A program made the translations under genes and the position numbers. Under the pieces are notes generated by a model. It was not told where the DNA came from. It did no database searches and was given only the letters and a program-made list of their open reading frames with translations. Positions 1 through 64,000 of a stretch of DNA of 64,000 bases are shown here, one piece after another. The stretch comes from Streptomyces sp. NBC_00162. GTDB lineage: Bacteria > Actinomycetota > Actinomycetes > Streptomycetales > Streptomycetaceae. The number at the start of each line of letters is the position of its first letter. The stretch's first letter is position 1. The stretch is from the NCBI RefSeq assembly GCF_024611995.1, contig NZ_CP102509.1, positions 6,262,001 through 6,326,000 of the forward strand. Direction: 5' to 3'.

Positions 1-2
1 AG

Positions 3-590
3 GTGACGGCCTCGCCCGAGCGGCGCCGCGAGCTCCTCGACACGGCGGCCGAGGTCTTCGCCGCCCAGGGCTACAACGCCACCACCGTCCGCAAGATCGC
101 CGACGCCGCCGGGATGCTCGCCGGCAGCCTCTATTACCACTTCGATTCCAAGGAATCGATGCTCGACGAGATCCTCTCCGCCTTCCTGACCGAACTCTGG
201 GAGGGCTACGACACCGTCCTTGCCGCCGGCCTCGGCCCCAGGGAGACCATCGAGGCCCTCGTCACCGAGTCCTTCCGCGAGATCGACCGGCACCGCGCCG
301 CCGTCGCGATCTACCAGAAGGAGTCCCGCACCCTCTCCGCGCAGCCCCGCTTCCACTACCTCTCCGACTCGCAGCAGAAGTTCGAGAAGGCCTGGCTGGG
401 GACGCTGGAGCGGGGGGTCGCCGCGCAGGTCTTCCGCGCCGACCTCGACATCCGCCTCACCTACCGCTTCGTACGCGACACGGTGTGGGTGGCGGCCTCC
501 TGGTACCGGCCGGGCGGCCAGCACAGCCCCGAGGAGATCGCCCGGCAGTACCTCTCGATGGTGCTGGACGGGATCGCCGTACGCCCCTGA
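3..590 (+). CDS. TetR-family repressor, KstR2-like
   Basis: A 195-residue TetR-type DNA-binding protein. Residues 9-55 form the helix-turn-helix domain, with the family signature TTVRKIADAAG followed by SLYYHFDSKESML; the rest is the helical ligand-binding and dimerisation half. The stop is 17 bases before the thiolase gene, so the two are probably one transcript. With the thiolase, ipdABC, echA20 and two dehydrogenases nearby, the likely role is repression of steroid-ring degradation, as KstR2 does in mycobacteria using a HIP-CoA ligand. The GTG start is at the window edge, so its ribosome-binding site cannot be checked. TetR family is certain; the KstR2 role is inferred from context. Confidence 0.85.
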   Translation: MTASPERRRELLDTAAEVFAAQGYNATTVRKIADAAGMLAGSLYYHFDSKESMLDEILSAFLTELWEGYDTVLAAGLGPRETIEALVTESFREIDRHRAAVAIYQKESRTLSAQPRFHYLSDSQQKFEKAWLGTLERGVAAQVFRADLDIRLTYRFVRDTVWVAASWYRPGGQHSPEEIARQYLSMVLDGIAVRP

Positions 591-607
591 ACCGTCAAGG
601 AGTCGTC

Positions 608-1765
608 ATGCCCGAGGCCTACATAGTCGATGCCGTACGCACCCCCGTGGGGCGCCGGAACGGCGGCCTGTCCCGGGTCCATCCCGCCGACCTGGGCGCG
701 CACGTCCTGAAGGCGCTGGTCGAGCGGTCCGGGGTGGACCCGGCCGCCGTGGAGGACGTGGTGTTCGGCTGCCTCGACACGGTGGGGCCGCAGGCCGGGG
801 ACATCGCCCGGACCGCGTGGCTCGCGGCCGGCCTGCCCGAGGAGGTGCCCGGGGTCACCGTCGACCGCCAGTGCGGGTCCTCGCAGCAGGCGGTGCACTT
901 CGCGGCGCAGGGCGTGCTCTCCGGGACCCAGGACCTGGTGGTCGCGGGCGGCACCCAGAACATGTCGATGATCCCGATCGCCTTCGCCTCCCGGCAGGCG
1001 GCCGAGCCGCTCGGCCTCACCGAGGGTCCGTTCGCGGGATCGGCCGGCTGGCGGGCCCGGTACGGCGACGCCCCGGTCAACCAGTTCCACGGCGCCCAGC
1101 TGATCGCCGAGAAGTGGGGCATCTCGCGGCGCGACATGGAGGAATTCGCGCTCCGGTCCCACCAGCGGGCGATCCGGGCGATCGACGAGGGCCGCTTCTC
1201 CCGGGAGACGGTGGCGTACGGGGACGTGGTGGCCGACGAGGGCCCGCGCCGGGACACGACGCTGGAGAAGATGGCGGGCCTGAAGCCGGTGGTCGAGGGC
1301 GGCACGATCACCGCCGCCGTCTCCTCCCAGGTCTCGGACGGCGCCGCGGCCATGCTGATCGCCTCCGAGCGGGCGGTACGGGAACACGGCCTGCGGCCGC
1401 GGGCCCGCATCCACCACCTCTCGGTCCGGGGCGAGGACCCGATCCGCATGCTGTCGGCGCCGATCCCGGCCACGGCCTACGCGCTGAAGAAGACCGGAAT
1501 GTCGCTGGCCGACATCGACCTGGTGGAGATCAACGAGGCGTTCGCCCCGGTGGTCCTGGCCTGGCTGAAGGAGACCGGGGCCGACCCGGAGAAGGTCAAC
1601 GTCAACGGCGGCGCCATCGCCCTGGGCCATCCGCTCGGCGCGACCGGCGTGAAGCTGATGACGACGCTGCTGCACGAGCTGGAGCGCACCGGCGGCCGCT
1701 TCGGCCTCCAGACCATGTGCGAGGGCGGCGGCCAGGCCAACGTGACGATCATCGAGCGGCTGTAG
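608..1765 (+). CDS. fadA6: acetyl-CoA acetyltransferase (thiolase), FadA6-like
   Basis: A 385-residue thiolase that would cleave a 3-ketoacyl-CoA with CoA, normal length for the family. The nucleophilic cysteine is C89 in VDRQCGSSQQAV. The C-terminal half has NEAFAPV, the catalytic histidine in GGAIALGHPLGATG, and the second active-site cysteine in MCEGGGQ. The ATG is preceded by AAGGAG, which favours it over upstream in-frame codons. In the mycobacterial KstR2 regulon FadA6 acts late in HIP breakdown on an open-ring CoA thioester; the nearby ipd and echA20 genes support that role here. A general beta-oxidation thiolase cannot be excluded from sequence alone. Confidence 0.88.
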   Translation: MPEAYIVDAVRTPVGRRNGGLSRVHPADLGAHVLKALVERSGVDPAAVEDVVFGCLDTVGPQAGDIARTAWLAAGLPEEVPGVTVDRQCGSSQQAVHFAAQGVLSGTQDLVVAGGTQNMSMIPIAFASRQAAEPLGLTEGPFAGSAGWRARYGDAPVNQFHGAQLIAEKWGISRRDMEEFALRSHQRAIRAIDEGRFSRETVAYGDVVADEGPRRDTTLEKMAGLKPVVEGGTITAAVSSQVSDGAAAMLIASERAVREHGLRPRARIHHLSVRGEDPIRMLSAPIPATAYALKKTGMSLADIDLVEINEAFAPVVLAWLKETGADPEKVNVNGGAIALGHPLGATGVKLMTTLLHELERTGGRFGLQTMCEGGGQANVTIIERL

Positions 1766-1788
1766 GCCCATGTCCGGGGGTGTCTTGA

Positions 1789-1812
1789 GGTCCGCCCGGC
1801 GCCGGGCGGACC
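1789..1812. terminator. perfect 24-bp palindrome after the thiolase gene
   Basis: The left half GGTCCGCCCGGC is followed directly by its exact reverse complement. A second smaller hairpin (CCTTCC/GGAAGG, 1817-1833) follows. There is no T-run, as is usual for Streptomyces terminators. It would end the regulator-thiolase transcript before the csp promoter. Confidence 0.6.
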
Positions 1813-1872
1813 GGGCCCTTCCGCGCGGGAAGGACGCAGGTCACACCCACTGATCGACACGACCGCGCCGAG

Positions 1873-1884
1873 GTGTGCTAGCTT
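1873..1884 (+). promoter_or_regulatory. probable csp promoter, extended -10
   Basis: The sequence TGTGCTAGCTT (TAGCTT at 1879-1884) resembles a vegetative extended -10 element. No convincing -35 is seen 16-18 bases upstream. It would give a leader of about 120 bases before the cold-shock gene. Confidence 0.4.
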
Positions 1885-1922
1885 AGAGCTCGTTGCAGTT
1901 GTGGTACCCATGAACTTTATGT

Positions 1923-1976
1923 GCGCCTGACGGGAATGCTCCGCAGGCGCTTTTATTGTTTTGCCGGAATCTCCGG
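1923..1976 (+). promoter_or_regulatory. structured csp leader with terminator-like hairpin
   Basis: Inside the untranslated leader, GCGCCTG (1923-1929) pairs with CAGGCGC (1944-1950) and is followed at once by TTTTATTGTTTT (1951-1962), which looks like an intrinsic terminator or attenuator. A second hairpin, CCGGA/TCCGG, lies at 1964-1976. The ribosome-binding site AGGAGA is at 2000-2005. Leader structure is a known control point of cold-shock genes; attenuation here is an inference. Confidence 0.5.
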
Positions 1977-2011
1977 ATGGGGCCCTTTGCCGCCTATTCA
2001 GGAGATTCAAA

Positions 2012-2218
2012 ATGGCACTTGGCACCGTGAAGTGGTTCAACTCGGAAAAGGGCTTCGGCTTCATCGAGCAGGACGGTGGCGGCCCGGACGTCTTCGCCCA
2101 CTACTCGAACATCGCCACCCAGGGCTTCCGTGAGCTCCAGGAGGGTCAGCGCGTCTCCTTCGACGTGACCCAGGGCCAGAAGGGCCCCCAGGCGGAGAAC
2201 ATCCTCCCCGCCAACTAA
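2012..2218 (+). CDS. cspA: cold-shock protein, CspA family
   Basis: A 68-residue single cold-shock-domain protein, the usual size. RNP1 (KGFGFIEQ) and RNP2 (DVFAHYS) are intact, giving an OB-fold that binds single-stranded RNA or DNA and unwinds RNA structure. The ATG was chosen because AGGAGA lies 6 bases upstream and the protein then begins [10 protein letters not shown], as the family does. A long structured leader precedes it and a strong hairpin follows, then a DEAD-box helicase gene. The csp-helicase pairing suggests a shared role in RNA remodelling. The gene splits the steroid module and probably has an unrelated housekeeping role. Confidence 0.95.
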
Positions 2219-2230
2219 GTATTTCAGCTC

Positions 2231-2264
2231 GCCGGGGTCCGCACCGTGAGGTGCGGGCCCCGGC
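2231..2264 (+). terminator. hairpin between csp and helicase genes
   Basis: A 15-bp stem with one G-U pair, loop GTGA, begins 12 bases after the csp stop and is followed by TTGTCTGCTGTTT. It would end or reduce readthrough into the helicase gene. Confidence 0.7.
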
Positions 2265-2319
2265 TTGTCTGCTGTTTCGACCTTTGTTTTACCTGCCGGT
2301 TTCAGGAGGGCTTTCTCGC

Positions 2320-3996
2320 ATGACCCAATCCAGCTCCGCACGACCCAGCCGCCGCCCCACCCGGGGTCGAGGTGCGGCCCAGGGGCGTCCGAAGTCTGGC
2401 GCGGGACGGCAGAAGTCCGCCCCCGTTGCCAGGCCCCAAGAATTCACCATGCCCGAACCGCTGACCCCGGCGCTCCCGCCGGTCGCCGCGTTCGAGGACA
2501 TGGACATGCCCGAGGCGCTGCTGAAGACCCTCGCCGCCCAGGGCGTCACCGAGCCGTTCCCGATCCAGGCCGCGACGCTGCCGAACTCCCTCGCCGGCCG
2601 TGACCTGCTCGGCCGCGGCCGCACCGGCTCCGGCAAGACGCTGGCCTTCGGCCTGGCGCTGCTGGCCCGCACCGCCGGCCACCGCGCGCAGCCGAAGCAG
2701 CCGCTCGCCCTGGTCCTCGTACCGACCCGTGAGCTCGCGCAGCAGGTGACCGACGCCCTGGCCCCGTACGCCACGGCCGTCAACCTGCGCATCGCGACCG
2801 TCGTCGGCGGCATGTCGATCAACCGGCAGTCGGGCGCCCTGCGCCGCGGCGCCGAGGTGCTCGTCGCCACCCCCGGCCGTCTGAAGGACCTCATCGACCG
2901 GGGTGACGCCGACCTCTCGCAGGTCGCGATCACCGTCCTGGACGAGGCCGACCAGATGACCGACATGGGCTTCATGCCGCAGGTCACCGCGCTGCTCAAG
3001 CAGGTGCGGGCGGACGGCCAGACCATGCTGTTCTCGGCGACGCTGGACAAGAACATCGACAAGCTCGTCAAGATGTTCCTGCACGACCCGGTCGCCTTCT
3101 CCGTCGACCCGTCCGCCGGTGCGGTCAGCACGATGGAGCACCACGTCCTGTACGTCCTGGACGAGACCGACAAGAAGGCCGTGGCGACGCGTATAGCCGC
3201 TCGCGACGGCCGGGTGATCATGTTCGTCGACACCAAGCGCGGCGTGGACCGCATGGTCAAGAAGCTGCTGGCGGACGGCGTCCGCGCCTCCGGCCTGCAC
3301 GGCGGGCGCTCGCAGCCGCAGCGCAACCGCACCCTCGACTGGTTCAAGACGGGCGAGGTCACCGCGCTGGTGGCCACGAACGTCGCGGCGCGCGGCATCC
3401 ACATCGACGACCTCGACCTCGTCGTCAACGTGGACCCGCCGACCGACCACAAGGACTACCTGCACCGCGGCGGCCGTACCGCCCGCGCCGGTGAGTCCGG
3501 CAGCGTGGTCACCCTGGTGCTGCCCGACCAGAAGCGGGACATGACCCGCCTCATGTCGGACGCCGGGATCTCCCCGCGCACCGCGCAGATCAGGTCCTCC
3601 GACGCGGAGCTGGCCCGGCTGACCGGCGCCAAGGAGCCCTCGGGCATCCCGGTGGTGCTGGACGTGCCGCAGCCGACCGCGCCGAAGCCCCGCAACGGCT
3701 CCGGCTCGGGCTCCGGCTCGCGCCGCCGCTCCGGCGGACCCCGTACCGGCTCCGCCACGGGCGGCGCCCCGGCAGCCGGCGGCCGCGGCCGCCGCTCCGG
3801 CGGTGGCGGCTCCGGGCAGGCCCCGGCGGCCTCCGGGTCGGGCCAGGCCCGTCGTGGCCAGGGCAGCGGCGGCGGGGCCACCGGCTCCGCCGGCCAGGGC
3901 CGGCGTACCGGGGGCGGCGCCGCCGGTGGCGCGGCCGCGGCTTCCGCGCGCAGCCGGGTCGGCTCCGGCGGCCAGGGCCGCCGTCGGGCGGTCTGA
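2320..3996 (+). CDS. DEAD-box RNA helicase
   Basis: A 558-residue ATP-dependent RNA helicase of the RhlE/DeaD type. It has a Q motif (FPIQAATLP), Walker A GRTGSGKT near residue 100, DEAD near residue 208, SAT near 240, and C-terminal core motifs ending in HRGGRTARAG. From about residue 455 to the end the chain is a low-complexity Gly/Ser/Arg-rich tail, typical of RNA-binding extensions in actinobacterial helicases. The ATG at 2320 has AGGAGGG at 2304-2310; the longer reading frame from 2251 starts inside the csp terminator. It lies directly behind the cold-shock gene, which suggests joint action on structured RNA. Confidence 0.93.
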   Translation: MTQSSSARPSRRPTRGRGAAQGRPKSGAGRQKSAPVARPQEFTMPEPLTPALPPVAAFEDMDMPEALLKTLAAQGVTEPFPIQAATLPNSLAGRDLLGRGRTGSGKTLAFGLALLARTAGHRAQPKQPLALVLVPTRELAQQVTDALAPYATAVNLRIATVVGGMSINRQSGALRRGAEVLVATPGRLKDLIDRGDADLSQVAITVLDEADQMTDMGFMPQVTALLKQVRADGQTMLFSATLDKNIDKLVKMFLHDPVAFSVDPSAGAVSTMEHHVLYVLDETDKKAVATRIAARDGRVIMFVDTKRGVDRMVKKLLADGVRASGLHGGRSQPQRNRTLDWFKTGEVTALVATNVAARGIHIDDLDLVVNVDPPTDHKDYLHRGGRTARAGESGSVVTLVLPDQKRDMTRLMSDAGISPRTAQIRSSDAELARLTGAKEPSGIPVVLDVPQPTAPKPRNGSGSGSGSRRRSGGPRTGSATGGAPAAGGRGRRSGGGGSGQAPAASGSGQARRGQGSGGGATGSAGQGRRTGGGAAGGAAAASARSRVGSGGQGRRRAV

Positions 3997-4014
3997 CACC
4001 CGTAGAGACGTATG

Positions 4015-4055
4015 ACGACGCCGGGCAGTGCTTTGTGAGCACTGCCCGGCGTCGT
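4015..4055. terminator. bidirectional terminator, 18-bp perfect stem
   Basis: The arms at 4015-4032 and 4038-4055 are exact reverse complements around the loop TTGTG. The hairpin sits between the convergent helicase and phosphatase genes, so it can serve both. Confidence 0.88.
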
Positions 4056-4063
4056 GCTGTCCG

Positions 4064-4993
4064 CTAGCGGACCATCTTGTTCTGGAGCCTCGCCAGCGTC
4101 CGCAGGTCCAGGCCGAGGCCGTCCGTCAGGTAGCCGTAGAAGCTTCCGTAGTCGGCCTCCAGCTGCGCCGTCGCGGAGTCCAGGTAGTCCTGGCGGACCT
4201 CCTGGAGCGGGATCAGCAGGTCCGGGTTCTGCATCCGCCCGGACTGCTTGAGGCCCGCCCGCAGCTGGGCGTCGTACGCGGCGCGGAAGGTGTTCGACGC
4301 CAGGTAGTCGCGTCCGGCGGCGTCCTCGGGGACCGCCAGCGCGCGCAGCAGGACGTAGCTCATCCAGCCGGTGCGGTCCTTGCCGGAGGTGCAGTGGAAC
4401 AGGAGCGGGCCCTGCCCGCCGTCCGCGATCTCCCGCAGGGTCGCCGCGAACTGCGCCCGGTTCTCGGGGCTGGTCACGAAGGTGCGGTAGATGTCGCGCA
4501 TGTAGGCCTCGGCGCGGCCGCCGCCGAGCATCTGCTCCTGCTTGACGGGGTCACCGCTGGAGATCGCGCCGACGAGGGTCCCGTAGAGGCCGAGGTCGCT
4601 GACCGGGCGCGAGGTGGCAGAGAGCCCGGGCGGCAGCTTGTCGGCGCCGTCGTACTGGAGCTCCATCGGGATGCGGAAGTCGACGACCTTCGTGAGGCCG
4701 AGACCGGAGACGGTGGTGAGGTCCGCGGCGGTCAGCTTGCTCAGCGCGTCGGACCGGTAGACCAGCCCCTGGCGGACCTGCCCGCCGGTGTAGGTGCGGT
4801 AGCCGCCGATGTCCCGGACGTTGACGGCGCCCTGGAGGGGGATCTGGCGGATCGCCTCGGCCCGCAGGTGGTGGCGGAAGCCCGCGCCGGCCGCCGGCGC
4901 CGCGGCGGCGGTGGCGGAGGCGGCGGGCAGGGTCCCGACGGCGAGGGCGGCGGCGGCCGCAGCGGTCGCCAGGCGGATTCTGGCACGGCTCAT
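4064..4993 (-). CDS. secreted protein-tyrosine phosphatase
   Basis: A 309-residue cysteine phosphatase of the bacterial PtpB/LipA-like type. Residues 1-34 are an alanine-rich signal peptide with an arginine at position 3. The P-loop HCTSGKDRTGW occupies residues 200-210, with nucleophile C201 and phosphate-binding R207. The family N-terminal motif NVRDIGGYRT is at 58-67. In this family the Lys-Asp after the Gly often goes with phosphoinositide as well as phosphotyrosine activity, so the substrate is open. It is 30 bases upstream of ipdC on the same strand order but shows no functional link to steroid breakdown. Confidence 0.88.
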   Translation of the reverse strand: MSRARIRLATAAAAAALAVGTLPAASATAAAAPAAGAGFRHHLRAEAIRQIPLQGAVNVRDIGGYRTYTGGQVRQGLVYRSDALSKLTAADLTTVSGLGLTKVVDFRIPMELQYDGADKLPPGLSATSRPVSDLGLYGTLVGAISSGDPVKQEQMLGGGRAEAYMRDIYRTFVTSPENRAQFAATLREIADGGQGPLLFHCTSGKDRTGWMSYVLLRALAVPEDAAGRDYLASNTFRAAYDAQLRAGLKQSGRMQNPDLLIPLQEVRQDYLDSATAQLEADYGSFYGYLTDGLGLDLRTLARLQNKMVR

Positions 4994-5023
4994 GGAGGCA
5001 ACTCCCGTGACGGAGAAGGGGGA

Positions 5024-6097
5024 TCACCCTGGTGGTGGCAGGGTGCGGAGCGAGTGCAGTGCTTCGAGTGCCTGTTGTGCCTCGGCCATGACGCGGGAGA
5101 CGAGCTCCGCACAGGACGGGAGATCCTCGATCACGCCCGCGATCTGGCCCGATGCCATGACGCCGAGGTCCGTACGGCCCTCGACCATGGACGCCTTGAG
5201 GAGCATGGGGGTGTTCGCGGCGAGCAGCACCTGGCTCCACGACAGGTCCTTGCCGTGCTTCATCGCGAGACCGTCGCGCACCATCTGCGGCCAGCTCAGG
5301 CCGGACAGTTTCCGGAAGCCCGCCGCGTGCCGGACCGCCCGCACCAGCGCCCTGGCGCGGCCCGCCCGCTCCAGGGAGTCGACCAGCTCGGTGCGCAGCA
5401 TCCGGTGCGGCAGCCCGTCGACGGCCGTGGTGACGGTGACGTCCTTGACCGTGGCCTTCAGGTACTCGGCCTTGACCGCGTCCGGGACGGTGGAGTCCGA
5501 GGTCAGCAGGAACCGGGTGCCCATCGCGATGCCGGCGGCCCCGTACGCCAGGGCCGCGACCAGGCCGCGGCCGTCGGCGAAACCGCCCGCCGCGACCACC
5601 GGGATGTCCACGGCGTCGACGACCTGCGGCAGCAGTACGGTCGTGGCCACGTCCCCGGTGTGCCCGCCGCCCTCCCCGCCCTGCACGATCACCGCGTCGG
5701 CGCCCCAGGCGGCCACCTTCTCGGCGTGCCGCCGGGCCCCGATCGAGGGGATGACGACCACGCCCGCGTCCTTGAGCCGCGCGATCAGCTCCCGGGAGGG
5801 CGCGAGGGCGAACGAAGCCACCCGTACCCCCTCGTCGATGATCAGCTGGGCGCGTTCGGCCGCGTCCCCGGCGTCCGCACGCAGGTTGACCCCGAAGGGC
5901 GTGCCCTCCGGGACCCGGGACCTGACCTCCCGGACCGCCGACCGCAGCTGATCCACGGTCATCGTCGCCGAGGCCAGGATCCCCAGGGCCCCGGCGCCCG
6001 CCGCGGCCGACACCAGGCGGGGTCCGGCGACCCAGCCCATGCCCGTCTGCACGATCGGGTGCGCTACCCCGACCAGCTTGGTGAATGCCGTCTCCAT
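5024..6097 (-). CDS. ipdC: flavin-dependent nitronate monooxygenase-like enzyme, IpdC-like
   Basis: A 357-residue FMN-dependent TIM-barrel protein of the 2-nitropropane dioxygenase family. The N-terminal PIVQTGMGWVAGPRLVSAAAGAGALG, the central QGGEGGGHTG and the phosphate-binding AAGGFADGRG are family hallmarks. It lies 4 bases downstream of ipdB on the same strand, as the third gene of the echA20-ipdA-ipdB-ipdC unit. The same order occurs in the KstR2 regulon, where IpdC (Rv3553) takes part in redox processing of the HIP rings. The generic annotation nitronate monooxygenase is therefore probably misleading. Assignment depends mainly on gene order. Confidence 0.82.
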   Translation of the reverse strand: METAFTKLVGVAHPIVQTGMGWVAGPRLVSAAAGAGALGILASATMTVDQLRSAVREVRSRVPEGTPFGVNLRADAGDAAERAQLIIDEGVRVASFALAPSRELIARLKDAGVVVIPSIGARRHAEKVAAWGADAVIVQGGEGGGHTGDVATTVLLPQVVDAVDIPVVAAGGFADGRGLVAALAYGAAGIAMGTRFLLTSDSTVPDAVKAEYLKATVKDVTVTTAVDGLPHRMLRTELVDSLERAGRARALVRAVRHAAGFRKLSGLSWPQMVRDGLAMKHGKDLSWSQVLLAANTPMLLKASMVEGRTDLGVMASGQIAGVIEDLPSCAELVSRVMAEAQQALEALHSLRTLPPPG

Positions 6098-6101
6098 CGG
6101 C

Positions 6102-6824
6102 TCAGACCCGCACTTCGCGGTCGCGCAGGCCCTTGGGGTCGATGACCTCGCGGATCAGGCGCAGCTCCTCGGCGGTCGGCTCCCGCGTGTACGGGACCTG
6201 GCCGTCGACGGCCAGGTCGAAGCCGGTGGCCGCCCGGACCTGATCGATGGTGACCCCGGGGTGGACGGAGACCAGGCGCATCGAGCGGTCGGGGCCGGTG
6301 AAGTCGAAGACGCCGAGATCGCTGACCACCCGGGGCAGGCGGTGGTAGCGGGTCACCCCGGCCGCCTCGGCGCGGTCGTAGCCGACGCCGCTGACCATGT
6401 CGACCCGCTCGACGAAGACCCGGGTGGAGTGCTTGGGGATCCAGTAACTCACCGGGTTGTTGAGGGTGTTGACGGGCGCCCCGCGCACCCCGAGGAGCTG
6501 GCGGGCAGGCTTCGCCCAGTCGCCGATGCAGGAGATGTTCTGGTTGCCGAAACGGTCGATCTGGCTGGCGCCCATCATCACGTGGCGCCTGCCGCCGGTG
6601 ACCATGGTCAGGTGGCGCCGGTACGGGAGCCAGCCCTCGGCCGTGCCGTCGAGTCCGACGAGCATGGCCTCGCCGTCGGTCATGAGCAGGTCGGGGGAGA
6701 AGGTCCGCTTCGCGAGCCGGGCACCGAAGGAGGGGACCAGGCCCATCGGGCTGGCGAGCACCTCGCCGTTGTCGCGCCAGGCCTCGGCGCATGAGATCAC
6801 ACAGTATTCCGAACGACTGATCAC
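6102..6824 (-). CDS. ipdB: CoA-transferase family beta subunit, IpdB-like
   Basis: A 240-residue small subunit of a heterodimeric class I CoA-transferase-fold enzyme. It contains the family stretch SFGARLAKRTFSPDL and the conserved DRFGNQN and GVGYDR regions. In steroid degraders IpdA and IpdB together act as a ring-opening hydrolase on a C-ring CoA thioester (COCHEA-CoA) and do not move CoA. The GTG at 6824 overlaps the ipdA stop as GTGA, implying coupled translation and equal subunit amounts; an upstream in-frame extension belongs to ipdA in another frame. Confidence 0.87.
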   Translation of the reverse strand: MISRSEYCVISCAEAWRDNGEVLASPMGLVPSFGARLAKRTFSPDLLMTDGEAMLVGLDGTAEGWLPYRRHLTMVTGGRRHVMMGASQIDRFGNQNISCIGDWAKPARQLLGVRGAPVNTLNNPVSYWIPKHSTRVFVERVDMVSGVGYDRAEAAGVTRYHRLPRVVSDLGVFDFTGPDRSMRLVSVHPGVTIDQVRAATGFDLAVDGQVPYTREPTAEELRLIREVIDPKGLRDREVRV

Positions 6825-7672
6825 TGCTGCTCCTCGTGCCAGGTCCGGACGGCGGACTGGTAGTCGTGCTCGCTCGCCCCCGACAGGAAGCGCTCGGCGA
6901 ACTCGGGCCAGGGGGTGGTCGCGTAGAGCTTCTGGAAGGCCTCGTCGCGGTCGTAGTCGGGGACGCAGGAGGTGAAGTGCGCGCCGTTCGGGGTCTCGAT
7001 GACCCCGGTGACGGAGTGCCGGCTGACGAGGAGGGACTGCGGGGGACCGGCCTTGGTGAGCTCGGCGGTCTCCACGAGCTGTTCGCAGGAGACGTACGCG
7101 GCGTCGGCGGCCTCGCAGAACAGGTCGTCGAAGTACGGGTCCGGGCCCAGGTACTGGGCGTTGCCGAGGCGGTCGGCGCGGCTCAGGTGGACCAGGGCGG
7201 CGTCCATCCGCAGGGCCGGGACGGCGACGAGCTCCTCGCCGTCGGCGTACGGGGAGGTGACGGTCCGAAGCTCCGGGTTGACCCGCATCACGTCGGAGCC
7301 GAGGCCGGCCCGGACGGGGAGGAACGGCAGCCGGTTGGCGGCGGCGTGCAGGCCCCACATGAACATGGCCTCGTCGAGCTCGGTGAGGGTGAAGGCGGCG
7401 CGCTCGCGGGCGGCCCGGAAATGGGGCTCCAGCGGGATCGAGTCGAGGGTGGCGAAGGGGGCGACGAGCCTGCGGATCCGGCCCGCGGCGGCCAGCAGGC
7501 CCACGTCGGGGCCGCCGTACGAGATCACCGTGAGATCGGTGATCTCGGAGCGGAGCAGTGCTCGCACCAGGGCCATGGGCTTGCGCCGCGAGCCCCAGCC
7601 GCCGATGCCGAGGGTCATCCCGCTGCGCAGCTGCCCGACCACCTCTTCGGGGGTCATGCTCTTGTCGGTCAT
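6821..7672 (-). CDS. ipdA: CoA-transferase family alpha subunit, IpdA-like
   Basis: A 283-residue large subunit partner of IpdB. The N-terminal LRSGMTLGIGGWGSRRKPMALVRAL is the CoA-transferase alpha signature, and ISYGGPDVGLLAAAGRI follows. Its ATG overlaps the echA20 stop by four bases (ATGA), and its own stop overlaps the ipdB start. This tight chain supports one transcript, echA20-ipdA-ipdB-ipdC. By analogy with the KstR2 regulon it opens the last steroid ring. An acyl-CoA:3-ketoacid transferase role is the alternative. Confidence 0.87.
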   Translation of the reverse strand: MTDKSMTPEEVVGQLRSGMTLGIGGWGSRRKPMALVRALLRSEITDLTVISYGGPDVGLLAAAGRIRRLVAPFATLDSIPLEPHFRAARERAAFTLTELDEAMFMWGLHAAANRLPFLPVRAGLGSDVMRVNPELRTVTSPYADGEELVAVPALRMDAALVHLSRADRLGNAQYLGPDPYFDDLFCEAADAAYVSCEQLVETAELTKAGPPQSLLVSRHSVTGVIETPNGAHFTSCVPDYDRDEAFQKLYATTPWPEFAERFLSGASEHDYQSAVRTWHEEQQ

Positions 7673-8418
7673 GAACTCGCTTCCTTCCCGAAGGTGTCGC
7701 GGACCCGGTCGGCGACCCCGCTGAGGTTGGCCTCGAAGGTGAAGCCCTGCTCGAAGCGGTAGCTGCGGCGCACGTCGACCGGGTCGATGCCGTTGATGGC
7801 CGCCTTGGCCAGCCGGATCAGGTAGCCGTCCTTCCGGGCGATCTCGGCGGCCAGTTCCAGGGCGGCGGCCCGCAGTTCCCCGCGGGGGACCACCTTCCAG
7901 ACCGAGCCGTGCGCGTGCAGTTCGGCCGCGGTCGCGGTGCGCGAGGTGTAGTACAGCGCGCGCATCAGGTGCTGCGGCACGAGGCGGGCCAGGTGGGTGG
8001 CGGCGCCCAGCGCGCCCCGGTCCAGCTCGGGCAGTCCGAAGGTCGCGTCCTCGCTCGCCACGATCGCGTCGGCGTTGCCGACGAGGCCGATGCCGCCGCC
8101 CAGGCAGAACCCGTTCACGGCCGCGACCACCGGCACCTCGCACTCGTACACGGCGGCGAAGGCCTCGTAGCAGCCCCGGTTGGCGCCGATGAGCGAGGCG
8201 TGGCCGGCGTCGCGCTGCATCTCCTTGATGTCGACGCCGGCGTTGAAGCCCCGGCCCTCGGAGGCGAGGACTACGCATCGGACCTCGGGGTCGCGGCCGG
8301 CGCTGCGCAGGGCGTCGGCGAGGTCGTACCAGCCCTGCACGGGGAGCGCGTTGACGGGTGGGAAGTCGACTGTGACGAGTGCGATGCCCTTGCCCGGGCT
8401 CGAGGTGGAGACACCCAT
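7669..8418 (-). CDS. echA20: enoyl-CoA hydratase/isomerase family protein, EchA20-like
   Basis: A 249-residue crotonase-fold protein. It has the oxyanion-hole segments VLASEGRGFNAGVDIKEM and AVNGFCLGGGIGLV. In mycobacterial steroid breakdown EchA20 hydrolyses and opens the D ring of a HIP-derived CoA ester, although it looks like a hydratase. I chose the ATG at 8418: the longer form from 8448 would run into the operator palindrome, and the protein then begins MGVSTSSPGKGIALVTVD, with the first crotonase strand right after. First gene of the minus-strand unit, divergent from two dehydrogenase genes. Confidence 0.85.
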   Translation of the reverse strand: MGVSTSSPGKGIALVTVDFPPVNALPVQGWYDLADALRSAGRDPEVRCVVLASEGRGFNAGVDIKEMQRDAGHASLIGANRGCYEAFAAVYECEVPVVAAVNGFCLGGGIGLVGNADAIVASEDATFGLPELDRGALGAATHLARLVPQHLMRALYYTSRTATAAELHAHGSVWKVVPRGELRAAALELAAEIARKDGYLIRLAKAAINGIDPVDVRRSYRFEQGFTFEANLSGVADRVRDTFGKEASS

Positions 8419-8438
8419 GAGAGGATCAGCTACCTTTC

Positions 8439-8458
8439 CACCAAACATTTGTTAGGTG
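8439..8458. promoter_or_regulatory. 20-bp near-palindromic operator in divergent promoter
   Basis: CACCAAACATTTGTTAGGTG has half-sites matching at 8 of 10 positions (CACC-A-AACA / TGTT-A-GGTG). Outer TACCTT (8431-8436) and AAGGTA (8462-8467) extend the symmetry, off by one base. It lies between the divergent echA20 and dehydrogenase starts, ideal for one repressor to control both. It contains AACA-N2-TGTT, unlike the CAAG-N2-CTTG core reported for mycobacterial KstR2. The likely binder is the TetR protein at the left edge. Confidence 0.7.
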
Positions 8459-8474
8459 AGGAAGGTAGCAGCCT

Positions 8475-9239
8475 ATGGAGCTCGACGGGAGGGTCGTCGT
8501 CGTCACCGGCGGGACCCGGGGCGTCGGCGCCGGGATCGCCCGGTCGTTCCTGGCGGCGGGAGCCGAGGTAGTCGTCTGCGCGCGGCGGCCCCCGGAGGAA
8601 CCCGTCTCCGCGGACGGCCGCAAGGCCTCCTTCGCCGCCGTCGACCTGCGCAATCCGGCGGCCGTGCAGGACTTCTTCGGCGCGGTCGCGCGCCGGTACG
8701 GGCGCCTCGACTGCCTGGTCAACAACGCGGGCGGTACCCCGTACCGGCTGCTGGGGGAGGGCGAGGCGGAACGCCACGCCAGGGTCGTCGAGCTGAACCT
8801 GCTGGCGCCGATGACGGCTTCCCTCGCCGCCTACCCGTGGCTGCGGGAGGCGCGCGGCTCGGTGGTGATGATCGGCAGCGTCAGCGGCACCCGGCCCTCC
8901 CCGGGAACGGCGGCGTACGGGGCGGCGAAGGCGGGGCTGGAGAACCTGGCCCGCTCCATGGCCGTGGAGTGGGCCCCCGAGGTACGGGTGAACTCGCTGG
9001 TCCTGGGCATGGTGCGGACCGAGCTGTCGCACCTGCACTACGGGGACGAGGCCGGGATCGCGGCGGTCGGCGCGACCGTACCGCTGGGGCGGCTGGCGGA
9101 ACCCTCGGACGTGGGGGAGGCGGCGGTGTTCCTGGCCTCGGGCCGGGCGGGGTACGTGAGCGGGGCGAGCCTGCTCGTGCACGGGGGCGGGGAACGCCCC
9201 GCGTTTCTGGATGCGGCAACCGTGAACAAGGAGAGCTGA
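8475..9239 (+). CDS. short-chain dehydrogenase/reductase, steroid module
   Basis: A 254-residue classical SDR. It has the cofactor motif TGGTRGVGAGIA at the N-terminus, NNAG in LVNNAGGTPY, catalytic Ser in MIGSVSGT, and YGAAK for the Tyr-Lys pair. NAD(P)-linked oxidation or reduction of an alcohol or ketone on a steroid-ring CoA intermediate is the probable role, since two SDR genes lie beside echA20 in the KstR2 regulon (Rv3548c, Rv3549c). The start is 16 bases right of the shared operator, and the stop is one base before the next SDR start. Exact substrate unknown. Confidence 0.87.
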   Translation: MELDGRVVVVTGGTRGVGAGIARSFLAAGAEVVVCARRPPEEPVSADGRKASFAAVDLRNPAAVQDFFGAVARRYGRLDCLVNNAGGTPYRLLGEGEAERHARVVELNLLAPMTASLAAYPWLREARGSVVMIGSVSGTRPSPGTAAYGAAKAGLENLARSMAVEWAPEVRVNSLVLGMVRTELSHLHYGDEAGIAAVGATVPLGRLAEPSDVGEAAVFLASGRAGYVSGASLLVHGGGERPAFLDAATVNKES

Positions 9240-9240
9240 G

Positions 9241-10149
9241 ATGGCGGGACTGTGCGAAGGCAGGGTCGTGATCGTGACGGGCGCGGGGCGGGGGCTGGGG
9301 CGGGCCCACGCGCTGGCCTTCGCGGCCGAGGGGGCCAAGGTCGTCGTCAACGACCTGGGAGTGGGGCTGGACGGGCTGCCCGGGCCGGATTCCCCGGCCG
9401 GCCTGGTCGTCTCCGAAATCCGGGCGCTCGGCGGGGAGGCGGTGGCGCACGGCGGGGACATCGCCACGGGCGAGGGGGCGTCCTCGCTGGTGGAGTGCGC
9501 GGTCTCGGCGTTCGGGAGGCTGGACACGCTGGTCAACAACGCCGGGTTCCTGCGGGACCGGATGCTGGTGAACCTGGACGAGGACGACTGGGACGCCGTC
9601 ATGCGGGTGCACCTGAAGGGGCACTTCCTGCCGCTGCGGGCGGCGGCCGCGTGGTGGCGGGCGGAGGCGAAGGCCGGCCGGCCGGTAGCCGCCCGGGTGG
9701 TCAACACCTCTTCGGGGGCGGGGCTGTTGGGCTCGGTGGGGCAGGGGAACTACAGCGCGGCCAAGGCCGGGATCCTGGGGCTCACGCTGGTCGCGGCCGC
9801 GGAGATGGGCCGGTACGGGGTCCAGGTCAACGCGATCGCCCCGGCGGCGCGGACCCGGATGACGGAGCAGACCTTCGCGCAGACCATGGCCGCGCCGGTC
9901 GCCGGGGCGTTCGACGCGATGGCCCCCGAGAACGTCTCCCCGCTGGTGGTGTGGCTCGGTTCCGGGGCCTCGGCCGGTGTCACGGGGCGGGTCTTCGAGG
10001 CGGAGGGCGGCCGCATCACGGTCATGGAGGGCTGGCGCCCCGGCCCCACCGCCGACCGGGACGCCCGCTGGACCCCCGCCGAGGCGGGCGAGGCCACCGT
10101 GAAACTCCTCGCCGCGGCGGAGTCCCCGCTCCCGGTCTACGGCTCCTGA
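9241..10149 (+). CDS. second short-chain dehydrogenase/reductase, steroid module
   Basis: A 302-residue SDR with TGAGRGLGRAHA, VVNDLGVGLDG after the second strand, LVNNAGFLRDRM, and YSAAKAG. The length and the NDLGV/NNAGFLRDRM pattern match the multifunctional-protein-like SDRs that oxidise 3-hydroxyacyl-CoAs, which fits ring-derived CoA thioesters. It begins one base after the previous stop, so translation is coupled. Rv3548c is the expected mycobacterial counterpart. No transcription stop is seen between the two SDR genes. Confidence 0.87.
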   Translation: MAGLCEGRVVIVTGAGRGLGRAHALAFAAEGAKVVVNDLGVGLDGLPGPDSPAGLVVSEIRALGGEAVAHGGDIATGEGASSLVECAVSAFGRLDTLVNNAGFLRDRMLVNLDEDDWDAVMRVHLKGHFLPLRAAAAWWRAEAKAGRPVAARVVNTSSGAGLLGSVGQGNYSAAKAGILGLTLVAAAEMGRYGVQVNAIAPAARTRMTEQTFAQTMAAPVAGAFDAMAPENVSPLVVWLGSGASAGVTGRVFEAEGGRITVMEGWRPGPTADRDARWTPAEAGEATVKLLAAAESPLPVYGS

Positions 10150-10170
10150 CAGCGGCCGGGCGGAGCCCGG

Positions 10171-10644
10171 TCAGGCGTCCGACAGGCGGGCCGCCGCGCG
10201 GCGTTGGCGGGTGTTCGAGCCGCGGAGGAAGCGGATCACCGTTTCCAGTTCCTCCGTGGTGAACTCCCCGCACAGTCCGGCGACTTCGCGGGCCCAGTCC
10301 TCGTACACCGGCTCCAGCTCGCGGATCTTCTCCGGGCGGACCTCCACCACCACCCGCCGCTTGTCCGTGGGGTGTTCGGCCCGGCGCACGTAACCCTTGC
10401 GTTCCAGCCGGTCCACCAGCCCCGTCACCGAGGCCGGGGCCAGGCCCGACTGCCCGGCCAGGTCCTTCGCCGTGAGCGGGCCGTGGCGCAGCAGCAGGTC
10501 GATGGTCTTCGCCTCCGTCGCGCCCAGGCCGCGCCTGGCCGCCACCGCCTCGTGGAACATCACCGTCACCGCGCTGGTCTCCCGGCCGGTGCGGTTCAGC
10601 TCCTCCAGTACCGCGGCGCGGCGCGCGTCCGCCTCATCGCTCAT
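10171..10644 (-). CDS. MarR-family repressor
   Basis: A 157-residue winged-helix regulator. Residues 45-105 hold the MarR core: LTAKDLAGQSGLAPASVTGLVDRLERKGYVRR, then the wing EHPTDKRRVVVEV. The gene is divergent from an MFS exporter gene, and the 108-bp gap holds two similar palindromes. This is the standard layout of a MarR protein that represses its own gene and a drug pump, released by a small-molecule ligand. The effector cannot be read from sequence. Confidence 0.92.
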   Translation of the reverse strand: MSDEADARRAAVLEELNRTGRETSAVTVMFHEAVAARRGLGATEAKTIDLLLRHGPLTAKDLAGQSGLAPASVTGLVDRLERKGYVRRAEHPTDKRRVVVEVRPEKIRELEPVYEDWAREVAGLCGEFTTEELETVIRFLRGSNTRQRRAAARLSDA

Positions 10645-10664
10645 GAAGGCACCGTACCAAGAAT

Positions 10665-10682
10665 TTAGTTCGCGCGAACGAA
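10665..10682. promoter_or_regulatory. MarR operator 1
   Basis: TTAGTTCGC / GCGAACGAA is an 18-bp inverted repeat matching at 8 of 9 positions. It lies 21 bases upstream of the MarR start and shares the TTCG-CGAA core with operator 2. Confidence 0.72.
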
Positions 10683-10715
10683 AGAGTTGCGATCACGCCT
10701 GCCCGCGTGTCAGTC

Positions 10716-10735
10716 TTTCGTTCGTCCGAACGAAA
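10716..10735. promoter_or_regulatory. MarR operator 2
   Basis: TTTCGTTCGT / CCGAACGAAA is a 20-bp inverted repeat matching at 9 of 10 positions, with perfect TTCGTTCG and CGAACGAA arms. It lies 18 bases upstream of the MFS start. Its centre is 52 bp from the centre of operator 1, about five helical turns. Confidence 0.78.
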
Positions 10736-10752
10736 TAATTCCGGAGGCCGTC

Positions 10753-12213
10753 ATGATGACCCCCCATCCACGCCGCTGGGCCGCCGCCGTCGTCATGATG
10801 GTCGCCGCGCTCATGGACCTCCTCGACGTGACCATCGTCAACGTCGCCATCCCCTCCATCGGCCGTGACCTGCACGCCTCGCAGAGCGCCCTGCAGTGGC
10901 TCGTCTCCGCCTACCTGCTCGGCTTCGCCGCCACCCTGATCGTCTCCGGCCACCTCGGCGACCGGTACGGCCGCAAGGCGCTCTTCCTGGCCGGGACGGC
11001 CGGCTTCGGCCTCGCCAGCCTGGCCTGCGGCCTCGCCCAGAGCCCCGGCCAGCTGATCGCCGCCCGCGCCGCCCAGGGCGTGACGGCCGCCCTGCTGATG
11101 CCCCAGGTGCTCGGTTCCTTCCGCACCCTCTTCCAGGGCAAGGAGCGCGGCGCCGTCTTCGGCATGTACGGAGCCGTCGCCGGCTTCGCCGCGGCCATCG
11201 GACTGCTGCTCGGCGGCCTGCTCACCGACGCCGACCTCTTCGGCTGGGGCTGGCGCTCCGTCTTCCTCGTCAACGTGCCCGTCGCCGTGGCCACCCTCGC
11301 CGCCGGCGCGGTGCTGGTCCCCGCCACCCGCGAGCGCGGCGCCGGCCGGCCCGACCTGCTCGGCAGCATCGTCCTCGCCGCCGGCCTGATCGCCATCGTG
11401 CTGCCGCTGGTCCAGGGCGAGGCCAACGGCTGGCCGCTGTGGGGCTGGCTGTGCCTGGCCGCCGGAGTGCTCGCCGTCGTCGGCCTCGGCATCCTCGAAG
11501 CCCGGCGGCGCGGGGCGACCGTACCGCTGCTGCCCGTCCGGGCGTTCCGGCTGCCCGCCTTCTCCTTCGGCCTCGCCGTCCAACTGCTGTTCTCCGTCGG
11601 CATGCAGGGCTTCTTCCTGATCTTCGCGATCTGGCTCCAGGGCGGCGAGGGCTACACCCCGATGCAGGCGGGCCTGGTCACCGTCGCCTTCTCGGCCGGC
11701 GGCTTCCTCGCCGCCCCGGTCGCCGGCGCCCTCGCCGTGCGCTTCGGCCGCCTCGTACTCGTCGGCGGCGCGCTGATGATGGCGGGCGGTTTCGCCGGGG
11801 TCTGGTACGCCGTCGCCCACTCCGCCGAGGCGCACACCGGTGCCTGGCCGCTGGTGCCCGGTCTGCTCGTCGCGGGCGCCGGGCTCGGCTTCCTCGTGGT
11901 GCCGCTGGTGAACGTGGTGCTGTCCGCCGTCCCCGCCGACATCGCGGGCGGCGCCTCCGGAATCTTCTCCACCGCCCAGCAGTTCGGCGGCGCCCTCGGC
12001 GCGGCCGTCATCGGCTCCGTCTTCTTCGGCGCCCTCGCCGGTGGCGGCCCGACCCACGCCCTGACCACCGCGATGCCCTGGGTGAGCGCCGGCTTCCTGC
12101 TCAGCGCGGTGCTGTGCCTGGCCCTGCCGCGCACTGCGGTCTCACCGGAGGCGGAGGCGGAGGCAGGGACCGGGGCCGAGGGGCGGCCCGGGGTCGAGCC
12201 CGTGGCGGCGTAA
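10753..12213 (+). CDS. MFS drug exporter, 14-TM DHA2 type
   Basis: A 486-residue proton-driven multidrug exporter of the EmrB/QacA type. The first membrane helix carries LDVTIVNVAIPSIGRDL, the loop after helix 2 carries motif A (GHLGDRYGRKA), and the pattern of hydrophobic stretches fits 14 helices. The C-terminus is a short Glu/Ala-rich cytoplasmic tail. I chose the ATG at 10753 (MMTPHPRR), which has GGAGG at 10743-10747; the longer frame from 10687 would translate operator 2. The divergent MarR gene is the probable repressor. Confidence 0.92.
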   Translation: MMTPHPRRWAAAVVMMVAALMDLLDVTIVNVAIPSIGRDLHASQSALQWLVSAYLLGFAATLIVSGHLGDRYGRKALFLAGTAGFGLASLACGLAQSPGQLIAARAAQGVTAALLMPQVLGSFRTLFQGKERGAVFGMYGAVAGFAAAIGLLLGGLLTDADLFGWGWRSVFLVNVPVAVATLAAGAVLVPATRERGAGRPDLLGSIVLAAGLIAIVLPLVQGEANGWPLWGWLCLAAGVLAVVGLGILEARRRGATVPLLPVRAFRLPAFSFGLAVQLLFSVGMQGFFLIFAIWLQGGEGYTPMQAGLVTVAFSAGGFLAAPVAGALAVRFGRLVLVGGALMMAGGFAGVWYAVAHSAEAHTGAWPLVPGLLVAGAGLGFLVVPLVNVVLSAVPADIAGGASGIFSTAQQFGGALGAAVIGSVFFGALAGGGPTHALTTAMPWVSAGFLLSAVLCLALPRTAVSPEAEAEAGTGAEGRPGVEPVAA

Positions 12214-12235
12214 GAGGGGTGCGTACGGGAAACAC

Positions 12236-12268
12236 GTGCGGGCCGCGGTCACCGACCGCGGCCCGCAC
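12236..12268. terminator. bidirectional terminator, 15-bp perfect stem
   Basis: GTGCGGGCCGCGGTC and its exact reverse complement flank the loop ACC. It sits between the convergent exporter and phosphatase genes. Confidence 0.88.
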
Positions 12269-12271
12269 ACG

Positions 12272-12298
12272 TTCCTCGGATTCCTCGGATTCCTCGGA
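12272..12298. repeat. three tandem copies of a 9-mer
   Basis: TTCCTCGGA is repeated three times exactly, filling the space between the terminator and the stop codon of the HAD phosphatase gene. Confidence 0.9.
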
Positions 12299-12970
12299 TC
12301 AGGACAGCTTGCCGTCGTAGTCCGGCAGCTTGACGGTGAGTTCGGCGTGGCCGCCGACCAGGTCGCTCGCGTTGTTCCCGATGTTGGCGATGATCGTGTA
12401 GCCGCGGCCCTCGATCTCGGCGCGCTTGCCCGTCTTGTACGCGCTCACCTCGTCGAACAGGTCCGGCAGATCACGGACGTAGAGCCCCGAGACCGGGTAG
12501 CCGACGGCCTTGAGGTTGCGCTCGGTGAGGGAGTAGATGATCCCGGGGCGGGCGGTGACGAAGAAGATCGCCACCCCGCGGTCGTTGGCGTACCGGGTCA
12601 GCTCGCGGACCTTGGCGATCGCGGGCGTCGGGAAGGTCCAGAACCAGTGGAAGTCCGTCTCCAGCGAGGAGTTGTCGATGTCGAGGACGATCGCGGGCTT
12701 CTCGCCGGCGGGCGAGGCGGCGATGCGCTGCTCGATGGCGGGGCGGACCGCGTCGATGACGGTGGCGACGTCGCGCTGCCAGGTGGCGTAGTCGATGCCG
12801 AGGATCGCCGCGTTGCCGCCGGGCGCTGAGGCCGAGACCGACGCGGGTGCGGCGGCCGGGGCCGGGGCCGCCTCGGCGGCGGTGGCGGGCAGCAGGGTCA
12901 GGACGGCGGCCGCGACGGCCACGCCGGCTGCGGTGGTACGGGTCGTGCGGGTGCGGCGGGTGCTGCGCAT
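12299..12970 (-). CDS. secreted HAD-superfamily acid phosphatase (class IIIB)
   Basis: A 223-residue exported phosphatase. Residues 1-37 form a signal peptide with an Arg/Thr-rich start and an alanine-rich core. The catalytic HAD motif is VLDIDNSSLETD, with the two nucleophile-region aspartates, followed by FVTARPG (motif II) and a C-terminal NIGNNASDL. This is the class B acid phosphatase-like subfamily, which removes phosphate from nucleotides or other small phosphomonoesters outside the cell. The ATG at 12970 is chosen because GAGGAG precedes it and the signal peptide starts there; the much longer frame upstream is a chance opening. Confidence 0.85.
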   Translation of the reverse strand: MRSTRRTRTTRTTAAGVAVAAAVLTLLPATAAEAAPAPAAAPASVSASAPGGNAAILGIDYATWQRDVATVIDAVRPAIEQRIAASPAGEKPAIVLDIDNSSLETDFHWFWTFPTPAIAKVRELTRYANDRGVAIFFVTARPGIIYSLTERNLKAVGYPVSGLYVRDLPDLFDEVSAYKTGKRAEIEGRGYTIIANIGNNASDLVGGHAELTVKLPDYDGKLS

Positions 12971-13090
12971 GTGGGGGCGCTCCTCGGTCACGTCTTGGCA
13001 TGTACGCGACCAGAGTTGGCCAGATTCACCCCCATGTCTACTGGCCGGTAGGAAACTTTTCGTGGCCGGGCGATGAATCAAGGTGAATTC

Positions 13091-13126
13091 CGCCCGGACA
13101 GGCGCCCGGACAGGGCGCCCGGACGG
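13091..13126. repeat. degenerate 12-13-bp tandem repeat
   Basis: CGCCCGGACAGG, CGCCCGGACAGGG and CGCCCGGACGG follow one another in the gap just before the stop of the HExxH-protein gene. Confidence 0.8.
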
Positions 13127-13128
13127 TC

Positions 13129-14924
<1,796 letters not shown>

Positions 14925-14932
14925 CACCCGCC

Positions 14933-14975
14933 CCTCGTCCTTCCGGCCCCCTGAGAACGGGCCGGAAGGACGAGG
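14933..14975. terminator. terminator, 17-bp perfect stem
   Basis: CCTCGTCCTTCCGGCCC (14933-14949) and its exact reverse complement (14959-14975) flank a 9-base loop just after the trypsin stop. Confidence 0.88.
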
Positions 14976-15111
14976 CCCCGCGCCCCGTGCGTACGTATCG
15001 TCGGCAGCAGTACCGCCCGATGGTCCCCTGTGCGGTTGCGGGCCGGCGCCCGCACCGGTCCCATGGGAACGAAGCGCAGGCGGCAGCGGGCGACAGTGGG
15101 GCAGGCAACGC

Positions 15112-15765
15112 ATGGCGATCAGAGTGGTCATCGCGGACGACCAGGAAATGGTCAGGACCGGCTTCCGCATGATCCTCGAAAGCCAGCCGGACATCGAGGT
15201 CGTCGCCGACGTCGTCGACGGCGAAGCCGCCCTCACCGCCGTCGCCGAGCACCGCCCCGACGTACTGCTCCTCGACATCCGCATGCCGAAGCTCGACGGC
15301 CTCGAAGTCACCCGCCGCCTCTCCGGCCAGGACACCCCGCACATCGTCATCGTCACCACCTTCGACCTCGACGAATACGTCCACGCGGCACTCCACGGCG
15401 GAGCATCCGGCTTCCTCCTGAAAGACGCCAGCCCGGCCATGCTGGTTGAAGCGGTACGCGCCGCGGCAGTCGGCGACTCACTCGTCTCGCCCGCCATCAC
15501 GGTGCGGCTGCTGCGCGAAATGGCCCCACAGACCGCGGCCACCCAGACCCGCCGCCCCGCGGAACCCCTCACGGAACGGGAACGCGAAGTCGTACGCTGC
15601 CTCGCGCGCGGGCTCACCAACGCCGAGATCGCCGCCGAACTCTTCGTCTCCCTGTCCACCGTCAAAACCCACCTGGCCAACGTCCAGGCCAAACTCGACG
15701 CCCGCAACCGCGTCGAGATCGCCGCCTGGGCCTGGGAAAGCGGCCTGGCCGCCACCACGGCGTGA
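15112..15765 (+). CDS. NarL/LuxR-family response regulator
   Basis: A 217-residue two-component output protein. Residues 1-118 are the receiver with acidic pocket DD at 9-10, phospho-acceptor D55 in LLLDIRMP and conserved Lys in LLKDA. Residues about 150-210 are the LuxR helix-turn-helix (LTEREREVVRCLARGLTNAEIAAELFVSLSTVKTHL). Phosphorylation by the kinase encoded 10 bases downstream would promote DNA binding. The regulator-before-kinase order is less common than the reverse. Target genes are unknown. Confidence 0.94.
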   Translation: MAIRVVIADDQEMVRTGFRMILESQPDIEVVADVVDGEAALTAVAEHRPDVLLLDIRMPKLDGLEVTRRLSGQDTPHIVIVTTFDLDEYVHAALHGGASGFLLKDASPAMLVEAVRAAAVGDSLVSPAITVRLLREMAPQTAATQTRRPAEPLTEREREVVRCLARGLTNAEIAAELFVSLSTVKTHLANVQAKLDARNRVEIAAWAWESGLAATTA

Positions 15766-15775
15766 CCCCGCCCCG

Positions 15776-16939
15776 GTGAGCCCCCTGGCGGGATGGGCCC
15801 GCCGCCACCCCCACACCGCCGACGCCATCCGCCTCGGCCTCTCCCTCGTCCTCCTCGCCCTCGTCACCTTCGAAGGAGTCGTCCTCGCCCGCCAGCCCAG
15901 CCTCCCCCACGCCGCCGTCTGGGCATCCGGCATCCTCGTCTGCCTCAGCGCCGCACCCTGGCCCCGCATCCCCCTCCTCACCCGCGCCTGGTTCGCCGCC
16001 GCCGTCACCTGGACCGTCACCCTCTCCCTCATCTTCGGCGACCACCCCCTCATCGTCTGGGGCGGCGGCGAGGCCATCGCCCTCCTCGTCCTGCTCTCCC
16101 AGGTCCTGCTCCGCGCCCCCGCCCGCACCGCCGCCGTCCTCGGCCCGCTCCTCGGCCTCGGCTGCATGGCCGTACCCGTACGCGACACCGACCCCGGCCG
16201 CTTCACCCTCCTCTTCTCCGTCCTCACCGTCGTCGTCGGCGCCTACTCCCTCCTCCTGCGCCTCCAGTCCGTCCAGCGCGTACGCGACCTGCGCGCCGTC
16301 CGCACCGCCGAACGCCTGGAACTCGCCCGCGAGCTCCACGACCTCGTCGCCCACCACGTCACCGGCATCGTCGTCGAGGCCCGCGCCGCCCGCTTCACCA
16401 AGGTCTCCGCCGAACGCGCCGCCGAGATCTTCGGCCGCATCGAAACCGCCGGCGACGAAGCCCTCGGCTCCATGCGCCGCCTCGTCAAGATCCTCCGCGA
16501 GAACGACGACGGCGAAACCACCGCAGGACACGGCGCCACCAGCCCCGTCGCCGGCCTCGCCGACGTCCGTGAACTCACCGAACGCTTCTCCCGCAGCGGC
16601 CCGCCCGTCGTCCTCTACATCGAAGAAGGCCTCGAAACCCGGCTCCCCGGCCACGTGGCCGCCACCGCCCACCGCATCGTCCTGGAAGCCCTCACCAACA
16701 TCGGCAAGCACGCCGCCACCGCCACCGCCGTCCGCATCGGCCTGCGCACCCTCCCCGTAGGCCTCGAAGTCCGCATCGCCGACGACGGCGGCCACCCCGC
16801 CAAACTCTCCGACAACGCCCGCGGCGGCGGCTACGGCCTCGCCGGAATGGCCGAACGCGCCGAAGCCCTCGGCGGCTCCCTCACCGCCGGCCCCACCCCC
16901 GAAGGCGGCTGGCTCGTCACCGCGATCCTGCCGCTGTGA
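15776..16939 (+). CDS. NarL-type sensor histidine kinase
   Basis: A 387-residue membrane kinase. The first ~160 residues hold about five hydrophobic segments with little extracytoplasmic sequence, so it probably senses within the membrane. The dimerisation helix has ELARELHDLVAHHVTGIV with phospho-acceptor about H188. The ATPase domain has the N box (LEALTNIGKHA), DDGG and GYGLAGMAERAEALGG. GTG at 15776 is chosen because it opens the membrane domain directly behind the regulator gene; no clear ribosome-binding site is seen, so translational coupling is likely. Partner of the preceding regulator. Confidence 0.9.
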   Translation: MSPLAGWARRHPHTADAIRLGLSLVLLALVTFEGVVLARQPSLPHAAVWASGILVCLSAAPWPRIPLLTRAWFAAAVTWTVTLSLIFGDHPLIVWGGGEAIALLVLLSQVLLRAPARTAAVLGPLLGLGCMAVPVRDTDPGRFTLLFSVLTVVVGAYSLLLRLQSVQRVRDLRAVRTAERLELARELHDLVAHHVTGIVVEARAARFTKVSAERAAEIFGRIETAGDEALGSMRRLVKILRENDDGETTAGHGATSPVAGLADVRELTERFSRSGPPVVLYIEEGLETRLPGHVAATAHRIVLEALTNIGKHAATATAVRIGLRTLPVGLEVRIADDGGHPAKLSDNARGGGYGLAGMAERAEALGGSLTAGPTPEGGWLVTAILPL

Positions 16940-17014
16940 CAGGAATCGGTCACAGATCTGACCAGTACCCGTCTCACGGATCGACTGCCCCGGGAACCAC
17001 CCGCCCCCGCCACG

Positions 17015-17020
17015 TATTCT
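17015..17020 (+). promoter_or_regulatory. -10 element for a probable leaderless chorismate mutase transcript
   Basis: TATTCT ends 8 bases before the ATG at 17029 and no ribosome-binding site is present, which fits transcription starting at the A of the start codon. No good -35 is seen. Confidence 0.4.
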
Positions 17021-17028
17021 CGGGAACC

Positions 17029-17358
17029 ATGAACAACAGCGACATCGACAACGGGATCGACGAAACCGTCGCCGCCGAACTCGCCCGCCTGCGGGACAGC
17101 ATCGACAACATCGACGCGGCCGTGGTCCACATGCTCGCCGAGCGTTTCAAGTGCACCCAGCAGGTCGGCCACCTCAAGGCCAGGCACCAGCTCCCCCCGG
17201 CCGACCCGGGCCGCGAGGCCAGCCAGATCGCCCGGCTCCGCCAGCTCGCCGAGAACGCCAAACTCGACCCGGCCTTCGCCGAAAAACTCCTCAACTTCAT
17301 CATCGCCGAGGTCATCCGCCACCACGAGACGATCGCAGCCGGCGAAGACCAGACCTGA
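17029..17358 (+). CDS. chorismate mutase, AroQ type
   Basis: A 109-residue all-helical chorismate mutase that would convert chorismate to prephenate for Phe and Tyr synthesis. The first helix has ELARLRDSIDNIDAAVVHMLAERFKCTQQVGHLKA, with the conserved Arg and Lys of the active site, and helix 3 has FAEKLLNFIIAEVIRHHE. No secretion signal, so it is the cytoplasmic form. ATG 17029 is chosen because the domain begins soon after and a -10-like TATTCT sits just upstream, suggesting a leaderless message. Confidence 0.9.
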   Translation: MNNSDIDNGIDETVAAELARLRDSIDNIDAAVVHMLAERFKCTQQVGHLKARHQLPPADPGREASQIARLRQLAENAKLDPAFAEKLLNFIIAEVIRHHETIAAGEDQT

Positions 17359-17444
17359 CAGGCCCCGGCAGGCCCTGGACGATCGCTCGGACAGGACCTG
17401 GAACCCGCTGGGGCCCAGCCGGCCCTTGCGGCAGCATGGGCCCC

Positions 17445-19973
17445 ATGTCCGCACTGACGCGCAACGAAGCGCAGCTCCGAGCACAGCTCCTCGACGTCCA
17501 CCACTACGTCGTCGGCCTCGACCTCACCGCCGGCGACGACACCTTCGAGTCCGCCACCGTCATCCGGTTCACCGCCAACACCGCCGGAGACACCTTCCTG
17601 GAGCTGAAACCGGACCTCCTGCACTCCGTCGCCCTCGACGGCAACCCCCTCGACCCCGCCGCCCTCGACGGCAACCGCCTCCCGCTCACCGGCCTCACCG
17701 AAGGCCCCCACGAGCTGCGCGTCGACGCCCGCATGCGCTACTCCCGCACCGGCGAGGGCCTGCACCGCTTCACCGACCCCGCCGACGGCGAGACGTACGT
17801 CTACTCCCAGATGTTCATGGACGACGTCCAGCGGGTCTTCCCGGCCTTCGACCAGCCCGACCTCAAGGCCGTCTTCGAATTCACCGTCGCCGCCCCCGCC
17901 CACTGGACCGTCCTCGCCAACGGCGTCACCACACGCCTCGCCGACCGGGACACCGACGGCGCCGGCATCTGGCAGTCCGCCGCCACCCCCGTCATCTCCA
18001 CCTACCTCGCCGCCGTCGCCGCAGGCCCCTGGCACAGCGTGACCACCGAACACGCCGGACTGCCCTTCGGCATCCACTGCCGCCAGTCCCTCGCCCCCCA
18101 CCTGGACGCCGACGCCGAAGAAATCCTCTCCCTCACCAAGGACTGCTTCGACCGCTACCAGGAAAAATTCACCGAGCCCTACCCCTTCGACTCCTACGAC
18201 CAGGCCTTCGTACCCGAGTTCAACGCCGGAGCCATGGAGAACCCCGGCCTCGTCACCTTCCGCGACGAGTTCATCTACCGCTCCGCCGTCACCGACACCG
18301 AACGCCAGACCCGCGCCATGGTCATCGCCCACGAGATGGCCCACATGTGGTTCGGCGACCTCGTCACCCTCGCCTGGTTCGACGACATCTGGCTCAACGA
18401 ATCCTTCGCCGAATACATGGGCTACCAGACCCTCACCGAAGCCACCCGCTTCACCGACACCTGGACCGAATTCGGCGTCACCCGCAAGGCCTGGGGCTAC
18501 GACGCCGACCAACGCCCCTCCACCCACCCCGTCGCCCCCGACCCCGACGACGTCCCCGACACCGCCTCCGCCCTCCTCAACTTCGACGGCATCTCCTACG
18601 CCAAGGGCGCCTCCGCCCTGCGCCAACTCGTCACCTGGCTCGGCGAAAAGGACTTCCTCGCCGGCATCAACACCCACTTCGCCCGCCACAAGTTCGCCAA
18701 CGCCTCCCTCGCCGACTTCGTCGACTCCCTCGCCGCCCACACCGAACGCGACGTCCACGCCTGGGCCCGGATCTGGCTGCGCACCACCGGCATCGACACC
18801 CTCACCCCACAGATCGAGGAGAGCACCGACGACGGCGACGGCCCCGGCGGCTGGACCCTCACCGTCGACCGCAAGGGCAGCCGCCCCCACCGCATCACCG
18901 CCGGCGTCTACCACCACGACACCGCCGACGCCCGCACCCTGGAGCGCACCGAACTCCTCCACCTCGACGTCCCCTCCGACGAGGTCCTCTCCGCCACCGG
19001 CCCGCGCCCGGCCCTCCTCGTCCTCAACGACGGCGACCTCACCTACGCCAAGGTCCGCCTCGACGAGACCTCCGTGGAAACCGTCCTGCGCGGCCTCTCC
19101 GGCATCCCCGACGCCCTCACCCGCACCGTCGTCTGGAACTCCCTGCGCGACATGGTCCGCGACGGCGAACTCGCCCCCGGCGACTACCTGGCCACCGCCG
19201 AAGCACACCTGCCCGAGGAACACGACCTGGCCCTCGTCCAGGGCGTCCTCACCTTCGCCCGCACCCAGATCGCCACCCGCTACGTCGCCCCCGAACAGCG
19301 CACCGCGGCCCTCGCCACCATCACCTCCATCGCCCGCGACCTGCTGCGGCGCACCGAGGACGGCTCAGACCCCGGCCTGCGCCTGACCGCCGTACGGACC
19401 CTCATCGACAGCGCCACCCAGCCCGACACCCCGGCCGCCTGGCTCGCCGACGACGCCGTCCCCGGCGGGCCCGCCCTCGACCCCGAGCTGCGCTGGCGCA
19501 TCCTGGCCCGCCTCGCCGTCCTCGGCGCCATCGGGGAACGCGACATCGACGCCGCCGTCGCCGACGACCCCAGCGCCACCGGCCAGGAAGGCGCGGCCCG
19601 CTGCCGCGCAGCCCTCCCCACGGCGCAGGCCAAAGCCGCCGCCTGGGACCGCCTCTTCCACGACGACACCCTCTCCAACTACCTCTTCAGCGCCACCGCC
19701 CAGGGCTTCTGGCAGCCCGAACAGGCCGACCTCGTACGGGAGTACGTGCCCCGCTTCTACCCCGAGGCCGTCGCCCTCGCCGCCCGCCGCGGCCCGGCCA
19801 TCGGCGAAGCCGCCGGCCGCTGGGCCTTCCCGGCCTACGCCGTGGACGAAGCCAACCTCCAGGCCGGCCACGACTGCCTCGCCGACCCGGACATCCTCCC
19901 CCTCCTGCGCCGCAAACTCGTCGACCAACTCGACGACCTGGCCCGCGCCCTGAGGGTGGTCCGCACCGCTTAA
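17445..19973 (+). CDS. pepN: aminopeptidase N, M1 family
   Basis: An 842-residue cytosolic zinc aminopeptidase, near the usual 850-860 of Streptomyces PepN. The substrate-binding GAMEN is near residue 262, the zinc site HEMAHMWFGDLVT begins near 296, and NESFAE supplies the third ligand. An ERAP1-like helical C-terminal domain follows. It removes N-terminal residues from peptides and is the main broad aminopeptidase of the genus. Two in-frame ATGs (17436 and 17445) compete; MSALTRNEAQLRAQLL at 17445 aligns best with the family start. The TAA stop coincides with the edge of a dispersed repeat. Confidence 0.94.
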   Translation: MSALTRNEAQLRAQLLDVHHYVVGLDLTAGDDTFESATVIRFTANTAGDTFLELKPDLLHSVALDGNPLDPAALDGNRLPLTGLTEGPHELRVDARMRYSRTGEGLHRFTDPADGETYVYSQMFMDDVQRVFPAFDQPDLKAVFEFTVAAPAHWTVLANGVTTRLADRDTDGAGIWQSAATPVISTYLAAVAAGPWHSVTTEHAGLPFGIHCRQSLAPHLDADAEEILSLTKDCFDRYQEKFTEPYPFDSYDQAFVPEFNAGAMENPGLVTFRDEFIYRSAVTDTERQTRAMVIAHEMAHMWFGDLVTLAWFDDIWLNESFAEYMGYQTLTEATRFTDTWTEFGVTRKAWGYDADQRPSTHPVAPDPDDVPDTASALLNFDGISYAKGASALRQLVTWLGEKDFLAGINTHFARHKFANASLADFVDSLAAHTERDVHAWARIWLRTTGIDTLTPQIEESTDDGDGPGGWTLTVDRKGSRPHRITAGVYHHDTADARTLERTELLHLDVPSDEVLSATGPRPALLVLNDGDLTYAKVRLDETSVETVLRGLSGIPDALTRTVVWNSLRDMVRDGELAPGDYLATAEAHLPEEHDLALVQGVLTFARTQIATRYVAPEQRTAALATITSIARDLLRRTEDGSDPGLRLTAVRTLIDSATQPDTPAAWLADDAVPGGPALDPELRWRILARLAVLGAIGERDIDAAVADDPSATGQEGAARCRAALPTAQAKAAAWDRLFHDDTLSNYLFSATAQGFWQPEQADLVREYVPRFYPEAVALAARRGPAIGEAAGRWAFPAYAVDEANLQAGHDCLADPDILPLLRRKLVDQLDDLARALRVVRTA

Positions 19974-20093
19974 GCCCCGCCGGCGATTGAGGCGCGGGGG
20001 TCTGGGGGCGGAGCCCCTGGGGGCACCTCCCAGCGGTAGCTGGGGGAGAAACGGCGAAAGGGCGGGGCGGGGAGCAGCTCCGCGCAGCGGCAC
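19973..20093. repeat. dispersed Streptomyces intergenic repeat, copy 1
   Basis: Positions 19973-20017 (AGCCCCGCCGGCGATTGAGG... through GGCGGAGCCCC) match the arms of an inverted repeat inside hrpB (48006-48121) with few differences. It continues with a CTCCCAGCGGTAGCTGGGGG hairpin (20028-20046) and a tail GGGCGGGGCGGGGAGC...CCGCGCAGCGG (20061-20093), which also matches the sequence beside the hrpB copy. It begins at the pepN stop and fills most of the pepN-decarboxylase gap. No gene is seen in it. Confidence 0.82.
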
Positions 20094-20234
20094 CCCCGCC
20101 CCGCCCCGCAGGGACCGGCAGGGACCGGCCGGAAATCGATCCCGGACAAACCCCGGCGGTTACCCCATTCGGGTCGGATCGTTGTACCGGCCGGGTGCCC
20201 CCGCCCCGCACCCCTCCCAGCCCCGGAGGACCCG

Positions 20235-21623
20235 ATGACCGCGCCGCCCGGCACACTGCCCCCGCTCGCCGGCGGAGCCAACGGCCCCGCGGCCCTGCGG
20301 CCCCTCCTCGACACCGTCCTCGAAGCCCTCCGCACCGGAGCCGAGGAGCGCGGCGGGCCACTCCCGGCCGGCGGCCCCGACACCCTCGCGGCCCGCGTCC
20401 AGGCCGCACTGGGCGACGTACTCCCCACCAAGGGAACCGGGGACCACGAAGCGCTCCGGACCCTCGTCCACACCCTCGCCGCCGGCGCCGCAGACCCCGC
20501 CGACCCCCTCTGCGCAGCCCACCTGCACGGCCCGCCCCTCGCCGTCGCGGCCGCCGCCGACCTCGCCGCCAGCGCCCTCAACCCCTCCCTCGACTCCTGG
20601 GACCAGGCCCCCGCCGCCTCCGCCATCGAGGCCCTCGTCACCCGCGCACTCGCCGCCGAGTTCTACGACACCCCCCACGCCGACGCCCTCGTCACCACCG
20701 GCGGCACCGAAGCCAACCAACTCGCCCTGCTCCTCGCCCGCGAACGCCACGGCCCCCGCCTCACCGTCCTGCACGGCGCCAACGCCCACCACTCCATCCC
20801 CCGAGCCGCCTGGCTCCTCGGCCTCCCCCCGGCCACCACCATCCCCACCCCCACCGGCACCCTCGACCCCGCCGACCTCGCCCGAACCCTCGCCGCCACC
20901 ACCGGCCCCACCCTCGTCACCGCGACCGCCGGCACCACCGACGCCGGACTCATCGACCCCCTCCACCGCATCGCCGACCTCTGCGACCGCCACGGCGCCG
21001 ACCTCCACATCGACGCCGCCTACGGAGGACCGCTCGCCCTCAGCCCCCGCCACCGCGACAAGGTCACCGGCCTCGCACGAGCCACATCCCTCACCATCGA
21101 CCTCCACAAACTCGGCTGGCAGCCCGTCGCCGCCGGACTCCTCGCCGTCCCCGACACCACCCTCCTCGCCCCCCTCGCCCACCAAGCCGACTACCTCAAC
21201 GCCACCGACGACACCGAAGCCGGCCTGCCCGACCTCCTCGGCCGCTCCCTGCGCACGACCCGCCGCCCCGACATCCTCAAGATCGCCACCACCCTGCGCT
21301 CACTCGGCCGCGACGGCCTCACCCACCTCATCGACCACACCTGCGCACTCGCCCACCACCTCGCCACACGCCTCGACGCCCACCCCCACTTCGAACTCCA
21401 CGCACCCCCCACCCTCACCACCGTGCTCTTCCGGCCCACCCACGCCGATGACACCCAGGTCGCCACCCTGCGCCGCACCCTCCTGCACGAAGGCCGCGCC
21501 GTCCTCGGCCGCACCCACGCCGACGGCCGCCTCTGGCTCAAAGCCACCCTGCTCAACCCGCACACCACCGCGGGGGACCTGGACACCCTCATCGCCCTCC
21601 TGGAAGGCAGCACCCACCGATGA
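20235..21623 (+). CDS. PLP-dependent group II decarboxylase, DesA/diaminobutyrate decarboxylase-like
   Basis: A 462-residue fold-type I decarboxylase. It has NPSLDSWDQAPAA, TTGGTEANQLALLLAR for phosphate binding, HIDAAYGGPL with the Asp that contacts PLP, and the Schiff-base lysine K292 in DLHKLGWQP. Substrate candidates are lysine, ornithine or diaminobutyrate. It differs clearly from the Streptomyces DesA I recall (DYHKSFFQP at the lysine), so it looks like a paralogue. Its stop overlaps the start of an N-hydroxylase gene by ATGA, so the product amine is probably N-hydroxylated. GGAGG precedes the ATG. No acyltransferase or siderophore synthetase follows. Confidence 0.85.
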   Translation: MTAPPGTLPPLAGGANGPAALRPLLDTVLEALRTGAEERGGPLPAGGPDTLAARVQAALGDVLPTKGTGDHEALRTLVHTLAAGAADPADPLCAAHLHGPPLAVAAAADLAASALNPSLDSWDQAPAASAIEALVTRALAAEFYDTPHADALVTTGGTEANQLALLLARERHGPRLTVLHGANAHHSIPRAAWLLGLPPATTIPTPTGTLDPADLARTLAATTGPTLVTATAGTTDAGLIDPLHRIADLCDRHGADLHIDAAYGGPLALSPRHRDKVTGLARATSLTIDLHKLGWQPVAAGLLAVPDTTLLAPLAHQADYLNATDDTEAGLPDLLGRSLRTTRRPDILKIATTLRSLGRDGLTHLIDHTCALAHHLATRLDAHPHFELHAPPTLTTVLFRPTHADDTQVATLRRTLLHEGRAVLGRTHADGRLWLKATLLNPHTTAGDLDTLIALLEGSTHR

Positions 21624-23029
21624 CCGCCCAGCTCGATGCCCCCCACGACCTCGTCGGAATCGGCATCGGCCCCTTCAACCTGTCCCTCGCGGCCCTCGCC
21701 CACGGCCTGCCGCACCAAGGAGCAGGCGAACTCGCCACCGCCTTCTACGACCAGCGCCGCGACTTCCGCTGGCACCCCGGACTCCTCATCGACGGAGCCA
21801 CCCTCCAAGTCCCCTTCCTCGCCGACCTGGTCACCCTCGCCGACCCGGCCAGCCCCTGGAGCTTCCTCAACTACCTCAAGCACAAGGAACGGCTCTTCCC
21901 CTTCTACTTCGCCGAGCAGTTCCACATCCAGCGCGCCGAATACGACGCCTACTGCCGCTGGGTCGCCGGCCGCGTCCCCGGACTCCACTTCGGCCACCAG
22001 GTCGACGCCGTCCGCTGGAACCCCGAACGCGACCTCTTCGAAGTCGACTTCACCCAACTCGACCCCGACGGCGAAGCCGAAGCCCTCGGCCGCACCTACA
22101 CCCGCCACCTCGCCCTAGGCATCGGCACCGCCCCCTACATCCCCGAACCCCTGCGCCCCCTCGCCGAAGCCCCCACCGTCCCCGTCATCCACTCCGCCGA
22201 CTACCTCGACAACCGCCAACGCATCCTCAGCGCCGAACACGTCACCGTCATCGGATCAGGCCAGTCCGGCGCCGAAGTCTTCCTCGACCTCCTGCGCGCC
22301 CGCCCCGCCGGCCGCGAACGCCTCACCTGGCTCGCCCGCACCCCCTCCTTCGCCCCCATGGAGTACTCCAAGCTCGGCCTCGAACACTTCACCCCCGACT
22401 ACACCCGCTACTTCCACGCCCTGACCGAACCCGTCCGCGACAAGCTCGTCCCCGCCCAATGGCAACTCCACAAGGGCATCGACGCCGACACCATCGCCGC
22501 CATCCACGACGAGCTCTACCGCCGCACCCTCCACGGCGGCTGGCCCGACACCGTCCTCACCCCCGGAGTCAGCGTCCGCACCGCCGGCCGCGTCGCCACC
22601 ACCAAAGTCGAACTCCACCTCGAACACGTCGAACAAGGCACCCGCTCCCGCCTCACCACCGACGCCGTCGTCCTCGCCACCGGCTACAAGGAACGACCCC
22701 TCACCAGCCTCCTCGCAGGCCTCGACCCCTACCTGCGCAAGGACTCCTCCGACCGCCCCCGCATCGACGACCGCTACCGGATGATCACCGACCCCGCCGT
22801 CACCGGCAGCATCTTCGTCCAGAACGGCGAACGCCACACCCACGGCGTCGGAGCCCCCGACCTCGGCCTCGCCGCCTGGCGCAGCGCCGCCATCCTCAAC
22901 ACCCTCACGGGCAAAGAGCCCTACCCCCAGCCCACACGAACCGCCTTCACCACCTTCGGCCTCGACCAGCGGGAGCACACCCGCCCCCAACCCGCAGGCG
23001 AACTGCTCCCGCTGGTCGAACACCCCTAG
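21620..23029 (+). CDS. FAD-dependent lysine/ornithine/diamine N-hydroxylase
   Basis: A 469-residue flavin monooxygenase of the IucD/PvdA/DesB type. The FAD-binding GIGIGPFNLSLAAL is near residue 13, the NADPH-binding VIGSGQSGAEVF near 211, and the family ATGYKERPL near 353. It hydroxylates the terminal amine of lysine, ornithine or a diamine using NADPH and O2, normally for hydroxamate siderophores. The ATG overlaps the decarboxylase stop, so the pair is co-translated. The next gene is convergent, so the unit stops at two genes, and no iron-box palindrome was found upstream. Confidence 0.88.
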   Translation: MTAQLDAPHDLVGIGIGPFNLSLAALAHGLPHQGAGELATAFYDQRRDFRWHPGLLIDGATLQVPFLADLVTLADPASPWSFLNYLKHKERLFPFYFAEQFHIQRAEYDAYCRWVAGRVPGLHFGHQVDAVRWNPERDLFEVDFTQLDPDGEAEALGRTYTRHLALGIGTAPYIPEPLRPLAEAPTVPVIHSADYLDNRQRILSAEHVTVIGSGQSGAEVFLDLLRARPAGRERLTWLARTPSFAPMEYSKLGLEHFTPDYTRYFHALTEPVRDKLVPAQWQLHKGIDADTIAAIHDELYRRTLHGGWPDTVLTPGVSVRTAGRVATTKVELHLEHVEQGTRSRLTTDAVVLATGYKERPLTSLLAGLDPYLRKDSSDRPRIDDRYRMITDPAVTGSIFVQNGERHTHGVGAPDLGLAAWRSAAILNTLTGKEPYPQPTRTAFTTFGLDQREHTRPQPAGELLPLVEHP

Positions 23030-23042
23030 GAAGACCGCCGAT

Positions 23043-24842
23043 CTAGAAGACCGGCACATCCTCCCGAGTCAACCGCCACGCCACCGAAGCGAACTGCGCC
23101 GGATCCACCGTCCCCTTCGCCTTCACCCACTGGATGATCGTGTTACGGATCTCGTCCGAATCCGCCCACAACTGCCTGGCCTGCGGAACATGCGGGAAGT
23201 TCCCGCCACCCGAGGCCCGGTAGTTGTTCACCGCCAGCACGAACTGCCCCGCCGGATCCACCGGCTTCCCCTCGAACGACAACCCCACGATCCGCGAACC
23301 CACCGGCTGCGCCACATCGATGTCGTACGTGAACCCGTACACCGCGTCGTAGTTGTAGTCCGGCGTGCCCTCGGAGTTCGTCAGCTTCGCCGGATCCACC
23401 ACCTCACCCGGCGCCGTCCGCACGTAATACCGCGCCGAATACTCCAGATAGTCCTTCACCTGCGCACCCGTGAGCAGCCGCGCCTCCAGCGTGTTCTCGA
23501 ACGGGTACAAGCCCGCCGCATCCCTGATCGTCACCTGCCCGGCCGGGATCGCCGCCGTACGCGAGAAGCACGAAGCCTGCGACACCACCGGAAGCCCCGC
23601 CCACTGCGTACCGGAAAGAGCCGCCCGCACCGTCTCCGCCTGCACATGGTTGATCAAATCGATGATCGCCACGTCCTTGACCGGACCCTCCGCCGCAGAC
23701 ATCGCCTGCGTCGAGGTACCGATCACCTGGTTCACATACGCCACGACCTTGCGGTGCTCGTCCGACAGCAACCGCGCGATCTTCGGGTCCTCCGCGACCG
23801 TGTTGGAGTTCAGCACCTTCGCCGCGACCTTCGCCACCGACCAGCGGCCCTTCTCCCACACCAGCTCGAAGTCGAACAGCGTCAGCCGCTGCCCCCACTT
23901 CAGCGGCTCCGACAGCACCACGTCCTTGCCGGTCGCCTTGTTCTTCACCCGGTACTCGGGAATCTCCGTGTGCGCATGGCCCACCAGGATCGCGTCGATC
24001 CCCGGCACCTGCTCCGCCACCAGCCCTGCCGCGTTCTCGATGTAGGGCAGCTGGTCCCCGTACGAGGACGTCCCGCTCGACCCCGAATGCGCCGACACGA
24101 TCACCACATCGGCGCCCATCGAACGCAGCTTCGGCACGTACTTCGCCGCCTGCTCCTCCAGCCCCGGGAACGTCATCTTGCCCTGCACGTTCGCCTTGTC
24201 CCAGATCGCGATCCCCGGGTTCGTCAGCCCCAGCACCGCCACCTTCACGTCCCGCCCGCAAGGCGTCCGCAGCCGGTGCATGCTGTACGGCGGGAACGCC
24301 GGCCGCAGCGTCTTCGCATCCAGCGCGTTCGCCCCCAACAGCGGGAAATCACACTGCTCCTCGAACTTCCGCAGCACCGGAATCCCGTAATTGAACTCGT
24401 GGTTCCCCAGCGCCGCCGCGTCATAGCCGATCGCGTTCATCGCCTGCGCCATCGGATGCACCGGACCCCGGCGCGCCGTGATCGGATCCACCTTCGCGTA
24501 GTAGTACGAAAGCTGCGTGCCCTGGATCGTGTCACCCGCATCGATCAGCAGCGTGTTCCGCCGCCCCTTCTCCGCCCGCACCTGGTCCACCAGCGTCGAG
24601 ATCTTCGCCAGACCGACGTCGTTGTGCGCCTTGTCGTCGAACTCCTTGTCCGTGAAATAGTCCCAGTTGAAGACATTCCCGTGCAGATCGGTCGTCCCCA
24701 TCACCGTGAACGAGTACGTCCGCGGCCCCGGTCCCTTCACACCCTCCTGCGCGGCGGCCGGGGTGCTCGTGGCCCCCGCCAACGCCACGGCCGCACCCGT
24801 CGCGGCCGTGGTCCCCAGAAAAGTCCTGCGGTCGAACGCCAT
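23043..24842 (-). CDS. Tat-exported 5'-nucleotidase / cyclic nucleotide phosphodiesterase
   Basis: A 599-residue metallophosphoesterase. The N-terminus MAFDRRTFLGTTAATGAAVALAG is a twin-arginine signal followed by a hydrophobic stretch and an AxA-type cleavage region near 30. The catalytic domain has TDLHGN (D52, H54), DAGDTIQGT, GNHEFNYG and VGHAHTEIP for two metals; the C-terminal half is the 5'-nucleotidase substrate domain. It would release phosphate and nucleosides from nucleotides outside the cell. GGGGAG lies 5 bases before ATG 24842; the longer frame is a read-back. The stop is 13 bases from the convergent hydroxylase stop. Confidence 0.9.
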   Translation of the reverse strand: MAFDRRTFLGTTAATGAAVALAGATSTPAAAQEGVKGPGPRTYSFTVMGTTDLHGNVFNWDYFTDKEFDDKAHNDVGLAKISTLVDQVRAEKGRRNTLLIDAGDTIQGTQLSYYYAKVDPITARRGPVHPMAQAMNAIGYDAAALGNHEFNYGIPVLRKFEEQCDFPLLGANALDAKTLRPAFPPYSMHRLRTPCGRDVKVAVLGLTNPGIAIWDKANVQGKMTFPGLEEQAAKYVPKLRSMGADVVIVSAHSGSSGTSSYGDQLPYIENAAGLVAEQVPGIDAILVGHAHTEIPEYRVKNKATGKDVVLSEPLKWGQRLTLFDFELVWEKGRWSVAKVAAKVLNSNTVAEDPKIARLLSDEHRKVVAYVNQVIGTSTQAMSAAEGPVKDVAIIDLINHVQAETVRAALSGTQWAGLPVVSQASCFSRTAAIPAGQVTIRDAAGLYPFENTLEARLLTGAQVKDYLEYSARYYVRTAPGEVVDPAKLTNSEGTPDYNYDAVYGFTYDIDVAQPVGSRIVGLSFEGKPVDPAGQFVLAVNNYRASGGGNFPHVPQARQLWADSDEIRNTIIQWVKAKGTVDPAQFASVAWRLTREDVPVF

Positions 24843-24970
24843 GCCATCTCCCCTTTTGAGGCCTGAACAACGCGCGTAGATTCTGACCCACGGGTAACAA
24901 GGAGCAACACCCCCACCAGGTTTCGATCCGAACACCGGACCCCTACGAGCGACAGTGCGAGAGTGAAACC

Positions 24971-25672
24971 ATGACCCAGGACGCATCGCACCAGCCCTAC
25001 GGAACACCCGAAGTACCCCGCGTCGCCGTCCGCGGCGAAGCCCGCATCGAAGTCGACCCCGAAATCGCCCGCATCGGCATCACCGTCAGCGCCCGCGGCA
25101 CCGACCGACGCACCGCCCTCGAAGACCTCACCAGCCGCAACAACGCCGTCCTCGACCTCATCAAGAGCTACGGCGACCCCGTCGAAAAGCTCGAAACCGG
25201 CTCCTTCTCCATCACCCCCGAACTCACCCGCCACGGCCGCGCCGAACGCATCCGCGCCTACCACGGCCGCGTCCACATCACCGCCGAACTCAACGACTTC
25301 ACCACCCTCGGCGAACTCACCACCCGCCTCGCCGACCTCGAACTCACCCAGGTCGACGGCCCCTGGTGGGCCCTGCGCCCCACCTCACCCGCCCACGGCC
25401 AAGCCCGCCGCCAAGCCGTACTCGAAGCCGTCCAACGCGCCCGCGAATACGCCGAAGCCCTCGGCGCCCGCCTCGCCGCCCTCGTCGAACTCGCCGACCT
25501 CGGAGCCGAGAACGCCGCCCCCTTCCCCTCCGCAACCGGCGGCGGAATGCGCACCATGGCCTTCAGCGCCGCCGAAGACGCCGGCGCCCCGCCCCTCGAC
25601 CTCGAACCCCAGCGCCAGACCGTCTACGCCCAGGTGAACGCCCGCTTCACCATGACCCCGCCCCAGCTCTGA
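24971..25672 (+). CDS. SIMPL domain (DUF541) protein
   Basis: A 233-residue protein with one SIMPL/DUF541 domain over nearly its full length. It begins VAVRGEARIEVDPEIARIGITVSARGTD and has the conserved pattern of a repeated ~40-residue unit ending AVLEAVQRAREYAEALG. No signal peptide is seen, unlike many Gram-negative family members, so it is probably cytoplasmic. The molecular role of the family is poorly known; some members relate to oxidative stress. Divergent from the nucleotidase gene. Confidence 0.85.
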   Translation: MTQDASHQPYGTPEVPRVAVRGEARIEVDPEIARIGITVSARGTDRRTALEDLTSRNNAVLDLIKSYGDPVEKLETGSFSITPELTRHGRAERIRAYHGRVHITAELNDFTTLGELTTRLADLELTQVDGPWWALRPTSPAHGQARRQAVLEAVQRAREYAEALGARLAALVELADLGAENAAPFPSATGGGMRTMAFSAAEDAGAPPLDLEPQRQTVYAQVNARFTMTPPQL

Positions 25673-25696
25673 AAAACAGGCCCCGAAGCGCACCCC

Positions 25697-25720
25697 GGGG
25701 GTGCTCATCAGAGCACCCCC
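25697..25720 (+). terminator. terminator after the SIMPL gene
   Basis: GGGGGTGCT and AGCACCCCC form a perfect 9-bp stem around CATCAG, 24 bases after the stop. Confidence 0.75.
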
Positions 25721-25729
25721 ATGCACATT

Positions 25730-25768
25730 CAACAATTGTCAACAAGCTTTTGCTCAACGGTTGTTGAG
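25730..25768. promoter_or_regulatory. cluster of TTGT/CAAC inverted half-sites upstream of pyk
   Basis: An AT-rich patch contains ACAATTGT (25732-25739), TTGTCAACAA (25736-25745) and CTCAAC-N4-GTTGAG (25753-25768), three short inverted repeats with a shared TTG/CAA core. It lies 53-91 bases upstream of the pyk start and looks like an operator region. Confidence 0.5.
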
Positions 25769-25820
25769 TGGACACCAGGAACCAATTTCCTACTCCCTGG
25801 TAGGGGAATACGCTCGCCCC

Positions 25821-27248
25821 ATGCGCCGAGCGAAAATCGTATGTACCCTGGGCCCCGCCACCGACTCATACGACCAGATCAAAGCCCTGGTCGAAGCCGG
25901 AATGGACATCGCCCGCCTCAACCTCAGCCACGGCACCTACGCCGAACACGAGGAGCGCTACCAGCGCGTACGCAAAGCCTCCGACGAAACCGGCCGCAGC
26001 GTCGGCATCCTCGCCGACCTTCAAGGCCCGAAGATCCGCCTCGGCCGATTCCGCGAAGGCCCCGTACTCCTTGAACGCGGCGACGAGTTCACCATCACCG
26101 TCGAAGACCACCCAGGCGACCGCCACACCTGCGGCACCACCTACAAGGGACTCGCCACCGACGTCACCACCGGCGAACGCATCCTCGTCGACGACGGCCG
26201 CGTCACCCTCGAAGTCACCGCAATCGACGGCCCCCACGTCCGCACCCTCGTCATCGAAGGCGGCATGGTCTCCGACCACAAGGGACTCAACCTCCCCGGC
26301 GTCGCCGTCTCCGTCCCCGCCCTCTCCGAAAAAGACATCGACGACCTCCGCTGGGCCCTGCGCACCGGCGCCGACGTCATCGCCCTCTCCTTCGTCCGCA
26401 GCGGCCACGACATCCAAGACGTCCACCGCATCATGGACGAAGAAGGCCGACGCCTCCCCGTCATCGCCAAGATCGAAAAGCCCCAGGCAGTCGAAAACAT
26501 CGACGACATCGTCGCCGCCTTCGACGGCATCATGGTCGCCCGCGGCGACCTCGGCGTCGAAATGCCCCTCGAACAAGTCCCCATCGTCCAAAAGCGCGCC
26601 GTCAAACTCGCCAAGCGCAACGCCAAGCCCGTCATCGTCGCCACCCAGATGCTCGACTCGATGATCGACAACTCCCGCCCCACCCGCGCCGAAGCCTCCG
26701 ACGTCGCCAACGCCGTCATCGACGGCACCGACGCCGTCATGCTCTCCGGCGAAACCAGCGTCGGCAAATACCCCGTCGAAACCGTCCGCACCATGTCCCG
26801 CATCGTCGAAGCGGCAGAGGAAGACATCCTCGCCAAGGGCCTCCCGCCCCTCACCGAACGCAGCAAACCCCGCACCCAAGGCGGAGCCGTCGCCCGCGCA
26901 GCCGCCGAAATGGGCGACTTCCTCGACGCCAAATTCCTCGTCGCCTTCACCCAGAGCGGAGACACCGTCCGCCGACTCTCCCGCTACCGCTCACCCATCC
27001 CCCTCCTCGCCTTCACCCCCGACCCCGCAACCCGCTCCCAACTCAACCTCACCTGGGGCGTCGAAACCTTCCTCGGCCCCCACGTCGACTCAACCGACGC
27101 CATGGTCGCCCAAGTCGAAGAAGAACTCCTGCGCATCGGCCGCTGCGTCCCCGGCGACACCGTCGTCATCACCGCCGGCTCACCCCCCGGCGTCACCGGA
27201 TCCACCAACCTCGTCCGCGTCCACCGCATCGGCGACGCAGTCCGCTGA
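25821..27248 (+). CDS. pyk: pyruvate kinase
   Basis: A 475-residue glycolytic enzyme converting phosphoenolpyruvate and ADP to pyruvate and ATP. MRRAKIVCTLGPAT begins the barrel, LNLSHGTYAEH and ADLQGPKIRLGRF follow, the active-site block is IAKIEKPQAVENIDDI with its catalytic lysine, and VATQMLDSMIDNSRPTRAE is intact. The C-terminal allosteric domain is present. ATG 25821 gives the family start; the longer frame from 25701 would translate the operator region. Isolated transcription unit ending at a strong hairpin. Confidence 0.96.
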   Translation: MRRAKIVCTLGPATDSYDQIKALVEAGMDIARLNLSHGTYAEHEERYQRVRKASDETGRSVGILADLQGPKIRLGRFREGPVLLERGDEFTITVEDHPGDRHTCGTTYKGLATDVTTGERILVDDGRVTLEVTAIDGPHVRTLVIEGGMVSDHKGLNLPGVAVSVPALSEKDIDDLRWALRTGADVIALSFVRSGHDIQDVHRIMDEEGRRLPVIAKIEKPQAVENIDDIVAAFDGIMVARGDLGVEMPLEQVPIVQKRAVKLAKRNAKPVIVATQMLDSMIDNSRPTRAEASDVANAVIDGTDAVMLSGETSVGKYPVETVRTMSRIVEAAEEDILAKGLPPLTERSKPRTQGGAVARAAAEMGDFLDAKFLVAFTQSGDTVRRLSRYRSPIPLLAFTPDPATRSQLNLTWGVETFLGPHVDSTDAMVAQVEEELLRIGRCVPGDTVVITAGSPPGVTGSTNLVRVHRIGDAVR

Positions 27249-27261
27249 CCGACATCACGCA

Positions 27262-27290
27262 CCGCGTCGGGCCCTCATCGCCCGACGCGG
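27262..27290. terminator. terminator between pyk and the EF-hand gene
   Basis: CCGCGTCGGGC and GCCCGACGCGG form a perfect 11-bp stem around CCTCATC between convergent genes. Confidence 0.85.
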
Positions 27291-27298
27291 ACACCGGC

Positions 27299-27550
27299 CT
27301 ACCAGCCGAAACGCCGATCCACCACAGCGGCGAACTCCTCGAACGTCAACACCGCATCCCCGTTCGCATCAGCCGCATCGAACAGAGCCGACGACGCATC
27401 CACGTCCCCCACGGCCCAGAACGGCAAATCACCCTGGGCGGCAAGCGTCGGCCCCTTCGACCGCAGCGCATTGATCACCTCGAACCGGGTCAGCTGACCG
27501 TCCGCGTTCAGATCGAGCGCGTCAAACAGCTTGCGAGCCTTCTCACTCAT
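27299..27550 (-). CDS. small EF-hand calcium-binding protein
   Basis: An 83-residue protein with two EF-hand loops. Loop 1 is DLNADGQLTRFE (Asp at 1, 3 and 5, Glu at 12) and loop 2 is DANGDAVLTFEE. Both keep the main calcium ligands. No signal peptide, so it is cytoplasmic, like the calmodulin-like proteins of Streptomyces. ATG 27550 is taken because GGGGA lies 8 bases upstream; a GTG one codon earlier is equally in frame. Calcium buffering or signalling is inferred. Confidence 0.88.
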   Translation of the reverse strand: MSEKARKLFDALDLNADGQLTRFEVINALRSKGPTLAAQGDLPFWAVGDVDASSALFDAADANGDAVLTFEEFAAVVDRRFGW

Positions 27551-27574
27551 CACAGCGTCCCCATTTCGTGTGCC

Positions 27575-27605
27575 TTGACCTCAAGCCGACTCTAGGTCCT
27601 ACGGT
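27575..27605 (+). promoter_or_regulatory. promoter of the winged-helix regulator gene, probably leaderless
   Basis: TTGACC (27575-27580) and TACGGT (27600-27605) are 19 bases apart. The -10 ends 6 bases before the ATG at 27612, so the message probably starts at or next to the start codon; no ribosome-binding site is visible. Confidence 0.55.
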
Positions 27606-27611
27606 CGCAGC

Positions 27612-28070
27612 ATGACGATCAAGGACTACCCCCAGGACCAACTCGCCGCCCAGCCCATCGGCTACTGGAGCCGCGAAGCCGCCACCCTCGTCATAGGCGG
27701 CCTCCGCGCCGCCCTCGCCGAGGAGAACCTCACCCAGCCCCACTGGTGGACCCTCAACCACATCGCCGGCACCCCCGGCACCTGGACCCGCGCCGCCCTC
27801 ACCGCGAAGCTGGCCCCGTTCGACGACCAGAACACCGACTTCGAGACCGTGTACGCGGACCTCGCAGCCCGCGGCTGGCTCACCGAGACCGACGGCGCGT
27901 TCACCCTGACCGACGAGGGCGAGGCAGGCCGCCTCCGCGCCCACGCCCGCAACGCGGCGGTCCACGAGCGCATGCGGGAAGGCATCGACGACGCGACGTA
28001 CGCCGCCACCATCGACACCCTCCGCCGCCTGGTCGCCAACCTGGGCGGGGACGGCGACCTCCCGGTCTAG
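27612..28070 (+). CDS. MarR-like winged-helix regulator
   Basis: A 152-residue protein. Residues about 40-105 fit a winged helix: LTQPHWWTLNHIAGTPGTWTRAALTAKL, then VYADLAARGWLTETDGAFTLTDEGEAGR as recognition helix and wing. This matches the MarR/PadR-like proteins often annotated as MarR family in Streptomyces. The effector and target are unknown. Its stop overlaps the convergent LAGLIDADG gene stop within CTAG, so no terminator separates the two. Confidence 0.72.
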   Translation: MTIKDYPQDQLAAQPIGYWSREAATLVIGGLRAALAEENLTQPHWWTLNHIAGTPGTWTRAALTAKLAPFDDQNTDFETVYADLAARGWLTETDGAFTLTDEGEAGRLRAHARNAAVHERMREGIDDATYAATIDTLRRLVANLGGDGDLPV

Positions 28071-28882
28071 TGCTTGGGCCCGATGTGGGCGTCCATCAGC
28101 GCCACGGAGTCCTTGCGCGCGATGGAGACGTTGAACGGGTCGCTGCCCCGGGCCAGGATCGTCCACTGGACGCCGACCTTGGTGAGGGTGTCGGTACAGA
28201 GCTTCCGGATGTCGTCCGACTTGTTGGTGAAGAAGTACCGGGGGTACTCGTAGCGCTTCTTCACCCCGCCGACCATCCGGGTGGTCCAGTTGGTGATCCG
28301 ACACCCGTCGGAGCGGATCAGCCCCCGGATGAACTCCCACGGGTGAGCGTCGACGATCTCCTGCTGCCAGTCCTCGAGCACGATCCGCCGCTCGTGCTTC
28401 TTGCCGGGCCCGTGCTGCGGGAACAGGCAAGTCCAGTGGCGCGTGTAGGACTTGACCTCGACGCACCCCTGTCTGCGTACGCGGCCTACCTTGGGCAGGG
28501 GCAGGACGAGGTGCATTGCTTCCTCGGCGGCGTCGATGAGCCCTGGCCAGGACGCGTCGCAGTAGATGGACAGGTGGTGCTGCTTGCACTTCGAGATGAT
28601 GTGCCCGTCGCCGAGGTAAAGGCCTAGAAGATAGGCGTACGTCCGCTCATCGAATTCCCGGCCCGTGCACTTCGGGCAGTCGGTCGGCCGATCGTACGGT
28701 TCGCCCCGGTGCTTACGGTCCTGGTGCCGCCACCAGCCCACGGTGCCCCGGGGGACGCCGAAGTGTTCGGCCACCGTCCGGTTGGTCACACCTCGGCGTA
28801 ACAGCAGGACCGCTTGTTCGCGTATCGAAGGATTGTGCTCCACAACCGCGAGCTTCGCCGCTAATCGTCCGGTTGGCCGCAA
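28067..28882 (-). CDS. HTH-LAGLIDADG protein (homing-endonuclease-like)
   Basis: A 271-residue stand-alone protein. Residues 18-52 form a helix-turn-helix (IREQAVLLLRRGVTNRTVAEHFGVPRGTVGWW), C69 and C72 form one CxxC, and two LAGLIDADG helices follow: LLGLYLGDG at 85-93 and FIRGLIRSDG near 184-193, both ending in the acidic residue needed for catalysis (D92, D192). The layout recalls WhiA, a LAGLIDADG fold turned transcription factor. Leucines 7 and 28 are TTA codons, read only by the bldA tRNA. TTG 28882 is a tentative start; GTG 28843 is possible and would remove the first TTA. The tRNA gene lies 72 bases upstream on the same strand. Confidence 0.8.
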   Translation of the reverse strand: MRPTGRLAAKLAVVEHNPSIREQAVLLLRRGVTNRTVAEHFGVPRGTVGWWRHQDRKHRGEPYDRPTDCPKCTGREFDERTYAYLLGLYLGDGHIISKCKQHHLSIYCDASWPGLIDAAEEAMHLVLPLPKVGRVRRQGCVEVKSYTRHWTCLFPQHGPGKKHERRIVLEDWQQEIVDAHPWEFIRGLIRSDGCRITNWTTRMVGGVKKRYEYPRYFFTNKSDDIRKLCTDTLTKVGVQWTILARGSDPFNVSIARKDSVALMDAHIGPKH

Positions 28883-28954
28883 ATCGAAGGTACGTTCACC
28901 GTGACGAGTGAAGATCGCGAAATTTGCTTAGCGACCTTGGAAATGAAGGAGAAG

Positions 28955-29027
28955 TACCCCGGGTCGGATTCGAACCGACGCTGAATGGGTTTTGAATCCA
29001 TCGCCTCTACCGCTGGGCTACCGGGGC
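28955..29027 (-). tRNA. tRNA with CAA anticodon and class I body, annotated as tRNA-Leu-like
   Basis: A 73-base cloverleaf. The acceptor stem is GCCCCGG with CCGGGGT (G-U first pair), A73 follows and CCA is not encoded. The T arm GTCGG-TTCGAAT-CCGAC is canonical. The D arm is a 3-bp GCC/GGC stem, as in E. coli tRNA-Gln. The anticodon stem ATGGA/CCCAT has an A-C mismatch next to the loop TTCAAAA, giving CAA, which reads Leu UUG. The variable loop is only 5 bases, whereas true tRNA-Leu is class II with a long arm. It may be a degenerate or repurposed tRNA. Confidence 0.8.
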
Positions 29028-29128
29028 CCCTTTGAAACGAAGGATACCGAAGACCCTCCGTGTCACAAACATACAGGAGCTCGGTAGGCTCGGGGGAGCA
29101 GTAACGCCCCGTATCAAGGAGCCCTCAA

Positions 29129-29785
29129 GTGACCGCCTCGCACGAGTCGACGCCCACGCCCGACGCCGACCAGTCGCACGTTCCGCCGCTGACGACCCGC
29201 GTCGTCATCGCCGAGGACGAGGCGCTCATCCGTCTCGACCTGAAGGAGATGCTCGAGGAGGAGGGGTACTCCGTCGTCGGTGAGGCCGGGGACGGGCAGG
29301 CGGCCGTGGAGCTGGCCCGCGAGCACCGGCCGGACCTCGTCATCCTCGACGTGAAGATGCCGGTCCTGGACGGGATCTCCGCCGCCGAGAAGATCGCGGA
29401 GGAGTCCATCGCCCCCGTGCTGATGCTCACCGCGTTCTCGCAGCGCGACCTCGTCGAGCGGGCCCGTGACGCCGGTGCCATGGCGTACCTGGTGAAGCCG
29501 TTCAGCAAGAGCGACGTGGTGCCGGCCATCGAGATGGCCGTTTCCCGGTTCGCCGAGCTGAAGGCGCTGGAGAAGGAGGTCGCGGACCTCTCGCTCCGGC
29601 TGGAGACCCGCAAGCTCGTCGACCGGGCCAAGAGCATCCTGCAGACCCAGTACGGGCTCTCCGAGCCGGCCGCCTTCCGGTGGATCCAGAAGACCTCCAT
29701 GGACCGTCGCATGTCCATGCAGCAGGTCGCCGAGGCGGTCATCGAGGACGCCGAGGAGAAGAAGCAGAACGCCGCCAACGGCTGA
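29129..29785 (+). CDS. pdtaR: ANTAR-domain response regulator, PdtaR type
   Basis: A 218-residue antitermination regulator. Residues 22-140 are the receiver, with E29/D30/E31 and phospho-acceptor D74 in LVILDVKMP, and the conserved Lys in LVKPF. Residues about 150-205 are the ANTAR RNA-binding domain (LVDRAKSILQTQYGLSEPAAFRWIQKTSMDRRMSMQQVAEAV). Phosphorylation promotes binding to paired RNA stem-loops and lets polymerase pass terminators. In mycobacteria the kinase is PdtaS, usually encoded elsewhere; none is adjacent here. The GTG start has AAGGAG upstream. Confidence 0.94.
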   Translation: MTASHESTPTPDADQSHVPPLTTRVVIAEDEALIRLDLKEMLEEEGYSVVGEAGDGQAAVELAREHRPDLVILDVKMPVLDGISAAEKIAEESIAPVLMLTAFSQRDLVERARDAGAMAYLVKPFSKSDVVPAIEMAVSRFAELKALEKEVADLSLRLETRKLVDRAKSILQTQYGLSEPAAFRWIQKTSMDRRMSMQQVAEAVIEDAEEKKQNAANG

Positions 29786-29857
29786 CGAATTCCGCTGTGC
29801 GCGGCGGGTCGAGGCCCGCACCGGCGGGCCTCGAGTGCCGGTCGGCAGCCTGGGATC

Positions 29858-31030
29858 ATGACCTCTGACGTGACGGAATGGATCACCACGCCCATCGAGC
29901 CGCTGCTGCGCGGCGCCATCGAGGTGGAGCGCACCGAGTACGGCCTGCTGCCGCACCGGATGCCGGCCCGGGCGCGGAAGCAGCACCCGGCCGCGCAGTT
30001 GGCCACGGTGGAGGCGCAGCCGTCCGGTGTGCGGCTGGTGTTCCGTACCCGGGCGACCGCCATCGAGCTGGACACGATGCCGACGAAGATCGTGTTCGAG
30101 GGTGGTCAGGACAGCCCGGACGGGGTGTACGACCTGGTGGTGGACGGTGGGCTGGCGGGCCAGGCCACTGTGGCCGGTGGCCATGAGTTCCGTTTCAACA
30201 TGCTGACCCTGAAATCCTCAACGCATTCCGGCGAGCCGGGTACGGCCCGGTTCGCCGGGTTGTCGGCGGGGATGAAGGACGTCGAGATCTGGCTGCCGCA
30301 CAACGAGCGCACGGAGCTGATCGCTCTGCGTACGGATGCTCCGGTGGAGGTTGCGCCGGAGAGCGGCCGCCGGGTGTGGCTGCATCACGGCAGTTCGCTC
30401 AGTCAGGGTTCCAACGCGGAGAGCCCGTCGGGGACTTGGCCGGCGGTGGCGGCGGCTGCGGGCGGTGTGGAGCTGGTCAATCTGGGGCTGGGCGGCAATG
30501 CGCTTCTCGATCCGTTCACCGCGCGTGCGATGCGGGACACTGCGGCGGACGTGATCAGCGTCAAGATCGGCATCGCCCTCGTCAACACCGATGTGATGCG
30601 GCTGCGTGCCTTCGCCCCGGCCGTTCACGGGTTCTTGGACACGATCCGGGAGGGGCACCCTGAGACGCCGTTGCTGGTGATCTCTCCGGTGCTGTGTCCG
30701 ATGCACGAGGACACGCCGGGTCCGACTGCGCCGGACCCCGACGGGAACGTGATGCGGTACCGGGCGACGGGTGACGAGGCGGAGGTCGCGGCCGGGAAGC
30801 TGACGCTGAGGGTGATCAGGGACGAGCTGGCCCGGATCACGGAGCAGCGGGCGGCCGAGGACCCGAACCTGTACTACTTGGACGGTCTTTCGCTGTACGG
30901 CGAGAAGGAGTTCGCCGAGCTTCCGTTGCCGGACCGGCTGCACCCGGATGCGGCGGGTCACCGTCTTATCGGTGAGCGTTTCGCGGAGCAGGTCTTCGGT
31001 GCCGGGGGTGCGTTCGCGGCGGGTGTCTGA
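29858..31030 (+). CDS. SGNH/GDSL-type esterase with N-terminal beta domain
   Basis: A 390-residue hydrolase. The first ~160 residues are a beta-rich domain with EFRFN and EIWLPHNERTELIALR, as in two-domain carbohydrate esterases. The SGNH core starts near 170: GSSLSQGSN carries the nucleophile Ser (block I), NLGLGGNALLDPF has the Gly and Asn (blocks II/III), and LPDRLHPDAAGH has the catalytic Asp and His (block V). It has no export signal. Natural substrate unknown; an acetyl or acyl ester is likely. Monocistronic, ending at a strong hairpin. Confidence 0.87.
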   Translation: MTSDVTEWITTPIEPLLRGAIEVERTEYGLLPHRMPARARKQHPAAQLATVEAQPSGVRLVFRTRATAIELDTMPTKIVFEGGQDSPDGVYDLVVDGGLAGQATVAGGHEFRFNMLTLKSSTHSGEPGTARFAGLSAGMKDVEIWLPHNERTELIALRTDAPVEVAPESGRRVWLHHGSSLSQGSNAESPSGTWPAVAAAAGGVELVNLGLGGNALLDPFTARAMRDTAADVISVKIGIALVNTDVMRLRAFAPAVHGFLDTIREGHPETPLLVISPVLCPMHEDTPGPTAPDPDGNVMRYRATGDEAEVAAGKLTLRVIRDELARITEQRAAEDPNLYYLDGLSLYGEKEFAELPLPDRLHPDAAGHRLIGERFAEQVFGAGGAFAAGV

Positions 31031-31042
31031 TCCTGGACGTGC

Positions 31043-31080
31043 GTGAGGCCCGCCTCCCCCCGAGGGGAGGCGGGCCTCAC
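31043..31080. terminator. bidirectional terminator, 17-bp perfect stem
   Basis: GTGAGGCCCGCCTCCCC and its exact reverse complement flank the loop CCGA between the convergent esterase and livF genes. Confidence 0.92.
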
Positions 31081-31090
31081 ACGTGTGTGA

Positions 31091-31803
31091 TCAGTCCTCG
31101 CCGAGGTAGGCCTTGCGGACGTCCTCGTTGTGGAGGAGTTCCTGGCCGGTGCCGGAGAGCACGATCTTGCCGATTTCCATCACGTGCGCCGTGTCGGCGA
31201 GCGAGAGGGCGGCCTGGGCGTTCTGCTCGACCAGGAGGATCGTGGTGCCTGTCGCCTTGAGTTCGGCGATCGTGGCCATGATCTTCTGCATCATCAGCGG
31301 GGAGAGGCCCATGGAGGGCTCGTCCAGCATGAGGAGCTTGGGCTGGCACATGAGGGCGCGGCCCATGGCGAGCATCTGCTGCTCTCCGCCCGAGAGGGTG
31401 CCGGCGGCCTGCTTGCGGCGCTCTCCCAGGATGGGGAAGAGGTCGTAGGCGCGCTGGATGTCCTTCTCGATGCCGTCCTTGTCGGTGCGCAGGAACGCGC
31501 CGAGCTGGAGGTTTTCGGCGATCGTCAGCCGGGGGAAGATGTGGCGTCCCTCGGGGGAGTGCGCCAGCTTCATGGAGACGATCTTGTGGGCGGGGACGCC
31601 GACGAGGGGTTTGCCGTCGAAGGTGATGCTGCCCGCGGTGGGCTTGAGGAGCCCGGAGAGGGTGCGAAGGGTGGTGGTCTTGCCGGCGCCGTTGGTGCCG
31701 ACGAGGCAGACGATTTCGCCTTCGTTGACTTCGAAGGAGATGCCCTTGACGGCTTCGATCTTGCCGTAGGCGACCTTGAGGTCGTCGACCTTGAGCAGTG
31801 CGG

Positions 31804-31807
<4 letters not shown>
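31091..31807 (-). CDS. livF: branched-chain amino acid ABC importer, ATP-binding protein LivF
   Basis: A 238-residue ABC ATPase. Walker A is GTNGAGKTT, the signature is LSGGEQQMLAMGRAL, Walker B is LLMLDEPSMGLSP, and the switch His is replaced by the LivF-type VEQNAQ. It pairs with LivG to drive the LivHM permease. The GTG start overlaps the livG stop as GTGA. Last gene of the operon. Confidence 0.95.
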
Positions 31808-32768
<961 letters not shown>

Positions 32769-32772
<4 letters not shown>

Positions 32773-34499
32773 GCCCCCGCCTTGGCGGTGGCCAGGTCCG
32801 TGGGGGCCTGGTCAGCGGTGTCGTCGTGGTACTCGAGCTGCGCCCGCTTGTTGGCGATGAGGCCTTCGGGGCGGAAGCGCATGAGCAGGATGAGGGCGAT
32901 GCCGAAGGCGAGGAGCTGGTAGTCCTGGAGGAAGGCCAGCTTCGCCGGGATCAGGAAGAGCAGTGCGGCGCCGAGGATGGGGCCGCGGATGGTGCCCATG
33001 CCGCCGAGGATGACGGCGGCGAGGAGGAACGCGGAGTTCGGCGGGACGGGCCCGGCGAAGACGTAGTTCTCGGGGACGACCGTGCTGTTGACGTGTGCCT
33101 GGACGGTGCCGGCGAGGCCGGCGAGGGTGGCGCCGAGGGCGAAGGCGATGAGCTTGACCTTGAAGCCGTTGATGCCCATGGCTTCGGCGGCGGTCTCGTC
33201 CTCGCGGATGGCGACCCAGGCTCGGCCGATGCGGCTGTTGCCGGCTCGGGCGAAGATCAGGACGACCAGGGCCATGACGAGCAGCATCAGGAAGTAGTAG
33301 TTGGCGTAGGCGCCGAGGACGATGCCGCCGACCGTGTGGGACTCCCCGAAGTTCCACCCGAACAGGTCGAGGTGGGGGATGTTGGGGATGCCGTTGGGGC
33401 CGTTGGTGATGTCCGGGCCGGAGTCGCCGTCGAGGTTGCCCATGGCGATGCGGAAGATTTCTCCGAAGCCGAGGGTGACGATGGCGAGGTAGTCGCCGCG
33501 CAGGCGCAGGGTCGGTGCGCCGATGACCACGCCGAAGATGAGCGAGGCGAGTGCGCCGACGATGACCGCCGCCCAGAAGGGGAGGTGGATGCCGAAGGCG
33601 GAGGCGGTGCTGCCGGAGACCAGGGCCGCGGCGTAGGCGCCGACGCCGAGGAAGGCGACGTAGCCGAGGTCGAGGAGGCCGGCGAGGCCGACGACGACGT
33701 TGAGGCCGAGGGCGACGGTCGCGAAGATCAGGATGTTGACCGCGATGAGCGTGTAGGTGTCGCCGCTCTGCTGGATGAACGGGAAGGCGATCGCGGCGGC
33801 CGCGGTGCCGAGGAGCGTGACCTGGCGGTGCTTCGCGGTGAGGCTGCCGAGCCGGTCGAAGAGGCCGGCCTTGAGGAGGGCGAAGCCCGCGAAGCCGACG
33901 GTGAGCAGGTACGTGACGAAGAGCTGCGGTTCCTTGTCATCGGTGTCGATGCCGAAGGTGATGACGTAGAGGCCGAGGGCGAAGACGCCGGTGATGATGA
34001 GGATCTCGGCCCAGGAGGGCAGCTGCTTGGCGGTGGCCGCCTTGTGGCTGTCGTCGGGGAGCTTGTACGCGGCGAGGGCCGGGATGAGCGAGCCGACGAG
34101 GGCGACGTAGGCGCCGGGTTCCAGGTGGGCGAAGCCGCCGAGGACCGTGGCGATGGCGATGACCGTGAACCAGGTGCCGGCGAGGGTGCCGAGCGCGAGG
34201 ACCCAGACGGGCTTGCGGGCGCCGGTGGGGGTGAGCCAGCGCAGGCCCTTGACGCCGAGCGCGGAGAGCGCGAAGGCGGCGGTGAGGAGTCCGGCGATCA
34301 GGCTGAGGGTCTGGATGGGCGCCGGGCTGCCGTAGTAGGTCAGGTCGCCGGGGAACTCGTCGGTCCAGGTCCAGGCGAGGAAGGCGCTGACGATGGTGAG
34401 GAGGCTGCCGCCGATGACCGCGTAGAGGAGTGCGGCGGGGGCGGGGCCCTGCTTGGCGACGGCGGTCTGCGGGGTGGTGTTGGTGGTCATGGTTCTCAC
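32769..34499 (-). CDS. livM: branched-chain amino acid ABC importer, permease LivM, N-terminally extended
   Basis: A 576-residue membrane protein. The last ~330 residues are the classic LivM permease (LGLNVVVGLAGLLDLGYVAFLGVGAYAAAL, then GAPTLRLRGDYLAIVTLGFGEIFRI and GRAWVAIREDETAAEAMGIN). The first ~220 residues add about six further hydrophobic segments not present in E. coli LivM (425 residues). The extension may help assembly or sensing. GTG 34499 overlaps the livH stop as GTGA, so the operon is translationally chained. Confidence 0.93.
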
Positions 34500-35428
34500 G
34501 CCCGATCCGCGACGCGCTCGCCGAGCAGGCCTTGTGGCCGCACGAGGAGGACGACGATGAGGAGTACGAACGCCCAGACGTTGGACCAGGCTCCACCGCC
34601 GAGCTGCGACATGCCGGGGATCTCTTCGATGTAGGCGATCGAGAGGGCCTCGGCGAGGCCGAGGACGACGCCGCCGACCATGGCGCCGTAGATGTTGCCG
34701 ATGCCGCCGAGGACGGCTGCGGTGAAGGCCTTCAGTCCGAGGATGAAGCCCATCTCGAAGTTGATCTGGCCCTTGTCGAGGCCGTAGGCGACGGCTGCGA
34801 CGGCGGCGAACGCGGCACCGATGGCGAAGGCCATGACGATGATGCGGTCGGTGTTGATGCCCATGAGCTTCGCGGTGTCGGGGTCCTGCGCGGTGGCCTG
34901 CATGGCGCGGCCGCTGCGGCTCTTGGAGACGAAGACGCCGAGGGCGAGCATGCAGAGCGGGGCGAGGATGAGGACGAAGAGGTCCGCGCGCTGGATGGCC
35001 AGGCTGTCGGTGATCTTGAAGGCGGCGCCCTTGAACTCAGGGAAGCTGACGGCCTTCTTGGCGTCCGGGTAGAACTGCCAGACAAGCTGCTGGAGCGCGA
35101 TCGAGAGGCCGATTGCGGTGATGAGCGGGGCGAGCCGGGGGGCGCTGCGCAGGGGGCGGTAGGCGAAGCGTTCGGCTGCGGTGGCGACGAGGACCGAGGC
35201 GAGTGCGCCTCCGACGATCATGACGGGTATCGCGATCAGCAGGGAGGTGCCGGTCGGGAGGATGGCGTAGGCGGTGAGCGCGCCGAAGCCGCCGATCATG
35301 AAGATCTCGCCGTGGGCGAAGTTGATGAGCTGGACGATGCCGTAGACCATGGTGTACCCGATGGCGATGAGGCCATAAAGGGCACCGAGGGCAAGGCCGT
35401 TGGCCAGCTGTTGCGGCAGTTCGTGCAC
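34496..35428 (-). CDS. livH: branched-chain amino acid ABC importer, permease LivH
   Basis: A 310-residue permease with about eight membrane helices and the family N-terminus LANGLALGALYGLIAIGYTMVYGIVQLINFAHGEIFMIG. The coupling-loop region RAMQATAQDPDTAKLMGIN is intact. It forms the membrane channel with LivM. GTG 35428 follows GGAGG (read on the minus strand). First permease gene behind the hairpin that separates it from the binding-protein gene. Confidence 0.95.
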   Translation of the reverse strand: MHELPQQLANGLALGALYGLIAIGYTMVYGIVQLINFAHGEIFMIGGFGALTAYAILPTGTSLLIAIPVMIVGGALASVLVATAAERFAYRPLRSAPRLAPLITAIGLSIALQQLVWQFYPDAKKAVSFPEFKGAAFKITDSLAIQRADLFVLILAPLCMLALGVFVSKSRSGRAMQATAQDPDTAKLMGINTDRIIVMAFAIGAAFAAVAAVAYGLDKGQINFEMGFILGLKAFTAAVLGGIGNIYGAMVGGVVLGLAEALSIAYIEEIPGMSQLGGGAWSNVWAFVLLIVVLLVRPQGLLGERVADRA

Positions 35429-35462
35429 CGCAGGGCCTCCGATGAGCGTGTCGGATAAGACT

Positions 35463-35495
35463 CCGCGCGAGGGCGCTGTTTGCGCCCTCGCGCGG
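35463..35495 (-). terminator. intra-operon hairpin between binding-protein gene and livH
   Basis: CCGCGCGAGGGCGC and its exact reverse complement form a 14-bp stem around TGTTT. On the operon strand it is not followed by a T-run, so it probably acts as a partial terminator or an mRNA-stabilising 3' end. That would leave the binding-protein message in excess of the permease message. Confidence 0.75.
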
Positions 35496-35564
35496 CTGGT
35501 TTTTTGAGGGGGTCAGGCCGTCGGGACGGACCGGCCCGGGGTCCCGGCTAGCGGGACGTGGGGA

Positions 35565-36800
35565 TTACTGGTTGAAGGTGTCGCTCTTGACGTCGATCCA
35601 CTTGCCGCCCTCGACCTTGTAGACCGTGAGCTGCTTGTTGGTGGTGTCGCCGTACTGGTCGAAGGCGACCTTGCCGGTCACGCCTTCGAAGGAGACCTTG
35701 CCGAGAGCCTCGACGACCTTGGCGCGGGCGTCGTCCGGGAGCTTGCCGTTGTTGGCGGCGACAGCGGCCTTGACGGCCTGGATGACGGCCCAGCCGGCGT
35801 CGTAGGAGTAGCCACCGTAGGCGGCGTACGGGTCCTTGTAACCGGCGGCCTGGTAGTCGGCGATGAAGGTCTTGGCGGTGGGGAGCTTCTCGACCGGGTA
35901 GCCGATGGAGGTGGAGAGGTCGCCCTCGTTGGCCTCACCGGAGGCGCTGATGAACGCCGGGTCCTGGATGCCGTCGCCGCCCATGAGCGGGATGACGGCG
36001 CCGGTCTTCTTGATCTGGTCGGCGAGCAGGCCGCCCTCGGGGTACTGGCCGCCGAAGTAGACGGAGTCGGCGCCGGAGGACTTGACCTTGTCGGCGGTGG
36101 AGGAGAAGTCGGTCTCCTTCACGGTGACGTGGTCGGTGCCGACGACCTCGCCGCCGAGCTTCTTGAACTCGTCGGAGAAGATCGCGGCCAGGCCGGCGCC
36201 GTAGGTCTGCTTGTCGTCGACGACGAAGACCTTCTTCTTGCCGGCGTCCTTGAAGAGGTACTGGGCGGCGAACTTGCCCTGGACCACGTCGGTGGCGGCG
36301 GTGCGGAAGTAGGTGTCGAAGGGGCGCTTGAACTCGCCCTTGCCCCAGTTGTCGCCCTGGCTGAGCGAGGGGTTGGTGTTGGCGGGGGAGACCTGCGCCA
36401 GCTTGGCGGAGGCGAAGACGCCCTGCATCTGCTGGGCGACGCCGGAGTTCAGCGGGCCGACGACGCCGAGGACGTCCTTGTTGCCGACGAGCTTGGTGGC
36501 GTTGGCCTGACCGGAGGCGGGGACCGCCTGGTCGTCGAGGGCCTCGACCTTGAACTCGATTCCGGGGACCTCGTTGTTCTTGTTGGCCGTCTTGGCCGCG
36601 AGGTCAACCGAGTTCTTGATGCCCTGGCCAAGGGCGGAGAGCGAGCCGGTGAGGGGGGCGTCCACGCCGATGACGACGACGGTCTTCTTGCCGTCGGTCT
36701 TGTCCCCGGACTTCGCCTCGTCGCGCGATCCGCAGGCGGTGAGGGTCAGTGCTCCCGTGGTGATCACGGTGGTGAGGACGAGCAAAGAACGGTGTCGCAC
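35565..36800 (-). CDS. branched-chain amino acid binding lipoprotein (LivJ/LivK-type)
   Basis: A 411-residue periplasmic-binding-type lipoprotein. The signal peptide ends in the lipobox LTAC, so C23 is lipidated and anchors the protein outside the membrane. The mature chain is the type I solute-binding fold (VVVIGVDAPLTGSLSALGQGIKNSVDLA, VGPLNSG, FRTAATD, VDDKQTYGAG, YFGGQYPEGG). It captures leucine, isoleucine or valine for LivHMGF. GTG start with GGAAAGGAAG upstream on the minus strand. First gene of the operon. Confidence 0.94.
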   Translation of the reverse strand: MRHRSLLVLTTVITTGALTLTACGSRDEAKSGDKTDGKKTVVVIGVDAPLTGSLSALGQGIKNSVDLAAKTANKNNEVPGIEFKVEALDDQAVPASGQANATKLVGNKDVLGVVGPLNSGVAQQMQGVFASAKLAQVSPANTNPSLSQGDNWGKGEFKRPFDTYFRTAATDVVQGKFAAQYLFKDAGKKKVFVVDDKQTYGAGLAAIFSDEFKKLGGEVVGTDHVTVKETDFSSTADKVKSSGADSVYFGGQYPEGGLLADQIKKTGAVIPLMGGDGIQDPAFISASGEANEGDLSTSIGYPVEKLPTAKTFIADYQAAGYKDPYAAYGGYSYDAGWAVIQAVKAAVAANNGKLPDDARAKVVEALGKVSFEGVTGKVAFDQYGDTTNKQLTVYKVEGGKWIDVKSDTFNQ

Positions 36801-37351
36801 GATTCTTCCTTTCCCTGGCGCGGCTCCCTCTGTGAGGTGCCGTTCGGTCGCCGGGCCGCACTGGGAGTACAGCGGCCGTGCTGGTCGCGCCCAGCGGCGC
36901 GGTGACTGGCCGTGACTCTAGGCCCGAGGTGGTGAACACGGGGAGCGGAGAAAGGAGGATGTGACGCTCTTGTTATGCCAAGGCCAAGAATGCGTGGTGG
37001 GAGTGTGGACAAAACGGACGTTTTGCGACATGAGAGAACGTCCGCATCGTGAGAAATACCTGCTCCCCTAAGGGGCTTGAGGCCTCCATGCACCTGTCTT
37101 AGATCAAATTGCGCCAAATGTGGCTGCGTGTGTCCGGGAGAATTCACCAGGTGGTCATTCGCAGGGGAAAAGGCGGGATTACATACGACGTGACCAATAC
37201 GCAGAGTGATGTGCGAGGGTGGGCGAGGGTGATCCATTTCGCTCGGATGGATCTTGCCCTCGGCGTGAAAGTGCCCCTCACCTGCGGTTCGGCCCCGCGG
37301 TGCCGAGTGCCCGGAAGCCGGACAGCGTGCTCGGGAATGCGGTGACCTGGC
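36801..37351. other. 551-bp gene-free region upstream of the importer operon
   Basis: No convincing coding frame. It holds the promoter and leader of the importer operon, reading left. Visible structure: CAAAACG-GA-CGTTTTG (37010-37025), a perfect 7-bp inverted repeat, and CGGACGTT (37015-37022) facing AACGTCCG (37037-37044), which overlaps it. The right part is a relatively AT-rich stretch with TTAGATCAAATTGCG and no further clear signals. Confidence 0.6.
37010..37044. promoter_or_regulatory. overlapping inverted repeats, candidate operator
   Basis: CAAAACGGACGTTTTG is a 16-bp inverted repeat, and its right part CGGACGTT can instead pair with AACGTCCG 14 bases on. It lies about 210 bases upstream of the binding-lipoprotein start, consistent with a regulator site for the importer operon. 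Confidence 0.4.
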
Positions 37352-37753
37352 TCACGCCGGGGGCCGCCAGTTCTCCGAGCTCCACGTCGCACCGTTCTGC
37401 TCGGCGCAGCGCTGGGCGACGAGCCGGTCGATCAGCTCAAGTGCCTTGCCCTGTCCGGCAGTTCGCTCCTCGACGCGGCCCGCGGCCACGGCTTCCTCGT
37501 GGATCGCGTACTGGTCGTTGGACAGCCCCTTCTGTTCCCAGTCCAGACCGGACCACTTGGTGCCCAGGAGGGTCTCCTTCGCCCAGTAGGACACGAGGCT
37601 GGTGCAGATCTGCGCGGGGGAGGAAGGGCTGGGTGCCGGGGTCCCGGTGCCGGCCGCGGGGGGTGGGGCGGAAGGCGAGCATCCGGTCAGGGCGAGCGCG
37701 GCCAGCAGGGCGGAGGCGGCGTACCGGACCGTGGAGCGTGGCAGGGTCCCCAT
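37352..37753 (-). CDS. small lipoprotein of unknown function
   Basis: A 133-residue lipoprotein. The signal peptide MGTLPRSTVRYAASALLAALALTGCS ends in the lipobox LTGC. A Pro/Ala/Ser linker follows, then a ~90-residue domain with conserved-looking aromatic residues (SLVSYWAKETLLGTKWSGLDWEQKGLSNDQY) and one cysteine near the C-terminus. I do not recognise the domain. ATG 37753 is chosen because it opens the signal peptide; the longer frame from 37822 adds a non-signal stretch. Confidence 0.75.
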   Translation of the reverse strand: MGTLPRSTVRYAASALLAALALTGCSPSAPPPAAGTGTPAPSPSSPAQICTSLVSYWAKETLLGTKWSGLDWEQKGLSNDQYAIHEEAVAAGRVEERTAGQGKALELIDRLVAQRCAEQNGATWSSENWRPPA

Positions 37754-37847
37754 GAGGGGAAGGTAGGCGGTCACCATCGGTGACACAACAGCGGCGGCCG
37801 GAATGGGCGCGGACTGGCGCATTCCGGTCGGGTCGGGGGCGGACGGG

Positions 37848-37892
37848 CGCAGGCCCGGACCTGCCGCGCGCGGGGCGGGGTCCGGGCCTGCG
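37848..37892 (-). terminator. terminator after the thioesterase gene
   Basis: CGCAGGCCCGGACC and its exact reverse complement form a 14-bp stem with a 17-base GC-rich loop, 23 bases past the thioesterase stop. Confidence 0.75.
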
Positions 37893-37915
37893 GAAGGTCC
37901 GTGGCTGTGGCCGGT

Positions 37916-38389
37916 TCAGGCTCCGGCAGCGGCCTGATCGGCGTCGCGCAGCAGGCAGGTCAGGCGGGCGGTGCAGACGCGCCGCTCCTGCTCGTCGCTG
38001 ATCACGATCTCGTAGGTGGTGGTGGAGCGGCCCCGGTGGACGGGGGTGGCGACTCCGGTGACCGTGCCGGAGCGCACGCCCCGGTGGTGGGTGCAGTTCA
38101 GGTCCACACCGACGGCGATCTTGGTGATGCCGCCGTGCATCATGGCGCCGACGGAGCCGAGGGTCTCGGCGAGCACGGCGGAGGCCCCGCCGTGCAGCAG
38201 CCCGTACGGCTGGGTGTTGCCCTTGACCGGCATGGTGGCCACGACCCGCTCGGCCGAGGCCTCCAGGATCTTGATGTCCATCCGCTCGCCGAGGTCGCCC
38301 GCCGAGAACAGCGCGGGCAGGTCGATGCCCAGGGCCGCGTACTCGTCGAGGACCTCCTGCGGGAACTTCACTGCGTGCTGCTCGCCCAT
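37916..38389 (-). CDS. hotdog-fold thioesterase, PaaI family
   Basis: A 157-residue acyl-CoA thioesterase. The hotdog signature is QPYGLLHGGASAVLAETLGSVGAM, with the active-site His-Gly-Gly and the acidic residue in AETLG; GVDLNCTHHRGVRSGTVTGVATPVHRGRSTTTYEI completes the sheet. It hydrolyses acyl- or aryl-acyl-CoA thioesters, and its neighbours do not identify the substrate. Members beside polA are common in Streptomyces, so a housekeeping CoA-salvage role is plausible. Confidence 0.9.
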   Translation of the reverse strand: MGEQHAVKFPQEVLDEYAALGIDLPALFSAGDLGERMDIKILEASAERVVATMPVKGNTQPYGLLHGGASAVLAETLGSVGAMMHGGITKIAVGVDLNCTHHRGVRSGTVTGVATPVHRGRSTTTYEIVISDEQERRVCTARLTCLLRDADQAAAGA

Positions 38390-38443
38390 GGGCCGGCTCC
38401 GTTCGTCAACGCTCGTTAACCTGCTTGTCCTGAGGTCGTTCTA

Positions 38444-40714
<2,271 letters not shown>

Positions 40715-40832
40715 GGCGCTCCCCTTCGAGCTGTCTGCACGTACGCCTCCGATCCTGTCACGCCCCGCCGACATCGCCGACGCCGGATTTGCCGGGCCCC
40801 ACAGGCCGTCCGGATTTGTCGGTGGGGGCGCC

Positions 40833-40838
40833 TAGGAT
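40833..40838 (+). promoter_or_regulatory. -10 element for a probable leaderless polA transcript
   Basis: TAGGAT ends 7 bases before the GTG at 40846. A start site at the G of GTG would fit. The nearest TTG-containing -35 candidate (TTGTCG, 40816) is too close, so this is tentative. Confidence 0.4.
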
Positions 40839-40845
40839 CGGGGGC

Positions 40846-43569
40846 GTGGCAGAGACAGCATCGAAGAAGACGGACCAGACGACCGCAGCGGACCGCCCCC
40901 GCCTGATGCTCATGGACGGGCACTCCCTGGCGTACCGGGCGTTCTTCGCGCTGCCCGCGGAGAACTTCACGACCGCGACGGGCCAGCCGACCAACGCCAT
41001 CTACGGCTTCGCGTCGATGCTGGCGAACACGCTGCGCGACGAGGCGCCCACGCACTTCGCGGTGGCGTTCGACGTGTCCCGCAAGACGTGGCGCTCGACG
41101 GAGTTCCCCGAGTACAAGGCGAACCGCTCCAAGACCCCCGACGAGTTCAAGGGGCAGGTCGAGCTGATCGGCGAGCTCCTCGACACGATGCACGTGCCGC
41201 GGTTCGCCGTCGACGGCTTCGAGGCCGACGACGTGATCGCGACGCTGGCGACGCAGGCGGAGGCCCTCGGCTTCGACGTGCTGATCGTCACCGGCGACCG
41301 CGACTCCTTCCAGCTGGTCTCCGAGCACACCACCGTGCTCTACCCGACCAAGGGCGTCTCCGAGCTCACCCGGTTCACGCCGGAGAAGGTCGAGGAGAAG
41401 TACGGGCTCACCCCGCAGCAGTATCCGGACTTCGCGGCGCTGCGCGGCGACCCGTCCGACAACCTGCCGGGCATCCCGGGCGTCGGCGAGAAGACCGCCG
41501 CCAAGTGGATCACCCAGTTCGGGTCGTTCGCGGAGCTCGTGGAGCGCGCCGAGGAGGTCAAGGGCAAGGCCGGGCAGAACTTCCGGGACCACCTGGAGGC
41601 CGTCAAGCTCAACCGGGTCCTGACCGAGATGGTCAAGGACGTGGAGCTGCCCAAGACCCCGGCCGACCTGACCCGCCTCCCGTACGACCGGTCCGCCATG
41701 CTCGGCGTGCTGGACGTGCTGGAGATCCGCAACGCCTCGCTGCGCGAGCGGCTGCTCGCCGTGGACCCGGGCGCGGCCGAGGAGGAGCCCCCGGCTCCGG
41801 CCGCGGCGAGTGTGGAACTGGACGGCTCCGTGCTCGGCGCGGGCGAGCTCGCTCCGTGGCTCGAGGCCCACGCGGGCGCGCCGCTGGGCATCTCCACCGT
41901 CGACAGCTGGGCGCTGGGCCAGGGCAACGTCAGCGAGATCGCGCTGGCGTCGGCCGCAGGGGCGGCCGCCTGGTTCGAGCCGTCCGAGCTGGACGAGGCG
42001 GACGAGCGGGCCTTCGCGGCCTGGGCCGCCGATGCGGAGAAGCCGAAGGTGGTGCACAACGCCAAGGGCCTGATGCGGGTCTTCCCCGAGCACGGCTGGA
42101 CCCTGGCGGGCGTCACCATGGACACCGCGCTCGCCGCCTACCTGGTCAAGCCGGGCCGCCGGTCCTTCGCGCTGGACGTGCTGTCCAACGAGTACCTGCA
42201 CCGCGAGCTGGCGCCGGCCGCCGCCGACGGGCAGCTGGCCTTCGGCGCCGACGAGACGGCCGAGGCGGAGGCGCTGATGGGGCAGGCCCGCGCCGTCCTG
42301 GACCTGGGCGATGCCTTCACCGGCAAGCTCGCCGAGGTCGGCGCCGCCGAGCTGCTCCACGACATGGAGCTGCCGACGTCCGAGCTGCTGGCCCGGATGG
42401 AGCGGTCCGGCATCGCCGCCGACCGCGACCACCTGGAGGCCATGGAGCAGCAGTTCGCGGGAGCCGTGCAGCAGGCGGTGAAGGAGGCGCACGCGGCGGT
42501 CGGCCACGAGTTCAACCTCGGCTCGCCCAAGCAGCTCCAGGAGGTCTTCTTCGGCGAGCTGGACCTGCCGAAGACCAAGAAGACCAAGACCGGTTACACC
42601 ACGGACGCGGACGCGCTGGCCTGGCTGGCCACGCAGACCGACCACGAACTCCCGGTGATCATGCTGCGGCACCGGGAGCAGGCCAAGCTGCGCGTCACCG
42701 TCGAGGGCCTGGTCAAGACCATCGCCGCCGACGGCCGGGTGCACACCAGCTTCAGCCAGACCGTCGCCGCGACCGGACGGCTGTCCTCCACCGACCCCAA
42801 CCTGCAGAACGTGCCGGTGCGCACCGACGAGGGCCGCGCGATCCGCCGCGGTTTCGTCGTCGGCGAGGGCTTCGAGTCCCTCATGACCGCCGACTACAGC
42901 CAGATCGAGCTGCGCGTGATGGCCCACCTCTCCGAGGACGAGGGCCTGATCGAGGCCTTCGCGACCGGCGAGGACCTGCACACCACCGTCGCCTCCCAGG
43001 TGTTCGGGGTGGAGCGGTCGCAGGTCGACGCCGAGATGCGCCGCAAGATCAAGGCCATGTCGTACGGGCTCGCGTACGGGCTGTCCGCGTTCGGGCTCGC
43101 CCAGCAGCTGAACATCGAGCCCGCCGAGGCGCGCGGCCTGATGGAAACCTTCTTCGAGCGCTTCGGCGGGGTCCGCGACTACCTCCAGCGCGTGGTGGAC
43201 GAGGCCCGCGCCACCGGCTACACGGCGACGGTCTTCGGCCGCCGCCGGTACCTGCCCGACCTCAACAGCGACAACCGCCAGCGCCGCGAGGCCGCCGAGC
43301 GGATGGCGCTCAACGCCCCGATCCAGGGCACCGCCGCCGACATCGTCAAGGTCGCGATGCTGCGCGTGGACCGGGCGATCACGGCGGCCGGGCTGAAGTC
43401 GCGGATGCTGCTCCAGGTCCACGACGAAATCGTGCTGGAGATCGCCCCGGGCGAGCGGAAGCAGGTCGAGGAGCTGGTGCGCCGCGAGATGGGCGCCGCC
43501 GTCGAGCTGCGGGCCGCGCTGGACGTGTCCGTGGGCGTCGGCTCCGACTGGGAGTCCGCCGCGCACTGA
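40846..43569 (+). CDS. polA: DNA polymerase I
   Basis: A 907-residue repair and replication polymerase. The N-terminal 5'-3' exonuclease has LMLMDGHSLAYRAFFA, VAFDVSRKTWRSTEFPEYKANR and DDVIATLA; the helix-hairpin-helix GIPGVGEKTAAKW follows. The middle 3'-5' exonuclease-like region has lost the DEDD acidic motifs, as usual in actinobacteria, so proofreading is unlikely. The polymerase has TGRLSSTDPNLQN, DYSQIELRVMAHLSED, the finger RRKIKAMSYGLAYGLS and VHDEIVLE. GTG 40846 begins VAETASKK; the longer frame is a read-back. Confidence 0.96.
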   Translation: MAETASKKTDQTTAADRPRLMLMDGHSLAYRAFFALPAENFTTATGQPTNAIYGFASMLANTLRDEAPTHFAVAFDVSRKTWRSTEFPEYKANRSKTPDEFKGQVELIGELLDTMHVPRFAVDGFEADDVIATLATQAEALGFDVLIVTGDRDSFQLVSEHTTVLYPTKGVSELTRFTPEKVEEKYGLTPQQYPDFAALRGDPSDNLPGIPGVGEKTAAKWITQFGSFAELVERAEEVKGKAGQNFRDHLEAVKLNRVLTEMVKDVELPKTPADLTRLPYDRSAMLGVLDVLEIRNASLRERLLAVDPGAAEEEPPAPAAASVELDGSVLGAGELAPWLEAHAGAPLGISTVDSWALGQGNVSEIALASAAGAAAWFEPSELDEADERAFAAWAADAEKPKVVHNAKGLMRVFPEHGWTLAGVTMDTALAAYLVKPGRRSFALDVLSNEYLHRELAPAAADGQLAFGADETAEAEALMGQARAVLDLGDAFTGKLAEVGAAELLHDMELPTSELLARMERSGIAADRDHLEAMEQQFAGAVQQAVKEAHAAVGHEFNLGSPKQLQEVFFGELDLPKTKKTKTGYTTDADALAWLATQTDHELPVIMLRHREQAKLRVTVEGLVKTIAADGRVHTSFSQTVAATGRLSSTDPNLQNVPVRTDEGRAIRRGFVVGEGFESLMTADYSQIELRVMAHLSEDEGLIEAFATGEDLHTTVASQVFGVERSQVDAEMRRKIKAMSYGLAYGLSAFGLAQQLNIEPAEARGLMETFFERFGGVRDYLQRVVDEARATGYTATVFGRRRYLPDLNSDNRQRREAAERMALNAPIQGTAADIVKVAMLRVDRAITAAGLKSRMLLQVHDEIVLEIAPGERKQVEELVRREMGAAVELRAALDVSVGVGSDWESAAH

Positions 43570-43592
43570 CCCGCCCGCGCAGGGTTCACCGG

Positions 43593-43626
43593 ACGCCCGT
43601 CCCCGCTATGCGGTGGGGACGGGCGT
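43593..43626. terminator. terminator between polA and the DUF4184 gene
   Basis: ACGCCCGTCCCC and GGGGACGGGCGT form a perfect 12-bp stem with a 10-base loop. The right arm lies inside the last codons of the convergent membrane-protein gene. Confidence 0.82.
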
Positions 43627-44460
43627 TCGCACGTCCTCCCGCGTACTGCCGGCGCGGTCGCCGCGGTGCCGGACCCGTACGAGGACCCCGTACAGCAGCA
43701 GGGCCACGGCGAGGCCGCCGCCCGCCCCGAAGCAGACGGTCGGGATGATGTCGAGCGGCGTACGGATCCGGTCGAAGAAGGTGAAGAAGCGGATCATGCG
43801 CATCGTGACCCCGGCCGCCACGCACACCACGAGCAGGGCGAGCGCACACCCGATCTCGGCGCGGGTCAGCACCGGCACGGACGCGGGAACCGGAGAGGGC
43901 GGCAGCCGGCGCAGGGCGGTCGCCGTGAACCAGAGGAGGGCGCAGGCGGCGATCGCCGAAGTCCCGTACTGGAGGTACGAGTAGAGGGGCAGGCCGAAGG
44001 CGAGCGGCTCACCGAGCTCGGGCAGCGCGTTCGTCCCCCAGCGGTCCAGGTGCGTGAAGCTGTCCCACACGACGTGCGTGAGGGAGCCGACGACCGCCGA
44101 GAGGTAGAACCAGAGCGCGAGCGAGAGCAGTTGGCGCCCCCGCCAGTGCTCGCCGCGCACGAAGGCGTGCACACGGCCCCGCCAGGCGCGCGGCAGGAGT
44201 GCGATCAGCGGCTCGCGCAGCAGCAGCCAGCACGCCACGAGGGCGGCCGTGAGCGCGGCGTCGGCGGTGAGCACACCCGGCAGCGAATGCGTGAACGTGC
44301 CGTACGACATGACCCCCTCGACGACCGCGTCGGCGAAGTAGAACGTGTCCGGCGCGAACGATCCGAGGACCAGCGCCGAGGCGACCAACGGCCCCCGCGC
44401 CCGCCCGGTCCGGCGCACGGCCGGAAGGACGGCGGCCGCATGGCTGAGGGTGAACGGCAT
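43606..44460 (-). CDS. DUF4184 family membrane protein
   Basis: A 284-residue membrane protein. The N-terminus MPFTLSHAAAVLPAVRRTG is the DUF4184 signature (related to YfdC/hydrolase-like membrane families). About seven hydrophobic segments follow, with conserved His and Asp in SFAPDTFYFAD, GTFTHSLPGVL and GSLTHVVWDSFTHLDRWG, which resembles metal-dependent membrane hydrolases such as YdjM. Catalytic function is unproven. AGGAG lies ahead of ATG 44460 on the minus strand. Convergent with polA and sharing its terminator region. Confidence 0.85.
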   Translation of the reverse strand: MPFTLSHAAAVLPAVRRTGRARGPLVASALVLGSFAPDTFYFADAVVEGVMSYGTFTHSLPGVLTADAALTAALVACWLLLREPLIALLPRAWRGRVHAFVRGEHWRGRQLLSLALWFYLSAVVGSLTHVVWDSFTHLDRWGTNALPELGEPLAFGLPLYSYLQYGTSAIAACALLWFTATALRRLPPSPVPASVPVLTRAEIGCALALLVVCVAAGVTMRMIRFFTFFDRIRTPLDIIPTVCFGAGGGLAVALLLYGVLVRVRHRGDRAGSTREDVRTPVPTA

Positions 44461-44607
44461 GGCACTTCTCCTGGATCTTGTCGGTCCGGCCAGTATGCGC
44501 GACCTGCACGGGACGTGGGGATGTGGTGAATTCCACCCCATCGTGCGTGCCCCGTGCAGGCAGTTGACGTAGGGTCACGCGGACGTCGAGGGGGAGGGGT
44601 CCGGCTC

Positions 44608-45831
44608 ATGTCGGCTCGAATATTCGGACGTAGGCTGCGCAGGGGCGCGGCGGCAGCCCTGGTCTCCGCGCTGGTGGTCGCCGCGGTGACCGCCTCCCAG
44701 GGGCCGGCCGGCGCCCGCGCGGAGCGGATCTCGGCGGCAGGGGAGGGCGGCCCGCAGCCCCTCCCGGAGGCCGGAACCGGAGGGGACACCTCCTACTTCA
44801 CCGAACTGCCGCCGCTGGTGAGCCCCGAGCCGCCGGCGGTGGTGCTGCCGGACGAGCAGCCTTCCGCCCCCGCCGAACAGGCCGCCGGGACCGTTCCGGC
44901 GGTCGTGGACGTGGCCGTGGGCCAGGGCGCGCAGGGGATACCGGCGAGCGTGCTCGCCGCCTACCTGCGGGCGGAGAAGACGGTGGGGGAGAGCGACGCC
45001 CGCTGCGGGCTGCGCTGGCAGCTGCTCGCGGCGATCGGCAAGGTCGAGTCCGGGCAGGCGCGCGGCGGGCAGGTGGACGCGTCCGGGACCACGGTGCGGC
45101 CGATCCTGGGCCCCGTGCTCGACGGCAACGGCTTCGCGAACATCCCGGACACGGACGGCGGGGCGTACGACGGGGACGCCAGGTACGACCGGGCGGTCGG
45201 GCCGATGCAGTTCATCCCCTCCACGTGGGCGGCCTGGGGCCAGGACGCGGACGGCGACGGGCGGCGCAACCCGAACAACGTGCACGACGCGGCCCTCGCG
45301 GCCGGCCGGTACCTGTGTGCGGGCACCCGGGACCTGCGGGTGGAGGCGGACCTGGACCGGGCCGTGCTCTCCTACAACCACTCCGCGGAGTACCTGCGGA
45401 CGGTGCGGTCCTGGTTCACGTACTACCTCAAGGGGACGCACGAGGTCCCGGACACGGGGGGCACGCCCGCGCCCGCGGTGACACCGCCGAAGCCGGACCC
45501 GAAGCCGAGCCCCACTCCCACACCTGCGCCGACCCCGTCGCCGACACCCACGCCGACCCCGTCACCGAAGCCGACACCCACGCCGACGCCTACTCCGACG
45601 CCGAGCCCGACTCCCACGCCGACTCCCACCCCCACCCCCACCCCCACGCCGACTCCCACCCCCACGCCGAGCCCGAAGCCCACGCCCAGCCCGTCAACGA
45701 GCCCCTCCCCGACGGCCACCACGACGGCGAAGCCCGGACCCAGGCCTTCCCCGTCCACCTCGCCGTCCGGGTCTCCGTCCGCGTCCCCGTCACCCACGCC
45801 GGCGGCGACCGGCCCGGGGGAAACCCCGTAG
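44608..45831 (+). CDS. secreted lytic transglycosylase with Pro/Thr-repeat tail
   Basis: A 407-residue exported cell-wall enzyme. A signal peptide ([30 protein letters not shown]...) leads to a transglycosylase SLT domain at about 135-285: [17 protein letters not shown] holds the catalytic Glu, then [21 protein letters not shown] and [13 protein letters not shown]. The last ~110 residues are Pro-Thr-Pro-Ser repeats that would span or attach to the wall. It cleaves peptidoglycan between MurNAc and GlcNAc to remodel hyphae. GGGGAGG precedes ATG 44608. Confidence 0.92.
45513..45700 (+). repeat. simple coding repeat for the Pro/Thr/Ser tail
   Basis: Short C-rich units such as ACCCCCACG and CCGACTCCC recur throughout the 3' end of the transglycosylase gene, encoding PTPTP/PSPTP runs. 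Repeat number is likely to vary between strains by slippage. Confidence 0.85.
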
Positions 45832-45908
45832 TCGAACGGTTCTCATCTCGCCTCCGCGTTGCTACGGTGCCTCCGCCCTGACGCCCTATCAGATTCCGGA
45901 GGCCCGGC

Positions 45909-46049
45909 ATGCGCGCATTCATCGCCGCCGCCAGCGGGCTCGTCCTCGCGGTGCTCCTCGTCCTCGCCATCACGGCGCTCGGGGCGCCCGAAGGCAAGAC
46001 CTCACCCAAGCCCCTGCTCACCACCGCGCCCCCCGCGCCCGGAAAGTAG
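45909..46049 (+). CDS. SPW_0924-family micropeptide
   Basis: A 46-residue predicted protein, MRAFIAAASGLVLAVLLVLA followed by ITALGAPEGKTSPKPLLTTA and PPAPGK. One hydrophobic helix (about 5-24) is followed by an APEGKTSPKPLL motif that I recognise as the SPW_0924 family of Streptomyces. CGGAGG lies 6 bases before the ATG. It is 14 bases upstream of a DUF3068 gene, and this micropeptide-DUF3068 pairing is characteristic. Probably a small membrane partner or assembly factor of the DUF3068 protein; function unknown. Confidence 0.85.
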   Translation: MRAFIAAASGLVLAVLLVLAITALGAPEGKTSPKPLLTTAPPAPGK

Positions 46050-46063
46050 AGGAGGGCCCGGCC

Positions 46064-47038
46064 ATGCGACGCAGAGCGAGCCTTGTCCTGCTGGCCCTAG
46101 CCGTGTTCTGCGCGGCCCTCGCACCGCTGCTGCGCTGGTACGCGTACCCGCGGCTCGCCAAGATCCCGCCGAACCAGTACCAGGAGATGGTCCTGGAGGC
46201 GAAGGACGCGACCCTCCTCGACTACTTCAACGGCATGCAGCCCAAGAAGGTCGACAAGGTCACCATCGTCCAGACCCTCAAGGGCAACGTCGAGGCGTCG
46301 AAGGAGATCGAGGCGAGCGCCGGCAAGGACGTCGTCGTCTGGGACACGCTGACGCACATCATCGACCCGGACGGGAAGATGGTCTCCCAGATCCCCGAGC
46401 GCTACATCTTCGACGCCCACACCCAGGACCCGGTGCACGCCACCGGCGAGATGGTCGACGGGGACGCCGTCAAGCGCGAGGGCATCGAGTTCAAGTGGCC
46501 GTTCTTCACCGAGCCGCGCGACTACCTCTACTTCGACGCGCAGACCCGTACCTCCTCGCCGATCCACTACGTCGGCCCGCGCACGTACCGGGGCATGGAG
46601 GTCTACTACTTCGAGCAGACCGTCCCGTGGACCAAGGTCGCCATGCCGAAGAAGATGCCGATCGAGGGCATCGACCCGGCGACCATCGAGCAGACCACCG
46701 GCACCACCCTCTGGTACACGACGAAGGCGATGTTCTGGGTCGACCCGGTGACCGGGGCCCCCGTCAACGCCGAGCAGGAGATCCGGCAGGAGATGCGCGG
46801 CGGGATCGCGGCGAGCGGCCCCGACGGCAAGCTCACCGCCTTCGCCGGGCACGTGAAGATGCGCGAGGACTACGCGAAGTACACCTTCGACCTGGTCGCC
46901 TCGAACCGTACGAAGGTCCTCGCCCTGCACACCTACGCCCCGATCGGCCTGGCGGCCGGCGGCCTGGTGCTCCTCGCGCTCGCGCTGTGGCTGGAGGCGA
47001 GGAGCCGACGCGGTCCGCAGGAGGAGCTCAGCGCCTGA
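46064..47038 (+). CDS. DUF3068 membrane-anchored protein
   Basis: A 324-residue protein with an N-terminal membrane helix (LVLLALAVFCAALAPLL), a large extracytoplasmic beta-rich domain, and a second helix near the C-terminus (IGLAAGGLVLLALALWLEAR) with a short charged tail. This is the DUF3068 (porin PorA-like) architecture. Sequence blocks such as PPNQYQEMVLEAKDATLLDY and EQTVPWTKVAMPKKM are family-like. Role unknown; envelope association is clear. The stop lies inside the convergent hrpB 3' end (11-base overlap). Confidence 0.88.
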   Translation: MRRRASLVLLALAVFCAALAPLLRWYAYPRLAKIPPNQYQEMVLEAKDATLLDYFNGMQPKKVDKVTIVQTLKGNVEASKEIEASAGKDVVVWDTLTHIIDPDGKMVSQIPERYIFDAHTQDPVHATGEMVDGDAVKREGIEFKWPFFTEPRDYLYFDAQTRTSSPIHYVGPRTYRGMEVYYFEQTVPWTKVAMPKKMPIEGIDPATIEQTTGTTLWYTTKAMFWVDPVTGAPVNAEQEIRQEMRGGIAASGPDGKLTAFAGHVKMREDYAKYTFDLVASNRTKVLALHTYAPIGLAAGGLVLLALALWLEARSRRGPQEELSA

Positions 47039-49694
47039 GCCGGGCGTTGGTGTGGCGGGTGGGCTCGGCGGTGGACGGGTCCTCGGGCCAGGGGTGCTTG
47101 GGGTAGCGGCCGCGCAGCTCGGCACGGACGGCCCGGTAGCCGCCCTGCCAGAAGGAGGCGAGGTCGGCGGTGACGGCGGCGGGCCGTCCGGCAGGGGAGA
47201 GGAGATGGACGAGTACGGGCACACCCGCGACCTTGGGGGTCTCGGCCAGCCCGAACAGCTCCTGGAGCTTGACGGCGAGCACCGGCTGCTCGGCGGAGTA
47301 GTCCACCCGGATCCGGGATCCGCTGGGCACCTCCAGCCGTTCCGGAGCCAGCTCGTCCAGCCGGGAAGCCTCGCCGGTGGCCCACGGCAGCAGCCGGTTC
47401 AGGGCCTGACCGGCGTCGATCCGCCCGAGGTCCGCCCGGCGCCGGGCCCGCGACAGCTCGGGCTCCAGCCATTCACCGGCGCGGTCCAGCAGGGCGCCGT
47501 CGTCCGTCACGTCGGGCCAGGCGCCGCCGAGCGTCCGGTGCAGGAAGCCCAGCCGGGCCCGCAGCTGCCGGGCGTCCGGGGACCAGCGCAGCAGGCCGAG
47601 CCCCTCGGCGCGGAGTCCGTCGAGCAGCGCGGCCCGTACGAGGGCCGGGTCGGGCTCGCGCAACGGGCGGGTGGCGAGCTCGATGGCCCCGAGGCGTGTT
47701 GCTTCGCGGGCGACGAGCTCCCCGTCCTCCCAGTGCACCTCTTCTCCCTGGTTCCGCAGGTGGTCGGCGGCGGCCAGGGCGGTGTCCTCGTCGATGACGG
47801 CGGCGAGCCGGACGCGGGCGGATGCGGAGTGCGGGGGCCTGTCGGCGACGGCCACGGCCAGCCAGGGTGCGCGGCGCAGCGGCGACCCGTCACGGAGCTC
47901 GGCCCCGGTCCCGGAGGCCATGAGGAACGCCCCCTCACCCTTGGCCTTGGCCACCCGCTCCGGGAACGCCAGGGCTGCGACGAGCCCGGCCGCGGCGTCG
48001 TCACTGGGGCTCCGCCCCAGACCCCGCGCCTCAAACGCCGGCGGGGCTGGATTTTGGCCGCGGCCGCCCGCACTTTCAGCCTCGCCGGCGTTTGAGGCGC
48101 GGGGGTCCGGGGCGGAGCCCCGGGAGCGGCGCCCGGGGTCGCAAGCCCCGGTTTCGGGAAGGGGCGGGGTGGGGGAATCGCCCCGCGCAGCGGACTCCAG
48201 GCGGCGGGCTTCCGTGCGCCAGCGGGCCGCGTAGGCGTCGCCGCCCCGGCGGGCCGAACGCCAGGCCGCGGCCAGGTCGTCCCCGTACTCCCGCGGCGGC
48301 TCCTCGCTGAGCAGCGCCACCACCTCCGCCGCCCGGCGGGAGCCGACGGCCGAGGTCCCGTCCAGCAGGGCCCGCGCCAGCCGCGGGTGCAGCCCCACCC
48401 GGGCCATCCGCAGCCCACGCGGGGTCGGCCGCCCGGCGCCGTCCACCGCGCCGACCGCCACCAGTACCTCCCGGGCCGCGGCCATCGCTCCGGCGGGCGG
48501 CGGGTCCAGCAGCGCCAGACCGGCCGCGTCCGGGTCGCCCCAGCAGGCCGCCTGCAGCGCGAACTGCGCCAGGTCCGCGATGCGGATCTCCGGCGCCGGG
48601 AAGGAGGTGAGGCGGGCGTCCTCGGCCTCCGTCCAGCAGCGGTACACCGCGCCCGGCGCCTCACGCCCGGCCCGGCCGGCCCGCTGGCGCCCGGCCGCGC
48701 GGGAGGCCCGTACGGTCGCCAGGGCACCCAGCCCGCGGGCATGGTCCATCCGGGGTTCGCGGGCAAGCCCCGAGTCCACCACCACGCGCACGCCGGGCAC
48801 GGTCAGGCTGGACTCCGCGACCGCCGTCGCCAGGATCACCCGGCGGTGATCCGAGGCCGTCAGCGCCGCGTCCTGCACCGCGGCCGGGGCCCGTCCGTGG
48901 ACCTGGAGCACCTCCGCGTCCACACCGCCCAGCTGCCCGGCCACCCGGGCGATCTCCCCGACGCCGGGCAGGAAGCACAGGACGTCGCCGGAACGTTCCG
49001 CCAGCGCCCGCCGCACCACCGAGGCCACGTGCGTCAGCTGCGCCGGGTCCACCCGCATCCCGTGCGGGGGCTTCACCGGCCGGGCCGGCGGGGCCCAGAC
49101 CGTCTCCACCGGGTACGAGACCCCCGCGGCCTCCACCACCGGCGCGCCGCCCGGACGGCCCTGACCCAGCACCCGCGACCACCCGGCCGCATCGGTCGTC
49201 GCCGAAGCCGCCACCAGCCGGAGCTCGGGGCGCAAGGTCTCCCGTACGTCCAGCAGGAAGGCGGCGACGGTGTCCGCGTCCAGGTGCCGCTCGTGGCACT
49301 CGTCCAGGATCACCAGGTCCACGCCGGCCAGCTCCTGGTCCCGCTGGAGCCGCTGCAACAGCACACCGGTGGTGACCACCTCCACCACCGTGTCGCGGCC
49401 CACCACCCGCTCCCCGCGCACCGTGAAGCCCACCGAGCCGCCGACGGCCTCGCCCAGCAGCCAGGCCATCCGCCGCGCGGCCGCCCGGGCGGCGATCCGC
49501 CGCGGCTCGGCGACGACGACCCGCTGCCGGGGCCCGCCACCCATCAGCCCCGCCAGTACCAGCGGCACCAGCGTTGTCTTGCCGGTGCCGGGCGGGGCGC
49601 AGAGCACGGCGGCGCCGTGCTCGTCCAGGGCCGAGACGAGCGCGGGCACGGCCTCCCGTACGGGAAGGGAGTCGAGGGCGGCCTGGCGGATCAA
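47028..49694 (-). CDS. hrpB: ATP-dependent helicase HrpB with in-frame repeat insertion
   Basis: An 888-residue DEAH-type helicase. Walker A is PPGTGKT (K39), the DEAH box variant DECH is at 131-134, and SAT, HGRAP, RAGRAGR and the HA2/HrpB C-terminal domains are present, ending SPAGRPAAVTADLASFWQGGYRAVRAELRGRYPKHPWPEDP. Residues about 501-563 are not HrpB-like: they translate a dispersed repeat with inverted arms (48006-48121) plus its tail, as SPTPPLPETGACDPGRRSRG and so on. The frame stays open across it, so the gene is probably functional with an extra linker. TTG 49694 has GAGGGA 8 bases before it. Confidence 0.92.
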   Translation of the reverse strand: MIRQAALDSLPVREAVPALVSALDEHGAAVLCAPPGTGKTTLVPLVLAGLMGGGPRQRVVVAEPRRIAARAAARRMAWLLGEAVGGSVGFTVRGERVVGRDTVVEVVTTGVLLQRLQRDQELAGVDLVILDECHERHLDADTVAAFLLDVRETLRPELRLVAASATTDAAGWSRVLGQGRPGGAPVVEAAGVSYPVETVWAPPARPVKPPHGMRVDPAQLTHVASVVRRALAERSGDVLCFLPGVGEIARVAGQLGGVDAEVLQVHGRAPAAVQDAALTASDHRRVILATAVAESSLTVPGVRVVVDSGLAREPRMDHARGLGALATVRASRAAGRQRAGRAGREAPGAVYRCWTEAEDARLTSFPAPEIRIADLAQFALQAACWGDPDAAGLALLDPPPAGAMAAAREVLVAVGAVDGAGRPTPRGLRMARVGLHPRLARALLDGTSAVGSRRAAEVVALLSEEPPREYGDDLAAAWRSARRGGDAYAARWRTEARRLESAARGDSPTPPLPETGACDPGRRSRGSAPDPRASNAGEAESAGGRGQNPAPPAFEARGLGRSPSDDAAAGLVAALAFPERVAKAKGEGAFLMASGTGAELRDGSPLRRAPWLAVAVADRPPHSASARVRLAAVIDEDTALAAADHLRNQGEEVHWEDGELVAREATRLGAIELATRPLREPDPALVRAALLDGLRAEGLGLLRWSPDARQLRARLGFLHRTLGGAWPDVTDDGALLDRAGEWLEPELSRARRRADLGRIDAGQALNRLLPWATGEASRLDELAPERLEVPSGSRIRVDYSAEQPVLAVKLQELFGLAETPKVAGVPVLVHLLSPAGRPAAVTADLASFWQGGYRAVRAELRGRYPKHPWPEDPSTAEPTRHTNARLRR
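48006..48193. repeat. dispersed repeat copy 2, inverted pair inside hrpB
   Basis: Arm 1 (48006-48049) starts GGGGCTCCGCCCCAGACCCC; arm 2 (48077-48121) is its reverse complement with three differences. The spacer is 27 bases. A tail at 48161-48193 (GGGGCGGGGTGGGGGAATCG then CCCCGCGCAGCGG) matches the tail of the copy at 20 kb. The whole element is read in frame by hrpB. Confidence 0.88.
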
Positions 49695-49698
49695 GGGA

Positions 49699-50556
49699 TC
49701 AGTCCCTCTCGCATACGAAGATCGCCGTGCCCGGGATCAGGTTGCCGCGCAGCGGGGACCAGCCGCCCCACTCCTGGCTGTTCCACTCGGGCCACTCCGG
49801 CTCGACCAGGTCGACCAGGCGGAAGCCGCCCGCCACCACGTCGCGGACCCGGTCGCCGATCGTGCGGTGGTGCTCGACGTACACGGCGCGGCCCTGTTCG
49901 TCCTGCTCCACGTACGGGGTGCGGTCGAAGTAGGAGGCTGCGACGGACAGCCCCTCGGGGCCGGGCTCGTCGGGGAACGCCCAGCGGATGGGGTGGGTGA
50001 CGGAGAAGACCCAGCGGCCGCCGGGGCGCAGCACGCGGCGCACCTCGCGCATCACGTTCACCGGGTCGGCGACGAAGGGGACGGCTCCGTAGGCGGAGCA
50101 GGCCAGGTCGAAGGAGGCGTCGCGGAAGGGCAGCCGCCCGGCGTCGGCCTCCACGAGGGGTACGTCATCGCCGATGCGCAGGGCGTGCTGGAGCTGGCGG
50201 TGGGAGAGGTCGAGGGCGACCGGGCGGGCGCCCTGGGCTGCGAGCCACCGCGAGCACTGGGCGGCGCCGGCACCGATCTCCAGGACGTCCTTGCCCTTGA
50301 GGGAGGCGGCGGGACCGAGGAGGGCAGCGTCCGCCTCGTCGAGCCCCTCGGGCCCCCATACGAAGCGGTCGTCGCCGAGGAAGGCGCCGTGCTCGCTCTG
50401 GTACTCGTCGGCGTTGCGGTCCCACCAGCCGCGGCTGGCCCGGCTGCTCTCCGCTTCCCCGGCGTCACGCCGGGTGGCCTCGGCGTCGTCGGAGCCGTCA
50501 CCGGACCCCGGATCGGCGTCGTACGCGTCTTCGGGGGCGTAGTCCTCTTGGTTCAT
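49699..50556 (-). CDS. class I SAM-dependent methyltransferase
   Basis: A 285-residue methyltransferase. An acidic N-terminal ~40 residues (EDAYDADPGSGDGSDDAE) precede the domain. SAM-binding motif I is VLEIGAGAAQCSRWLA, motif II DLSHRQLQHAL, and DLACSAYGAVPFVADP and MREVRRVLRPGGRWVFSVTHP are post-motif blocks. The substrate is unknown. It ends 4 bases upstream of hrpB, so the two are probably co-transcribed; the divergent neighbour is rpsA. Confidence 0.9.
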   Translation of the reverse strand: MNQEDYAPEDAYDADPGSGDGSDDAEATRRDAGEAESSRASRGWWDRNADEYQSEHGAFLGDDRFVWGPEGLDEADAALLGPAASLKGKDVLEIGAGAAQCSRWLAAQGARPVALDLSHRQLQHALRIGDDVPLVEADAGRLPFRDASFDLACSAYGAVPFVADPVNVMREVRRVLRPGGRWVFSVTHPIRWAFPDEPGPEGLSVAASYFDRTPYVEQDEQGRAVYVEHHRTIGDRVRDVVAGGFRLVDLVEPEWPEWNSQEWGGWSPLRGNLIPGTAIFVCERD

Positions 50557-50719
50557 GGGGCCCGTCGTCGTAGTCTGCGAATGTCTGTGGATGTCTGTGG
50601 ATGCCCGCGGCTGGCTGTGGCTCGCCGTGGAAAGTGGCAGGGAAGTGTCATCAGAGCTTCCCCGCCCACGAATTGTGCCGGTTATACGGCGATCCGCCGG
50701 AGGTGTCCGCCTTCGCGCA

Positions 50720-50748
50720 TTGACCGTGTCCGGCTGCCCCCGTATGCT
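50720..50748 (+). promoter_or_regulatory. rpsA promoter, canonical -35/-10
   Basis: TTGACC (50720-50725) and TATGCT (50743-50748) are exactly 17 bases apart, the vegetative HrdB consensus layout. Transcription would start near 50755, giving a leader of about 195 bases. Confidence 0.85.
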
Positions 50749-50893
50749 ACAAGTTGCGCTGCGAGCCTGTGCTCCTCAGACCTAGCAGGCTGCGCTTGTA
50801 TCTGTTGATGTCCCCTCGGTTTTCGGGGCCCCGCCGCTCTTCGCGGAAATGGGGGTCTCCTTGGCTGTCCGGCTTCATCGGCAGATGCCGATA

Positions 50894-50945
50894 AGGGCTC
50901 CCGGCGTAGCAGTACCTACGACTTTCTGTCCGTAACCGGAGCCCT
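50894..50945 (+). promoter_or_regulatory. rpsA leader stem that sequesters the ribosome-binding site
   Basis: AGGGCTCC (50894-50901) pairs perfectly with GGAGCCCT (50938-50945), and GG/CC extend the stem past a one-base bulge. The 3' arm contains GGAG, the only ribosome-binding-site candidate before the ATG at 50953. A fold like this would hide the site and could mediate autocontrol by S1; that is inference. Confidence 0.6.
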
Positions 50946-50952
50946 TACCCAC

Positions 50953-52461
50953 ATGACGAGCAGCACCGAGACCACCGCCACCACCCCGCAGGTTGCGGTC
51001 AACGACATCGGTGACGAGGAAGCATTCCTCGCCGCGATCGACGAGACGATCAAGTACTTCAACGACGGCGACATCGTCGACGGCGTCATCGTGAAGGTCG
51101 ACCGGGACGAGGTCCTGCTCGACATCGGTTACAAGACCGAAGGCGTGATCCCGAGCCGTGAGCTCTCGATCAAGCACGATGTCGACCCGAACGAGGTCGT
51201 CAAGGTTGGCGACGAGATCGAGGCCCTGGTTCTCCAGAAGGAGGACAAGGAAGGCCGTCTGATCCTGTCCAAGAAGCGCGCTCAGTACGAGCGTGCCTGG
51301 GGCACGATCGAGAAGATCAAGGAAGAAGACGGCATCGTCACCGGTACCGTCATCGAGGTCGTCAAGGGTGGTCTCATCCTCGACATCGGCCTCCGCGGCT
51401 TCCTGCCGGCCTCCCTCGTCGAGATGCGTCGCGTCCGCGACCTCCAGCCCTACGTGGGCAAGGAGCTCGAGGCGAAGATCATCGAGCTGGACAAGAACCG
51501 CAACAACGTGGTCCTGTCCCGCCGCGCCTGGCTCGAGCAGACCCAGTCCGAGGTTCGCCAGACGTTCCTCACCACCCTGCAGAAGGGTCAGGTCCGCTCC
51601 GGCGTCGTTTCCTCGATCGTCAACTTCGGTGCCTTCGTGGACCTGGGTGGCGTCGACGGTCTCGTCCACGTCTCCGAGCTGTCCTGGAAGCACATCGACC
51701 ACCCGTCCGAGGTTGTCGAGGTCGGCCAGGAGGTCACCGTCGAGGTTCTCGACGTTGACATGGACCGCGAGCGTGTCTCCCTGTCGCTGAAGGCGACGCA
51801 GGAGGACCCGTGGCAGCAGTTCGCCCGGACCCACCAGATCGGTCAGGTCGTCCCGGGTAAGGTCACCAAGCTGGTTCCGTTCGGTGCGTTCGTCCGCGTG
51901 GACGAGGGCATCGAGGGTCTGGTCCACATCTCCGAGCTGGCCGAGCGCCACGTGGAGATCCCGGAGCAGGTCGTCCAGGTCAACGACGAGATCTTCGTCA
52001 AGGTCATCGACATCGACCTCGAGCGTCGCCGGATCTCGCTGTCGCTGAAGCAGGCCAACGAGTCCTTCGGTGCCGACCCGGCCTCGGTCGAGTTCGACCC
52101 GACCCTCTACGGCATGGCCGCGTCGTACGACGACCAGGGCAACTACATCTACCCCGAGGGCTTCGACCCCGAGACCAACGACTGGCTCGAGGGCTTCGAC
52201 AAGCAGCGCGAGACCTGGGAGACCCAGTACGCCGAGGCGCAGCAGCGCTTCGAGCAGCACCAGGCTCAGGTCATCAAGAGCCGCGAGGCCGACGAGGCCG
52301 CCGCTGCCGAGGGTGCTGCCGCCCCGGCCGCCGGCGCCAGCGCCGGTGCGGGCATCTCGGGTGGTTCGTACTCCTCGGAGTCGGACGAGACCTCCGGCGC
52401 CCTGGCGTCGGACGAGGCCCTGGCCGCGCTCCGCGAGAAGCTGGCCGGCGGCCAGAGCTGA
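50953..52461 (+). CDS. rpsA: 30S ribosomal protein S1
   Basis: A 502-residue S1 protein with four S1 RNA-binding domains, the actinobacterial number, at about residues 30-105, 120-190, 205-280 and 290-370 (for example DGVIVKVDRDEVLLDIGYKTEG, SGVVSSIVNFGAFVDLGGVDGLVHVSEL). A long C-terminal tail is rich in Glu, Gln and Ala. It brings mRNA to the 30S subunit. Codon use is the cleanest in the window, with many GTC, AAG and GAG codons typical of high expression. Canonical promoter and terminator flank it. Confidence 0.97.
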   Translation: MTSSTETTATTPQVAVNDIGDEEAFLAAIDETIKYFNDGDIVDGVIVKVDRDEVLLDIGYKTEGVIPSRELSIKHDVDPNEVVKVGDEIEALVLQKEDKEGRLILSKKRAQYERAWGTIEKIKEEDGIVTGTVIEVVKGGLILDIGLRGFLPASLVEMRRVRDLQPYVGKELEAKIIELDKNRNNVVLSRRAWLEQTQSEVRQTFLTTLQKGQVRSGVVSSIVNFGAFVDLGGVDGLVHVSELSWKHIDHPSEVVEVGQEVTVEVLDVDMDRERVSLSLKATQEDPWQQFARTHQIGQVVPGKVTKLVPFGAFVRVDEGIEGLVHISELAERHVEIPEQVVQVNDEIFVKVIDIDLERRRISLSLKQANESFGADPASVEFDPTLYGMAASYDDQGNYIYPEGFDPETNDWLEGFDKQRETWETQYAEAQQRFEQHQAQVIKSREADEAAAAEGAAAPAAGASAGAGISGGSYSSESDETSGALASDEALAALREKLAGGQS

Positions 52462-52510
52462 TCGCAGCGCGCATCACACTCCGGTGTGAGCCGAGCTGGT
52501 TGAGCTGAAC

Positions 52511-52546
52511 GACAAGGCCCGTCCCCTTCGGGGGGCGGGCCTTGTC
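52511..52546 (+). terminator. rpsA terminator, 16-bp stem with TTCG loop
   Basis: GACAAGGCCCGTCCCC and GGGGGCGGGCCTTGTC pair with one G-U and close on the very stable TTCG tetraloop, 49 bases after the rpsA stop. Confidence 0.9.
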
Positions 52547-52672
52547 GCGTTGCCCCGCCCTCCTGCGCCCCATCGGCCCCTTGATCCGTTGCGTTCGCGT
52601 GAAACCGGCCAACTGGGGAATGGTGGAGCCTCCTTGCACGTTCTTGGCAGAGAACGCGACGAGGGAGGAGTG

Positions 52673-53617
52673 GTGACGGTGCTTGATCCACAGGGTCTGT
52701 ACGAATGGGACGCCAAGGGCCTGGCGGTGGCCGACCTGGCGCTCGCCCAGGACTCGGCCGGGCTGGTCATGCTGTACCACTTCGAGGGGTACATCGACGC
52801 GGGTGAGGCCGGGGAGCAGATCGTCGAGCGGCTCCTGGACACCCTGCCCCACCAGGTGGTGGCGCGGTTCGACGCGGACCGGCTGGTGGACTACCGGGCC
52901 CGCCGCCCGCTGCTGACCTTCCAGCGCGACCACTGGACGGAGTTCGAGGAGCCCCTGCTGGAGGTCCGGCTCGTCCAGGACGCCACCGGAGCCCCCTTCC
53001 TGCTGCTCTCCGGCCCCGAGCCGGACGTGGAGTGGGAGCGGTTCACCGTCGCCGTCCGGCAGATCGTCGAGCGCCTCGGCGTGCGGCTCTCGGTCAACTT
53101 CCACGGCATCCCCATGGGCGTCCCGCACACGCGGCCCGTCGGCATCACCCCCCACGGCAACCGCACCGACCTCATGCCGGGCCACCGCAGCCCCTTCGAC
53201 GAGGCGCAGGTTCCCGGCAGCGCGGAGTCGCTGGTGGAGTTCCGTCTGGCCCAGGCCGGGCACGACGTGCTGGGCGTCGCCGCGCACGTACCGCACTACG
53301 TCGCCCGCTCCCCGTACCCGGACGCGGCGCTGACGGTGCTGGAAGCGATCACGGCGGCCACCGGGCTCGTCCTGCCCGCCGTGGCGCACGCCCTGCGCAC
53401 GGAGGCGCACCGCACGCAGACGGAGATCGACCGGCAGATCCGGGAGGGCGACGAGGAACTGGTCAGCCTGGTCCAGGGACTGGAGCACCAGTACGACGCG
53501 GCCGCCGGAGCCGAGACCCGGGGGAACATGATCGCCGAGCCTGCGGAGATCCCGTCGGCGGACGAGATCGGGCGCGAGTTCGAGCGGTTCCTCGCCGAGC
53601 GCGAGGGCGAGAACTGA
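52673..53617 (+). CDS. PAC2 family protein
   Basis: A 314-residue protein of the PAC2 (proteasome assembly chaperone-like) family. It has [39 protein letters not shown] and [23 protein letters not shown], the conserved PAC2 blocks. In bacteria the family is common in actinobacteria near proteasome or ribosomal genes, and chaperone function is unproven. GTG 52673 follows GGGAGGAG; GTGs one codon before and two after are possible. A long C-terminal helical part is charged. Confidence 0.88.
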
Positions 53618-53651
53618 ACGCAGGGGGCTGTGGGGGCGTCGGGGGCGGCGT

Positions 53652-53657
53652 CTAGGC
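53652..53657 (+). promoter_or_regulatory. -10 element for a probable leaderless coaE transcript
   Basis: TAGGCT ends 8 bases before the ATG at 53666, and no ribosome-binding site is present. This fits a start at the A of the ATG. The -35 is weak. Confidence 0.45.
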
Positions 53658-53665
53658 TGAACAAC

Positions 53666-54292
53666 ATGCTGAAAGTGGGCCTGACGGGCGGAATCGGTGC
53701 CGGCAAGAGCGAGGTCTCGCGACTGCTGGCGGGGTACGGGGCGGTCATCGTGGATGCCGACCGGATCGCGCGGGAAGTCGTCGAACCCGGAACGCCGGGG
53801 CTCGCGGCCGTCGTGGCGGCCTTCGGGGAGACGGTGCTGACCCCGGAGGGGACGCTGGACCGTCCGAAGCTGGGGTCGATCGTGTTCGCCGACCCGGCGA
53901 AGCTCCAGACCCTCAACGCGATCGTGCACCCGCTGGTCGGGGCCCGGTCGGCCGAGCTGGAGGCCGCTGCGGGGGCCGACGCGATCGTGGTGCACGACGT
54001 ACCGCTGCTCACGGAGAACGGCCTGGCGCCGCTGTACGACCTGGTGGTCGTGGTGGACGCGGCGCCGCGGACGCAGCTGGCGCGGCTGACCGCGCTGCGC
54101 GGGATGGCCGAGGAGGAGGCACGGGCCAGGATGGCCGCGCAGGCCACGCGGGAGCAGCGGCTGGCGGTGGCGAACCTGGTGATCGACAACGACGGGCCGC
54201 TGGAGATGCTGGAGCCGCAGGTGCGCAAGGTGTGGGCAGAGCTCACCGCGCGTGCGGCGCAGTCGGTGCACCCGGTGCACCCGGCGGAATAG
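53666..54292 (+). CDS. coaE: dephospho-CoA kinase
   Basis: A 208-residue enzyme for the last step of coenzyme A synthesis, phosphorylating the ribose 3'-hydroxyl of dephospho-CoA. P-loop [17 protein letters not shown] is at the N-terminus, [13 protein letters not shown] and [23 protein letters not shown] mark the substrate and lid regions. Length is normal for single-domain CoaE. ATG 53666 gives the family start MLKVGLTGG; a longer frame from 53630 adds an unlikely stretch. Next to rpsA as in other actinobacteria. Confidence 0.96.
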
Positions 54293-54342
54293 CGGGCGCA
54301 GGGCGAGGCGTTGAACGCGCCCGTAGAGGGAAGGAACCGATC

Positions 54343-54744
54343 GTGTCCGACACCACGCCGCACTCCTCGTCTTCGTCGTCGCCCCAGTCGGCGAGCCCGG
54401 AGACGCACGTCATCGACTTCCGGGCCGCCGAGCAGCTGCTCGCCGCACGCGACCCGCGGGGCGCGGTCAAGCTGCTCGACTCGGTCATAGCCGCCCACCC
54501 CGAGAACACGGCCGCCCGGCTGCTGCGCGCCCGGGCCTTCTTCGCCGCGGCCCAACTGCGCCCGGCGGAGCTGGAGTTCGAGCTGGTACTGGAGCGGGAG
54601 CCGGACAACGCCTTCGCCCACTTCGCGCTGGCCCGCACCCACGAGCGCTCCGGCCGGCCCGAGCAGGCGCGCAAGCACTTCCGGCTGGCCGCAGCCCTCG
54701 ACCCGCAGCCGGAGTACCTGGAGGCGGCCCGCTTCGAGCAGTAG
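54343..54744 (+). CDS. TPR-repeat protein
   Basis: A 133-residue protein. After a Ser-rich N-terminal ~25 residues it has three tetratricopeptide-like repeats (LLAARDPRGAVKLLDSVIAAHPENTAARLLRARAFFAAAQLRPAELEFELVLEREPDNAFAHFALARTHERSGRPEQARKHFRLAAALDP). It should be a small protein-protein adaptor in the cytoplasm. GTG 54343 has GAGGGAAGGA upstream. Directly behind coaE, where it is conserved in Streptomyces; partner unknown. Confidence 0.88.
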   Translation: MSDTTPHSSSSSSPQSASPETHVIDFRAAEQLLAARDPRGAVKLLDSVIAAHPENTAARLLRARAFFAAAQLRPAELEFELVLEREPDNAFAHFALARTHERSGRPEQARKHFRLAAALDPQPEYLEAARFEQ

Positions 54745-54773
54745 CCCCGGGGCGGGACGCCCTAGTGCTGTGA

Positions 54774-55031
54774 CTAGTGATGCGGCGGCTCGTACGGGGG
54801 GATGTCGGGGCCGGGCTGGTAGTGCGGGCCCTGGTGGATGTGGTGGAGGACGACCGCGAGGTCCACGGCCGCCAGCAGCACGACCGCCCCGCAGGCCGCC
54901 GCCCATCCGGGACGGCCGGCCAGCGCGAACGCGACCGTCCCGGCGGCGGCCCAGATCAGCCCCCACAAGCTCAGCCAGAACCGCAGCCGCAGCGGACTGC
55001 GGGCGGTCACCGGCTCGTTCCCGGAACGCAT
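54774..55031 (-). CDS. DUF6343-type small membrane protein
   Basis: An 85-residue protein with two hydrophobic helices (LRLRFWLSLWGLIWAAAGTVAFALA and AAACGAVVLLAAVDLAVVLHHI) and a Pro/His-rich C-terminus ending YQPGPDIPPYEPPHH. The SGNEPVTARSPLRLR start fits DUF6343. ATG 55031 has GAGG 8 bases upstream; the ATG two codons earlier is possible. Function unknown; the His-rich tail could bind metal. Confidence 0.75.
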   Translation of the reverse strand: MRSGNEPVTARSPLRLRFWLSLWGLIWAAAGTVAFALAGRPGWAAACGAVVLLAAVDLAVVLHHIHQGPHYQPGPDIPPYEPPHH

Positions 55032-55077
55032 GGTCATCGCCTCATGTCCATGGTCCCACTCCGGCCGGCGGGAGGCC

Positions 55078-55149
55078 GGGCTACGGGCTGCGGCTTCGGG
55101 CTTCGGGCTGCGGGCTACGGGCTACGGGCTACGGGCTACGGGCTACGGG
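55078..55149. repeat. heptamer tandem repeat GGGCTNC
   Basis: About ten units of GGGCTAC, GGGCTGC and GGGCTTC run head to tail. The last unit contains the stop codon of the secreted-protein gene at 55143, so unit changes could alter its 3' end. The last five units are identical. Confidence 0.92.
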
Positions 55150-55754
55150 TTGAGCTTGTTCACGGCCTTCGTGGTCGTCTTCTTGAAGTCGGCGACGGGG
55201 GCGTGGGACAGGTTGCCCATCTGGCCCCACTGCACGACGGTCACCGTGGAGCCGTCGCGTCCGATGCCGTAGAGGTGGACGCCCGGCTCGGATTCCGGGA
55301 TCGAGGTGTGCACCCCGTAGACGTGCGCGCCCTCCTCTACCGGGAGCTTCCCGTAGTCCTCCCACGAGGCGGTGCCGCCCGGGGTCGTCCGCAGCCAGTC
55401 GGCGGCGCAGGCGGCGACCTTGCGTTCCAGGGTGGTGGCCAGCTTCGCGGCGGCCGTGGCGGAGGCGGCCCGTACGGAGATCTGGACGGCGCCGGTGTCG
55501 AACTCCGTGCCGAACGTGCGGTGCCAGCTGCCCTGCGCCGGAAGCACATCCTCCAGGCAGAACGGCGCGAACTCCGGGAGCCCCTGGGTGACCTGGCCCG
55601 CGTACCAGGGGGAGGTGGGGTGCGGCGGCAGGTCGGTGCCGTTGATGAACCCGGGCGCGGTGGCGGCCGTGGCGGTGGTCGACGCGGTCAGGGCGAGGGC
55701 GGCGGCTGCCGCGAGGGCCGCGAAGGCGGTACTGGTGGCGGTGCGTCGGAACAT
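55143..55754 (-). CDS. secreted protein of unknown function
   Basis: A 203-residue protein with a signal peptide (MFRRTATSTAFAALAAAAALALTASTTATA) and a mature domain of ~170 residues containing two cysteines (PFCLEDVLP and ACAADW), which could form a disulfide. The pattern (FGTEFDTGAVQISVRAASATAAAKLATTLERKVAACA...) resembles PknH-like sensor domains of actinobacteria, but I am not sure. GGGGAG lies 8 bases before ATG 55754. Its leader holds a tandem octamer and its stop lies in a heptamer repeat. Confidence 0.78.
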   Translation of the reverse strand: MFRRTATSTAFAALAAAAALALTASTTATAATAPGFINGTDLPPHPTSPWYAGQVTQGLPEFAPFCLEDVLPAQGSWHRTFGTEFDTGAVQISVRAASATAAAKLATTLERKVAACAADWLRTTPGGTASWEDYGKLPVEEGAHVYGVHTSIPESEPGVHLYGIGRDGSTVTVVQWGQMGNLSHAPVADFKKTTTKAVNKLNP

Positions 55755-55777
55755 GGTCGGTTCTCCCCGTTTCCTTC

Positions 55778-55809
55778 GTGTGGCGGTGTGGCGGTGTGGC
55801 GGTGTGGCG
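55778..55809. repeat. four tandem copies of an 8-mer in a leader
   Basis: GTGTGGCG is repeated four times exactly, 24-55 bases upstream of the secreted-protein start. This is the promoter-leader side of that gene, so copy number may affect expression. Confidence 0.92.
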
Positions 55810-55973
55810 GTGCGCTGGTGCACTGGTGCGTTGTCGTGTGTGAAGAGCCTTTCCCCGGGCCGGGGTGTCGGGCGACGGATTGCGGCACATTCGGGACACT
55901 GGAATGGCCGTACGTGCTGTCACCTGGGGGAACACCCCCTGCATGGAACGGAGTCGCGGGACGGGGGAACACC

Positions 55974-57143
55974 GTGGGCGAGGCGGAACGGTCGGGCGAG
56001 ACGGAGACGTTCGCACGGCTGATGCGGGAGCTGAAGGAACGCGCCGGGCTGAGTTACGGGGTGCTGGCGCGCAAACTGCACACGAGTACGTCGACCCTGC
56101 ACCGGTACTGCAACGGGGAGGCTGTCCCGACGGAGTTCGCGGCGGTGGACCGCTTCGCGCGGGTCTGCGGGGCCTCGCCGGGGGAGGCGGTGGAGCTGCA
56201 CCGGGCGTGGCTGCTGGCGGACGCGCGCAGGCGGGCGGCGGCGCGGACGTCGGAGCTGGTGCCGGTGCCGGTCCCGGTACCGGAATCAGAGCCGGGGCCT
56301 GGGCCGGAGCCGGTCGCCGTACGGCTGCCCTGGTACCGGCGGCGGGCGGCCGCCGTCCTCGCCGCCGGGGTGACGGCGGGCGCCGTGGCCGTGGCGGTGC
56401 TGGCGGCGTCCCTGCCGGAACGCGGGTCGCCACCGGGCGCGGGTGCGGGCCCGCGCGCGGGGGCCGTCGGGACCGCCACCCCCACCGCGCCGGCCTCCTC
56501 CCCTTCCCCGGTGCCCTCGCCGACGCCGACGGCGGTTCCGCTCAAGGCGGCGGTGCGCTCGCACGTGTGGGCCTTCGGCTGTGATCACGCCTATCTGGCC
56601 GAGCCGGGGCCCGGGTCGGTCCCCCCGCCGCCCATGGAGGCGGACGCGCCTGCCTGGGCCTCGGCGCAGCGCGCCGTGCACGCCGGGACGCAGATCGTGG
56701 AGATCACCCTGCACGGCACGGGCACCGGCGGCGTCGTCCTGGAGGACCTGGAGGTACGGGTGGCCGCGCGGCGCACCCCGCCGGCCTGGAACGTCTACCA
56801 GATGTCCCAGGGCTGCGGCGGGGCGCTCACCCCGGCGGCCTTCGCCGTGAACCTGGACGCGCCGCGTCCCCTGGTCCGGCCCGTCGCCGGCAACGACACC
56901 GGGAGCGCCGTCCCGGCCCCCGCCTTTCCGCTGCGCGTCTCGGCGTCCGAGCCGGTCGTCCTGCGCGTGGAAGCCGTCACCACGGGGTGCGACTGCGACT
57001 GGTCCCTGGACCTGCGCTGGACCGCTCCGTCCGGCTCCGGCACCCTGCGCATCGACGACCACGGACGGCCGCTGCGCACCAGCGCGGCCACGGGGCGTCC
57101 CGTGTACGGCTACGCCATGGAACAGGGCCGCTGGGCACGCTGA
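55974..57143 (+). CDS. membrane-anchored XRE-type regulator with extracytoplasmic domain
   Basis: A 389-residue protein. Residues 8-75 are an HTH_31/XRE domain (FARLMRELKERAGLSYGVLARKLHTSTSTLHRYCNGEAVPTEF), then a Pro/Val/Glu linker, a single membrane helix (AAAVLAAGVTAGAVAVAVLAASL, about 121-143), a Pro/Ser/Thr stalk and a ~190-residue outer domain with four cysteines (FGCDH, QGCGG, GCDCDW). It could carry an outside signal to DNA-binding helices inside. GGGGGA precedes GTG 55974. Divergent from the secreted-protein gene, which may be its target or partner. Confidence 0.85.
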   Translation: MGEAERSGETETFARLMRELKERAGLSYGVLARKLHTSTSTLHRYCNGEAVPTEFAAVDRFARVCGASPGEAVELHRAWLLADARRRAAARTSELVPVPVPVPESEPGPGPEPVAVRLPWYRRRAAAVLAAGVTAGAVAVAVLAASLPERGSPPGAGAGPRAGAVGTATPTAPASSPSPVPSPTPTAVPLKAAVRSHVWAFGCDHAYLAEPGPGSVPPPPMEADAPAWASAQRAVHAGTQIVEITLHGTGTGGVVLEDLEVRVAARRTPPAWNVYQMSQGCGGALTPAAFAVNLDAPRPLVRPVAGNDTGSAVPAPAFPLRVSASEPVVLRVEAVTTGCDCDWSLDLRWTAPSGSGTLRIDDHGRPLRTSAATGRPVYGYAMEQGRWAR

Positions 57144-57239
57144 CCCGACGGGGCGTATGCCCAGGTCAGCAGTGTTGTCAGTCGCCGCACCTAGACTCGG
57201 TGGACAGGACATCCGTACCGACCGGGGAGGGGCCACGCC

Positions 57240-60047
57240 ATGACAACGCGCGCACTGCTGCGCCACGCGGCCGTCTTCCTGCCCGCCGCGGTCCCCCGCG
57301 AGGGGCGCGTCGTGTTCTGGGCGCCCGACGGGGACGCCCTGCCCGAGGCGGGTACGGCGACGACGCTCACCGTGGTCCGTCCGCACGGCGACGGGGTCCG
57401 CAGCCGGACCGTGCCCGCCGTGGCCCTCTCCGTCACCGCCGCGCTGCCCCTGCTAGCCCAGGCGCCCCGCAGCCCCGCCGCACACCCCGCCACCCGCGCC
57501 TGGGGAACCGCCGCCACGCAGGCGCTCACGCTCGTCGCCCGCGGCCGGCTGCTCCCCGGGCTCACCCCCGAGGGCGTCGACGCCTGGCGCGCCGGCCCGC
57601 TCGACGCCCCCGACGTCGACCACCTGCGCGCGGTCGCCGCCGCCCTCCCGTACGAGGGGTACGCGACCCCCCTCGCCGGCCGCCGCCCGCTGCACCTGCC
57701 CGAACCGGAGGCGCTGGTCCGCGCCTTCCTCGACGCCGTCGCCGACAGCCTGCCCCGCACCCCGGCCGCGGCCGTGGCCGCCGGAGGGCCGTTCGCCGCC
57801 CGGGAGCCGCAGCACGTGCCCGGGATACAGGACTGGGCCGCGCAGGTCGCGGCCGGAGCGGACACCGGTGTCGGGATCTCGCTCCGCCTCGACCTGTCCG
57901 CCTTCCACCTCTTCGACGAGGCCGAAGCCGATGACGTGCGGCGTGCCGGAGCCGCCGTGGTCCAGGTGCACAGCCTGGCCGACCCGACGCTGGTCACCGA
58001 TGCCGGCCACTTGTGGGCGGGTACGGCGGCCGCCGGGTTCGGCCCCCGGGCGCGGATCGACGCCGTGCTCGCGCTGCGCCGGGCCGCGCGGGTGTGGCCG
58101 CCGCTGCTGCGCCTGCTCGACCAGCCGGTGCCCGACGCGCTGGCCCTGTCGGATCCGGAGCTCGAAGACCTGCTGGGCACCGCCGCGAACCGGCTGGCGG
58201 CCGCCGGAGTCCTGGTCCACTGGCCGCGCGAGTTGGCCCGTACGCTGTCCGCGACCGCCGTCGTACGGTCCACGGCGCCCGGATCCGCCACCGACGGCAC
58301 CGCCTTCTTCGACGCCGAGCACCTCTTCGCCTTCTCCTGGGAGCTGGCGCTGGGCGGCGACCGGCTCACCCCGGGGGAGATGGACGCCCTCGCGCAGGCC
58401 CACCGGCCGGTGGTGCGGCTGCGGGACCAGTGGGTGCGGGTGGATCCGGAGCTGGTGCGCAAGGCGCGCAAGCGGGAGCTCGGCCTGCTGGACCCGGTGG
58501 ACGCGCTGGCCACCGTACTGTCGGGGACGGCCGAGGTCGACGGGGAGCCGGTCGAGGCGGTTGCGGTGGGGGCGCTGGCCGCCCTGCGGGAGCGGCTGAC
58601 GGGGGAGTTGGCCCCGCTGCCGCAGCCGGCCGCGCTCAAGGCCACCCTGCGCGACTACCAGGCCCGCGGCCTGGCCTGGCTGGACCTGATGACCTCCCTC
58701 GGCCTCGGCGGCTGCCTCGCCGACGACATGGGCCTGGGCAAGACCGTCACCCTGATCGCCCTGCACCTGCACCGCGACCGCCCCGAGCCGACGCTCGTCG
58801 TGTGTCCCGCGTCCCTGCTGGGCAACTGGCAGCGGGAGATCGAGAAGTTCGCCCCCGGCACGCCCGTGCGCCGCTTCCACGGCGGCAGCCGCAACCTCGC
58901 GGACCTCGCCGGGGGCTTCGTCCTCACCACGTACGGGACGATGCGCGCCAGCGCCCCCCTGCTCGCCGGGCAGAGCTGGGGCATGGTCGTCGCCGATGAG
59001 GCGCAGCACGTCAAGAACCCGCATTCGGCGACCGCCAAGGCGCTGCGCACGGTCCCGGCGCCGGCCCGGGTGGCGCTGACCGGCACTCCGGTGGAGAACA
59101 ACCTCTCCGAGCTGTGGGCGCTGCTCGACTGGACCACGCCGGGGCTGCTCGGTCCGCTCACCGCCTTCCGGGCCCGCCATGCCCGTCCGGTGGAGCACCA
59201 GCAGGAGGAGGACGGCGGCAACGAGGCGGCGGTGGCCCGACTCTCGGCGCTCGTCCGCCCGTTCCTGCTGCGCCGAAAGAAGTCCGACCCCGGTATCGCG
59301 CCCGAGCTGCCGCCGAAGACGGAAACCGACCATCCGGTCTCGCTGACCCGGGAGCAGGCCTCGCTGTACCAGGCCGCGGTGGACGAGGCGATGGCCGTCA
59401 TCGAGTCGAGCGAGGGCATCGAAAGACGCGGCATGATCATGAAGCTGCTGGCCTCGCTCAAGCAGATCTGCAACCACCCGGCGCAGTACCTGAAGGAGGC
59501 GGAGCCCCGGATCCCGCACCGCTCGGGCAAGCTGGCGCTGCTGGACGAGCTGCTGGACACGATCCTGGCCGAGGACGGATCGGTGCTGGTCTTCACCCAG
59601 TACGTGACGATGGCCCGGCTCATCGAGCGGCACCTCGCGGCCCGGGGGATCTCCCACCAGCTGCTGCACGGCGGTACGCCGGTGGCGCGCCGCGAGGAGC
59701 TCGTCGACCGTTTCCAGGCGGGCGAAGTCCCGGTCTTCCTCCTGTCCTTGAAGGCGGCGGGCACCGGGCTGAACCTCACCCGGGCCGGCCATGTCATCCA
59801 CTTCGACCGCTGGTGGAACCCGGCCGTCGAGGAGCAGGCCACCGACCGCGCCTACCGGATCGGGCAGACCCAGCCCGTGCAGGTGCACCGGATCATCGCC
59901 GAAGGCACCGTGGAGGACCGGATCGCCGAGATGCTGGAGGCGAAGCGGGCGCTGGCCGATGCCGTCCTCGGCTCCGGCGAGTCGGCGCTGACCGAGCTGA
60001 CCGACCGGGAACTGGCCGACCTCGTCTCCCTGCGGAGGCCCGCATGA
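57240..60047 (+). CDS. SNF2/Rad54-family DEAD/DEAH-box helicase
   Basis: A 935-residue double-stranded-DNA translocase. A ~440-residue N-terminal region has no clear motif. The SNF2 core has LADDMGLGKTVTLIAL (Walker A near 495-505), VVADEAQHVKNPHSATAKALR (DEAQ near 585), LTGTPVENNLSELW, VFTQYVTMARL, LHGGTPVARREELVDRFQ and ATDRAYRIGQTQPVQVHRII. It moves on DNA and remodels bound proteins. The stop overlaps the SWIM-protein start by ATGA, and the pair is a recurrent unit in actinobacteria. GGGGAGGGG precedes the ATG. Confidence 0.92.
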   Translation: MTTRALLRHAAVFLPAAVPREGRVVFWAPDGDALPEAGTATTLTVVRPHGDGVRSRTVPAVALSVTAALPLLAQAPRSPAAHPATRAWGTAATQALTLVARGRLLPGLTPEGVDAWRAGPLDAPDVDHLRAVAAALPYEGYATPLAGRRPLHLPEPEALVRAFLDAVADSLPRTPAAAVAAGGPFAAREPQHVPGIQDWAAQVAAGADTGVGISLRLDLSAFHLFDEAEADDVRRAGAAVVQVHSLADPTLVTDAGHLWAGTAAAGFGPRARIDAVLALRRAARVWPPLLRLLDQPVPDALALSDPELEDLLGTAANRLAAAGVLVHWPRELARTLSATAVVRSTAPGSATDGTAFFDAEHLFAFSWELALGGDRLTPGEMDALAQAHRPVVRLRDQWVRVDPELVRKARKRELGLLDPVDALATVLSGTAEVDGEPVEAVAVGALAALRERLTGELAPLPQPAALKATLRDYQARGLAWLDLMTSLGLGGCLADDMGLGKTVTLIALHLHRDRPEPTLVVCPASLLGNWQREIEKFAPGTPVRRFHGGSRNLADLAGGFVLTTYGTMRASAPLLAGQSWGMVVADEAQHVKNPHSATAKALRTVPAPARVALTGTPVENNLSELWALLDWTTPGLLGPLTAFRARHARPVEHQQEEDGGNEAAVARLSALVRPFLLRRKKSDPGIAPELPPKTETDHPVSLTREQASLYQAAVDEAMAVIESSEGIERRGMIMKLLASLKQICNHPAQYLKEAEPRIPHRSGKLALLDELLDTILAEDGSVLVFTQYVTMARLIERHLAARGISHQLLHGGTPVARREELVDRFQAGEVPVFLLSLKAAGTGLNLTRAGHVIHFDRWWNPAVEEQATDRAYRIGQTQPVQVHRIIAEGTVEDRIAEMLEAKRALADAVLGSGESALTELTDRELADLVSLRRPA

Positions 60048-61315
60048 TCACCGCGCGCGACGACCGCCGACGCACCTTCGAGACCGTGCCCGCCGGGGCG
60101 CAGGCGGTGAGCTGGTGGGGCCGGGCCTGGGTATCGGCGCTGGAGGAGGTCTCCCGCGACCCGGCCCGGCTGGCCCGGGGCCGTATGTACGCCGCCGAAG
60201 GCCACGTCGACGCGGTCACCATCACGCCGGGCCGGATCGTGGCGTACGTACGGGGCAGCCGGGCGCGCCCGTACCGCACCGAGCTGGTCCTGCCCGCCTT
60301 CGCGGACGCGGAGTGGGACGAACTGCTGGAGGCGGTCGCGGCCGATCCCGCGGCGCTCGCCGCCCTGCTGGAGCGGGAGGTCCCGCAGTCGCTCGCGGGG
60401 ACGGTCCTGCCCGGCGCGGGCGAGCTCCTTCCCCGCTGCTCCTGCCCGGACGTCGCGCGTCCGCCGTGCAAGCACGCGGCGGCACTCTGCTACCGGGCGG
60501 CCCGGCTGCTCGACGAGGACCCCTTCGTCCTGCTGCTCCTGCGCGGCCGCGGCGAGCGGGAGCTCCTCGACGAGCTGACCCGGCGCAACGCGGCCCACGC
60601 CGCGCGTGAACAGCCCGACAAGGCACCCGACTTCCCCGGTGTCCCGGCCCGCGCAGCCCTCGCCCGCACCGTTCTGCCGCCGCTGCCGGCGCCGCTTCCC
60701 GCACCCGCGGCCGTGGGTCTGCCGCCCGCGTACCCGGCCGATCCGGCGGCCCCGGACCCGCTGGCCCTGGACCAGCTCGCCTCCGACGCCGCCGTCCGCG
60801 CCCTGGCCGTGCTCACCACCGCCGAGGACCCGATCGCCGGTCTCAGCCTCTGGCAGGACGCCGTCCGGCTGGCCTCCGCGCACCCCACGGCCGGGCTCAC
60901 CGGCGCCGCCCGCACCCTCTACCGGGACCTGGCCCGCGCGACCGGCCGCACCACCACCGACCTCGCCCGGGCCGCCGCGGCCTGGCGGCAGGGCGGCCGC
61001 CCCGCCCTCGCCGCCCTCGAAGAGCCCTGGGACCCGCCGGCCGGCCCCTTCGACCGCGCCCGCCCGGCGCTCCTCGCCGCCGCCCAGGTTTCCTTCCGCC
61101 CCGACCGCAACCGCCTCACGTCCGGCACCAGCCAGCTCCGCCTCGGCCGCGACGGCCTCTGGTACGCCTACGAGTCCCGCCCGGACGACACCGACTGGTG
61201 GCCCACGGGCAGCCCCTCCCCGGACCCGGTCACGGCGCTCACGCGGCGTGGCCAGAGCCCCGCCCACGGCGGCGACGGAAGGTTCAGCGCGTCACTTCGC
61301 GAGCCCAACTGCTGA
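60044..61315 (+). CDS. SWIM zinc-finger protein, partner of the SNF2 protein
   Basis: A 423-residue protein. The SWIM motif CSCPDVARPPCKHAAALCY is near 131-150 (CxC...CxH), expected to bind zinc and DNA or protein. The N-terminal ~110 residues begin FETVPAGAQAVSWWGRAWVSALEEVSRDPARLARGRMYA, the SWIM-associated domain; the C-terminal 250 are Ala/Pro-rich with helical segments. Its ATG overlaps the SNF2 stop, so the two are made together. The 3' end overlaps the convergent HAD gene by 32 bases. Confidence 0.9.
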   Translation: MITARDDRRRTFETVPAGAQAVSWWGRAWVSALEEVSRDPARLARGRMYAAEGHVDAVTITPGRIVAYVRGSRARPYRTELVLPAFADAEWDELLEAVAADPAALAALLEREVPQSLAGTVLPGAGELLPRCSCPDVARPPCKHAAALCYRAARLLDEDPFVLLLLRGRGERELLDELTRRNAAHAAREQPDKAPDFPGVPARAALARTVLPPLPAPLPAPAAVGLPPAYPADPAAPDPLALDQLASDAAVRALAVLTTAEDPIAGLSLWQDAVRLASAHPTAGLTGAARTLYRDLARATGRTTTDLARAAAAWRQGGRPALAALEEPWDPPAGPFDRARPALLAAAQVSFRPDRNRLTSGTSQLRLGRDGLWYAYESRPDDTDWWPTGSPSPDPVTALTRRGQSPAHGGDGRFSASLREPNC

Positions 61316-61823
61316 GGGTGGTGAAGTCGCGGTCGCGGAGGCCGTGGCGGGGGTGGATGCGCAGGAGGAGTGCCGGGGACGGGTGATGGGCGGCCACCCA
61401 CGCGCGGTCGCGGGGGTTGATCATGTCGTCGACCCAGGCGAAGGGGCGGCCCGCCGCCCAGTCGACGAGGGGGCGGGTCTTCCACGACAGGCCGTCCGGG
61501 TCGTCGGCGAAAAGTTCCGGCCACTCGATGACAGGGAGATCACCGGGAAGTCCGATGTGCGGGGCGATCATCGTGTTGGCCTGGTGCGTCCAGGCGGTGG
61601 CCCACGTGAGTTCGAAGGGCAGGGCCAGCAACCGCCCACCGTGGGAGGGGTGGAGGCGGACCCGCGCGCCGCGCCGGGCGCGGCGGGACTCCGGGTCGCG
61701 GTAGGCGAGCCAGACGTCCGGACGCATCCGGTGGCTCCGGTACCCGCGCAGGCCCGCGAAGCGGGACCGGAAGGGGTTGAGAGGGCCGTCCACGTCGAGG
61801 AGGAGCAGCGGGCGATCAGTCAT
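61284..61823 (-). CDS. HAD-like hydrolase domain protein
   Basis: A 179-residue protein. MTDRPLLLLDVDGPLNPF has a HAD-type DxDG motif, FAWVDDMINPRDRAW supplies the motif IV-like Asp pair, and LPFELTWATAWTHQAN a motif II-like region. This fits the small HAD-like proteins often labelled secreted or hypothetical; no signal peptide is seen. Substrate unknown. ATG 61823 is taken because the motif lies at the usual distance. Its 3' end overlaps the SWIM gene. Confidence 0.78.
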   Translation of the reverse strand: MTDRPLLLLDVDGPLNPFRSRFAGLRGYRSHRMRPDVWLAYRDPESRRARRGARVRLHPSHGGRLLALPFELTWATAWTHQANTMIAPHIGLPGDLPVIEWPELFADDPDGLSWKTRPLVDWAAGRPFAWVDDMINPRDRAWVAAHHPSPALLLRIHPRHGLRDRDFTTLSSWAREVTR

Positions 61824-61949
61824 GAAGTACGCACTACCCAGTACACGATGGAGTGAAATGCCCACCGGCTCTATAACCCGAATGGGTTCAGAGCGTTGTT
61901 CCGGTGCGGGAAGAACACCCGCGGACTTCTCCGGAAGGCAGGGAAACTG

Positions 61950-62630
61950 ATGCGTCACAGTCGTCGGAATGGCTTGATCGCGGCGGTGGTTGCGGGAGGT
62001 GGGCTGGCGGTCGCGGGTGCGGGCGGACTCGCCTACGCCGACGCGGACGCGGCTGGGCGGACCGAGCGCTCGCCGGGGCTGCTCTCCGGGAACCTGGCGC
62101 AGCTGCCGGTGCACGTTCCGGTGAACGTGTGCGGGAACACCGTGAGCGTGGTCGGTGTGCTCAACTCGGCCGCCGGGAACCGCTGTGTCAACAAGGACCA
62201 TCCGGAGCCGAGGCCCTCGCACCCGTCGAAACAGGGCGCGGGCAACGGCGGCGGAGCCGTCGCCGATGGGCGCGGAAAGGATTCGCCGGGAGTGTTGTCC
62301 GGCAACGGACTCCAGCTCCCGGTCGACCTGCCCCTGAACCTCAGCGGCAACGCGGTGAGCGTCGTCGGCGTCGGCAACAGCTCCACCGGCAACACCTCCG
62401 TCAACGGCGAGGTGCCCAGCGGCGGCAAGCCCGTCCAGCCGCCCGCCGTCCAGCCGCCCGCCGTCCAGCCGCCCGCCGCCGAGCGGCCGGTGACCCCGCC
62501 CGCGCCGCCGCGGCACACCGAGGCTCTGGCCCACACCGGCGCCGACGCCGTGGGCTACCTGCTGCCGGGCGGCGGAGCGCTCCTCCTCGGCGGGGTGCTC
62601 CTCTACCGCCGCTTCGGACTCGCCCGCTAG
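61950..62630 (+). CDS. long chaplin with two chaplin domains and LAHTG sorting signal
   Basis: A 226-residue exported surface protein. After a signal peptide (about 1-31) come two chaplin domains: SPGLLSGNLAQLPVHVPVNVCGNTVSVVGVLNS...GNRC at about 40-80, and SPGVLSGNGLQLPVDLPLNLSGNAVSVVGVGNS... at about 110-150. A VQPPA repeat linker leads to LAHTG, a hydrophobic helix and RRFGLAR, a sortase E-type wall anchor. Chaplins coat aerial hyphae with amyloid-like hydrophobic fibres. The second domain has Ser in place of both conserved cysteines. GGAAGGCAGGG precedes ATG 61950. Confidence 0.93.
   Translation: MRHSRRNGLIAAVVAGGGLAVAGAGGLAYADADAAGRTERSPGLLSGNLAQLPVHVPVNVCGNTVSVVGVLNSAAGNRCVNKDHPEPRPSHPSKQGAGNGGGAVADGRGKDSPGVLSGNGLQLPVDLPLNLSGNAVSVVGVGNSSTGNTSVNGEVPSGGKPVQPPAVQPPAVQPPAAERPVTPPAPPRHTEALAHTGADAVGYLLPGGGALLLGGVLLYRRFGLAR
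62430..62474 (+). repeat. three 15-bp repeats in the chaplin linker
   Basis: GTCCAGCCGCCCGCC occurs three times in a row, encoding VQPPA each time, between the second chaplin domain and the sorting signal. Confidence 0.9.
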
Positions 62631-63292
62631 GTCAGGGCGGGCGGTACGGGGCGCCAGCCGTCCAGGATGGCGTCGATCCGTGCGGCCAGCCGGGCCCGGG
62701 CCGCGAAGCGCGGGATTCCCGCCATCAGCAGGGCGTCGTACTCGGTGTCGGTGTGCCGTACGGCCGCGCGAACCGCGTACGAGACCGCGAGTTCGTCCAG
62801 GGCCCGGCCGGCCGCACTGCGGCCCACCCGGCCGCTGCCGCGCACCGAGGCGTGCGTGGCGATGGCCACGGCCCGGTCGGCCGGGCAGCCGGGGAACAGC
62901 CGGACTATCTCGGCGGCGAAGGCCGCCGTGAACCGGGTGTCCTCGGCGGCACGACGCAGCCGGTCGCGCTCCCGGCGCCTGGCCCGCGCCTCGGCGTCCG
63001 CCAGACAGGCACGCTCGGCGCGGGCCAGGGCGGCGTCCTCGACGAGGAGTCCCTGGCGCTCGTAGCGGCGGCGGCGCCTGTTGAAGCGGACGACCACGGC
63101 GGAGAGCGAACTCGCCTCGCGAGAGCGGCGGGTGAGCGCCGCGTCCCCGCGCGGGAGGTAGACCAGGTGCCCGAGATCGGCGCAGTCCAGGCAGCGCGGC
63201 ACGCCCGCCTCGCGCACGAGGTGCCGGAGCGGGCCCCGCCGGCACTCCGCGCAGTGGATCTGCTTCCCGGACTCGAACACCACCAGGCTCAT
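62627..63292 (-). CDS. DUF2293 domain protein
   Basis: A 221-residue protein. An N-terminal zinc-ribbon-like part (HCAECRRGPLRHLVREAGVPRCLDCADL, two CxxC pairs) is followed by a very basic helix rich in Arg (RFNRRRRRYERQGLL...) and the C-terminal DUF2293 domain (YDALLMAGIPRFAARARLAARIDAILDGWR). It probably binds nucleic acid; function unknown. ATG 63292 begins MSLVVFESGKQI; a longer frame from 63322 is less likely. Its stop overlaps the chaplin stop within CTAG. Confidence 0.85.
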   Translation of the reverse strand: MSLVVFESGKQIHCAECRRGPLRHLVREAGVPRCLDCADLGHLVYLPRGDAALTRRSREASSLSAVVVRFNRRRRRYERQGLLVEDAALARAERACLADAEARARRRERDRLRRAAEDTRFTAAFAAEIVRLFPGCPADRAVAIATHASVRGSGRVGRSAAGRALDELAVSYAVRAAVRHTDTEYDALLMAGIPRFAARARLAARIDAILDGWRPVPPALT

Positions 63293-63430
63293 ACAGGGGT
63301 GATACCGCTGAAGGGGCCTCATATCACCTGATGAAGAGCGGCGGTTGATGTTCCACCAACACTTCCTCCTTGTCGTGCAGTGCTTCTACCGTGAGCGCGT
63401 GGACGGCGGCCGGTCTACCGAGGAGGGCAC

Positions 63431-63799
63431 ATGGGCGGGCAGCAGGTGACGGCACGGCCGGCAAGGGCACGCATCCCCGCGGCCCCGGCGGGCCGGGAGA
63501 TCGTCATACCTCCGGGCGGTTGCACCGGCTGGCACTACCACCGGGTGCGGCTGAACGCCGTCGTCCTCGCCGGAACCCTGACCCGGGTCCTGCACGACCG
63601 CACCGTCGAGGTGCACCGGGCAGGGACCACCTTCGTGGAGCCCGCGGGCATCGGGCACATCCACCTGGGCCACAACCTCGGCAGCGACCCGGTCGTGCTA
63701 CACGTGACCCCGGCGCTCCCCCCGGGAACCCCCTTCGCGATACCCACCCCCAGCCCGCCCGGTGTCACACCGGCCGTCTGCCGGGAGCACGCCGCGTGA
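63431..63799 (+). CDS. small cupin-domain protein
   Basis: A 122-residue single cupin. The first motif is PGGCTGWHYHRVRLNAVVLAGTL (His-x-His for metal), and the second is EPAGIGHIHLGHNLGSDP. It may bind a metal ion and a small ligand, or act as a sensor or isomerase; cupins this small cannot be assigned from sequence. GAGGAGGGCAC precedes the ATG. It stands alone between a divergent DUF2293 gene and a convergent partial gene. Confidence 0.83.
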   Translation: MGGQQVTARPARARIPAAPAGREIVIPPGGCTGWHYHRVRLNAVVLAGTLTRVLHDRTVEVHRAGTTFVEPAGIGHIHLGHNLGSDPVVLHVTPALPPGTPFAIPTPSPPGVTPAVCREHAA

Positions 63800-63824
63800 A
63801 CGGGCCCCGCCGCGGGCGGCGGGC

Positions 63825-64000
63825 TCACACCAGTCGGCGTATCTCCCCGCGCACCCGGTAGAAGCCGCTCGAGGCCGCGTGCAGTCCGTCCACCACGTAC
63901 CGGGCGCCGGGCTCCCGTATCCCGCGCGGGAACTGCACGTTCCAGGAGGGCTCGAAGCCGCCCGAGACCACCTGCACCCGCATCCGGCCGCCCTGCTGGA
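63825..64000 (-). CDS. partial gene cut by the window end, C-terminal fragment
   Basis: The last ~57 residues of a minus-strand protein: [20 protein letters not shown], then [20 protein letters not shown], then [17 protein letters not shown] and a TGA stop. The frame is open to the window edge and uses typical Streptomyces codons. The [21 protein letters not shown] pattern suggests a beta-rich domain, possibly of the molybdate-metabolism-regulator (WGR-like) type, but I am not confident. Confidence 0.6.

Follow-up and report, generated by a model that had tools for sequence, protein, structure and literature searches.

The window (the whole stretch of DNA analysed, 64 kb from Streptomyces sp. 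NBC_00162) carries on its minus strand, at 28955..29027, a class-I-shaped tRNA-Leu(CAA) gene of 73 nt that does not encode its CCA end and that is identified by ARAGORN, by Rfam, and by conservation and pairing among its relatives. ARAGORN calls tRNA-Leu(caa) on this strand, with an end that adds one base (28954), and the Rfam covariance model RF00005 scores the gene at 55.9 bits compared to a gathering score of 29 (E 2.3e-09), the only gathering-level RNA-family match in the window. Both programs agree with an earlier sequence-only reading, which had proposed a class-I-shaped 73-base tRNA with a CAA anticodon, and the letters themselves bear out the details that it listed: a variable loop of 5 nt (TCAGC), a D stem of 3 pairs, the anticodon loop TTCAAAA, and an A.C mismatch at pair 31-39. 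The T arm and acceptor stem that it called canonical are so in length (5 and 7 bp, respectively), but the acceptor stem opens with a G1.U72 wobble. The likening of the D stem to that of tRNA-Gln confers no special mark, as the class II leucine tRNAs of this genome can be read likewise from their sequences. Since neither stem length is altered, an allo-tRNA of the 8/4 or 9/3 type is excluded, and with 5 nt in place of a long arm the gene does not belong to class II. The long variable arm is widely taken as a mark of bacterial tRNA-Leu, and, as that reading had stressed, a class I shape is indeed unexpected where class II is the rule for bacterial tRNA-Leu. What sets the gene apart from shuffled sequences is its covariance-model score and its conservation, not its folding energy (z -1.33; 17 of 200 shuffles are equally stable). 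A scan of 28800-29200 for sigma-70 promoters and terminators found nothing.

Two 15-bp imperfect palindromes flank the gene, both given on the minus strand: CCTTCGTTTCAAAGG at 29029..29043, 1 bp upstream, and CCTTCATTTCCAAGG at 28935..28949, 5 bp downstream. Beyond the upstream copy, and transcribed divergently from the tRNA, a response regulator with an ANTAR domain (29129..29785, plus strand; Pfam PF00072 and PF03861) starts at 29129; presumably PdtaR-like, it serves as the syntenic anchor in what follows. Its 17 best listed matches, among at least 119 named stretches, are from Streptomyces, at 83-93% identity. The second syntenic neighbour, at 25701..27248 on the plus strand, is an ORF with a provisional start, placed by in-frame tblastn, that we take from its sequence to be pyruvate kinase. 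Directly downstream of the tRNA and on the same strand lies an ORF of 271 aa (28067..28882) with an HTH-like start and, by eye, two LAGLIDADG-like motifs. The sequence-only reading had seen here a LAGLIDADG gene with TTA codons; the two TTA codons are present (codons 7 and 28), while the motifs remain a judgement by eye, Pfam returning only a sub-threshold HTH_23. Nor is the location suggestive in the way proposed, because TTA concerns the UUA reader bldA rather than a UUG reader, and because the ORF also stands beside class II tRNA genes. Its presence varies among relatives: in the window's genus it was found at 13 of the 20 loci with a class I tRNA and at 7 of the 9 with a class II tRNA, so that a role for it as driver of a switch between classes is unsupported.

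To place the gene among the tRNAs of its own genome, we used an RF00005 profile search of the whole assembly (9.02 Mb, 2 contigs, 99.8% complete). Of 78 matches, 72 have an ARAGORN call; two more, each of 119 nt, are Arg(acg) and are called by ARAGORN only with introns allowed, and the remaining four, without a call, comprise three sub-cutoff fragments and one Gly-like sequence. ARAGORN at the RF00005 matches gives a leucine set of CAA, CAG, GAG (two genes), UAA, and UAG, in which the CAG, UAA, and both GAG genes are class II, the other two (CAA and UAG) having a class I shape. Neither the RF00005 search, nor BLAST, nor a class II D-arm pattern found a class II CAA gene in the genome: BLAST with the CAG gene matches, beyond chance, only itself and the two GAG genes, and the leucine D-arm pattern gives 23 matches that include four tRNAs, the same CAG, GAG (two), and UAA genes. 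The gene at 28955-29027 is therefore the only CAA tRNA found, and the only one whose anticodon matches UUG, with the bldA-type UAA tRNA a possible wobble reader in principle. One CAA gene per genome is also tabulated for six Streptomyces (Rokytskyy 2016, PMC4932002), where the shape of this tRNA passes without comment in the portion of the paper available to us. Aligned with the other tRNAs of its genome, the body of the CAA gene has no close counterpart: it scores best with tRNA-Arg(TCT), at 70% identity, and class II tRNA-Leu is absent from the 12 best-scoring bodies.

Relatives of the gene are common and well paired. BLAST with the 73 bases finds matches in 29 of 61 genomes, counting the window's own; 27 of these are class-I-shaped CAA tRNAs, and the other two (class I UAA at L050 and class I CAG at L058) were left out of the CAA locus comparison for their other anticodons. 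Adding loci from further searches, we took 60 class I CAA genes, of which 59 could be parsed (the parser dropped L221, which has an N in a loop), giving 32 distinct sequences. Standard pairs occupy the acceptor, D, and T stems and anticodon-stem positions 27-30 in all 32. This pairing is partly built into the selection: the CAA and T-loop letters were themselves selection criteria, and well-paired stems are favoured both by ARAGORN and by the parser, which requires 11 or more of the 12 acceptor and T pairs, though its only loss was the sequence with the N. Both members of a pair have changed at 10-25 (GC/CG/TA), at 11-24 (CG/TA/GC), and in 27-30 with 40-43. In the D stem, 96 of 96 cells are paired, as compared to a mean of 73 and a maximum of 81 after shuffling partners; because the sequences are related, we attach no probability to this difference. 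The tertiary pair 15-48 is A-T in 24 sequences and G-C in the other 8, with no mixed combination; the window gene is of the second kind (G15-C48). A73 and the D-loop GG are kept in 32/32.

The two irregular pairs of the window gene recur in this family. Pair 31-39 is standard in 18 of the 32 sequences and A.C in 13, each time with the loop TTCAAAA, which marks the mismatch as recurrent rather than as decay, and G1.U72 is found in 9. Stem decay, which the sequence-only reading had named as the sign of a pseudogene, is seen in none of the distinct sequences, and the conservation at this locus in other Streptomyces that it suggested checking is present there and extends well beyond. With stems kept by compensatory change, to the extent that selection for good stems allows, this is apparently a conserved, working leucine tRNA gene without a long arm. 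That reading had also asked about a long variable arm in relatives: class II forms do occur at the same locus, as described next, but the class I form itself is kept short in others.

The locus is shared by both forms. We assigned class by ARAGORN length (82-87 nt for class II, 74-79 nt for class I) and left L194, from the same genome as L135, out of both the locus counts and the regulator tree. Considering only loci that had not been fetched through the regulator, it lies within the fetched stretch in 57/57 class I cases, 27-441 bp away, and in 28/35 class II cases; of the seven class II loci without it, pyruvate kinase is present at three, and a contig of 4.6 kb carries one. A class I CAA pattern run against named public genomes gave at least 119 stretches. 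Among the matches listed, 104 are from Actinomycetota, each with an ARAGORN class I CAA call (as expected, since the pattern demands one), and 83 of these have the regulator within 1.5 kb, in genera that include Streptomyces, Mycobacterium, Rhodococcus, Bifidobacterium, Micromonospora, and Nocardioides. The 21 listed without it at this distance comprise every listed Corynebacterium, two Bifidobacterium, one Streptomyces, and others. Class I CAA calls were made in 6 of the 15 non-actinobacterial stretches among the matches listed; five of the six hold 20-31 tRNAs and the sixth holds 3, and such tRNA-rich stretches are as expected of mobile tRNA arrays. At L364 (G334:C52) we also saw an array that holds at least 17 tRNAs of odd body, a class I Leu(CAG) among them; it is probably borne by a mobile element. 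One bin (G068, loci L366 and L367) has two class I CAA genes, each with its own regulator, and is possibly mixed.

Of the 296 genomes of the class, 187 match the class I CAA pattern and 57 match the class II CAA pattern. Genome G334 alone matches both, an overlap due to chance: neither its class II match nor that of G261 holds a tRNA according to ARAGORN. With these two matches removed, 187 genomes have only class I, 55 have only class II, 54 have neither, and none has both (Fisher p 1.6e-29 for the table of class I versus class II, relatedness being ignored). When we examined 30 of the 54 genomes with neither pattern, the regulator was present in 25, and all 25 stretches contain a tRNA-Leu(CAA), 22 of class II and 3 of class I, that pattern details had missed. 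Having overlooked these 22 genes, the class II pattern is incomplete, and it shows mutual exclusion only to that extent, as class I genomes could hide a class II gene. We used a quick tree built from 110 regulator proteins (60 from class I and 50 from class II loci) as a stand-in for the species tree. It has at least 14 class changes, or at least 9 when only branches with support of at least 95 are counted; of the 98 inner branches, 47 are open, there are long branches, and the long-branch join of L042 with L226 is doubtful, drawing a warning from the tool. Whole-locus transfer is one way to such changes, since tRNA and regulator are adjacent. These comparisons are best read as repeated replacement of class I and class II bodies by each other beside the regulator.

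The flanking palindromes follow the class of the tRNA within the window's genus. Their consensus, CCTTNNNTTNNAAGG, occurs in the two tRNA-flanking copies and nowhere else in the 64 kb, and the pattern has one more exact match in the genome, at a locus without a tRNA. The upstream copy is recognized at 16 of 20 class I loci of the genus with up to 4 mismatches (8 of 20 with up to 3) and the downstream copy at 18 of 20 with up to 3, as compared to 0 of 9 class II loci in either case; as the consensus was written after viewing these same flanks, the counts are not an independent test. At 89 other loci, six downstream and one upstream match appear with up to 4 mismatches and none with up to 3, and shuffled flanks match at a rate of 1-2% with up to 4. 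Folding the tRNA together with both palindromes brings no unusual stability (z -0.38), which leaves a role at the RNA level unsupported. The palindromes may be scars of exchange or regulatory sites.

We assessed the meaning of UUG by aligning 20 ORFs of the window with stretches of three related genomes. TTG in the window faces leucine at 21 of 25 positions (12 CTG, 3 CTC, 6 TTG), the other partners being Val (two), Met, and Ile, and TTG in the relatives faces leucine at 18 of 22, the rest being Ile, Val, Cys, and Pro. Because all three relatives also have a class I CAA gene, the informative part is the set of 19 non-TTG partners, 15 of which are CTG or CTC. By its CAA anticodon and by the codons opposite TTG, the gene thus appears to be a tRNA-Leu in its decoding. 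The genome has one leucyl-tRNA synthetase (LeuRS) over the curated cutoff, weaker matches being left aside. A73 is reported as crucial for leucine identity in E. coli, unlike the anticodon and the long variable arm, and A15-U48, G18G19, and A20a are said to matter (PMC9976931, in the part available to us). The class I family keeps A73 and the D-loop GG throughout, as given above, and has A15-U48 in 24/32; a point against is that the window gene has G15-C48 instead. On balance, charging by the ordinary LeuRS is plausible. Modification of tRNA-Leu-CAA in vitro has been reported for the MiaA of M. tuberculosis (PMC9336784).

The explanation that we favour, and hold to be very probable, is that this is the sole functional CAA tRNA-Leu of its genome and hence the main reader of UUG, with a class I body charged by the standard LeuRS, at a locus where the body has been swapped repeatedly, likely by phages. 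The ordinary LeuRS would most likely recognize A73 and the D-loop/T-loop core, dispensing with the variable arm; the regulator-side locus usually holds a tRNA-Leu(CAA), whatever its class, and on this view its body has been exchanged between class I and class II many times. On this best reading the gene is a tRNA-Leu of ordinary duty and non-standard structure, and a widespread variant.

The sequence-only reading had instead proposed that the gene carries another amino acid, is a relic, or has a non-translational role. We have rejected recoding, pseudogene, and regulatory-RNA readings on pairing, codon alignment, and the evidence of the locus. A tRNA carrying another amino acid, with UUG partly recoded or with the gene as a rare missense suppressor, would account for the missing long arm and for the best-scoring bodies of its own genome (tRNA-Arg, tRNA-Met, and tRNA-Glu). 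It also has a parallel in the human class-I-shaped tRNA-Leu-CAA, which shares shape and anticodon with the window gene and is a changed tRNA-Met (PMC8450103); that tRNA is found in primates, however, whereas the gene described here belongs to a widespread, structurally conserved bacterial family. None of the 12 best own-genome tRNAs exceeds 73% identity, which argues against a recent anticodon change in a tRNA of another isotype, and with TTG aligned mostly with leucine, A73 invariant, and a class II tRNA-Leu(CAA) holding the same place elsewhere, we regard this possibility as extremely unlikely.

We assign a next to negligible probability to a pseudogene or a tRNA-like regulatory RNA. The A31.C39 mismatch and the G1.U72 wobble would be natural in either, and tRNA-Other of Bacillus cereus offers a precedent for the latter (PMC3399842), yet both irregularities recur in relatives whose stem pairs, apart from 31-39, are intact in every distinct sequence, and the genome has no other CAA tRNA that we could find. 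Very unlikely, too, is a functional but accessory tRNA, with bldA (UAA) decoding most UUG and the CAA gene used mainly outside the ribosome, for example in aminoacyl-tRNA-dependent biosynthesis; enzymes of this kind are known from natural-product pathways (PMC12945691). Against this, the class I pattern also occurs in genomes of 1.2-1.5 Mb, and the class I gene is present in Mycobacterium, Bifidobacterium, and Corynebacterium as well. Moreover, bldA mutants of S. coelicolor have been isolated and grow, so that another UUG reader must exist there, and one CAA gene is tabulated for that species (PMC4932002).

For the swapping of bodies that the favoured explanation includes, the likely route would be temperate phages that carry tRNAs, integrate in the CAA gene, and deliver in its stead a tRNA of the other class. 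Some phages are described as integrating into a host tRNA gene, destroying it, and supplying a replacement; phage Gaia is listed among them, its target in M. smegmatis being tRNA-Leu-CAA (attB-11) and its junctions having been sequenced (Guerrero-Bustamante and Hatfull, PMC10865867, as far as its text was available). The replacement tRNA-Leu(CAA) of Gaia is class II, of 83 nt. Phage Thibault (Omegavirus) has, beside its integrase, a 46-bp stretch with 97.8% identity to the 3' half of a class I CAA tRNA; this stretch is repeated exactly at two named class I loci of Mycobacterium. We infer that the M. smegmatis target is class I; likewise ATTCAAAA, which is present in the Gaia region and has the same letters as positions 31-38 of the window gene, is probably the published 8-bp core. 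If the M. smegmatis gene is class I, the published lysogeny already swaps class I for class II, which supports the equivalence of the two forms. The Gaia exchange runs from class I to class II; no exchange in reverse was seen among the phages examined, though phages bearing class I genes exist, namely Streptomyces phage Alone3 and Lactobacillus phage Bacchae. Their tRNA-Leu(CAA) genes have the same class and anticodon as the window gene but lie in tRNA arrays, unlike this single-copy chromosomal gene. A more specific proposal, which we put forward tentatively and consider rather improbable, is that the regulator-side tRNA-Leu(CAA) is an exchange site at which temperate phages, bearing a tRNA-Leu(CAA) of their own, swap body class without changing decoding, with the palindromes around the class I form in the window's genus as scars. 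Were it true, mobile elements would have replaced the whole structure of a gene with an essential task at least nine times, its meaning staying constant.

Several known tRNAs resemble this one in part. The canonical bacterial class II tRNA-Leu(CAA) shares its anticodon, its regulator-side locus, and, where seen, its discriminator A, and differs in having the long variable arm, which makes for the difference in ARAGORN length given above. Human mitochondrial tRNA-Leu(UUR) also lacks the long arm and has an A.C closing the anticodon loop (PMC9976931), but it is organellar and served by a mitochondrial LeuRS, whereas here a free-living bacterium has a single bacterial-type LeuRS over the cutoff. 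A tRNA-Leu(TAG) in a Mycobacterium tRNA cluster is likewise a bacterial leucine tRNA with a short variable loop, although, according to the part of the source available, it is an extra copy beside a normal gene (PMC6582537), unlike the short form here, which is the only CAA gene found. In the literature searched, which covered few subscription journals, we found no description of class I tRNA-Leu(CAA) as the normal actinobacterial UUG reader. If UUG is read by a class I tRNA in the 187 genomes, out of 296 sampled, that match the pattern, a single LeuRS has to serve two tRNA architectures in each such cell. An ordinary gene would then be misjudged by annotation flags for isotype mismatch, and current models of how leucine tRNAs are recognized would need revision. 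Alternation at a fixed locus would also provide natural matched pairs for testing the purpose of the variable arm, and the locus may preserve a genomic trace of phages replacing tRNAs.

Other unusual tRNA genes came to light in the same searches. The UAG leucine tRNA of this genome (G000:C1:5435979-5436054, minus strand; loci L085 and L352) is class I in shape, encodes its CCA, and is the only UAG tRNA found; relatives at 81-84% identity occur in 5 of 60 related genomes, all of one genus, and another class I Leu(UAG), at locus L359, has a different body. Three extra tRNAs on G000:C1 have a D-arm string in common, AGCGCAGAGGTCGTCGC: Asp(AUC) at 1287382-1287454 (minus strand), Cys(GCA) at 1038067-1038140 (plus), and Trp(CCA) at 4180800-4180874 (plus). 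A streptomycete tRNA-Asp-AUC has already been published (PMC9262613). Finally, two similar 119-nt tRNA-like Arg(acg) genes lie far apart and in opposite orientation, at G000:C1:801218-801336 (minus strand) and 8386194-8386312 (plus strand).
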